From a virus: DNA of 37,640 nt. The DNA lies in IMG/VR virus record IMGVR_UViG_3300042554_001745, positions 1 to 37,640 of that record; one strand, 5' to 3'. The notes under the pieces are model-generated. The model saw only the letters and a list, made by a program, of their open reading frames with translations, searched no databases and had not been told where the DNA came from. This document shows, one piece after another, positions 1 through 37,640 of the stretch. Each line of letters opens with the position of its first letter. Within the stretch, counting starts at the first letter, position 1. Both the position numbers and the translations under genes were made by a program.

Positions 1-171
1 AAATCCTTGAGGTCCGGGTCCACCACTAGGTCCAGTAAATCCTTGAGGTCCGGGTCCACCACTAGGTCCAGTAAATCCTTGAGGTCCGGGTCCACCACTA
101 GGTCCAGTAAATCCTTGAGGTCCGGGTCCACCACTAGGTCCAGTAAATCCTTGAGGTCCGGGTTCTCCGGT
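1..171 (-). repeat. 36-bp perfect tandem repeat in the collagen region
   Basis: Four identical 36-bp units (1-36, 37-72, 73-108, 109-144) are followed by a partial, diverging fifth. Each unit encodes GPSGGPGPQGFT, four Gly-X-Y triplets, so gain or loss of units keeps the frame. The array touches the left edge and may be longer. Identical synonymous codons in every unit point to recent expansion. Confidence 0.97.
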
Positions 172-3100
172 AAATCCTTGAGGACCTATACCTGCTAATC
201 CAGTAAATCCTTGAAATCCTTGGTTGCCTTGCGGGCCAGCCACAGAGCTTGGATTACCTGTAGGTCCTTGGTTGCCTTGCGAGCCCTGAAAACCTTGAGG
301 ACCGGGAGCTCCCGGAGGGCTTATTATACTAGGTCCTTGTCTTCCTTGAAAACCCTGTGTACCTACTGTGCCTTGTAGTCCTGTTGGACCTTGGTTTCCT
401 TGAGGTCCCGGTCCGCCGGGTTCTCCTGTAGGGCCTTGAAGTCCTACTCCTGACAAACCTGTAGGGCCTTGATTACCTTGTGTACCTGCTGTTCCTTGAA
501 AACCTGTTGGTCCTTGATTACCTTGTGGTCCTTGCCTTCCTTGAAAACCCTGTGTACCTACTGTGCCTTGTAGTCCTGTTGGACCTTGGTTTCCTTGAGG
601 TCCTATATCCCCTTTCTGACCTTTGTCGCCTGTTAAACCAGGTTGGCCTTTAAATCCTATACTTCCTTTAGTCCCTTTATCGCCTTCACTTCCCTTATCT
701 CCTTTATATCCTTTATAGCCAATTTCCCCTTTACTTCCTTTAAAATCTCCTTTAATTCCTTTATCTCCTTTAACTCCTTTATCTCCCTTACTCCCCGTAG
801 GTCCAGGAGGACCTATTTTAGAACTTGGTATAGGAGATGGACTAGGAGCAAAAATTCCTATATTTTCAGGAGATGACATATTATGTACTAACACATCTTC
901 TACAAAAAAATTTTCATTTTTCTCTACGCTTAAATTATATACAGTACTAGATGTTGCGTATGAATAAATATTAGATATCTTTTCATAAGATAGTGTTTTG
1001 TAATTAAAGAGTTCATCGTTTACAGATAAATCTTTAGCTTTTTTCCAATATTTATCATACCATCCTTTAACGTAAAATGGATGTTCTTCAGTACATTGTA
1101 TATTATTATTTATAACATATAAATAATTTGATTTTCCTACATGTTTATATATTATAGTATCTTCTTGTAGTGTTTTATTATCTATGTTATAAGACATGAT
1201 TGATTGACCTACTAAAGCTTCCTCTATTGTTATGTAAACATTATTCAATGTTAATATTTTAGTAGACGGAATAAAACAAGTTGGGCCTACTGATCCTGAA
1301 AATCCTTTGTCTCCTTTGTCTCCTATTTCTCCTTTATCTCCTACACTGCCCTTCTGACCTATAGTTCCTTGTAGACCCGTTATGCCTTGATTACCCTGAG
1401 GTCCTTGATTACCCTGAAATCCGGTAAAACCTTGTAGTCCTTGATTACCCTGATTACCTTGCGGTCCTTGATTGCCTTGGAAACCTTGTGTACCTACTAT
1501 TCCTTGAAAACCTTGTGTACCTACTGTACCTTGTATGCCCTGTATTCCCTGATTACCTTGCGGTCCTTGGTTGCCCTGCGGCCCTTCTACAGAACTTGGA
1601 TTACCGGTAAGACCTTGGTTTCCTTGTAGTCCTTGATTGCCTTGTGTGCCAATTGTTCCTTGAATACCTGTCGGACCTTGATTTCCTTGTGAGCCTTGAT
1701 TACCCTGCGCTCCGGTAGTACCCTGTAGTCCAGTAGGGCCTTGATTACCTTGCGGTCCTTGATTGCCTTGGAAACCTTGAGTTCCTACTGTTCCTTGAAT
1801 ACCTGTCGGACCTTGATTTCCCTGTAAGCCTATAGTTCCTTGTAAACCTGTTGGTCCTTGATTGCCTTGTGTGCCAATTATTCCTTGAATACCTGTCGGA
1901 CCTTGATTTCCCTGTGAGCCTATAGTTCCTTGTAAACCTATTGGTCCTTGATTGCCTTGAGAGCCTTTGAAGTTTCCTTTTTCTCCTTTCGGCCCTTTTT
2001 CACCACCGCCAGCTATAGAAACAAATCCTTTAAAACATTCTCCAAAAGTTATTTCTATAGTATTTTCGTCTATGGCAGTATAATTTTCGGGGATAACGGA
2101 GTTCCCGTCATAGGAGTATATAGTAAATACAGGGTATTGTATTCCTGTACCGTGGTTAATTGTAATAACATTACAACTATTTAAAGAACCAGTAAATACG
2201 GTATCTCCTAATTCACCTTTAGACCCACTTATTCCCTTAAGCCCTTCCTCCCCCTTCTGTCCTTTGCTTCCTTTAAAATTTCCTTTTTCTCCTTTGTTAC
2301 CCTTTCCGGAGGAGCTAGCTATTAGAGCTTGAAATGCGGGGCTACTATTGAACGTGTTTATTAAAAGCTGTTCGTCAATAGTAACATCAACATTAACTTT
2401 AACTCCATAGATGGTTGTAGAAAAATTAGCAGAAACTCCGTTAGCATTTAAATATTCTATTTCAAAAATATATTCAGTATCTATTTTTGCTATTGGTAAA
2501 TTATCCAATGGAATATCAATACAAAATTCATTAGGAGTTCCTCCGTCTGATGCACTTGGAAATATATCAATGTCAGAAACATTCCATTGCCCTGCATTTA
2601 TAATAAAATTAGGCTTTATATTATCTTCAGATGTGGCTTTAAATGTAAAAGTCTTCTTTATTTCAGACTTATTATTACCGCCTATTAAAGATCCTAAGAA
2701 AGTACCAAAGGAGTTCTTTTCTGATGTGCCAGATGGGGATGATGCATTTACCTTATTTATAGATAATGGAGATTTTTCTACATCCGGTCCTTGAATGTAT
2801 ATGTCAAGTTGTGGAGTTTTTCCATTAGCGTCTTTTTCGGAAAATGCAGATATTTGTACAGTATATTCAGTGTTAGGAACTGATTTGGATAAGAAAGAAT
2901 CTTTTACTGTTATATTTACTACTTCATTTTCTTGCTTATTGTGCTGTACGTCTAAGGCGTTTATTATATTTCCGCTGTTGGCAGATGTAGTTACTCCCCC
3001 AGCACCTAAGTTTTGATAAGATGAATTTTGCTTTCTAAACTTATTAATATCAAAATAGCTAGATATGTCAGAGCTGTCCTTTATATTTCCTACTTTCTTA

Positions 3101-4338
3101 TTCTCTATACCCCCATTAGCAGAAAAATCATAAGAAGTAGGATCTGTTAATTTACTTGTTTTGGGTATTTTAAATTCTCCTAAACTAACTGGACTTCCTA
3201 CCCCTCCGGCGGCTTTTGCCGAAACTTTTACTCTATCAACATCTCCGGAAACAGGTTTAGCATTTTTAACACATATTTTAGCGTATCCTGTTTTCTTTTG
3301 TCCATCGCTTGTATTTGGACTTTTAAAATAGTCTATACATATATTTGATGAATCGAATTTTGTAATATAAATTTCAGATGGTTCTCTTTTTTTATTTACA
3401 TAGGACTCTCTATAGAAAAACTGTTTATCTACCTTTATTTGAGTACTACTAATTACCTCTACGATGGTTGCTGTGTAAGAAGGAACTGTTGGGGAATAAC
3501 CAGAAGGTAAATCTCCGGGTAAATACTTGGAAATGTTAGGAGTTAAAGAGATAGTTCCTTTCTCCATTTCTTTTTTAAATGGAGCGCCGGTATTAGCTAC
3601 TATTGTGCTAAGGTTATTTGCGTCAGTTGTTATAGAAAAGTTACCGGAATTAGCTAAACTTCCCGATGTATTTACGGTAGGTGAGGATTCAATAGGTACT
3701 CCTTCAAATAATGTAGGTATATTAGAGGAATAGTTGGAAGAATATTGAGAAGGGGGTGCGGAGGATACATAAGATAAACTAACTGCATGACAACTTCCTG
3801 TAGCTCTGCTTCCGGAAAAGTTTTGAAAAGCTCTTGTTTCAGGAGTTAAATCTACTTTGGGAGGTATAGTATATTTTATATCTCCTACTGTTTTTTTCTT
3901 AATATTACACAACAATTTACCTACCCATATAATATTAGGTGACGATAAATTTGTTACTTTTCTATTTCTTAGTACATCGAAATTAGCTGTACCTGCTATA
4001 TAAATTTCACAATTTCCTATGGGTACCTTATCTCCTATGGTAACAGTTACAATAGCGGATCCATTAGAATTTGCAACATTTTTTATTTCGTGTGGAATTA
4101 AATTGCCCTCCGAATCATAGACTTCAACAAAAACTTGAGTTCCTTTAACTAAGTTTTGCGTTGGGTTGATTCCTATTTCATTAGACCCTTTTAAAAATTC
4201 CGCAGGTAGAGATAAGCCAAAATAATTAGAACTTAAAGCATCACCATCAAAAAGAGTAAATTCATTTATATAGCTCTTTATCCCAGAGCTAGTTAATTTT
4301 TTATTATATTCAGATGATGATGTTACTCCAGAAGCCAT
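1..4338 (-). CDS. Giant collagen-like tail fibre with an internal Hint domain (C-terminus beyond the left edge)
   Basis: The frame is open from ATG 4338 to the left edge, at least 1446 codons without a stop. Residues 1-~675 (starting MASGVTSSSEYNKKL) are non-repetitive and probably anchor the fibre to the virion. Gly-X-Y repeats begin near residue 678. One beta-rich module (about 711-775, with INHGTGIQYPVFTIY) follows, then a long Gln/Gly-rich collagen stretch (about 779-1018, GNQGPTGIQG type). A Hint domain fills 1021-1153, a short Ser/Pro linker follows, and collagen repeats continue from about 1176 to the edge. Collagen-like phage fibres form trimeric rods, so this is most likely a host-contacting fibre. 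The start lies 4 bases after the SbcDC stop, and no Shine-Dalgarno is visible. Its target and the distal tip are unknown because the 3' end is missing. Confidence 0.88.
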   Translation of the reverse strand, partial: MASGVTSSSEYNKKLTSSGIKSYINEFTLFDGDALSSNYFGLSLPAEFLKGSNEIGINPTQNLVKGTQVFVEVYDSEGNLIPHEIKNVANSNGSAIVTVTIGDKVPIGNCEIYIAGTANFDVLRNRKVTNLSSPNIIWVGKLLCNIKKKTVGDIKYTIPPKVDLTPETRAFQNFSGSRATGSCHAVSLSYVSSAPPSQYSSNYSSNIPTLFEGVPIESSPTVNTSGSLANSGNFSITTDANNLSTIVANTGAPFKKEMEKGTISLTPNISKYLPGDLPSGYSPTVPSYTATIVEVISSTQIKVDKQFFYRESYVNKKREPSEIYITKFDSSNICIDYFKSPNTSDGQKKTGYAKICVKNAKPVSGDVDRVKVSAKAAGGVGSPVSLGEFKIPKTSKLTDPTSYDFSANGGIENKKVGNIKDSSDISSYFDINKFRKQNSSYQNLGAGGVTTSANSGNIINALDVQHNKQENEVVNITVKDSFLSKSVPNTEYTVQISAFSEKDANGKTPQLDIYIQGPDVEKSPLSINKVNASSPSGTSEKNSFGTFLGSLIGGNNKSEIKKTFTFKATSEDNIKPNFIINAGQWNVSDIDIFPSASDGGTPNEFCIDIPLDNLPIAKIDTEYIFEIEYLNANGVSANFSTTIYGVKVNVDVTIDEQLLINTFNSSPAFQALIASSSGKGNKGEKGNFKGSKGQKGEEGLKGISGSKGELGDTVFTGSLNSCNVITINHGTGIQYPVFTIYSYDGNSVIPENYTAIDENTIEITFGECFKGFVSIAGGGEKGPKGEKGNFKGSQGNQGPIGLQGTIGSQGNQGPTGIQGIIGTQGNQGPTGLQGTIGLQGNQGPTGIQGTVGTQGFQGNQGPQGNQGPTGLQGTTGAQGNQGSQGNQGPTGIQGTIGTQGNQGLQGNQGLTGNPSSVEGPQGNQGPQGNQGIQGIQGTVGTQGFQGIVGTQGFQGNQGPQGNQGNQGLQGFTGFQGNQGPQGNQGITGLQGTIGQKGSVGDKGEIGDKGDKGFSGSVGPTCFIPSTKILTLNNVYITIEEALVGQSIMSYNIDNKTLQEDTIIYKHVGKSNYLYVINNNIQCTEEHPFYVKGWYDKYWKKAKDLSVNDELFNYKTLSYEKISNIYSYATSSTVYNLSVEKNENFFVEDVLVHNMSSPENIGIFAPSPSPIPSSKIGPPGPTGSKGDKGVKGDKGIKGDFKGSKGEIGYKGYKGDKGSEGDKGTKGSIGFKGQPGLTGDKGQKGDIGPQGNQGPTGLQGTVGTQGFQGRQGPQGNQGPTGFQGTAGTQGNQGPTGLSGVGLQGPTGEPGGPGPQGNQGPTGLQGTVGTQGFQGRQGPSIISPPGAPGPQGFQGSQGNQGPTGNPSSVAGPQGNQGFQGFTGLAGIGPQGFTGEPGPQGFTGPSGGPGPQGFTGPSGGPGPQGFTGPSGGPGPQGFTGPSGGPGPQGF
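341..603 (-). repeat. 68-bp identical duplication inside the fibre gene
   Basis: Positions 341-408 and 536-603 are identical over 68 bases, with further similarity on the left side. They lie 195 bp (65 codons) apart, so the duplication is in frame. It encodes a block of collagen triplets including QGTVGTQGFQG. Such copies can change fibre length by recombination. Confidence 0.9.
880..1278 (-). other. Hint (hedgehog/intein) self-processing domain within the fibre
   Basis: Residues 1021-1153 of the fibre show the intein splicing blocks in order without a homing endonuclease. Block A is CFIPSTKILTLNN followed by ITIEEALVGQSIMSYN. Block B is CTEEHPFYVKGW followed by AKDLSVNDELF. Block F is VYNLSVEKNENFFVEDVLV, and the domain ends in His-Asn. 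Cys1, the block-B T..H and the terminal His-Asn needed for acyl shift and Asn cyclisation are all present. The residue after Asn is Met (then Ser-Ser), not Cys, Ser or Thr. Family knowledge says this resembles A-type bacterial intein-like domains and favours N- and/or C-terminal cleavage over canonical splicing. That outcome is inferred. Confidence 0.92.
1517..1569. repeat. Left copy of a 53-bp inverted repeat shared by the two edge fibres
   Basis: These 53 bases are identical to the reverse complement of 37559-37611. Both copies encode the same collagen segment (about GPQGNQGIQGIQGTVGT) in oppositely transcribed fibre genes about 36 kb apart. Confidence 0.9.
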
Positions 4339-4341
4339 TTA

Positions 4342-7300
4342 TTATGATATTAATTGGGAATGTCCGTTATCCTTTACAATAAATAGTTCCTTTGCTACAT
4401 AATCTTTAACTACATCTAAATGTGATATGCATAATATAAATCTAAAATATGAAGTAAGCTCTTCCAAGAATAATCCTACGTTAGCAATATTATCAGAATC
4501 TAATACACCAAATCCCTCATCTATGAAAAAGAAGTCAGGTTTTGGGAGTACAGTAACATGATTTAATGCTGCTCTTATGGCTAAGGATGATATAAATCTT
4601 TCCATGCCAGATGCTAAAGATAGAGGCCATTTAGGTCCATTTACATAAGATATAAATACTTCCAATGTTTTATCAGATAACTCAAATTGAATATTGAATG
4701 CTGCTACATTTTTTAGAGCATCATTGACAACATTTTCTAATACAGGTAAATAATTTTTAATAATGAAAAGAGGAATTCCATCTCTTCTAGTAGCCTTCTC
4801 AAAAACAAAATAATTATTATAAGTTAAAGTGTCATCCTTAAACTTTTTAATTTTTATTTTGATGTCTTTGATTTTTGATTCATTGCTAGTTATTGTAGAT
4901 TTATGCCCTCCGATAGTATAAGCTAATTGATATACAGCATCATCTATTAATTTTTTCTCATCTAATAATTTGGCTATTTCTCTATCTATCTCAGCGTTTT
5001 TCTGCTCTATGTCCTTGTAGGATTCTTGCTCTTTTAGCTTTTCGGAGTAATCTAAAATCAAGTTTTTTGAGATTTGTATTTTCTCCTTAATAATATTTGC
5101 TTGGCTTTCTATATTGTCTAAATTAGATTTAAGCCTATCTGTTTCATTTTTCTTATCGTTGTACTTTTTATATAGAGAGTCTGCTGTTTCTAAATTCTTT
5201 ACAATTTCTCCTAATTCGTTTTTACTTTGTTTGAGTTTATCTAGTTTGTTTAGTAACTCCGGATATTCTTTTTTAGCTTTTTCTCCATCTAATGCGTACT
5301 TGTTGTTTTTTACGCAATACACACAGTTAGGATCATGCTCGTAACCTTGTAGATGGTCTATTAACTTACCACTAGATTTTATTTCAGATTCAGCTACTGC
5401 AATGTCCCTGTCAAAATCAGATAATGTTTTTCTTATCGTAACTAAATCAGAAGATACGTCAGCTACTTCTCCCATAGATTCTAATTCGGATAAATGCGTT
5501 TTAAGGGCATTTCTAGCCTCTACAAACGACTTTCTCTTATCTTCTAAGGATGAACTAAGGGTTGCCTCATTTCTGCTCTCCTCGTCTATTTTTGTGGCGT
5601 AGTTTACAGATTGCTTAGGGTATGGAGTAAGTTCCTTTCTTTTGTTTTCTATTTGTATGGACAGGACATCAGAACTCTTTTTATTTAACTCTAAGCTAGT
5701 TTCAACTTGTGTTAGCTTAGACTTTATATCTATTATGTTATTTTCATACTCCGTTACAGATTCGTTGTATTTTTGTTTTTGGTGATTCTCAATTTCATAT
5801 TTTAATTGTTTGAGATGCTCTTTAGATGTATCATTTAATTTCTCAAAGATGTCTATATCAAAATACTTGTACAATAAATCCTTTTTGTCTTTTTGAGTCT
5901 TGTCAATAAAGTCAGATTTATTATGTTGATCATACATTGTTATAAGCATGAAATTCTCATAACTTCCTAGATACTTTCTAATGCTGTCATTTGTTTCATA
6001 TCTTTGCTCGCCGTTTAAAGAAGTTCCATCCTCTTTATAGAAATTAACGATAACTTTTACTTTCCCATCTTTTCCTTTCTTGCCATTACGCTCTATAAAA
6101 TAAGACTCTCCTGCAACGGATAATTCTAATTTACAGGAAAAGAAATCAGAAGATGTATTCATTACTTCGGCTCCACTACTTGTTTTACTACATTTGTCAA
6201 AAATACAGTAAGTCATAGCGTCTAATAAAGTAGATTTTCCAGAAGCATTTGGTGAGAATAATCCAACTAGTCCTCCTAACTCTCCTAAATTAAATACATT
6301 GCCCTCTCCGTAGGAAAACATATTAGAAAATTCAAATCGTATAGGCTTCCATGTTACACCTATAAACTCGGAAGGCTCATCTAATTCTAAGGAAGCTGTT
6401 TTATGTATATCTAAGAATTTATCCGCTTGGTATTCCTGTTTTAACTCGTTTTGAACATATCTCTCTAGCATTGAGTGTCTCCATTCGAAGTCTCTTATTA
6501 TGTTCTCTTTGTCTAGTGATACTTCTCCTTTACCATTGTCTATAATAAATTTAGTTACTTTTGGTTTTTTTATACGGAGAACATTATATTTTTTTTCTAA
6601 GGCTAAACAAAAGGAGTCTATAAATTCTTGAGTGCAATTTTCGGCGGTGATAGCTACATTAAGATTATATGGTAAATCTCCAGGTATTTTTTCAGCTACT
6701 TTATCATTTTTCAATTTAAATGTATAATATCCATTTGAAGATGCTATCTTAATGAACTCACTTGTATTCTTATTTAAATCCCATTCTATAATTCCATGTG
6801 TTAAATCTTCTCCAAAGTTCTGTTGTATTAAACTAGATGGATAAGCTGCTGTCTTTTCTAAATTGAGATATTGATGTTTATGAATGTCTCCCAATAATAT
6901 GTAATCATAATCTGCATGTTCTAATACATCTAAATAATTTCCTTCTAATAGATATCCGTATGCTGTTGCCGAGTTCTTTACCGGTCCATGATACATTAAT
7001 ATCTTGGTTTCTGCATCAAAAGATTTTGCGGGGATTACATTTTCAATTTTATCTTTGACATGTAATAAACTAAATCCTATTTGTTCATATTGATATACAT
7101 TTGTTTCATTCAAGAAATGTAATGTAGGTAAATTTAAAGTATTTATGATAGGAGTTAATGCATCTAATCTTGTTTTATTATTTAGATTTAAGTCATGATT
7201 TCCTAATATTACTATGGTAGGAAGCATGTTACATAATGTAGATAATAGATTAGATACTACTGAGAATAATTCTGGAGACATGTTTGTTTTTGAATGTACT

Positions 7301-7473
7301 ATATCCCCGCCCAAAAATATAATAGAATTAGGCGTCATTCTCTCCTCAATGATTTTATACAATTTTTCAAACACTTCTATGTATTCCTCATGCCTTTGAT
7401 AATTGTAAACATGAATATCTGAAATGTGGAAAATCTTATCGACTTTTCTTCCTGTGTCCTTTATTAGAATCAT
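4342..7473 (-). CDS. sbcDC: Fused Mre11/SbcD nuclease - Rad50/SbcC ATPase (gp47-gp46 fusion)
   Basis: This 1043-aa protein joins two subunits that are separate in T4 (gp47, gp46) and bacteria (SbcD, SbcC). Residues 1-~250 are a metallophosphoesterase with SDIH (18-21), GGDIVH (55-60), GNHD (91-94), YHG (161-163) and GDIHKH (195-200). Residues 375-1043 are an SMC-like ATPase with Walker A SPNASGKST (407-415), long coiled coils, a zinc-hook CVYC (717-720), signature LASGMERF (953-960), Walker B FFFIDEGFGVLD (981-992) and H-loop ISH (1016-1018). The complex resects DNA ends for recombination-dependent replication and repair. The start overlaps the primase stop by 4 bp (ATGA), which suggests translational coupling. 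No frameshift or stop separates the halves, so the fusion appears genuine. Confidence 0.93.
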   Translation of the reverse strand: MILIKDTGRKVDKIFHISDIHVYNYQRHEEYIEVFEKLYKIIEERMTPNSIIFLGGDIVHSKTNMSPELFSVVSNLLSTLCNMLPTIVILGNHDLNLNNKTRLDALTPIINTLNLPTLHFLNETNVYQYEQIGFSLLHVKDKIENVIPAKSFDAETKILMYHGPVKNSATAYGYLLEGNYLDVLEHADYDYILLGDIHKHQYLNLEKTAAYPSSLIQQNFGEDLTHGIIEWDLNKNTSEFIKIASSNGYYTFKLKNDKVAEKIPGDLPYNLNVAITAENCTQEFIDSFCLALEKKYNVLRIKKPKVTKFIIDNGKGEVSLDKENIIRDFEWRHSMLERYVQNELKQEYQADKFLDIHKTASLELDEPSEFIGVTWKPIRFEFSNMFSYGEGNVFNLGELGGLVGLFSPNASGKSTLLDAMTYCIFDKCSKTSSGAEVMNTSSDFFSCKLELSVAGESYFIERNGKKGKDGKVKVIVNFYKEDGTSLNGEQRYETNDSIRKYLGSYENFMLITMYDQHNKSDFIDKTQKDKKDLLYKYFDIDIFEKLNDTSKEHLKQLKYEIENHQKQKYNESVTEYENNIIDIKSKLTQVETSLELNKKSSDVLSIQIENKRKELTPYPKQSVNYATKIDEESRNEATLSSSLEDKRKSFVEARNALKTHLSELESMGEVADVSSDLVTIRKTLSDFDRDIAVAESEIKSSGKLIDHLQGYEHDPNCVYCVKNNKYALDGEKAKKEYPELLNKLDKLKQSKNELGEIVKNLETADSLYKKYNDKKNETDRLKSNLDNIESQANIIKEKIQISKNLILDYSEKLKEQESYKDIEQKNAEIDREIAKLLDEKKLIDDAVYQLAYTIGGHKSTITSNESKIKDIKIKIKKFKDDTLTYNNYFVFEKATRRDGIPLFIIKNYLPVLENVVNDALKNVAAFNIQFELSDKTLEVFISYVNGPKWPLSLASGMERFISSLAIRAALNHVTVLPKPDFFFIDEGFGVLDSDNIANVGLFLEELTSYFRFILCISHLDVVKDYVAKELFIVKDNGHSQLIS

Positions 7474-8378
7474 AGTAAATTTGTTATTGCTGAATACTCG
7501 TTAATTTCAACTGCTCCTTCTATAGCATGCCATGTATCATCATATCCTAAATCACTAGGATCTTTTGTTCCCAAGTCAACTAGTTTGGTAGGAATACCGA
7601 TAGCTCCTAATTCCAAACAATACTTTATCGCTTGTTTCTTTTTATCCGGGTCAATGGCAACATATACTAACGGAGTTTCTTCCATGAGTAGTCTGTGTTT
7701 TAACTTCTCTGATATTATACTCCCCGTTAAATAAGTCACATTTCTTTTTACCGATACGCTGTCGAAAAAACCCTCTACGATAACTATGGGGAATTTAAAA
7801 TCTAGGAAAAATTCATTGACTATAATATCATTTATCTTAACAGGAGCACCTAAATATTTATAAGGCGAAAGACCTGTAAAATCCCTGCCTTCAAAAAAAT
7901 TAAGTGTGCCATTTTTATCATAAGAGGGTAAAATAATTCTTCCTGCGTACTTACCTGTTAAGCAATACCCAACCTTATGTCTTACTATGTCCTGAGTTGT
8001 GAATGAAGGCTTAAACCTCCTTAAGAAGTTCAATACGGATTTGTGAGGAACCTTATCTAATGATACATATTCATCGGGCAACTTCAATAAAGTGTTGGGA
8101 ATGTCTACTTGAGTATCATCTTTCATTTGATAATACTCTAAAACATTCCTAAGTTGATCAATTTGATTCTTTGTTGCACCATATTTGTAGAAAAGATTAC
8201 TTATACTTCTCCCCTTAGTTTCGCAAATCCAACAATGGTACTTTTGATTAGTTAAATTTACACTTAACTTCTTTTTGTGGTGATTACAGAAGGGGCAGTG
8301 AAATACAATGTCTGATTTACCCGCTGATTCCGAAGAACCTAGCACTTCCTCTAAAACCGATAATAATCTAAAACGCAT
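7470..8378 (-). CDS. DNA primase, DnaG/T4 gp61-like
   Basis: This 302-aa protein has an N-terminal zinc finger (C28-P-F-C31 and C49-W-I-C52) of the CHC2/DnaG type and a C-terminal TOPRIM domain. The TOPRIM acidic residues are visible as IVIVEGFFD (E203) and VAIDPDKK (D244, D246). It would make RNA primers for lagging-strand synthesis and for recombination-primed forks. Length is close to T4 gp61 and shorter than bacterial DnaG, as there is no helicase-binding C-terminal domain. No replicative helicase is seen in the window. It follows the resolvase gene by 6 bases and overlaps the next gene by 4 bp, so the three DNA enzymes look co-transcribed. Confidence 0.88.
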   Translation of the reverse strand: MRFRLLSVLEEVLGSSESAGKSDIVFHCPFCNHHKKKLSVNLTNQKYHCWICETKGRSISNLFYKYGATKNQIDQLRNVLEYYQMKDDTQVDIPNTLLKLPDEYVSLDKVPHKSVLNFLRRFKPSFTTQDIVRHKVGYCLTGKYAGRIILPSYDKNGTLNFFEGRDFTGLSPYKYLGAPVKINDIIVNEFFLDFKFPIVIVEGFFDSVSVKRNVTYLTGSIISEKLKHRLLMEETPLVYVAIDPDKKKQAIKYCLELGAIGIPTKLVDLGTKDPSDLGYDDTWHAIEGAVEINEYSAITNLL

Positions 8379-8384
8379 ATATAG

Positions 8385-8810
8385 TTATTTTTTTTCTTCA
8401 AACCATTGCTTAGGTATCGAATAAGCCGCCCATTTTATATTGTGTTTATTGCACCACTCGGCGTAAGTGGTTTTAGCTCCTTTTGAAATTCTTACATGAG
8501 GATCCTGGAATACAATCCTAATATCTAAATGAGGGTTACATGAAATAATGTCCATCATCTTTTTTCGTTCTTCTAAAGTCCATCTTCCTTTAGCTTCTAT
8601 GATAATATTATTAGGTAACTCAAAATCTGCTAAATAAGTTCTAGGAGTTTCCGGTTTTATATACTTAATAACTTTTTTCTCATACAAATCTTTAGGGTCT
8701 ACTCCCAAAGATCCCGATATTTGTAAAGCAATTGACTTCTCGAAATTGGATCTATAACCTTCTTTCTGTGCTAGTCTAGTCTTAAATGAATTGTTAAAAA
8801 ATCCTGCCAT
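8385..8810 (-). CDS. T7 endonuclease I-like Holliday-junction resolvase
   Basis: From ATG 8810 the protein is 141 aa, near the 149 aa of T7 endonuclease I (gp3). The catalytic signature is conserved in order and spacing: Glu24 (SNFE), Asp62 (YLADFEL), Glu72 and Lys74 (IIEAKGRW). The D-x9-E-x-K spacing matches T7 D55/E65/K67. The C-terminal part (IRIVFQDP, TYAEWCNKHNIKWA) also fits the family. It should cut branched DNA before packaging and during recombination. The frame also opens at a TTG at 8822, but the ATG 1 bp after the upstream stop is preferred. T4 itself uses the unrelated gp49 for this job. Confidence 0.87.
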   Translation of the reverse strand: MAGFFNNSFKTRLAQKEGYRSNFEKSIALQISGSLGVDPKDLYEKKVIKYIKPETPRTYLADFELPNNIIIEAKGRWTLEERKKMMDIISCNPHLDIRIVFQDPHVRISKGAKTTYAEWCNKHNIKWAAYSIPKQWFEEKK

Positions 8811-8811
8811 G

Positions 8812-10467
8812 TTAATAATCAAATTTTACAATAACATTTAAATCTACATCATCTCTTTTCTTTATAGCTTGTCCCATTTTACCTACTGCAATTAGTTCGT
8901 TAGATTTGTTATACAAGCCGATGGTAGTTATATAAGGAGATAAAGAACCTGTGAAATCATCTAAATACTCTGCACTCTTAACAGTTTTAGTAGAGGAAGG
9001 GTTCAATGTGAGATTAAAATCACCCCTCTTAATTCTACATAACATCTCAAACTCATACAAAGTTAAGCTATTTTTATAATATAACAACCAATTATTAGAT
9101 AAAATTTCATGATATTTTTTATCTACGCTTGTAATTACTAAGTTACCTGTTCTATAAAATACATTTCCTACTCTACTTGTCTGGTAACATGAGATAGAAG
9201 ATGTATTATAAAGACTTGTTACATTTTGAGATGTTGCCGCTTTATTATAAAATCTTAATTCATCAATAAGTCCTGTATATCCATTTCTTCCATCAAAAGA
9301 AGATGCTCCTATCATGATATCACTTACATTGACAGTTTCATCTTTGACATCCGCTCTCGATGAATTTAATGCTCCATCAACATATAATCTAACATTTGAA
9401 CCTGTCTTAACTAAACATACATGATGAAAATTATTATCTAAAATGGAATTAGAAGATGTTAATTGTAATGTTGAAAACCCATCTGACCTACTAAAAGATA
9501 GTTTTCCTGGTTGTGGATGGGTGTGATTATGTACCGAAAACTCATAAGGGTAGTAATCCACTGGGTAGTATTTAAAGGAAGAAGATGAAAAAACATCGGT
9601 TACTACTAGATTCCCTTTATTTACTCTTTTTAATCTTCCGAATTCTTCTCTGTATAATATGGATTTTTTGTCAAGTATTGTATTTTTATTACTAGTCAAT
9701 ACGCTTTGAGATACCGGTGCCTTTAACCAAAAACTTATGGTGAAATTGTCTGCTGATTCAAAACTGACGGTATCAAAGTTTTTAGTGTGAATATAACCAT
9801 CCCCATAAAATTCCGCAGCTAATCCTGTTCTAGTTCCGTTAATAGGAATACCACTTGAATAGGCTACTTGGTATGACTTTGATTTTTCTTGTGGTTCAAT
9901 TACTTCGCTTTCGTATCTTATAAACAAAGTCTTTTTTCCTCCTCTGCCGTATCTATAAGCTTTATGCGCATCCTGGAATCCCCAATATCCACATAAATTA
10001 TCTGTATTTAGGAAAGAACTTGTATTTATATTCTTGTCATATAAGTTATTGTGTCCATCGTCTACTAAAAGTACATTGTTGTTTAGTCCTTTTAAATATA
10101 ATGTGGTTTCTTTAATCTTGTCTCCGTAATTTAAAGAAGGAATAGAAAGTAAACTAGCTGTTAAAAATAAATTCTTAGTAGTTCTATTTCTGTCCCATCC
10201 CTCTAAAGAATTAGCCCATGCAAAACCTCTCTTATAATACAAGTGGTTTAGTGAATTATAAACAATATACTTATAAGACCCATCTGTATTTTTAGGATAA
10301 GTGATATCTTTTGATGAACTGATATGAATAGGGCCTTTATAGTAAAGACCTTGCTGTACTTGATAACCTTGTTTTGAATAACTTCCGGTGAGGATATAAT
10401 ACTCCTTGTTTACTTCAAACGGGGTAATATTAAAATCCTCACCTCTTATTGGCGCGAATGTACTCAT
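8812..10467 (-). CDS. Virion protein with LamG/concanavalin-like domain
   Basis: This 551-aa protein has a LamG-type jelly-roll domain at about 210-430, recognised from GLAAEFYGDGYIHT, FTISFWLKAP, NNFHHVCLVKTG, VRLYVDGALNS and GYTGLIDELRFYN. The domain often binds carbohydrate. The C-terminus (YITTIGLYNKSNELIAVGK, then VIVKFDY) matches the ends of the next two upstream-encoded proteins, so it is probably a shared assembly or docking segment. It starts 1 bp after the 1064-aa gene and is followed directly by the resolvase. It is likely a tail or baseplate-attached structural protein that touches the cell surface; the exact position in the virion is unknown. Confidence 0.72.
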   Translation of the reverse strand: MSTFAPIRGEDFNITPFEVNKEYYILTGSYSKQGYQVQQGLYYKGPIHISSSKDITYPKNTDGSYKYIVYNSLNHLYYKRGFAWANSLEGWDRNRTTKNLFLTASLLSIPSLNYGDKIKETTLYLKGLNNNVLLVDDGHNNLYDKNINTSSFLNTDNLCGYWGFQDAHKAYRYGRGGKKTLFIRYESEVIEPQEKSKSYQVAYSSGIPINGTRTGLAAEFYGDGYIHTKNFDTVSFESADNFTISFWLKAPVSQSVLTSNKNTILDKKSILYREEFGRLKRVNKGNLVVTDVFSSSSFKYYPVDYYPYEFSVHNHTHPQPGKLSFSRSDGFSTLQLTSSNSILDNNFHHVCLVKTGSNVRLYVDGALNSSRADVKDETVNVSDIMIGASSFDGRNGYTGLIDELRFYNKAATSQNVTSLYNTSSISCYQTSRVGNVFYRTGNLVITSVDKKYHEILSNNWLLYYKNSLTLYEFEMLCRIKRGDFNLTLNPSSTKTVKSAEYLDDFTGSLSPYITTIGLYNKSNELIAVGKMGQAIKKRDDVDLNVIVKFDY

Positions 10468-10468
10468 A

Positions 10469-13400
10469 TTAATACTTAAGTTTTACAGTAAATATAGATT
10501 CTTCTGTAAAGTTTTTTAGTATGGGTTTAGCTAGTTTTCCCACTGCAACAAGTTCTCTTTGAGCATTATAAAGACCTACTGTAGTGATATAAACTTGAGG
10601 ATTATTTACAAAATTCTCATAAATTTCTCCATTGGTTTCTGTAAGTCTTTTGGTAAGTTCCATACCTTCTAGTGAATTAGGGTCTAATGGCATAGATAAG
10701 TCTCCCGGTCTTCTAGAATCCTCTTTCTTATTGTAAATAAAGTAACTGTTATTATTTGTAAAATTAAATTCTCTGTTATTAATTCGGATAAAATAGTAAT
10801 CGTTGTATTCTCTGATTACTCTTCTAGCTTTCATTCCTAAATAATCCCCGCTAATATCCTGTACTAATGCAGATCCCGAAAATGATTTATATAACTTAAT
10901 TGCATTATATCCTTCAATTTCCGATGCGTTAGATGTTGCAAAAGATGCCGACAAGTCTAATTTATTTCCATCTAAAATGACTACACCTAAAGAAGGAATT
11001 AATTTACCGTAATAATGAGGTTTAGATTCATTATAAACTCCTGTTTCTAAAGTTCCTGAAACTATATTATAAGAATATCCTACATCTGTATAGTCTGGAT
11101 TTATATTTATTTTAGAATCGTCTATCAATCTAAGAACTCTATTAGTACCTGCTAATTTTACATTAGAGCCGGTGTGTGTAGCTCTAGTTCCTCCACCTGC
11201 CAAGAATCTAGATCCGGATAGATGTGCAATATTTAGTTCTAAAACACCTGCATCTAACCTATCTTTCAATCTCTTCGACTGATAATTTATAACATATATA
11301 CTATCAGTTTCTTTTCCTGTAAGATTGAATTTAATATCAGGTCTACCTAAAACTAAATTTCTATACTGGCTATAAATAGCTCTAGTAGGAGTTATATTAA
11401 TTTTATTTCCTTCGTCTAAAGATCCGGAACCTCCACTATGACCATAGGCTATGCTAAATTGAATAGAAGATGTTAATGATGTTTTAGGATTTTCATCATA
11501 TACATGTGTATAATATCTACTATAATTCTCAGAAGTACTACCTGTAAAGAAAGTAACTAAATTTCTTTCGTCATTTGAAAAAAGACCTTCTGTAATATCA
11601 AATATATATTTTCTATTGTCTATAGGATTAATTCTTTTTAACCAAAAAGTTTCCGGAACCCTTAGCGTGGTAGTAGTAGTAGTAGTCGTTGGAGAAGGTG
11701 GCGTAGGACTAGGGCCGCTAGGCCCTGGTCCAGGAGAAGGGGAGGGCCCTTCAGGTTCAGGAGAAGGGGAGGGCCCTTCAGGTTCAGGAGAAGGAGGTGA
11801 TCCACCTCCAGTTGTTCCAGTTGTTCTAGTGTATCTGAATAGATAATAATTACCGAACTGTCTTGTTCCCGGAGGAGCATTATCTTCGGGTCTTTGTAAA
11901 GAAAAAGTGAACGGAGAAGGAGTAATCCATCCGGGAATAGTGCTAAAAGTTAATGTATTAATAGTTGACGAATTTACGAAATAGCTTTTATTGTCTATTT
12001 CGTATGTGTAAGAAGAAGCTGAAGGACCAAGTTTTAGTAAATTAGAATCAATAAAAGAAGGCAAAGGTTTGCTTCCATTTACATTTACCGCAGGTCTAAG
12101 TTGTGTAGTTGCATCAACTATTAATCCATTTTCTACAAATTGTATTTGAACTTTTAAAGTACCTGTCTTTATTTCACCTGTTTTATCTCCTTCTCCTTCC
12201 GGTCCTAGACAAGTTGGATCAGATGGATATGAACCAATATTGTATCTTGGGTTTTTTCCTCCTTTATCTGTAACGTTCTCTTTTATAACGGAGTCTATAG
12301 AAGCTTGAAATATATCGTATGGTTTGCTGTTATCAAAAGCAACATTTGCGATAAGTCTATTAACTTTGTTATTTGCGTCACAGAAAGATATATATACTTC
12401 CCTAATCTTAGGTCCTCCGCATGTAGGGTCAGGAGGATTTTGGTCTATACCGATTGATACTTTTGGGTCATTTATAGATAATCTAACGCTTGTTAAAATA
12501 CCATTTTGACCAAGTAATTGTTGTTTATACTGATTTAATTTAGTATTAAAATCATTTTCATTTGTATAAGCAATTATATTTGTTACTGTTTTTACAACTC
12601 CATTGTCGCAGTATTTAAGAATTACTTCTTTTGCTTTTGATAAGTTATCTGTTGGTGATGTGGATCCGCAAGAGGCGTCTCTATTAAAAGGAGTAAAATC
12701 AGTTTCAGGACTTGTGAAACCTAAACCTCTAAGAGTATTTTCATAATCTAGTTTTTTTCTATTTTTTTCATCTACATTATTAGATATAATTGTAGTCTGA
12801 CTCTTTTGTGGAGAACCTTTATCGCAATAAATGGCATATAAAGTGTCAGAATTTCCGGTTTGACAATTAGGAAATGATAATGGAGGGGTAAAATCTACAT
12901 ATACTCCCTTGTATTGAGTTTCTAGTTCTCTTTGTATTGAAACTCTTTGCCTACTCTTATCATCGTTTATTTTAGTAGGGTCTGATGATACTGATATTGT
13001 TCTTAATTCAGTTTTTACTTGATCCCCATTGCAATATACAATATACAAAGATACATTTTGTGAAGATGGAGGCGGAGTGGGTGTGGTAGAGCATGGTACT
13101 GTATTTACGGGGATAACTGAAGGACTACTCCTAATAGATAAGGGGTCAACACCCGAGGTATTAATTAATTTTTCATAAATACTAAGAGCGGCTTGATTCC
13201 TGTCTGTACTTAACGGGAATGTTTGTTCGGAGGTGGTTGCAACTCCTCTTAAGCAATAACCATAATATAAAGTAAAGGTGCTAGATGGAGGAGGGCCGGG
13301 TAAAGTAACTGTAGTAGAAATACAGGGAAATGGAGCGGCTGGTTCATCTATTCCTACCGTATAAGTGTAGTCTGTGTTTAATGGTTTTTGAGAGTCAAAA

Positions 13401-13663
13401 GTATTTAAAAAACTATTTACTTTATTATCTATGTCAAAAGAAGTTCCTGATATAACAAAAGAATTATTTATCAGATTTCCATTTGAACATGCTCTTATAT
13501 TTATTGTTTTAGTTACACTATTAGTTATAGGGTTATTGGGATTAGAGAACCATGTATTATAAGAGATTAAATAATCCACCCTATTAAAACCTATACTATT
13601 TAAATAGCTTTGTTTATCTTCTTCTGATAAATAATAATATACTTCAAAGTCCATAAAATCCAT
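10469..13663 (-). CDS. Large virion protein: six Cys-bounded repeats, Pro/Ser linker, paralogous C-terminal domain
   Basis: This 1064-aa protein has three parts. Residues about 52-490 hold six degenerate tandem modules of 69-78 aa. Each begins with a Y/R-x-C motif (C59, C137, C211, C280, C352, C428) and ends at a second Cys (C114, C191, C267, C332, C415, C485). A low-complexity linker follows, with EPEGPSPSP units and a run of eight Thr. The last about 370 residues are clearly paralogous to the whole 365-aa product of the preceding gene (shared PTRAIY.QY, TDSIYVIN, LNIAHLSGS, HTGSNVKLAG, RLIDDSK) and end in YITTVGLYNAQRELVAVGK. No enzyme motif is seen. It is probably an elongated tail or baseplate appendage. 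The first of two close Met codons was chosen as start. Confidence 0.72.
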   Translation of the reverse strand: MDFMDFEVYYYLSEEDKQSYLNSIGFNRVDYLISYNTWFSNPNNPITNSVTKTINIRACSNGNLINNSFVISGTSFDIDNKVNSFLNTFDSQKPLNTDYTYTVGIDEPAAPFPCISTTVTLPGPPPSSTFTLYYGYCLRGVATTSEQTFPLSTDRNQAALSIYEKLINTSGVDPLSIRSSPSVIPVNTVPCSTTPTPPPSSQNVSLYIVYCNGDQVKTELRTISVSSDPTKINDDKSRQRVSIQRELETQYKGVYVDFTPPLSFPNCQTGNSDTLYAIYCDKGSPQKSQTTIISNNVDEKNRKKLDYENTLRGLGFTSPETDFTPFNRDASCGSTSPTDNLSKAKEVILKYCDNGVVKTVTNIIAYTNENDFNTKLNQYKQQLLGQNGILTSVRLSINDPKVSIGIDQNPPDPTCGGPKIREVYISFCDANNKVNRLIANVAFDNSKPYDIFQASIDSVIKENVTDKGGKNPRYNIGSYPSDPTCLGPEGEGDKTGEIKTGTLKVQIQFVENGLIVDATTQLRPAVNVNGSKPLPSFIDSNLLKLGPSASSYTYEIDNKSYFVNSSTINTLTFSTIPGWITPSPFTFSLQRPEDNAPPGTRQFGNYYLFRYTRTTGTTGGGSPPSPEPEGPSPSPEPEGPSPSPGPGPSGPSPTPPSPTTTTTTTTLRVPETFWLKRINPIDNRKYIFDITEGLFSNDERNLVTFFTGSTSENYSRYYTHVYDENPKTSLTSSIQFSIAYGHSGGSGSLDEGNKINITPTRAIYSQYRNLVLGRPDIKFNLTGKETDSIYVINYQSKRLKDRLDAGVLELNIAHLSGSRFLAGGGTRATHTGSNVKLAGTNRVLRLIDDSKININPDYTDVGYSYNIVSGTLETGVYNESKPHYYGKLIPSLGVVILDGNKLDLSASFATSNASEIEGYNAIKLYKSFSGSALVQDISGDYLGMKARRVIREYNDYYFIRINNREFNFTNNNSYFIYNKKEDSRRPGDLSMPLDPNSLEGMELTKRLTETNGEIYENFVNNPQVYITTVGLYNAQRELVAVGKLAKPILKNFTEESIFTVKLKY
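11667..11800 (-). repeat. Low-complexity linker: trinucleotide run plus 27-bp repeats
   Basis: A TAG-type trinucleotide run (around 11671-11686) encodes poly-Thr. Next to it are 27-bp units at 11727-11753 and 11754-11780, one base different, plus a diverging third. They encode EPEGPSPSP. This is the hinge between the Cys-bounded modules and the paralogous C-terminal domain, and its length could vary by slippage. Confidence 0.85.
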
Positions 13664-13697
13664 TGCACACTATGTTTTTGCTATTAAATATTGATTC

Positions 13698-14795
13698 TTA
13701 GAAATCCAATTTTACTTTCAAAAGAGCTTCTCTGGTAAAACTTTTCTGTAAAGGTTTTGACAGTTTAGCTACTGCGAGTAATTCATAAGAATCAGAATAC
13801 ATGCCTACTGTTGTAATATATACTTTAGGATCATTTATAAAAGTGGGTTGTGAGAAGTCTCCTTCTGAACCTGTTATAAATGTTGGATTGTTGCTAAAAT
13901 TATATCTGTCATTCCTAATTCTTACAAAATAGTGAGTAGATTTCACTTTTTCAGAACTTCTAGCTTGAAATCCTAATTTATCTCCTGATAAATCTTGGAA
14001 TTTAGCAGAACCGGACATAGACCTGTATAATTTAAAAGCATTATCTCCGGCGACTTCAGAACCTGATACTGTTCCGAACGAAGCGGATTTGTCAAGTGCT
14101 GTACCGTCCATTACAACAATACCTAAGTTAGGAAATACTAAACCAAATTTTTGAGGATTGCTAGGATTATATACACCTGATTCTAAGGATCCTGATACTA
14201 AGTTGTAAACTTTTCCAGCTGTAGTTACAGAGGCGGGATTGGATTTAGAGTCATCAATTAGCCTCATGTATCTCCCATTTCCGGCTAGTCTAACATTAGA
14301 TCCGGTATGCGTAGAATTTTGTCCGGGTCCATTAATAAATTGAGATCCAGATAAATGAGCTATGTTAATTTCTAAAGTGCCTACATCTAATGATTCTCTT
14401 AATCTAGCTCTATTTACATTAATTACGTAAATACTGTCTGTTGATTTTCCATTAACCGTAAATTTTCTCTCACCAGGATCTAGACATAATTGTTTGTATT
14501 GACCATAAATAGCTCGAGTAGGAGTGTCGTTTATTTGACCTCCTTCATCAGCAGAGCCAGAGCCATTATATTGACCGTAAGCAATGCTAAATTGAGCTTC
14601 GGAGCCTAGGGCATTTGAAGAGCTATTAAAAATTTCGTAATAATATCTCTTTTGAGTAGCCGTTTGTCCGGAAGATGTAAAAAAAGTTGTTAAATTACCG
14701 TCATTATTTGAAAATAAAGCTCTAGTAATTACTTCCTCTTGGTTAGGTACAATATCGGCTGTATTGAATGTAGTAAATATATCTGTATTTGCCAT
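13698..14795 (-). CDS. Virion structural protein, paralogue of the 1064-aa C-terminal domain
   Basis: This 365-aa protein aligns along nearly its whole length with the last third of the neighbouring 1064-aa protein: ALFSN..GNLTTFFT, FSIAYGQYNGSGSADEGG, DTPTRAIYGQYKQL, STDSIYVIN, LEINIAHLSGSQF, HTGSNVRLAG, YMRLIDDSKS. It ends in the shared tail YITTVGMYSDSYELLAVAK. No signal peptide, membrane segment or catalytic motif is visible. The neighbours are all tail proteins, so a baseplate or tail accessory role is likely. The pair looks like a gene duplication in which one copy gained the repeat-rich N-terminal extension. Confidence 0.75.
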   Translation of the reverse strand: MANTDIFTTFNTADIVPNQEEVITRALFSNNDGNLTTFFTSSGQTATQKRYYYEIFNSSSNALGSEAQFSIAYGQYNGSGSADEGGQINDTPTRAIYGQYKQLCLDPGERKFTVNGKSTDSIYVINVNRARLRESLDVGTLEINIAHLSGSQFINGPGQNSTHTGSNVRLAGNGRYMRLIDDSKSNPASVTTAGKVYNLVSGSLESGVYNPSNPQKFGLVFPNLGIVVMDGTALDKSASFGTVSGSEVAGDNAFKLYRSMSGSAKFQDLSGDKLGFQARSSEKVKSTHYFVRIRNDRYNFSNNPTFITGSEGDFSQPTFINDPKVYITTVGMYSDSYELLAVAKLSKPLQKSFTREALLKVKLDF

Positions 14796-14809
14796 TTTTA
14801 TTTTATTGT

Positions 14810-15493
14810 TTATTCAGTTATTCCAGCTCCAGGAGTTGTTCCTGTAGTAATTCTATTCACTGTTAAGCTAATGGATACTCTACCTCCGGTTTCGTTTCCT
14901 ACTATTGCTAACGTAGCCTTTCTTTGATTTAGCGTAGAACCCTTTGCTTTTAAAGTGAATCCTAATCCAGTTACGCTTATAGCTTGTGCAGCTTCTGTAT
15001 CTGTAATCGTTCTAGGCGTTGAAGGAGCTACGTCTTGACCATTATTTTGTGCCGGAGTTCTAGTTACACCAACAAAGGAAGCAACATCGCTATCAGATAA
15101 AGTTGCGGTATATCCAAAAGTAGTATTTCCGCCTTCAAAATTTATAGTTCTTGGAGATATTGTTATTTCTTCTCCGTTTGTTAGAGTCACTGCTGTTTGA
15201 CCTACAGATATAATTGGTATTCTAACCGTTCTCTTAGGTAATGTAACCAATTTATACTTCATCATTTGAGTTTCATCCACTACAGCTTCTGTTAATGGCA
15301 TGTTCTCTAAGGTAATTCCATAATATGCCGTACCTAGTGGATGATCTGTATTCCATAATGAATAATCAATTTCATCATCGGCTAATGCAAAATGTGTAAT
15401 TTGGAATTCATTTCTTCCTCGTGCAAGTAATTCCCGTCCTCTGCGGGTTAAAATAGCATCTACTGTTATTTGGTTATTGTTTAGGTATCCCAT
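14810..15493 (-). CDS. Virion structural protein (first gene of its operon)
   Basis: This 227-aa protein begins MGYLNNNQITVDAILTRRG and continues LLARGRNEFQITHFALADD, an N-terminal type I associate with virion proteins of marine T4-like phages (recalled, not searched). The C-terminal half (about 95-220) is Thr/Val-rich with alternating hydrophobics, like an Ig-like beta domain. A phage-type promoter motif lies 9 bp before the ATG (15503-15515), so this gene appears to head the block running through the 365-, 1064- and 551-aa virion proteins to the DNA enzymes and the left fibre. Exact function is unknown. Confidence 0.7.
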   Translation of the reverse strand: MGYLNNNQITVDAILTRRGRELLARGRNEFQITHFALADDEIDYSLWNTDHPLGTAYYGITLENMPLTEAVVDETQMMKYKLVTLPKRTVRIPIISVGQTAVTLTNGEEITISPRTINFEGGNTTFGYTATLSDSDVASFVGVTRTPAQNNGQDVAPSTPRTITDTEAAQAISVTGLGFTLKAKGSTLNQRKATLAIVGNETGGRVSISLTVNRITTGTTPGAGITE

Positions 15494-15502
15494 TTTGTTT
15501 GT

Positions 15503-15515
15503 TTTATAATAAATA
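15503..15515 (-). promoter_or_regulatory. Candidate late promoter TATTTATNNTAAA upstream of the 227-aa gene
   Basis: The minus strand reads TATTTATTATAAA, an exact match to the motif, ending 9 bp before ATG 15493. It sits in a 39-bp gap between the 1525-aa and 227-aa genes. No host-type -35 is visible. The assignment rests on recurrence of the motif at other gene starts. Confidence 0.55.
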
Positions 15516-15532
15516 CTTTGAAATATAATATT

Positions 15533-18500
15533 TTACACTATTATTTGATTCGCGCTAACTTCTCTGTATTCTACCACAGGTCCACCGTCAATAGTGTCCG
15601 TTGTATCCACATTAAAATCTAATCCGGTTAATTTACAGCCAGTGAATCTAAGTCTATTAGGTACAGAGTCTTCAACGTATTGGTAGTTAGTAGGAACTAG
15701 AGAAGATGAATAGTAATTTTTTGTGTTTATCAATGTCGCCAGGTTTAGATTTTTTTGATATTGTGAAGAATAATTTACGGCGGTGCTAGATGAGTAATGA
15801 TATACTACTTTTTTATATGCTAAATTAGTTTTTTCAGATTCTATAATAGATTGAGTAACATACAATTTATTCCTATAAATATTTCCAGCATCATTTATTA
15901 CATATTCATTCTTATATAAATATTCTTTTAGTTGCAATTTAGTTAGTGTAGAATTAAAATTATGGAAACTAGATGACAAAACATAACTATATGCATTGTT
16001 GGCATTGTAAAAATTATTGATATTGAAATTAGTAACTTTACCCACTATATTTTCTATCTTATAACATGATGAATCCAATTTAAAATCATTTGATATTACA
16101 TTTGTGTTTCCATCATAAAAATTAATCTTTCTTCTATTTAATATTCTATCTTTGTATGTTCCATTTCTTTTAAATCTATAAGCAATGTTTTCTTCTGTAG
16201 ATCCGCTAACATGCAACACATTTCCTATAAACGATAAATGCCTGTTTAAAGTTGCGTATGTTTCAATTAAATTCCTTTCATCATCAAAATAGTATAATGA
16301 TTCCATGTTTGAATTAATGTCATTTTCATCATTTATTCCATTTGTATTATATAAGCTGATGATTCCTTTTACATAATCTAATGTTCCTATGTTTGATATG
16401 TTAGAGATGTTATTTAGATGTAAAGATGAATTTTCTGAATCTACATTGAATACATCATTATCTAGATTGATTGTTGATTGTATTTCTTCTAATTTTCCAT
16501 TTTCTGATATAGAGTACATGTATTTCATATCTCTATTCATTTCTATGGTGTCCATTAGATTTTCATATTTGTATAAGTATGTTTCCCCGCCAAATTCATA
16601 TAATTTTCCATTTTGATTCACTTTATGAGAATCTAAATCTGAAAATAATAAAGAGTATCCATCATAATAATCTAAAGTGGATGTTATTTTCTCATGCTTA
16701 AAGTCGGGAGTCACAGTTACAGGCAATTCTGATTTATATTTTCTGTACTCTAATTCCACGTCAGGAGGCATGTCCGTACTCGTGCTATATTTTATTTGTT
16801 CAAAATCAGGTAATAGGTTAAAATCTAAGGATGCTGTATATTTTTTATGTGATATTTCTACCGGAGGTGCATAGCTTATAGAACCTGTGTACAAAATATA
16901 TTCTCCTACTTGACTATCGGTTTTTATGATTGTTTTTTCATATTGCGGATTAGTCATAGAAGGGTTTTTTCTTGCGACTTTAGCCCTTTCTAATATATTT
17001 TCCTCTAATAAAATACCTGCAATAAGATTTGCTCTAGCTGGAACTAATTGCTTTATCTGCTCGAATATAGAATAATCATACAGTGAAAATATTTCTATGT
17101 ATTTGTTGTAGTTGTTTCTATTTTTATACTTCTTCCAATAATTTTCTCTGTTTATTCTAAGGTTATTGTATTCATCCCTATATAAATCAGAAGGGTCTCC
17201 AATCAAATTATCCAAATCTATACCTCCATATTGATTTGCTATATCTCTATTTACTTGATCCGTTGGGCTAAACACTACGGCTAACTTATTTGAATCAACA
17301 GGGTCTGTATCAAAGGTGTTTATCTGTACTCTTTTTTCCGGAGATAATTGATTAGTATAAAAAGATTCTTCTATTCGTATCTTGTCGCTTTTTATGACAC
17401 TTGCTCCTATGGAAGGTGAGTAGCTGTAATAAATTTCTGAATAAGGTTTATATTGATTTTCTTGAGACCCCGTAAATCCTCTAAAACTAGCTGTAGTGTA
17501 TTGTGATTTTAGTCTATTAGGATGACTAGAAGATACGAATCTATAAGTAGAATGGTCATATCTAAGAGCATCTACACCCATAGGATAAAACCTATTTAAT
17601 GTGTCAAAAGATGATGTATAAGAAGAACCATGATAAGCTGCTGGATTTAGTGTATGTTCTTCAAATACTTTTTCTGAATATATATCACTGTAGTCCTTAT
17701 ATGCTTGTAAAAATCCTCTATATCTACTTGCTCTAACTCCTGCGTGTTGACTACCCGTAGATCCTCCTAATATGATATTGTGAGGAGTAGACAAAGAACT
17801 TGTAGAACCCCAAGAAAATGCTATATCAGAAGATGCAGTAACAATCATGGAACCAGAAAAACTAATCCAATTTTCAAAATTACCGCTAGATTTTTTCCAT
17901 TCAATATGTATTGAACCTGTTTTTTTAGTATTTGTTATATTTCTATCTGTATATATCCTAACATTCCAAGCGTCTCCATCAAAAAATGGATAATATTGGG
18001 ATTGTATTGTTTTTATAGAAAAAGAAGATGTTGAATTAGATGTGCTTTGTGCGTTCTTATATCTTAAAAAGCCGTAAGCATAACTTCCACTCCTCGATGA
18101 AGTAGAAAAAGCTCTGTAACTTACTAATTCTAAATTACTATATACTTTATTACTATTTTTAGAATCCTCTATAGACCATAAACTCATACTAAGACTAGAT
18201 GAATTCGATGTATTGAATCTAAATTCTGAAACTCTAGGGGCGGATACTTGATTTTCGTTAGGGGATATAGATTGTCCCCACGGAATTTTAACGAATTGAT
18301 TTCCGTCAAATTTTAACAAGTATTGATACCTATAACTTTTATGCGTAGGATTATATTTAGGAGGTCTTGCTCCGCCATACTCCTTAATACTAATTAATGT
18401 TTGAGGAATACCATATATAGATAGTAATGATTTTAAACTTCGTTCCGTACCTTTTGTTTTTAGGAGAGTAGGTATATTATTTACTATTCTCCTCCAAATT

Positions 18501-20110
18501 TGATGTGTTAAATATTCATGGGCCTGAGAAGCTAAAGTTCCTGTCTCTAAAAAACTTCCTGTATTATCTGTTCCTAATTTATATAACCAAAGATTACTAA
18601 GTTGATATCCATTATTTACCTCCCAACCTAAAGACTTAGCATAGGTCTTTAAAAGTTCATTAGGAATACCTCTTTTAGGATGTTCGTCTCTCCTGTGAAT
18701 GGATGTTAATTCTTTGGTGAAAGCATACAAATTATCAAAATGCTGACCAATCATATCAAGAAAAACAAAGTATTCCGAATTGTCTGAGTCATTGACAATG
18801 TGACCTGGAGTTGCTTCGTATAATGTGTTGTAATTTGTACTATCAAACTTTCTAGCTTTCGACAAAGATGACGAATACCAATAATTGTATGCAGAAGATG
18901 TTATATGATAATTGTAATATTTATTTTGAGCTATATACTTTGGCGCCGGAGTAATACTGCCTGTTATGTCATAGGAAAAAATACTTCCAGAAGAATAGTA
19001 TAGATAATTCTCAAATTCATCGAAACTATTCTTAACTTGATAAGATCTTTTTACTATTTTGTTATGGTCCGCAATACCAAAATTACTTCCTGAAGAATTG
19101 CTTGATTTTATTGCATTACTTTGACTATTGTAAAATTCAATTAATTGTAGTTTATAATTATAGTTTTTTAACCTTTCTTGTGCTGATCCGTAAAATACAA
19201 AATTAGAAAACGTAGAGTAATCTATATTTAAAGGAACAGAAGCTGATGAAGATATAACTCTATTTATAATTGTATTAGCTGTTTCATAATTTGAATCTAA
19301 TAGAGTATCCCAATAATGGTAAATATTTTCGTCTTTAGAAGGGAGTAAGCTATTCCATGTATTATAATTAGTAGATTCACCACTTGGAGTATTTACGGAA
19401 TAATTAGGTGTTAAAGTCCTAGGCTCACTAACTATTTCAGGAGAAGTAACCGTAAAGGAATCAAAATAATCCTCGGCTACTTTATAGCAAATATGTAATA
19501 AATTTCCTGTTTTTAAATTTTCTATAGGCCTTAATAATTTAACATAAATAACATACTCATTATCACAATCAACTTTTATGTTTATAATTGAGTAAATTTT
19601 ATTTTCTCCTAAATTTAGTACAATATTATTAATAAAGCCTAAAGTTCTTAAATAAGAAACTTTATTTTTGAATAATTCTAGTTTACTTATTACATCCGGA
19701 TTATTTTTTAAATAGGTCGGCCGAATAGCTAATTTTAATTCTAACTCATCTGGGCTAATCTCTTGAATATAAAAATACTGATTATCTATGTTTCCAAAAA
19801 TGTTATAAAGAAAGTTAAAACAAATTTTATAAGTTCCCTCAAATATTTCTGAATCAAAAAATAATTTACATACATCAAAATTTATATCATCGTAAGTAGA
19901 ATCAAAATCATTTCTTACATTATAAGCTGACTTAACTAAATCATAACTTGTATTATAAACATGGGAATCTATGGAGAATGGATTTTTTATTTCATCTACT
20001 ATTGCTTTTGATATGTCCAAACTCATGAATGGCTCATAATCGAATGATACTCCTTCAATTAATGATGACGAATCTTTTATCTTATCTTTATTTACGAATC
20101 TATCTATCAT
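15533..20110 (-). CDS. Very large baseplate/tail structural protein with LamG-like region
   Basis: This 1525-aa protein carries a central segment (about 525-580) with RRIVNNIPTLLKTKGTERSL, then SLLSIYGIPQTLISIKEYGG. I recognise this type from tail/baseplate proteins of T4-like marine phages and P2 gpI-like proteins. Residues about 590-830 look like a LamG jelly roll (YQYLLKFDGNQFVKIPWG, WNVRIYTDR, GFLQAYKDYSDIYSEKVFEEH). The rest is Ser/Tyr/Asn-rich and predicted mostly beta. It follows the gp25-gp6 genes in the same operon and has roughly the place and bulk of T4 wedge protein gp7. I cannot show homology to gp7. It has no signal peptide or enzymatic motif. Confidence 0.7.
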   Translation of the reverse strand: MIDRFVNKDKIKDSSSLIEGVSFDYEPFMSLDISKAIVDEIKNPFSIDSHVYNTSYDLVKSAYNVRNDFDSTYDDINFDVCKLFFDSEIFEGTYKICFNFLYNIFGNIDNQYFYIQEISPDELELKLAIRPTYLKNNPDVISKLELFKNKVSYLRTLGFINNIVLNLGENKIYSIINIKVDCDNEYVIYVKLLRPIENLKTGNLLHICYKVAEDYFDSFTVTSPEIVSEPRTLTPNYSVNTPSGESTNYNTWNSLLPSKDENIYHYWDTLLDSNYETANTIINRVISSSASVPLNIDYSTFSNFVFYGSAQERLKNYNYKLQLIEFYNSQSNAIKSSNSSGSNFGIADHNKIVKRSYQVKNSFDEFENYLYYSSGSIFSYDITGSITPAPKYIAQNKYYNYHITSSAYNYWYSSSLSKARKFDSTNYNTLYEATPGHIVNDSDNSEYFVFLDMIGQHFDNLYAFTKELTSIHRRDEHPKRGIPNELLKTYAKSLGWEVNNGYQLSNLWLYKLGTDNTGSFLETGTLASQAHEYLTHQIWRRIVNNIPTLLKTKGTERSLKSLLSIYGIPQTLISIKEYGGARPPKYNPTHKSYRYQYLLKFDGNQFVKIPWGQSISPNENQVSAPRVSEFRFNTSNSSSLSMSLWSIEDSKNSNKVYSNLELVSYRAFSTSSRSGSYAYGFLRYKNAQSTSNSTSSFSIKTIQSQYYPFFDGDAWNVRIYTDRNITNTKKTGSIHIEWKKSSGNFENWISFSGSMIVTASSDIAFSWGSTSSLSTPHNIILGGSTGSQHAGVRASRYRGFLQAYKDYSDIYSEKVFEEHTLNPAAYHGSSYTSSFDTLNRFYPMGVDALRYDHSTYRFVSSSHPNRLKSQYTTASFRGFTGSQENQYKPYSEIYYSYSPSIGASVIKSDKIRIEESFYTNQLSPEKRVQINTFDTDPVDSNKLAVVFSPTDQVNRDIANQYGGIDLDNLIGDPSDLYRDEYNNLRINRENYWKKYKNRNNYNKYIEIFSLYDYSIFEQIKQLVPARANLIAGILLEENILERAKVARKNPSMTNPQYEKTIIKTDSQVGEYILYTGSISYAPPVEISHKKYTASLDFNLLPDFEQIKYSTSTDMPPDVELEYRKYKSELPVTVTPDFKHEKITSTLDYYDGYSLLFSDLDSHKVNQNGKLYEFGGETYLYKYENLMDTIEMNRDMKYMYSISENGKLEEIQSTINLDNDVFNVDSENSSLHLNNISNISNIGTLDYVKGIISLYNTNGINDENDINSNMESLYYFDDERNLIETYATLNRHLSFIGNVLHVSGSTEENIAYRFKRNGTYKDRILNRRKINFYDGNTNVISNDFKLDSSCYKIENIVGKVTNFNINNFYNANNAYSYVLSSSFHNFNSTLTKLQLKEYLYKNEYVINDAGNIYRNKLYVTQSIIESEKTNLAYKKVVYHYSSSTAVNYSSQYQKNLNLATLINTKNYYSSSLVPTNYQYVEDSVPNRLRFTGCKLTGLDFNVDTTDTIDGGPVVEYREVSANQIIV

Positions 20111-20130
20111 ATCTAATTATTGAAGTAATT

Positions 20131-22383
20131 TTAATTATTCTTTCGGGAGAATGGATCGTAAGGAGGATTACCTCTACTACCTCCTGTACCACTACTGCCA
20201 CCTGTACTACGGCCATTCGTTCGCATGAATGGAATGGGTCCACCACCGCCCGTGCTACCACCACCTGTGCCACCACCACCTGTATTATCACCGCCTGTAT
20301 TATTACCAATATTTTGATAACTTAGAAAGTCTATGGTATTTCCCGGAATGCCTCGTGTTAAATCTATGGAACTAGTATCTTGTCCTCCACTACCTCCCCC
20401 TCCGCCAGGAGTTTCTGTTGTAGGGCAGTTAAAATTATTTAAATCTATGAAAACATTAACTAAAGGAGGAGCTTGATTTCTATCTATAAGAGTAGAATTA
20501 CCTCTATATTGGTAACTCTTATTTCCGCTATTTAAAAATAAAGTGCAGATTTGATTAATACTACCTATACTTAGAGAAGTGTATATTTTATCATTTTCGT
20601 CAGTACAAGATACAAGTTCATATATTACTATTTTAGTAGTATCTCCGCCGCCGCCTGAAGGGCCTCCACCTCCAATGCCCGGACAATTTGTAACTCCTTT
20701 TATTTCTAGTAAATCAGTAAGTATTGCTATAGCTAGTGTGGTGGGATAGAAATTTGGTTCTAATTCATCCCAATAATAAGAAAGACGTTTTGTAACGCTA
20801 TAATAAATTTGATTAGCTTTAGGTTGTGTGGCGATATACCCAGGTATATCATTTGAATTACATGGAATCATTCTCCAGTATTTATTACCTGCTCCTGTAC
20901 TAGTACCTCCTGTTCCTCCACCTGTATCTGTTCCTCCTCCGGTACTAGGACCTGTTCCTCCACCTGTATCTGTTCCTCCTCCGGTACCAGGACCTGTTCC
21001 TCCACCTGTATCTGTTCCTCCACCTGTATTTCCTCCTCCGGTACCAGGACCTGTTCCTCCACCTGTATTATCTTTAGGGCATTCAGGACAAAGAGAATTA
21101 GTTCCAGATGCTCCTGTAGGTCCAGCAGGTCCTTGCGGTCCTATGGGACCAAGTCCGCCAAGTTGACCATTTTGTCCCGGCTGACCATTCTGTCCGGGTA
21201 ATCCGTTAGTTCCATTCTGTCCATTAACTCCGGGTTGTCCATTAGCTCCAGCAGGTCCATTAGCTCCATCTTTACCATCCTTGCCATCTTTACCATCTTT
21301 ACCGGCGGGTCCAGCAGGTCCTTGAGGTCCAGGTAAAGGTATTGAGCCTCCTCCTACTACATTCAATCCATCTTTACCGTCTTTACCAGGTCTTCCTTCA
21401 GAGCCACTAACGATAATAACAAAAGGTTCTGCCGGGATGTTATTAATAATTGTCGAAGGTATGTTATTAATAATTGGAACCATAGGGTCAATAATGTTTC
21501 TTACTTTTTTCCTAACAGCAGGTGTCCAAGATGAAGATAAGTCAAGACAATTCCCATTATTATTTGTGTTTATAAAATAGTAAGTGTATCCTTCCAAGGG
21601 TCTTGCTCCAACTTCAGCAATTTTAACAAATGTACCTAATGGGTAAGTAGCTAATTCGGAGAAATCTACTCGTTCAATAGATACTACGTCGTTATATGTT
21701 TTATTTCTTTCAAACATCATAACTTCTAATGTCTCATTGTTAGGAATAAGACATACCGAGATATCTGTTAATGCTTGATTATTACCTCCAATAAAATAAT
21801 TAAAATTTGCATCAATTATTTTAGAAAGTATAAAATCAGAAACGATAACTTTTTCAGGTCTTATAAAATAATACCCAGGATCTACAGATAAGGTAGTCCC
21901 TTGTAATTTGTAACTTATTGGAACATATTTTATTCCTTTAAGATTTACTTTTAATTTTGGTTTATTGGCTTTTTTTATATCTTCAGTGGAATATCTATTT
22001 TTATTTTGTCCCTCTATTTCAGGCAATCTTTCATTTATTGTTCCGAAGATGACTTTTTCTACATTCCCTTCGTATCTTCTAACAATTTTATAATTTACAT
22101 AATCATCAGTTTCACTAGATGTGTTAATTTCATTTTTTGGGACGGGAAGAGATATTTCTAATTTATTATTTACATCTAATGCATCTCCAATTTTTATTAA
22201 TTCTTTAGACTCTTCCGTAGTAAATCTTCCGGACATGTATTTTCCATACTCGTCTACATGATATTGACCTTTATATATGTCTCCATTTAAATAAGTAAAA
22301 TCTCCAGTAGATAAGTTAGGACCTGATCTTTTATTGTTTGGATCTGATAATCTATGTATATTTATGATATTATTCTCTTCCAC
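20131..22383 (-). CDS. Baseplate-associated protein with collagen and Gly/Thr-rich repeats
   Basis: This 750-aa protein has a non-repetitive N-terminal region (1-~325, including FTYLNGDIYKGQYHVDEYGK). A collagen-like stretch with GKDGKDGKDG and GPQGPAG triplets follows (about 335-430), then a Gly/Thr repeat (GGGTDTGGGTGPGTG). Two Cys-bounded globular segments come next (YWRMIPC to TNCPG and YELVSC to FNCP), then more poly-Gly linkers. The start codon overlaps the stop of the DNRLRE-like gene by one base. It is probably a trimeric projecting fibre or whisker on the baseplate. No adhesin or enzyme family is recognised in the globular parts. Confidence 0.7.
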   Translation of the reverse strand: MEENNIINIHRLSDPNNKRSGPNLSTGDFTYLNGDIYKGQYHVDEYGKYMSGRFTTEESKELIKIGDALDVNNKLEISLPVPKNEINTSSETDDYVNYKIVRRYEGNVEKVIFGTINERLPEIEGQNKNRYSTEDIKKANKPKLKVNLKGIKYVPISYKLQGTTLSVDPGYYFIRPEKVIVSDFILSKIIDANFNYFIGGNNQALTDISVCLIPNNETLEVMMFERNKTYNDVVSIERVDFSELATYPLGTFVKIAEVGARPLEGYTYYFINTNNNGNCLDLSSSWTPAVRKKVRNIIDPMVPIINNIPSTIINNIPAEPFVIIVSGSEGRPGKDGKDGLNVVGGGSIPLPGPQGPAGPAGKDGKDGKDGKDGANGPAGANGQPGVNGQNGTNGLPGQNGQPGQNGQLGGLGPIGPQGPAGPTGASGTNSLCPECPKDNTGGGTGPGTGGGNTGGGTDTGGGTGPGTGGGTDTGGGTGPSTGGGTDTGGGTGGTSTGAGNKYWRMIPCNSNDIPGYIATQPKANQIYYSVTKRLSYYWDELEPNFYPTTLAIAILTDLLEIKGVTNCPGIGGGGPSGGGGDTTKIVIYELVSCTDENDKIYTSLSIGSINQICTLFLNSGNKSYQYRGNSTLIDRNQAPPLVNVFIDLNNFNCPTTETPGGGGGSGGQDTSSIDLTRGIPGNTIDFLSYQNIGNNTGGDNTGGGGTGGGSTGGGGPIPFMRTNGRSTGGSSGTGGSRGNPPYDPFSRKNN
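20909..21069 (-). repeat. 42-bp tandem repeat encoding a Gly/Thr linker
   Basis: Two units at 20909-20950 and 20951-20992 differ by one base, followed by a longer, diverging third unit. Each encodes a 14-residue Gly/Thr/Asp segment of the GGGTDTGGGTGPGT type. All repeats keep the reading frame. Confidence 0.88.
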
Positions 22384-23507
22384 TATTTACTAACTTTAAA
22401 ATATATAGAATCATCAATTGTTTTTTCAATGTCTCCTCCATCCATCTTCACTTTAATTAGAACTTTATAATATCGATTAGGAAGGAATGTATTAAAATCT
22501 AATTTGAAATAATTTCCTTTATTGTCACAACTTATTACATTTCTATCATCAAATGGAACAACATACATAGATGTTTGTTCATCTTGTATTGCATAATAAG
22601 AAGATGTTGGTAATCTTTTACTTGACATGTAATTTGATGATGTAGAATATGTCTTAACTGGGATTCTATCTCTTACTAAGAATCTAAACTTTGTTTTATC
22701 TGTTGGGTAGTAAGATGCTTTTTTATTTTTGAAATGTAGAATGAAATCTTCGTTTGGTACTTGAGAGAATAAGGATGTTCCTGAAAAGTCTGTATCATTC
22801 CATACAATGTCTAATCTTGGAATGAATATAGTATTAGTTTCCCTGCTGAAAAATTTAATAGATCCCATTACTTCACAACTTTTCTCATCGCTGTCACTTC
22901 TTTTTAAGATAAGACCATTATTCGGAATGGAGCCTGAAATCCATTTATGAACAATTCTAGTGATATCCATTCTTAAATCCGGACTTTCTTGATCAAAAGA
23001 TTGCGACGCTACGAAACCACTTTGATGATACCACGTACCACCTCCCTTTTGTGTTACGTATGAGCCGGTAGTTCCTGCGACAAATGAACCGGAAGTCCAC
23101 CGTTTACCTGTCATATTAAAAGAGCCATTTCTATAAGTCCATGAAACACCCTCTTTAATTTGAGGAGAAGAGTTGTAGTATCCTTTTCCTTGACTCCAAG
23201 ATTCGCTAACAGGATATGCGTATAAAGAGTAAGTCAAAGCTAAATTATCGGCCTGTGCTGAAAATAAATTTAAATAGTATTTGCTTGACTTTCCAATAGT
23301 TCCATTCTGAATTAATTTATTTATTTCGTTAGAATCTATTTGGAGTAATATCCTAGAATTATAATTGTAATTATAGAAAATATCATTAGCATCTGCAACA
23401 TTATGAGATATCTTTTCTAACTCTATTATTGAATCTAAACCTGAATTTAAATCAGGTTTCCCTTCATATATAGTGGCGTCTCTTATTGGATATACTGAAT
23501 ACTGCAT
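22383..23507 (-). CDS. Virion protein with DNRLRE-like beta-sandwich domain
   Basis: This 374-aa protein begins YSVYPIRDATIYEGKPDLNSG and continues with SRILLQID and MDITRIVHKWISGSIPNNGLILK. This layout (repeated D-A-T-I, N-x-G, then a W...G.x.N.G.L/I pattern) resembles DNRLRE-type carbohydrate-binding modules. The C-terminal 120 residues (FILHFKNKKASYYPTDKTKFR) look like a separate beta domain. It sits between gp6 and the collagen-like protein with 1-bp spacings, in an operon of baseplate genes. It may be a wedge component or bind host polysaccharide. The family call is from pattern memory and should be seen as moderate. Confidence 0.62.
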   Translation of the reverse strand: MQYSVYPIRDATIYEGKPDLNSGLDSIIELEKISHNVADANDIFYNYNYNSRILLQIDSNEINKLIQNGTIGKSSKYYLNLFSAQADNLALTYSLYAYPVSESWSQGKGYYNSSPQIKEGVSWTYRNGSFNMTGKRWTSGSFVAGTTGSYVTQKGGGTWYHQSGFVASQSFDQESPDLRMDITRIVHKWISGSIPNNGLILKRSDSDEKSCEVMGSIKFFSRETNTIFIPRLDIVWNDTDFSGTSLFSQVPNEDFILHFKNKKASYYPTDKTKFRFLVRDRIPVKTYSTSSNYMSSKRLPTSSYYAIQDEQTSMYVVPFDDRNVISCDNKGNYFKLDFNTFLPNRYYKVLIKVKMDGGDIEKTIDDSIYFKVSK

Positions 23508-23508
23508 T

Positions 23509-25395
23509 TTATGTCAAATTTACTACTCTTCCTAATATGTCTCTGTTCTTATACTTAACTTCAAAAATTGAAGGATCTAATGCGGGGTATAATATATTAT
23601 TCCTAGTTGCTGTAGCTATATCATAGTAATTACCGGAATATCCTTCATCCTCCTTGTATTTATTATGTATATCAAATGCTAGTATATTTTTCACTCCCTG
23701 TACATCTTTGATTAAGCACATAACTTCACTTATATAAATAGGTTGACCTATCTGCATTTTATCATTAGAAAAGTAATCTCTAAGATTAGATAAGCATTGT
23801 AAAAGAACTTCATTTGAATTATATGTAGCGGATGTTAATATTTCAAAACTTATAGCTATGTTTATAATAAAAGCATCTCTTATATTTATAGCGTCAGTTA
23901 ACATCCTGTATTGTAATAGATAATTTTTAAGATTCATTTTTACTGCCATATTTAAAGGGCTAAAGTTCTTATTATTATCGTATCCTAATAAATACAAATT
24001 AAGTGATAATGGATTTGGAATAAAATCAAATGTTCCATAAGCTCTAGTTTGAGCATCCCTTTCAATGTGAGCTTTAGCTACTGCTCCAAACTTCGGAGGC
24101 AAAGTGTAACATCTGACCATGTAGTCATCTTTTGTTACTGCTCTGTTCTGAGAAGCAAAGTGATTTATAGCTTCTTCTCTTAATGTTTCTATTGGTTTAT
24201 CTGATATACCTCCTCTAGCTGGTTCCGGATTGTTTATGACAAGGGAACCTATAGATGCATTATATAAAGTCGAGTCTAAAGCACCTAAAGGAGTTAGTAC
24301 GTTTATTGATGATATAGTAGTTATTGAGTTTGCTGAAACGTTATCCGGAATACCGCCTCCGATGGCGTATTGTACTGTAAGAGTGGTGTTAGAAGGAGCT
24401 GACCCGTAAGTTTTTGTGTATAAAAAATTTTCCGGGGATATACTTAAATCAACAACTCTTTCAAAATAATTTAATCCAGACCCTACATTAAAAGGATTAG
24501 GAACAATTTCTTCATCGACTTCACTGCTAACGCCACCTCCAAATTGTATTTCAGTTCTATCATCTAATCTAAGCCTAGTTACAAATCTTCTTTCTGTTTG
24601 TAAATAAGTTAATAAGTAAGGTGCAGAATCTCTGTATTGCGACAAATTTTGGTCGTTATGCGGTAAATTTTGTACAGGAATTGGTATGGTATCTTGAGCT
24701 AAATAAGGCACTTCATACCACTTATTTCCATCTGAATCTGTTACGCTTAATATTTCAAGAACATTATTTTCAGGTAAGGTGATTTTATCATAAGGTTTAG
24801 GTGCTGCAAAACTAAACTGTCTTGATAAAATAGTTCCAGATACTGCTTTTACTTTTTTCCTAAATAGATAATTTTCTACTTCTCCTGCATTATCAATAGA
24901 ATAAACAGATATTTCGGTAGGGTCTAAAGAAGAACTGTACCTAAAATCGACAGATTCAATTGTTCTAAATGTTATATTTTCTCCACTTGTAGCTACTAAA
25001 CTAGAATCTATAGATAAAGCATACTTGAAATCAGGTTTGTTATTAGGTCCATTTCCGGTAGAAGGAACTACTTGATAGATATCTAAATCTACTGATGCTC
25101 CTGTTATTAAAGATGGCTTAAATCCTAAAGAGTTAGCAATATTGTATAAATTTATTTTTTCTTGTACAGTGGATAATAATGATTCTCTTAACTGAATATC
25201 AGTGTAAAATGATAGAACATCTCCTACATAAGAAGCTAGTTCTATAAACATCATACCTGGAGAGGCTTCATTAAAATCATTATATGTATCAGGAAAGTAA
25301 TTTTTAGAAAAATCTATTAAAGATTGTCTGAATTCTCCAAAATCTTTATTTACATATTTTACATCCTTACTAATTAAATTACTTCTTTTACTCAT
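23509..25395 (-). CDS. 6: Baseplate wedge protein gp6-like (baseplate J family)
   Basis: At 628 aa it is close to T4 gp6 (660 aa). The N-terminal region has the conserved FPDTYNDFNEASPGMMFIELASYVGDVLSFYTD and LYNIANSLGFKP stretches typical of gp6/baseplate J proteins. The middle has IETLREEAINHFASQNRAVTKDDY, matching the conserved R-A-V-T-x-x-D-Y signature. In T4 gp6 dimerises to form the inner ring of the baseplate and drives the hexagon-to-star change that triggers sheath contraction. It directly follows gp25, the usual T4-type gene order. The start is 2 bp after the gp25 stop, with no Shine-Dalgarno. Confidence 0.93.
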   Translation of the reverse strand: MSKRSNLISKDVKYVNKDFGEFRQSLIDFSKNYFPDTYNDFNEASPGMMFIELASYVGDVLSFYTDIQLRESLLSTVQEKINLYNIANSLGFKPSLITGASVDLDIYQVVPSTGNGPNNKPDFKYALSIDSSLVATSGENITFRTIESVDFRYSSSLDPTEISVYSIDNAGEVENYLFRKKVKAVSGTILSRQFSFAAPKPYDKITLPENNVLEILSVTDSDGNKWYEVPYLAQDTIPIPVQNLPHNDQNLSQYRDSAPYLLTYLQTERRFVTRLRLDDRTEIQFGGGVSSEVDEEIVPNPFNVGSGLNYFERVVDLSISPENFLYTKTYGSAPSNTTLTVQYAIGGGIPDNVSANSITTISSINVLTPLGALDSTLYNASIGSLVINNPEPARGGISDKPIETLREEAINHFASQNRAVTKDDYMVRCYTLPPKFGAVAKAHIERDAQTRAYGTFDFIPNPLSLNLYLLGYDNNKNFSPLNMAVKMNLKNYLLQYRMLTDAINIRDAFIINIAISFEILTSATYNSNEVLLQCLSNLRDYFSNDKMQIGQPIYISEVMCLIKDVQGVKNILAFDIHNKYKEDEGYSGNYYDIATATRNNILYPALDPSIFEVKYKNRDILGRVVNLT

Positions 25396-25397
25396 TT

Positions 25398-25910
25398 TTA
25401 TAATATTTCAGCGGCTAAATCATTACCCGAATTATAGATTACTACTGTTCTATTGGCGCCTCGTTCTGTAACAGAAAATGTTATTCTCACATTAACTGAA
25501 TTTTCTTGCTCTGAATACCCGTAGTTTTGATTACCTCCAATACCTACACTTAAATCTTTAAGAACTATATAAGGAAGCCAAAATCCTATATCTTCCTCTA
25601 GTGAAGACTCTAAAAAACCTCTATTAAACGAACTGTTTTGCTCAAAAACAAAATCTCTGAGAATTGTTCCAAAATTAGGTTGCATATATCGCTCACTTTT
25701 TCTAGTCATTAGTAAATTTATTAAATTACTAATTGCTTGCTCTTCGGTAGTGTAGGATAGTTTAAAAGGTCCTACATCTCTTGATGGTTTTTTGTTGTAA
25801 GCTTCTAAAGCACTTTTAACAAATGTATTTCTATTAAAAGGTAATAAAATTCCAACGGCTTTGTCTAATTTCGTATCAGGCGGATATGCCTTGTATATTA
25901 TTCTAGCCAT
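25398..25910 (-). CDS. 25: Baseplate wedge protein gp25-like
   Basis: This 170-aa protein belongs to the gp25/GPW family: SYTTEEQAISNLINLLMTRK, SERYMQPNFGTILRDFVFEQ, and a C-terminal beta region with VNVRITFSVTERG. The motif around the E-R-x-M-x-P-x-F-G-T segment is the family hallmark. Gp25 joins the baseplate to the start of the sheath and nucleates sheath polymerisation. It is longer than T4 gp25 (132 aa) mainly at the N-terminus. The start overlaps the preceding stop by one base (TAATG), indicating coupled translation with the 132-aa protein. Confidence 0.92.
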   Translation of the reverse strand: MARIIYKAYPPDTKLDKAVGILLPFNRNTFVKSALEAYNKKPSRDVGPFKLSYTTEEQAISNLINLLMTRKSERYMQPNFGTILRDFVFEQNSSFNRGFLESSLEEDIGFWLPYIVLKDLSVGIGGNQNYGYSEQENSVNVRITFSVTERGANRTVVIYNSGNDLAAEIL

Positions 25911-26308
25911 TATTTTATTTTTTCTGCTTTTTTCAATATCGGTGTATAATTTCTAGAAAGTAATTTACTCATTAGATTACCTCCTTCTGATGAAGGTAAT
26001 ACAACTTTTCCATCCATATCAACTAAAGGTTCGTGTGAATAGTTAGATATACTCATATTTTCAGTAGTTACTGAAGGACCATAATCCATATCCGAACTGT
26101 TAAAAGGCGTAGTTCCTGATAGAAGAGAGTCTAAAGAACTATTAGATTTAATTGGTCTTTGTTCTCTAGTATAAGTATTTTCTACTACCTTGCTTGTATT
26201 TTTACTATTTAAATTATTAAATTCTTCTCTAATTATAGATTTTATCTCCTTTTTTAATTCTTGAGATATTTCTTTTACTAAGTATTTTATAAGTGAATTC
26301 TTTTCCAT
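25910..26308 (-). CDS. Small protein of unknown function heading the baseplate operon
   Basis: This 132-aa protein begins with a charged amphipathic helix (about 1-35, LIKYLVKEISQELKKEIKS). A Ser/Thr/Asn-rich, probably disordered middle follows, with a short basic C-terminus. No family is recognised. The gene lies between the hub-like gene and gp25 and is translationally coupled to gp25 (TAATG overlap). A phage-type promoter motif ends one base before its ATG, so a transcript from it could be nearly leaderless. A small baseplate assembly factor is possible from position, but unproven. Confidence 0.7.
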   Translation of the reverse strand: MEKNSLIKYLVKEISQELKKEIKSIIREEFNNLNSKNTSKVVENTYTREQRPIKSNSSLDSLLSGTTPFNSSDMDYGPSVTTENMSISNYSHEPLVDMDGKVVLPSSEGGNLMSKLLSRNYTPILKKAEKIK

Positions 26309-26309
26309 G

Positions 26310-26322
26310 TTTATAATAAATA
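26310..26322 (-). promoter_or_regulatory. Candidate late promoter TATTTATNNTAAA upstream of the gp25-gp6 operon
   Basis: The minus strand reads TATTTATTATAAA, identical in all 13 bases to the copy at 15503-15515, ending 1 bp before ATG 26308. It lies in the only gap (33 bp) between the hub gene and the baseplate genes. Confidence 0.55.
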
Positions 26323-26341
26323 TTTAAACTGTATAATAAAT

Positions 26342-28360
26342 TTAAAAATTAACCTCTACTATTTTATTTAAGTCCACTAATTCGTGAGATAAATGAGCGT
26401 AATTATCTTCGTATAAAGTAACTTCTAGTTCTTTTCTTATACAATCTGAATTAACTAATATCTTTTTTTCTACAAGCATTGATTCTTCTAGTATAAACAA
26501 GTTGGTTGAAAGTAATTTTTCTATATCTGTATTATACTTGAATTTATCTCCTACTATATACCAACCAGGTTTACAATTTTCTTTTATAACTAATATCAAA
26601 TAAACAACATCTGATACTATTGCTAAGGTTCTTTTACTTTTAAGAATAGAAACTATCTTAAATAAATGACCATAGCATTTACCATCAGGGTATATGAAAT
26701 CTACCGGTATATTAATTAAATCAGTTTCCGGATTAAAAGGAGTACCGGGAAATCCAGGTCCACCCGGTCCGTTAGGTCCACCCGGTCCGCCGGGCTGTCC
26801 GGGAGCGCTATCCGGATTACCTGTTCCGGGTCCGCTAGGTCCTCCGGGTTCACTAGGTCCACTAGGATTTCCGGGAGTTCCAGGTGGTATAGCTGTTCCT
26901 TCACCTTGAGGCGTATCGGGCAAATTAGCAGGAGAACCGTCCGGTTCCGTAGAGCTACCTGCGACTTCCGGAATAGGCTCTGTATTAGAATTACTAGCAC
27001 CTTCGGGAGTTCCCGGCGGTTTCATTTTGGGGAGAGCGTTGTTAGGATTAATAGAAAAACTAGGTAAGTCGACAGATGGATTACCTATTGAATTTGCAAT
27101 AGAATCGGTACCTCCGGGCATATCAGGAGATGAGGTTATAGAACCTCCTGTTTTGCCATCCATTCCCGGTATGCTATTTGTAAAGCCTGTAGGAGCTACT
27201 CTAGATAATCCGTCAGTTCCTAATTTAAAATTTGTGGGTAATGAGGGAGGTTGTGGAAATCCTTGCGAACATCCCCCACCCCAAACACCTTTGCTAGGAT
27301 TTAGAGTGTACTTAGGTCTTAATGATATAATACTAGGTAGTCGTGGGGAAACTAAAGAAGGCCCTCCAAGAGGTGATGTAGTTATACCTCCTGGTCCGGC
27401 TAATGCTTGTACTTCGCTATGTAAGCCTAAAACAAAATCTACAAGGTCATCAAAATCTACATCATGTTTATCTGTAGTTAGTCGTATTTTTGAAGCAGAT
27501 AAATACATTGTTTTTTTTGCAATCAACATCATATTATCCGTCTTTGCTTGCATTACAATTCTATCCGCATTTGTAGCTGATTGAGCTTTAGTGGAACTTG
27601 GAATACTAGACAAAGGCGAAGGACATGCTCTAACCGAAACAAATCTTGATAAAGCTTGGTCAGAAGTCCAATAAGTAGTAGAGAAATCATTAGCTGCGTC
27701 TTCTATGGCATAGGATAATGAATCTTTTATTTCTCTATTTGGTATATCTTTTACTTCATTGGGTAATGGTTTACTCGGTCCTACAGGTTTATTAGCCACT
27801 ATAGTTATTGGATTTCCTGCTTTTCCTGATTTCCATGTGGGTTGAACCTCATGTTGTGGATGAGGACCCGAACCTATACCTAATCTTATCGAAGACCCGC
27901 CTCTACCAGTGAAAGTAGTGTCACCTTCAAAGGGTTGCATAAAGTTGGCAGTATATGGTCTCTTAGGGAAAGTATTTCCAGGAGTAACAAAAGGAGGTGC
28001 CGGTTTATTATCAGATGACTTAGATCTATTAGAAGCGTGAGGTATTTGATTTATTACAGAATCATTAGTTGAATTAATAGGTAGAGGAATATAGTATAGT
28101 ACTTTATCTAAATTTGGAGCATCTGTACCATCATATCCAGTAAGCTCAAAAACAACTACATGTTCTCCTCGTAAAGGTATATTTCTAAAGTTAGTGAATA
28201 AAGGTCTAGCATAGTGAGCGCGAACATTACCTATTAAAGAATTGGGATGTAATTTAATTTTTACAGAGCCTAATGGAAGTGTTCTACCTTTTTCATCTTT
28301 TTGATTTTTACCATACGCCTTAGAGGTCTCTATCACTTCCGCCGATACTAAATAGCCCAT
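26342..28360 (-). CDS. Probable baseplate hub/spike protein (gp5-like) with collagen-like insert
   Basis: In this 672-aa protein, residues 1-~95 resemble an OB-fold hub domain ([21 protein letters not shown]). Residues 140-320 include a segment typical of gp5-like proteins ([23 protein letters not shown]). No lysozyme motif is seen, unlike T4 gp5. A Gly/Pro-rich region (about 410-545, [25 protein letters not shown]) follows, then a separate C-terminal domain of about 125 aa ([19 protein letters not shown]). The start overlaps the preceding gene by 41 bp. The hub assignment rests on the OB-like fold pattern, gp5-like segment and position next to gp25/gp6, and is moderate. The collagen-like insert is unusual for a hub. 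Confidence 0.65.
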
Positions 28361-28772
28361 CTTCTAATTGTTTATCTATGTCTTGAAATTCATCTAATAA
28401 GTTATCTTCCGCTTTTTGTAGCATCTTTAATTCAGTCAACTCCTTTTGCGTTTCTTGAGATAACTCTTGAAGTAGCATTTCTTTTTCTTCTTCTGTTAAG
28501 TTAAAATCGCCACTTGAAATAGATGCTGCTTTACTATACATTCTTTGTACAATAGCTGCCATTTTTATAAGTTGATCGTCATTTTTAACCATCACATCAA
28601 AAAATTCTTTAACAACCGGTAGAATAACTACTGCATCATTTACACTTTGTACAACTCCATCTAATCCTTTTAATGTCTTATCTAATTCTTTTGATCTTTT
28701 TTTAGAATTGCCATAAATTTCTTTCAAGAGATTTGACATGCTAAAATCATCAAATAATTTTATATCTTCCAT
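28320..28772 (-). CDS. Helical protein of unknown function
   Basis: This 150-aa, almost entirely alpha-helical protein is strongly charged, with a coiled-coil-like C-terminal half (EEEKEMLLQELSQETQKELTELKML). No membrane segment or known motif is visible. It lies between the late sigma factor gene (1-bp gap) and the hub-like gene (41-bp overlap), so it is probably co-expressed with both. A baseplate chaperone or assembly factor (gp26/gp51-like role) is conceivable only from location and size. Confidence 0.68.
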   Translation of the reverse strand: MEDIKLFDDFSMSNLLKEIYGNSKKRSKELDKTLKGLDGVVQSVNDAVVILPVVKEFFDVMVKNDDQLIKMAAIVQRMYSKAASISSGDFNLTEEEKEMLLQELSQETQKELTELKMLQKAEDNLLDEFQDIDKQLEDGLFSIGGSDRDL

Positions 28773-28773
28773 A

Positions 28774-29454
28774 TTATTTCTTCATGTATTTATTAAATTG
28801 CAAATCAAAATCTTCTTTAAATATTTTTACTATCTTAGTGATTCTGTTTGTATTTGTCATGGGAATATTGGATCTTTCTCTTATTAATACATATAATGCT
28901 TTCTTATTAAATGCGTATAAAGATTTTCGATGCTTAAAAATGTCAATGATAGAATCTGCTATGGCTTTATCTAAATTATTTTTAAAAGTGCATCTTAATT
29001 TTTCATATAATTCTTCGGTCCATAAATTCATAAAGTCATCTAAAGAATCTTTATAATGTCTAGTGACTACTTCATTTATTATATCTCTTTCTTCATCTAT
29101 TTCCCACAATTCCGCTTCTCCGACTCTATTCTTATACCCTTTCTTATTTTCCATGATAAGATAATTTATAGCAATCCGGGTAAAAAAAGAATACGCTTTA
29201 GCCCTTTCTTCATTATATCTGTGCATTTTTATAGTCAGCATGGAAACTACTTGACAATGTAAATCCTCATACGGTAAATCAATGTACATATATTTACCCA
29301 TGTTTATTAAATTCTCAGCTAGTTTACAAAATGCAGGATATATATTTAATTCGTATAAGTTATTTTTTTCTTTTTGTGAATCTAGTTTATTATATTCTAC
29401 TATTGCATTTTGTACTGTGTCATCAAAGTACATTTTTTTCTTTAATTTTTTCAT
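28774..29454 (-). CDS. 55: Late-transcription sigma factor, gp55-like
   Basis: From ATG 29454 this is a 226-aa protein. The region IYPAFCKLAENLINMGKYMYIDLPYEDL.. and especially HRYNEERAKAYSFFTRIAIN then YLIMENKK matches sigma-70 family region 2 as found in T4-type gp55 factors. In T4, gp55 directs host RNA polymerase to late promoters. The frame also opens at ATG 29478, eight codons earlier, but that codon lies inside a terminator hairpin, so the second Met is preferred. The gene sits upstream of tail genes that carry a shared TATTTATNNTAAA motif. It is slightly longer than T4 gp55 (185 aa). The sigma call is fairly firm; the link to that motif is inferred. Confidence 0.78.
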   Translation of the reverse strand: MKKLKKKMYFDDTVQNAIVEYNKLDSQKEKNNLYELNIYPAFCKLAENLINMGKYMYIDLPYEDLHCQVVSMLTIKMHRYNEERAKAYSFFTRIAINYLIMENKKGYKNRVGEAELWEIDEERDIINEVVTRHYKDSLDDFMNLWTEELYEKLRCTFKNNLDKAIADSIIDIFKHRKSLYAFNKKALYVLIRERSNIPMTNTNRITKIVKIFKEDFDLQFNKYMKK

Positions 29455-29465
29455 ATTATATCTAT

Positions 29466-29496
29466 AAAAAAAAGCCATCTTAAAAGATGACTTTTT
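29466..29496 (-). terminator. Intrinsic terminator overlapping the upstream edge of the sigma gene
   Basis: An A-rich arm, an inverted repeat (CATCTT..AAGATG with one mismatch and flanking G-C pair) and a T-run form a stem of about 12-13 bp. On the minus strand it is followed by eight T residues, on the plus strand by five, so it could act both ways. It lies just after the small membrane-protein gene and would stop or attenuate transcripts entering the sigma gene. Confidence 0.7.
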
Positions 29497-29502
29497 GTGT
29501 TA

Positions 29503-29844
29503 CTACTTCTTATCTGCTGTAAAAAGTAAATCTAGTTCCTCTATTGTATGACTTAATTGCTTAAATACTGTTCCAACTTCATCGTCTGATTCAAATGCAC
29601 CTATTCTATCTAAGGTTCTCATTGTGTCTAGCGAATCTCTTACTCTTGATCTTATGGATAGTATTATATTAAAGTAATTATCATTTTCTTTTTCTAAATC
29701 ATTTAAGTATTTCTCTGACTCAATTAGTAATTTTTCATTTTTAGAGAAGTTTACTATGGCTATGTATAAAAGTATTATGTTTATTATTATTGATAGTATT
29801 AGCATGTTTTGTTTTTTATGAAGAAACCATTTGTCTTGCTGCAT
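29503..29844 (-). CDS. Small single-pass membrane protein with coiled coil
   Basis: This 113-aa protein has one hydrophobic segment (about 14-33, LILSIIINIILLYIAIVNF), then a charged helical region with heptad-like spacing (about 34-105). A start at the internal Met14 (29805) would remove a 29-bp overlap with the upstream gene and put the membrane segment right at the N-terminus; both starts are possible. Architecture resembles an anchored spanin-like or membrane-tethered phage protein, but no lysis genes are seen nearby and no family is recognised. It is the last gene before the terminator at 29466-29496. Confidence 0.7.
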   Translation of the reverse strand: MQQDKWFLHKKQNMLILSIIINIILLYIAIVNFSKNEKLLIESEKYLNDLEKENDNYFNIILSIRSRVRDSLDTMRTLDRIGAFESDDEVGTVFKQLSHTIEELDLLFTADKK

Positions 29845-30415
29845 CTGTAGATGCCATGATGATAGATCCTAAAGTTACTTTTTTTGTTTCTGGGATTTGT
29901 AAATATTTGGATGCTGAATCATCGTATAGCCCCGCTTGAATTTTTATTGCCACGTATTCATTGTATGATAAAGTCACATATTTTTGAAGTAAGTATAGGG
30001 ATTTATCAGAAGCTACTAAGAATTTAGCTGCATCGTTAAATTTATATCCTCTGTTTAGATTTTTTTTATGCCAGTCAGAAGTTTCCTCTACAAAGAAAGG
30101 GTCTTCGTCTACTCCGCACAACCCGATAGAATTAAACAATGAAGCTACCGTAAATTCCTCTAAATTAAAATCTAATGCAATGTCGGTAGACTTATACAAT
30201 TTACAAAGACCTAATCCAAAATTATAGGTATTAATTGAAAACTGCAACAATCCTCCTTCGTAACAATAGTTATTGTCTAAAAACATTGAAGCAGGAGCGC
30301 TTTTTAATGTAGTTTCATAGTCTGCTAGTAACTTTAGGAAGTTTTCTTTTCTTCCGCCGGCTACGCGTAAATCTAATAAATCTGTAAATTCTTTAAACAA
30401 TTCTTCCGATTTCAT
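29816..30415 (-). CDS. HD-domain family protein that has lost the metal-binding residues
   Basis: This 199-aa protein keeps the frame of a common phage HD-phosphohydrolase family: ..APAS....YEGGLL.xS, ..A.LFNSIG, ..DKSLYLLQKYVTLSYNEYVAIKI, ..L..IIMASTDAAR. The expected metal ligands are missing. The GGLLEHS position reads GGLLQFS (54-60), the L-L-H-D position reads LFNSIG (93-98) and the R/K-W-H-M-G position reads IKIQAG (157-162). It is therefore probably catalytically dead and may serve as a binding or regulatory protein. The family alignment is from memory. It starts 26 bp after the frameshifted end of the preceding membrane-protein gene. Confidence 0.62.
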   Translation of the reverse strand: MKSEELFKEFTDLLDLRVAGGRKENFLKLLADYETTLKSAPASMFLDNNYCYEGGLLQFSINTYNFGLGLCKLYKSTDIALDFNLEEFTVASLFNSIGLCGVDEDPFFVEETSDWHKKNLNRGYKFNDAAKFLVASDKSLYLLQKYVTLSYNEYVAIKIQAGLYDDSASKYLQIPETKKVTLGSIIMASTDAARQMVSS

Positions 30416-30441
30416 AAAACTTTTTTTTGTGTAACAATTTA

Positions 30442-30525
30442 TTATAAGATTTTGTTTATTTCATTCCACTCTTTTATCTGAGCTGGAGACATGTTTCTTA
30501 GCTCCGATTCAGAAAGTTTTTTTTT
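30442..30525 (-). other. A9 slippery run and out-of-frame C-terminal extension of the membrane protein
   Basis: The minus strand has nine A residues (30517-30525) near the 3' end of the membrane-protein gene. In frame zero the protein ends soon after in NFLNRS. In the -1 frame, translation continues to TAA at 30442-30444 with a typical-looking segment that includes SPAQIKEWNEINKIL, filling most of the gap before the next gene. This could be programmed -1 frameshifting, transcriptional slippage, or a one-base homopolymer error in the assembly. Confidence 0.65.
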
Positions 30526-32003
30526 ACATTAGCTTTAGGCTCTCTATAATTTCTACTTTTTGATTTATTTATAGAAGGTATTATTATAATTTCTTCTTCC
30601 GGTTCTCCTGAAGATATATCGTAATCTTCATCTATTGCCTCAAATGTAATATCTTCTACTACATCTGATTCTATTTCTTCTTGTGTAATGTTTTCAAAAC
30701 TTCCGGTAACTACTTCTTCTAATCTAACTTGTTCTGCAAGTGCTGTATCGGAATATGAGTAAACTTCATTAAAAGATCCTTTTACTATGGTCATATCTTC
30801 AAATTCATTAATAGACTCTATACTATTATTTTTTACTTTATTCTTACTTCCTGTAGGTCTTCCTCTTCTTTTTGGTTTTAGGAATGCCTTCATTGACCTC
30901 GACCATGAAAAATCACCTTGGAAGTTATTTGGATTTGTAGGAACTATTGAACCTAATGTCGGTTCTTCAATAGAACTTGTAAAATCTGAAAAAGAACTAG
31001 TGAATTTTACCTTTTCATTAAAATCATCAATATACTTTGTATCTTCTTTTGTCAAATCATCCGAGTAAAATTCTGCTAAAGGGCTTCTCTCTTTCGGTTT
31101 TTCTGGAATAGGATTCTCTTCAATATTATCAGAATCTTTTTCATCTTCTTCTAGTATTACTTTTTGTGTGAAATGATAGGCGGTTAAAAGAGCAATAGCC
31201 AAGGGGTCCGCTAAAAATACAATAACCATTAGAAACCAAAATAGTACCTTGTCTAAACTTGTATTAGTAACTTCGGAAAGGTAAATTAGAGGACCAAGTT
31301 CTACAGCTACTTCATTACTTGATTTTATTTCTATAATCTTTGTTTCGTAGCTAAATATAGAATCGGAAATGTTTGTGATGTCCACATATACTCCGTCTCT
31401 TCTGCTCTCCATTTTTCCAATGTCAGAGTTAAGACCTTCTACTTGTTGTAAATAATCCTTTCTTGTGGATGCATTTGATTTTGATGATGTCCTTCCTCTG
31501 CTATCTACATAAACATCTTTTGAATCACTCATCATTCCAGAGGATGTTGTGTTCCTTTGCAATCTTGTTTGAGCAATGTCAGAAATAATTTGCTTATATT
31601 CATTTTGCAGATCATTCTTTTTATCGATGAAGAATTTCTTTTTCTCTTCAACTAATGCAACTTCCGATTTAGATGCCATGAGCTTATTCTTATTCTCGGT
31701 ATATGCTTGAGAAAGAATGCCATAGACTCCGGAAGATGTTACAAAGATGACAAGGAATAAGAAAATTAATCCCCCCACTTTATATCCTAATGTTAGTTTA
31801 TGCCAGTATCTATGAAGGAATGATGCGATGACAAGTTTTGATATTTCTATTCCGGCGCCTAAAAGAATTATTGCCATGCCTGCTCCGGCGAAAACTTGGG
31901 CTAATCCTTTTACAGAGAAAAAACCTACAACGGAAGCTAGGAAAATAGCGCAGGTTAAAAGAAGATAAGATATTCTTTTTTGTGTTTTTAAGTCTTTGGT
32001 CAT
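30498..32003 (-). CDS. Multi-pass membrane protein with periplasm/cytoplasm coiled coil (zero-frame product)
   Basis: From ATG 32003 the zero-frame product is 501 aa. Three hydrophobic segments lie in the first about 100 residues (LLLTCAIFLASVVGFFSV, AGAGMAIILLGAGIEI, GGLIFLFLVIFVTSSGVYGI), followed by a coiled coil and a Ser-rich stretch. A fourth membrane segment (LFWFLMVIVFLADPLAIALL) precedes an acidic, disordered tail with GRPTGSK, an AT-hook-like sequence. No enzyme motif is visible. The frame also opens at TTG 32042, but a host-type promoter overlaps that start and the ATG is preferred. It is first in the leftward block, likely early, and may remodel the host membrane; function is unknown. 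The C-terminus probably continues in another frame. Confidence 0.75.
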   Translation of the reverse strand: MTKDLKTQKRISYLLLTCAIFLASVVGFFSVKGLAQVFAGAGMAIILLGAGIEISKLVIASFLHRYWHKLTLGYKVGGLIFLFLVIFVTSSGVYGILSQAYTENKNKLMASKSEVALVEEKKKFFIDKKNDLQNEYKQIISDIAQTRLQRNTTSSGMMSDSKDVYVDSRGRTSSKSNASTRKDYLQQVEGLNSDIGKMESRRDGVYVDITNISDSIFSYETKIIEIKSSNEVAVELGPLIYLSEVTNTSLDKVLFWFLMVIVFLADPLAIALLTAYHFTQKVILEEDEKDSDNIEENPIPEKPKERSPLAEFYSDDLTKEDTKYIDDFNEKVKFTSSFSDFTSSIEEPTLGSIVPTNPNNFQGDFSWSRSMKAFLKPKRRGRPTGSKNKVKNNSIESINEFEDMTIVKGSFNEVYSYSDTALAEQVRLEEVVTGSFENITQEEIESDVVEDITFEAIDEDYDISSGEPEEEIIIIPSINKSKSRNYREPKANVKKNFLNRS

Positions 32004-32016
32004 GTTATTTTTTTTA

Positions 32017-32046
32017 CAAAGGTAGTCAATTTTTTTGAACAATCAA
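32017..32046 (-). promoter_or_regulatory. Bacteroidota-type sigma promoter for the leftward block
   Basis: On the minus strand, TTG (32046-32044) is followed after 19 bases by TACCTTTG (32024-32017), fitting TTG-N17-23-TAnnTTTG described for Bacteroidota sigma-A. The predicted start is only a few bases before ATG 32003. The -7 element alone is expected by chance about once per kb in such AT-rich DNA, so the call rests on spacing and position. Confidence 0.42.
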
Positions 32047-32233
32047 CTTTTTTTGCATTTTTTTTTAGTATCTACATGTTTTTACATGAATGCTATGTAA
32101 TATAAAGAAAACAATTACATATATAATTATGTTAGATTTGCATGTTATTGATGTTATCATTTTGTTTTAAAGATATAAAAGAGCATTAAACATGAATATA
32201 CATTTAGACATGGTGCATGTTAACATAATTTTT

Positions 32234-32262
32234 TTGACAATGGTTGACTGTTGATGTATAAT
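32234..32262 (+). promoter_or_regulatory. Perfect sigma-70 consensus promoter for the rightward genes
   Basis: TTGACA (32234-32239), exactly 17 bp, then TATAAT (32257-32262): 12 of 12 consensus bases with optimal spacing. It faces the first rightward gene and would give a leader of about 170 nt. Position in the sole divergent gap makes coincidence unlikely. It suggests strong early transcription by host polymerase. Confidence 0.75.
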
Positions 32263-32299
32263 CATGAAATTTTAACATTTTATTAACATGTAGATTTTT

Positions 32300-32332
32300 G
32301 GAGGGGATGCTAAAAACAAAATCATACCCCCC
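32300..32332 (+). promoter_or_regulatory. G-run/C-run hairpin in the early leader
   Basis: GGAGGGGATG and ATCATACCCCCC can pair (GGGG-ATG with CAT-A-CCCC, one bulged A) across an A-rich loop. It lies about 30 nt into the predicted leader of the early transcript, in otherwise very AT-rich DNA. No T-run follows, so it is not a standard terminator. Regulatory or mRNA-stabilising function is possible. Confidence 0.4.
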
Positions 32333-32357
32333 AGTAAAATAAAAAAAAATTAAAAAA

Positions 32358-32390
32358 GACATGTAAAATCTATTTATAGTAAAACATGTA
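32358..32390 (+). repeat. ACATGTAA direct repeats flanking a late-promoter motif
   Basis: Two identical ACATGTAA words at 32358-32365 and 32383-32390 are 25 bp apart and flank a TATTTATNNTAAA motif. The arrangement looks like paired operator sites on one face of the helix. Related ACATG words recur across the control region. Confidence 0.4.
32370..32382 (+). promoter_or_regulatory. Candidate late promoter TATTTATNNTAAA before the rightward genes
   Basis: The plus strand reads TATTTATAGTAAA, an exact match to the motif, 56 bp before ATG 32439. Its presence next to the sigma-70 promoter would give the first rightward genes both early and late transcription. Confidence 0.45.
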
Positions 32391-32438
32391 ACAAACATTT
32401 ATTGATAATTGATTATAAATTAAAACACATTACACATT

Positions 32439-32798
32439 ATGACAACAATGATAAAAGCATTATCAGATTTTGAACACATGGGCCACATGGTATATCTAAA
32501 AAAGATATTCCCGGAAGCATTCTTTAAAATAAAATCATTTACAGTACATTTTAAAGAGAAAGAAAATTTAATACCCGTAGGAGGAGACGATGGAGAGGTT
32601 AGAGCAGAAATAACATTATGTCCATCTATAAAATGTCAATTCTACATTTATGCGAATAAAGATGTTTTTGACAATAAGGGAAACGCCCTGGTACCGTACC
32701 TTATAGATTTGGATGTAGATGAGAACAATGATGTAGAAGATTTGTTAGATAAACTAAAACAAATGCTACAGGATGAATTTAAAGAAAAAATTGAATGA
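32439..32798 (+). CDS. Hypothetical protein, first rightward (probably early) gene
   Basis: This 119-aa protein is mixed alpha/beta and acidic at its C-terminus (DLDVDENNDVEDLLDKLKQM). The core has alternating hydrophobics (AEITLCPSIKCQFYIYANKD) that suggest a small beta sheet. No family is recognised. It lies about 170 nt downstream of a perfect sigma-70 promoter and just ahead of an even more acidic protein, so it is likely expressed early in infection. Starts with MTTMIKAL; the first ATG is chosen, and no Shine-Dalgarno is visible. Confidence 0.75.
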   Translation: MTTMIKALSDFEHMGHMVYLKKIFPEAFFKIKSFTVHFKEKENLIPVGGDDGEVRAEITLCPSIKCQFYIYANKDVFDNKGNALVPYLIDLDVDENNDVEDLLDKLKQMLQDEFKEKIE

Positions 32799-33333
32799 CA
32801 CATTATCTTTCATGTCGGAGCATGATAGAGTATTGTTTCTTTACAACAACATCTTACTAAAAAATCCCGACGAAAATTTTGATTTAAATAGGGAGACATT
32901 TAACATGCTATTTTCTGCTGATCCCGAGAATTCTGACATTTTTGACAACATGTCGGGAGATGCCACTGAAGCAGATGACTTTTTTACATTCTTAGACGAC
33001 AATGAGGAGTCTTTTGATGCTTTCTCTTACTCTGATGAAGAACTAGATGGTTTTTTAGATGGGATTGATGATGAATTAGATTATATAGAGTCCGAAGATG
33101 ATGTACAAGTAGAAGTTTTAGTACATGGAAACATCTTGGTTTTGTTTTCCAATTCCGAAGATGACATAAATTCATATATCTATAATTACTGCTTTTTAGA
33201 AGGGTATATTTTCACAAAGATAGCTGATTCTGAAGTAAAAAACATAAAGTCTTTTGATGTAGTAACCGGATACAAGCATAAAACAGTTTTAAAAGTACAC
33301 GGAAAATTAGAAGATGATATATGTTACAATTAA
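32773..33333 (+). CDS. Highly acidic hypothetical protein, probably early
   Basis: This 186-aa protein has by my count about 44 Asp/Glu against 13 Lys/Arg. The acidic residues cluster at about 45-115 (ADDFFTFLDDNEESFDAFSY, DGIDDELDYIESEDD). The C-terminal part looks like a small beta/alpha domain (VEVLVHGNILVLFSN). Early, strongly acidic phage proteins sometimes mimic DNA and block host nucleases, as T7 Ocr does. That is only an analogy here. The first ATG overlaps the upstream gene by 26 bp; Met14 (32812) would leave a 13-bp gap and is an equally good start. No family is recognised. Confidence 0.75.
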   Translation: MNLKKKLNDTLSFMSEHDRVLFLYNNILLKNPDENFDLNRETFNMLFSADPENSDIFDNMSGDATEADDFFTFLDDNEESFDAFSYSDEELDGFLDGIDDELDYIESEDDVQVEVLVHGNILVLFSNSEDDINSYIYNYCFLEGYIFTKIADSEVKNIKSFDVVTGYKHKTVLKVHGKLEDDICYN

Positions 33334-33405
33334 TTTAACATAAAATGGCATATAATTTGAACATCTCAATATAGTTATTATTAGTTAACTCTTAAAATTA
33401 ATAAA

Positions 33406-33786
33406 ATGGCAAATTTTGATGATTTAGGTTACGACGAAGTGGTAGACACTATCTGCGACGTAATTGACTTAGGAAAAAATGTAAAAAACGTATTTGCTGA
33501 CGGATTCCAAGTAATTCCTGATCTTATCGCGTTGACTCCTGAATTCTTTAAAGTTCAAGAGATTATTTCTGACGCTCCCTTGGCAATCAACCAACTTAAA
33601 AATTTGAGTGTGGAAGAAGCTAAAAAGGCACACGCAGAAATTTCAAAACGTACAGGTGTAGCTCAAGACAAAGTAGTTGATACAGTTACTAAGGGCTTCG
33701 GCATTGTAGTAGAATTGTATGAAGTATTCGCTTGGAATCAGGCGAAGTTCTATGCAATCAAGACAAAAATACAGGACTTAGCTTAA
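33406..33786 (+). CDS. Unknown protein with high-expression codon use
   Basis: This 126-aa, mostly helical protein begins MANFDDLGYDEVVDTICDVI and has no membrane segment or recognised motif. Codon use differs clearly from its neighbours: GAC outnumbers GAT (8 to 4), TTC outnumbers TTT, and ATC, AAC, CGT and GGC appear where the rest of the window uses A/T-ending codons. It stands alone with its own leader and a strong terminator immediately after. Together these suggest an abundant product, perhaps a major virion or host-takeover protein, or a gene acquired from a less AT-rich source. No function can be assigned. Confidence 0.8.
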   Translation: MANFDDLGYDEVVDTICDVIDLGKNVKNVFADGFQVIPDLIALTPEFFKVQEIISDAPLAINQLKNLSVEEAKKAHAEISKRTGVAQDKVVDTVTKGFGIVVELYEVFAWNQAKFYAIKTKIQDLA

Positions 33787-33804
33787 CCTAACGACTAACT
33801 TTAC

Positions 33805-33835
33805 GCCCCGCTAAAAAAATTTGGCGGGGCTTTTT
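33805..33835 (+). terminator. Strong rho-independent terminator
   Basis: GCCCCGC (33805-33811) pairs perfectly with GCGGGGC (33824-33830) across a 12-nt A/T loop and is followed by five T residues. It ends the transcript of the 126-aa gene and separates it from the fibre genes. Confidence 0.95.
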
Positions 33836-33853
33836 AATTAATACATTATGCAA

Positions 33854-33866
33854 TATTTATACTAAA
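33854..33866 (+). promoter_or_regulatory. Candidate late promoter TATTTATNNTAAA before the fibre cluster
   Basis: The plus strand reads TATTTATACTAAA, an exact match, 8 bp before ATG 33875 and just after the strong terminator. A new promoter is needed here because the terminator would stop upstream transcripts, which strengthens this assignment. Confidence 0.58.
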
Positions 33867-33874
33867 GGTTAATC

Positions 33875-35011
33875 ATGCTAATTTACAGGCCTACTATTAT
33901 TTCTGGTTCGGGATATTACTCCGGGTCTTTTGATGGAGACGGGTCTAGGTTATATAACATACCATCATCTTCCTACGCTATAACTGCCTCCTATGCTTTA
34001 AATGGAGGAACCGGAGGTGGTGAAAAAGGTGATAAAGGAGAAATGGGAGATTCTGTTTTTACCTCCTCTTTACAAGGAGTATTAGTAACAGTTAATCACA
34101 ATTTAGATTTAGAATATCCTGTTTACAATATTTATGATAATTTAGGAAAAGAGGTAATACCTAAGGAATTTACCATAATTAATCCAAATTCCGTACAAGT
34201 AAATTTCGGCATACCATTTACCGGCTCTATAAGTATTTCCGCTGGTCAACAAGGTTTTAAAGGACAAAAAGGGAGTAAAGGAGAAGTTGGTGTCAAGGGA
34301 AATAAAGGAGAGTTAGGAGAAGCTGTTTATAGTTCATCTATTCAAGGCACTGTTATTTCTGTGGCTCATAATTTAGATATTCAATATCCTGTTTTTACTA
34401 TTTATGATAATTTAGGAGATAATATAATACCTAAATCTTTTTCTGTTATAAATGATAATACCGTTGAAGTTGATTTCGGTATTGGATTTACTGGCTCTAT
34501 AAGCATTGCAAGCGGTATAAAAGGGCAAAAAGGAGAACCTTACAATGGATCTGTAATATATGAGAGCGGTAGTAAAATAGGTATAGGCATTCCAAATCCT
34601 ACATTTCAATTACAATTATCTACAAATAGTGCAGGTAAACCAACTGGAGGATCTTGGTCGGATTCTTCGGATATAAGGTTAAAGACAGATATAAAAGACA
34701 TAGATAATCCACTACATATATTAAAAAAAATAAGAGGAGTTACTTTTAGATGGAAAGATGGTTTACGAGATGATTGTAACTCCGGAGGTTTTATAGCAGA
34801 TGAATTAGAGAATGTATTCCCCTCTTGGGTCACAATACAAGAGTCTTCTGAGAAAGAAAAACTGTATATAGAAGACAATAAAGTAAAAACTATCTCGCTA
34901 CCCTTTTATTTTGATGCTATTATAGTTGAATCAATAAAAAAACAGCAAGAAGAAATAGAAATGCTAAAAACTAGTATTTTAGAATTAGAACTACTTATTA
35001 AAAATACATAA
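33875..35011 (+). CDS. Tail fibre with collagen segments and C-terminal peptidase S74 chaperone
   Basis: This 378-aa protein has an N-terminal attachment motif (SGSGYYSGSFDGDGSRL, 10-26). A collagen segment (about 49-59) and a beta module (about 60-124, VNHNLDLEYPVYNIYDNLG) follow, then a second collagen segment and a close copy of the beta module (about 150-214). The C-terminal domain (about 258-378) is an intramolecular chaperone of the endosialidase/S74 type. Its catalytic pair is visible as SDIRLK (Ser265, Lys270), followed by LKKIRGVTFRWKDG and a terminal coiled coil. Such chaperones fold trimeric fibres and then cut themselves off just before the serine, here removing about 114 residues. 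It is likely a short receptor-binding fibre. Confidence 0.88.
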   Translation: MLIYRPTIISGSGYYSGSFDGDGSRLYNIPSSSYAITASYALNGGTGGGEKGDKGEMGDSVFTSSLQGVLVTVNHNLDLEYPVYNIYDNLGKEVIPKEFTIINPNSVQVNFGIPFTGSISISAGQQGFKGQKGSKGEVGVKGNKGELGEAVYSSSIQGTVISVAHNLDIQYPVFTIYDNLGDNIIPKSFSVINDNTVEVDFGIGFTGSISIASGIKGQKGEPYNGSVIYESGSKIGIGIPNPTFQLQLSTNSAGKPTGGSWSDSSDIRLKTDIKDIDNPLHILKKIRGVTFRWKDGLRDDCNSGGFIADELENVFPSWVTIQESSEKEKLYIEDNKVKTISLPFYFDAIIVESIKKQQEEIEMLKTSILELELLIKNT

Positions 35012-35016
35012 TTATA

Positions 35017-35370
35017 ATGAGGATACTATTCCCTACAATATTTTCTGGTTCTGGGTATTTTTCTGGTTCTTTTGATGGAAACGGGTCAAGACTTAAGGGT
35101 ATATTGACATCTTCTATTGTTAATTTTAATCAAAACATAAAGAAAATAACTTTCCCTTACGCGGGTAAAGCTCAAGTAACAGGTTCACTAATTATAAAAG
35201 GATCTACTACAAGTTCAGCGGATTTTTTTTTAATACAATCAGGATCTTTTAATTCCGTAAAAGTTAATAATAAAGGAGTATTACAATTAGGTTCTTATGC
35301 TACAAAACCATCTGCTAGTGAAGGAGGAATTATATATAGCGATTATAGTTATTGGATTGGTTTAAATTAA
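35017..35370 (+). CDS. Short tail fibre-like protein sharing the attachment motif
   Basis: This 117-aa protein starts 5 bp after the S74 fibre gene. Its N-terminus (PTIFSGSGYFSGSFDGNGSR) is nearly identical to that of the preceding fibre. The rest is beta-rich (GKAQVTGSLIIKG, NSVKVNNKGVLQLG) and ends without a recognisable tip or chaperone domain. It may be a minor fibre, a tip cap, or the remains of a longer fibre truncated by recombination. The intact leader, frame and stop argue against simple decay. No catalytic or membrane features are present. Confidence 0.72.
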   Translation: MRILFPTIFSGSGYFSGSFDGNGSRLKGILTSSIVNFNQNIKKITFPYAGKAQVTGSLIIKGSTTSSADFFLIQSGSFNSVKVNNKGVLQLGSYATKPSASEGGIIYSDYSYWIGLN

Positions 35371-35385
35371 TATTAATCAATAACC

Positions 35386-35398
35386 TATTTATATAAAA
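35386..35398 (+). promoter_or_regulatory. Near-match late promoter before the 312-aa fibre gene
   Basis: The sequence reads TATTTATATAAAA, 12 of 13 to TATTTATNNTAAA (or the same halves one base closer). It lies 19 bp before ATG 35418 in a 47-bp intergenic gap. Confidence 0.4.
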
Positions 35399-35417
35399 GA
35401 AACTTAAAAAAAATGAA

Positions 35418-36356
35418 ATGGCAACTTGGAAAAAAATACTAGTTAGTGGATCTAGCGCACATGTATCAGCTGTAACGGCATCAAATCTTACAGATACTAA
35501 TATATTAATGTCCGGACCCGGTGGAAGGATAAAAAATACAGGATTTACTTATGGTTCCGGCAAACTTAACCTAGGAAATACTATCGTTTCCGGGTCTATT
35601 TTTTCTGGTTCTTTTGTTGGAAATGGTTCGGGATTAACAGGACTTGTAACTTCTTTGAAAATAAGCGGATCTACAGGTAATGATGTATTAGATTTAAAGG
35701 TAGATAAACTATCTGTATTAGGAGGCACAACTCCTATTACAACTACCGTAACAGATAATACCGTAACTATAAATATCGCTAATGCTGCTGCCGATGGAAC
35801 AACAAAAGGTTTAGCTACTTTTGATACAGATGATTTTGATGCTAGTAGCGGATTAATAACTCTTGGCAATTCTGCCAATGGTGCTGTACTACAAGTTTCA
35901 GGTACATTAAGCGAAATTGATATAACTAGAAGTAATGGTTTAGTTACCGTTGGTCTCCCTAATGATGTCGTTATAACTAATGATTTAACTGTAGGAGGAG
36001 ACTTGGTTGTAAATGGAGATTTGACGTACCTTAATGTAGCTAACCTAGCTGTTGAGGATGCTTTTATACTACTTAAATCCGGATCATCAACCGTAGGAGA
36101 TTCAGGTATTATTTTTGGAGGTAGTACAGGTATAGCCCAGAGTGGTTCTGCTTTAGTATGGGATGGTAGTTATAATACAAATGATGGTCGATTGTCTGTA
36201 GTAGGAAATCTAGGAGCTAATACAACCGGAACTGTTTCACCTTCTTATTATGTTGCTGGAGTTTATGAGGGTTCCGAAATTAATGCGGCAACAAATAAAG
36301 CAGACCATCCAGGAAATATAAGAATAGATAATTCAGAAATTTTTATATATGTTTAA
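35418..36356 (+). CDS. Tail fibre / virion protein with WKKILVSGS N-terminus
   Basis: This 312-aa protein begins MATWKKILVSGSSAHVSAVT, the same type of N-terminus as the fibre at the right edge (MPNWKKVLVSGSNAEL). It also has an internal SGSFVGNGSGLTGL motif like the attachment motif of the two preceding fibres. The body is beta-rich with repeated hydrophobic ladders (NDLTVGGDLVVNGDLTYLNV), typical of trimeric fibre shafts, followed by a C-terminal domain (GIIFGGSTGIAQSGSALVW). No chaperone or enzyme motif is seen. It overlaps the next small gene by 8 bp. A role in host recognition is likely from neighbours and composition. Confidence 0.78.
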   Translation: MATWKKILVSGSSAHVSAVTASNLTDTNILMSGPGGRIKNTGFTYGSGKLNLGNTIVSGSIFSGSFVGNGSGLTGLVTSLKISGSTGNDVLDLKVDKLSVLGGTTPITTTVTDNTVTINIANAAADGTTKGLATFDTDDFDASSGLITLGNSANGAVLQVSGTLSEIDITRSNGLVTVGLPNDVVITNDLTVGGDLVVNGDLTYLNVANLAVEDAFILLKSGSSTVGDSGIIFGGSTGIAQSGSALVWDGSYNTNDGRLSVVGNLGANTTGTVSPSYYVAGVYEGSEINAATNKADHPGNIRIDNSEIFIYV

Positions 36357-36594
36357 AAAATTAGTAATGGGTATTATTCAAAAAGTTTCAAACAGAACAA
36401 AAGAAATTAATTCTTCTTATGATTTATCTAAAAAAATTAATTCTACAGTATCTTTAACGACAAGAGAAGTAGAGTTTATTTTAACTACATTAGGAGAATC
36501 TAGTATGCAAATAAAACAAATAGACTTTGTTTATAGTTTAATATTAAAATTACAAAGTTATTACGAAGAATTAAAAAATAATAATGTAAAATAA
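36349..36594 (+). CDS. Small hypothetical protein between fibre genes
   Basis: This 81-aa, probably helical protein (VSLTTREVEFILTTLGESSM, then IKQIDFVYSLILKLQSYYEEL) overlaps the end of the 312-aa fibre gene by 8 bp. There is no signal peptide or clear membrane segment. Position between two fibre genes suggests a fibre assembly chaperone, as T4 has small chaperones beside its fibre genes, but no similarity is recognised. Confidence 0.65.
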   Translation: MFKKLVMGIIQKVSNRTKEINSSYDLSKKINSTVSLTTREVEFILTTLGESSMQIKQIDFVYSLILKLQSYYEELKNNNVK

Positions 36595-36609
36595 TTATAA
36601 AATTTATTA

Positions 36610-36650
36610 TTGGCCCTATGGGGAAGTGGGCTTCGAATAGAAGTAACCAA
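36610..36650 (+). promoter_or_regulatory. Structured GC-rich leader element before the right-edge fibre
   Basis: In a 76-bp gap of AT-rich DNA, a 41-nt GC-rich island can form several short stems. TTGG (36610-36613) pairs with CCAA (36647-36650). CTTC (36631-36634) can pair with GAAG upstream (36623-36626) or GAAG downstream (36640-36643), but not both. GCCC and GGGC give a further alternative. The mutually exclusive pairings look switch-like. No known RNA family is recognised. Confidence 0.35.
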
Positions 36651-36670
36651 CCATAATAAAACATAAATAA

Positions 36671-37640
36671 ATGCCAAACTGGAAAAAAGTTTTAGTTAGT
36701 GGCTCAAACGCAGAGCTTAATAGATTAAATATATCTACATCATTTACAGCAAGTGGTTTATTATACCCTACATCAGATGGAATTTCTGGACAAGTTTTAG
36801 GAACTGATGGTTTAGGTAATTTATCATTTAGTAATGTAACAATAGCCCAGGTAAGTACTGTAGCTGCATCTTTTTCCGCTACCTCATCTATAACAGTACC
36901 TCATAATTTCAATTCTAAAAATGTAATAGTATCGGCTTATGATAATTCTGATTTTTATTTTGTTCCCGAAACTATAAATTTACTTGATAATAATAGAGTA
37001 AAATTAACATTCTCTAACCCATCTACAGGACATGTTGTAGTGGCTAAGGGAGGTCATATAGTTAGTGCAAGTATGCAAGGAAACCAAGGACTTGTAGGCC
37101 CACAAGGATTTCAAGGACTTAGAGGTTTTCAAGGTTTTCAAGGTTTCCAAGGTATTCAAGGTATTCAAGGCCCTATAAGAGAAGTTAGCGAGGTATCCAC
37201 AGTATCTGCATCTTTTTCCGCTACCTCTTCCATAACAGTAACACACAATTTTAATTCAAAAAGTGTCGTTGTTTCTGCTTATGATGCTTCTGATTTTTAC
37301 TTCGTACCTAACCAAATTAAATTACTAGACAATAATAGAGTAAAACTATCTTTTACTAGCCCATCAACAGGATATGTAGTTGTAGCAAAAGGAGGACATA
37401 TTGTTAGTGGTAGTTTATATATAGCCGGCCCACAAGGTCTACAAGGCACTACAGGAGCTCAAGGCTCACAAGGAAATCAAGGTATTCAAGGTATTCAAGG
37501 AACCAACGGAACAGTAGGCACACAGGGTTTTCAAGGCAATCAAGGCCCGCAGGGTAATCAAGGACCGCAAGGTAATCAGGGAATACAGGGCATACAAGGT
37601 ACAGTAGGTACTCAAGGTTTCCAAGGCAATCAAGGACCAC
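36671..37640 (+). CDS. Collagen-like tail fibre (C-terminus beyond the right edge)
   Basis: The frame is open from ATG 36671 to the right edge, at least 323 codons. It begins MPNWKKVLVSGSNAEL, matching the N-terminus of the upstream 312-aa fibre. A beta module (about 65-138: SSITVPHNFNSKNVIVSAYD, LLDNNRVKLTF, GHVVVAKGGH) is followed by short collagen (GFQGFQGFQGIQG), a second close copy of the module (about 178-245), and a long Gln/Gly collagen run to the edge. The same collagen coding sequence, including a 53-bp identity, occurs in the left-edge fibre. It is probably another host-contacting fibre; whether it also ends in a Hint or S74 domain cannot be seen. Confidence 0.85.
   Translation, partial: MPNWKKVLVSGSNAELNRLNISTSFTASGLLYPTSDGISGQVLGTDGLGNLSFSNVTIAQVSTVAASFSATSSITVPHNFNSKNVIVSAYDNSDFYFVPETINLLDNNRVKLTFSNPSTGHVVVAKGGHIVSASMQGNQGLVGPQGFQGLRGFQGFQGFQGIQGIQGPIREVSEVSTVSASFSATSSITVTHNFNSKSVVVSAYDASDFYFVPNQIKLLDNNRVKLSFTSPSTGYVVVAKGGHIVSGSLYIAGPQGLQGTTGAQGSQGNQGIQGIQGTNGTVGTQGFQGNQGPQGNQGPQGNQGIQGIQGTVGTQGFQGNQGP
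37559..37611. repeat. Right copy of the 53-bp inverted repeat
   Basis: Identical, as reverse complement, to 1517-1569. It lies in the collagen region of the right-edge fibre. Flanking bases on both sides differ, so the identity is bounded at 53 bp. Confidence 0.9.

Follow-up and report, generated by a model that had tools for sequence, protein, structure and literature searches.

Bacterial intein-like (BIL) domains were reportedly described in 2003, and we know of no clear biological role that has since been assigned to them. A second self-processing element that concerns us here is the S74 peptidase, which cleaves off a C-terminal chaperone. The available text of four publications, all reviews apart from one research paper (PMC4031507, PMC7765530, PMC5874633, PMC7664689), describes A-type BILs as keeping a terminal His-Asn, lacking a nucleophile at position +1 and occupying variable protein regions; they mostly cleave, and splicing is possible when a freed amine attacks the thioester. 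The accessible part of PMC7765530 differs on the latter point, in that A-type BILs are unable to ligate their flanks. In the portions available of two further reports, phage inteins are located in terminase, ribonucleotide reductase or helicase (PMC3556154, PMC7344957), and inteins are reported absent from phage CBB in the accessible text of PMC5259590.

The window analysed here is a stretch of 37,640 nucleotides of viral DNA, positions 1 to 37,640 of IMG/VR record IMGVR_UViG_3300042554_001745. At one edge it encodes a collagen-like fibre that contains a Hint domain, with the following features:

1..4338, minus strand: whole fibre ORF, 1446 aa, its 3' end open where it runs off the contig (from the ORF and profiles)
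1279..2004, minus strand: proximal collagen-like rod, residues 779-1020, with charged Gly-X-Y close to the Hint domain (from the Gly-X-Y pattern)
880..1278, minus strand: Hint domain, 133 aa, fibre residues 1021-1153 (from translation, profiles and predicted fold)
1276..1278, minus strand: Cys1 codon, putative nucleophile of an N-S acyl shift (from translation and alignment)
880..885, minus strand: His132-Asn133 codons of block G, putative site of Asn cyclisation (from translation and alignment)
877..879, minus strand: +1 residue Met1154, without a side-chain nucleophile (Met in all three distinct alleles)
820..879, minus strand: 20-aa non-collagen linker MSSPENIGIFAPSPSPIPSS (from translation)
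1..813, minus strand: distal collagen-like rod, residues 1176 on, running off the contig (from the Gly-X-Y pattern; relatives go on into Peptidase_S74)

The Hint domain starts with Cys1, ends in Val-His-Asn and is flanked on both sides by Gly-X-Y stretches, with Thr at -1 (GSVGPT/C) and Met at +1 (HN/MSSPEN). An earlier, sequence-only reading of the window had placed a 133-aa Hint with Cys1 and His-Asn at exactly these coordinates, followed by Met and Ser-Ser, and had reported no endonuclease; each of these statements holds, the last because 133 aa leaves no space for one. The profile search that it had proposed brought the excised domain (151 aa with flanks) over the cut-offs of the intein models in both Pfam (Intein_splicing, 42.5 bits against 35.8) and NCBIfam (intein_Nterm, 25.0 against 24.5 and thus barely over; intein_Cterm, 23.2 against 15.6), and just over that of Pfam PT-HINT (28.8 against 27.7). 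With the whole 1446-aa ORF as query, Intein_splicing (33.6) and PT-HINT (22.1) both fall below cut-off. The Hint match is not due to chance. Where the same reading saw all Hint blocks, the predicted fold and blocks A, B and G are indeed present, but block F is degenerate, with Asn at F:4 and Glu or Gln at the usual His position. In inteins F:4 is most commonly Asp and the block F His is usual but less conserved, according to the available text of PMC4031507. Judged by its predicted fold and by blocks A, B, F and G (F being degenerate at two assisting positions), the fibre domain belongs to the Hint superfamily.

An AlphaFold2 model of the Hint domain, built from seven aligned sequences (mean pLDDT 85.7, pTM 0.81), has BIL folds as its best matches, which answers the structure prediction also proposed earlier. 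A sequence search of the PDB puts BIL domains on top (6tmm and 6y75, 1.6e-6; 2lwy, 5.5e-5), and Foldseek with the model lists BIL structures first (6y75, 4.6e-11; 2lwy, 9.0e-9). In VIA-align, BUBL1 BIL2 (6y75; Z 21.8, 1.6 A over 139 residues) and 6tmm give the best rows, followed by the Clostridium thermocellum BIL 2lwy (Z 20.0, 1.5 A over 131 residues) and, below the BILs, by inteins from Z 19.3 down and by hedgehog 1at0 (Z 18.1). This order of predicted folds favours a BIL over an intein; as the intein scores sit close behind, fold alone cannot tell the two apart. The model has 111 matches in BFVD at E <= 0.001; among those listed there are terminases, ribonucleotide reductases, "Fibronectin type III" and "Collagen triple helix repeat", going by names only.

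Like the A-type BILs 2lwy and 6y75, the fibre Hint combines this fold with Cys1, a His-Asn end, no Cys/Ser/Thr at +1 and a seat in a variable stretch of a protein that is itself not conserved, so that it fits every sequence feature of the published A-type BILs. Unlike them, it is housed in a collagen-like fibre of a phage, with a C-terminal S74 chaperone, and its activity is putative. Compared with class 1 inteins and mini-inteins, Met stands at +1 instead of Cys/Ser/Thr, the domain sits in a variable Gly-X-Y rod where inteins occupy conserved sites of conserved proteins, and block F carries Asn and Glu/Gln instead of the usual Asp and His. A sterol-recognition region, as in hedgehog Hog domains, is missing from the fibre, in which the 20-aa linker and then collagen follow the Hint. 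The PT-HINT domains of polymorphic toxins share with it the marginal profile match given above; in complete relatives the Hint is followed by collagen and S74, with no toxin domain. The S74 chaperone of phage fibres is C-terminal, as it also is in these complete relatives, whereas the Hint sits mid-rod.

The full layout of the fibre is seen in a complete relative of 1661 aa (L004), in which an N-terminal part of about 740 residues is followed by collagen, Hint, linker, collagen and a C-terminal Peptidase_S74 (44.5 bits against a cut-off of 22). The equivalent end of the window's fibre lies beyond the window edge and was therefore invisible to the sequence-only reading. The N-terminal part has no matches in the phage collection, and its predicted model is useless (pLDDT 34). 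Identification as a tail fibre is a prediction from the collagen, the S74 domain, PHROG labels driven by the collagen, and structural neighbours. At the contig edge, positions 1-163 of the window form a perfect 36-base tandem array of 4.5 copies. Several related contigs also end inside the rod, so assemblies seem to break at this spot.

The charge of the rods was measured in 30-residue bins in six Hint fibres (L002, L003, L004, L006, L007 and L009), four of which have one common Hint allele. In all of them except L007, charged residues make up 0.27-0.33 of the last complete bin ahead of the Hint and 0.30-0.37 of each of the two bins that follow it; their other rod bins lie at 0-0.17, apart from 0.20 at the rod start. 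In L007 the charge peaks after the Hint only (0.33, 0.30) and is otherwise 0-0.23. Rod bins in ten reads without Hint are at most 0.20 charged, the N-terminal part of L031 aside. Triple helices are often capped by charged Gly-X-Y, and for this reason the Hint may lie where two rods end; a hinge at this point would fit the pattern equally well as a cut.

The fibre Hint occurs in eight IMG/VR contigs (L002-L009; 79-100% identity). Since six of them repeat the protein sequence of the window, with 0 or 3 DNA differences that are all synonymous, there are only three distinct alleles (window type, L007 and L009), and the evidence on conservation comes from these three in one phage group. Cys1, Thr63, His66, His132, Asn133 and the +1 Met are invariant in all three; the TxxH motif, Cys1 and His-Asn are kept while 22% of residues differ between the window allele and L009. 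Cys1, His66, His132 and Asn133 also recur in the four terminase inteins aligned, and Cys1 and His-Asn in all eight Hints of alignment A1; beyond the group the block B His is not universal, being missing in the Hint of the uncultured phage LR756508. The three allele pairs give dN/dS values of 0.067, 0.126 and 0.123 at dS 0.84-1.11 (Nei-Gojobori, rough at such dS). By these sequence comparisons the domain is under strong purifying selection, and such low values at this dS indicate that it is not a decaying relic.

A search with the S74 end yielded 29 loci, of which 28 were read; L060, with the end of S74 only, was left out. The Hint was seen in 8 of the 28 and not in the other 20, most of which are too short upstream to tell. 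The linker string IFAPSPSP is likewise absent from all 20 Hint-less reads, of which many are short. In L034, a single ORF that lies after two frame breaks spans the last portion of the N-terminal part, the rod and S74, with neither Hint nor linker. No matching junction is identifiable in its rod; the rod sequence varies widely among relatives. L048 and L049 can be read for about 590 and about 665 residues ahead of S74, again with no Hint. The Hint is therefore an accessory module, since close relatives lack it, and the existence of the near-complete Hint-less fibre L034 indicates that processing is not essential to the fibre. No partner gene that co-varies with the Hint was found among the three downstream genes compared, which are the same with or without it.

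Terminase distances bear on the history of the module. Terminase dS is 0.38-0.42 for L034 and L048 against L004 and 0.81-0.83 for L007 against all others, and the L004-L007 pair has much the same dS in terminase (0.82) and Hint (0.84). With equal distances L007 would be the outgroup, and L034 and L048 would have lost or swapped the Hint; the tree, however, is unrooted. A single gain is also possible, as the unrooted tree separates the three Hint carriers from L034, L045 and L048. The terminases of L004 and L009 are near-identical (dS 0.038), but their Hints, compared as window type against L009, differ at dS 1.09, so fibre alleles are exchanged between close phages.

All seven remaining loci from the first search of IMG/VR (L010-L016) are inteins of terminases and have Thr at +1. 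The closest non-fibre relative found in IMG/VR is among them, the terminase mini-intein L010 (30% identity), which has the VEKNENFF block in common with the fibre Hint. The four terminase large-subunit inteins aligned (L010, L012, L013 and L016; 28-31% identity) resemble the fibre Hint in Cys1, VEKNENFF, the block F Glu and His-Asn, and differ from it in the +1 Thr, Asp at F:4 and, in three of the four, a long insert between the splicing blocks. The same phage's terminase was considered as a Hint donor and rejected: all three complete terminases in fibre-Hint records are 526 aa long, with no space for an intein. In the four fibre-Hint records scanned, Intein_splicing matches the fibre only. 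A scan of viral contigs with a closer Hint alignment returned the same phages only (8 loci), and a scan of genome contigs returned no matches; such scans need short exact stretches and may let distant relatives escape, which also applies to the scan with the LR756508 Hint, which found no relative in IMG/VR.

Against the phage collection, tblastn found 9 records at an E limit of 0.01. LR756508, a 484-kb phage, carries its Hint at the extreme C-terminus of a protein that is fibre-like by eye (L020, 3209-4507), with two residues after the Asn; this Hint is below Pfam cut-offs, and the phage's terminase, 43% identical to its L004 counterpart, lies about 13 kb away from it. Used as query at E 0.1, the LR756508 Hint returned 31 records, namely itself, 28 from Erwinia and 2 from Dickeya phages (RefSeq copies counted). 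The six Erwinia/Dickeya jumbo phage tail proteins that were read (Y3, AD1, Alexandra, Yoloswag, pEa_SNUABM_39 and pEa_SNUABM_36) all combine Gly-X-Y with a Hint that has Cys1 and His-Asn, like the window's fibre. Their Hint differs in being C-terminal (HN/TDIVA, with a 10-aa tail), with Thr at +1 and Asp at F:4. In three of the six submitted to Pfam, Collagen is above cut-off in each, Hint profiles are below it and S74 has no match. In an Erwinia jumbo phage locus (L085, 1213-3342), an intein-like stretch with Asn at F:4 and Cys at +1 interrupts a protein at SPP/C, which we take to resemble the catalytic motif of cytosine methyltransferases. Loci with Asp at F:4 have Thr or Ser at +1 in 11 of 11 cases (by eye), and 7 of 8 non-Asp loci lack a +1 nucleophile (the three fibre alleles, L018, L019, L020 and L021), with L085 as the exception; L086, a stretch that does not end in His-Asn, was left out of the tally, which is no proof because many loci are near copies.

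Taken with the analogy to published BILs, the sequence and the modelled fold make it rather probable that the Hint is a functional, self-processing, A-type-BIL-like accessory module of a collagen-like phage fibre, which would mostly cut the chain, at one edge or at both, and in some cases religate it. That the fibre is processed by its Hint at all is likely. The direct basis for this is sequence, predicted fold, conservation and the presence or absence of the module, from which we infer all chemistry, timing and purpose. The C-terminal S74 chaperone would trimerise the chains, and the rods would fold. Cys1 of each chain would then form a thioester with Thr1020, and His132 would assist Asn133 in cyclising, breaking the bond to Met1154; the candidate sites, which we infer from sequence, are thus Thr1020/Cys1021 and Asn1153/Met1154. 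Since the Met side chain is unable to accept the acyl group, the chain would mostly end up cut, at one edge or at both, into a proximal piece (about 1020 residues) and a distal piece (about 510, S74 included), while in a minority the free amine of Met1154 may attack the thioester and rejoin the two. The rod would in this way acquire a programmed break or joint. Several points count against this reading. Inteins come close behind the BILs in the fold comparison, the conservation is that of three alleles from one phage group, and outside this group LR756508 has lost the block B His from its Hint or never had it. Block F lacks both of its usual assisting residues (the terminase inteins have the same Glu), and a mid-rod cut would shed the distal half unless it is held; among the three downstream genes compared, no element that would hold it was found. 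A separate distal rod could in principle also arise from an internal start at the +1 ATG, an idea that has no support here; no clear Shine-Dalgarno sequence precedes this ATG by eye, nor any of nine gene starts looked at.

A mini-intein-like domain that mainly splices would instead remove the Hint and seal the rod as GPT-MSSPEN, leaving one continuous mature chain. The kinship with L010 and its +1 Thr agrees with this, as do certain BILs that splice without a side-chain nucleophile in the published text available; nevertheless, the usual transesterification is impossible for a +1 Met, F:4 is Asn, and in the same partly available sources BILs without the +1 nucleophile cleave for the most part, which agrees with the sequence-only reading that such domains cleave or splice poorly. 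We therefore regard predominant splicing as unlikely. If the domain were a splicing element in decay, a dying mini-intein left by an invasion of the fibre gene, its missing +1 nucleophile and block F residues would be accounted for, and so would its presence in some close relatives and absence from others. Against such a relic stand the dN/dS of 0.07-0.13 at a dS close to 1, the preservation of the core residues, and a seat in a Gly-X-Y rod and not at a conserved protein site; we consider it very improbable.

Selection across the whole domain, and not on catalytic residues alone, would suit an inert knob, three Hint folds forming a globular hinge between two collagen rods with no chemistry, and the Hint-less L034 shows that processing is dispensable for the fibre. 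A knob could, however, lose Cys1, TxxH and His-Asn, which are invariant despite the 22% divergence between window and L009 (suggestive, with three alleles), and Cys1 and His-Asn persist throughout alignment A1, so that this explanation seems distinctly improbable. Finally, an outside nucleophile might attack the Thr1020 thioester in hedgehog-like acyl transfer, coupling the proximal rod to another molecule; the sequence-only reading had named a host surface amine as one such nucleophile, and no finding here bears on that idea. Hedgehog 1at0 is indeed among the fold rows, and the LR756508 protein, ending two residues after the Asn, would leave almost no C-terminal product. Yet the fibre has no region resembling sterol recognition, collagen resumes after the 20-aa linker, and the pure form of this reaction does not need a His-Asn end; we give it very little credence. 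Self-processing of the BIL type thus remains the reading that we prefer.

Elsewhere in the window, a second, smaller fibre (33875-35011, plus strand) has Peptidase_S74 above cut-off and a collagen match just below it. The 1043-aa ORF at 4342-7473 (minus strand) contains Metallophos (residues 13-199) and AAA/SMC parts (383-587 and 772-1019), and on this sequence evidence is a single-chain SbcD-SbcC fusion of the T4 gp47-gp46 type. At 8812-10467 (minus strand) a lectin-like Laminin_G_3 domain exceeds its cut-off; a weak match there to a clostridial receptor-binding profile, below cut-off, probably reflects a shared lectin fold only. Among isolates, the terminase is matched best by those of Microcystis phage Mel-JY01 (52%) and Flavobacterium phage immuto (50%). 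From this, and from the lack of a clear Shine-Dalgarno at the nine gene starts viewed by eye, our guess is that the host belongs to the Bacteroidota.

The sequence-only reading considered the system undescribed. This needs qualification, because phage proteins that unite collagen with a Hint have a precedent in those of the jumbo phages and among the BFVD names: the Y3 protein is annotated as "putative phage tail protein, contains intein domain", and five related jumbo phages have its counterpart. What stands is that, among the titles and abstract starts of the matches listed (a search mostly outside subscription journals), none reports what a Hint or intein does in the fibre or another virion protein of a phage. 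Tentatively, a BIL may have been turned here into a device of fibre maturation, a possible though doubtful scheme in which a one-chain rod would be folded under S74, cut at the Hint joint and freed of its chaperone by S74, giving a two-piece rod with a distal part that could come off, be exchanged or be coupled by way of the thioester; the Erwinia/Dickeya jumbo phage proteins would be a parallel case. A phage fibre is a simple setting for a BIL-like domain: any products would be visible on virions, and close relatives that have the Hint can be set beside those that lack it. An active domain would bring a mid-rod self-processing step into fibre maturation, besides the one that S74 performs at the C-terminus, and, being small, it would be usable for building cleavable or ligatable collagen rods.
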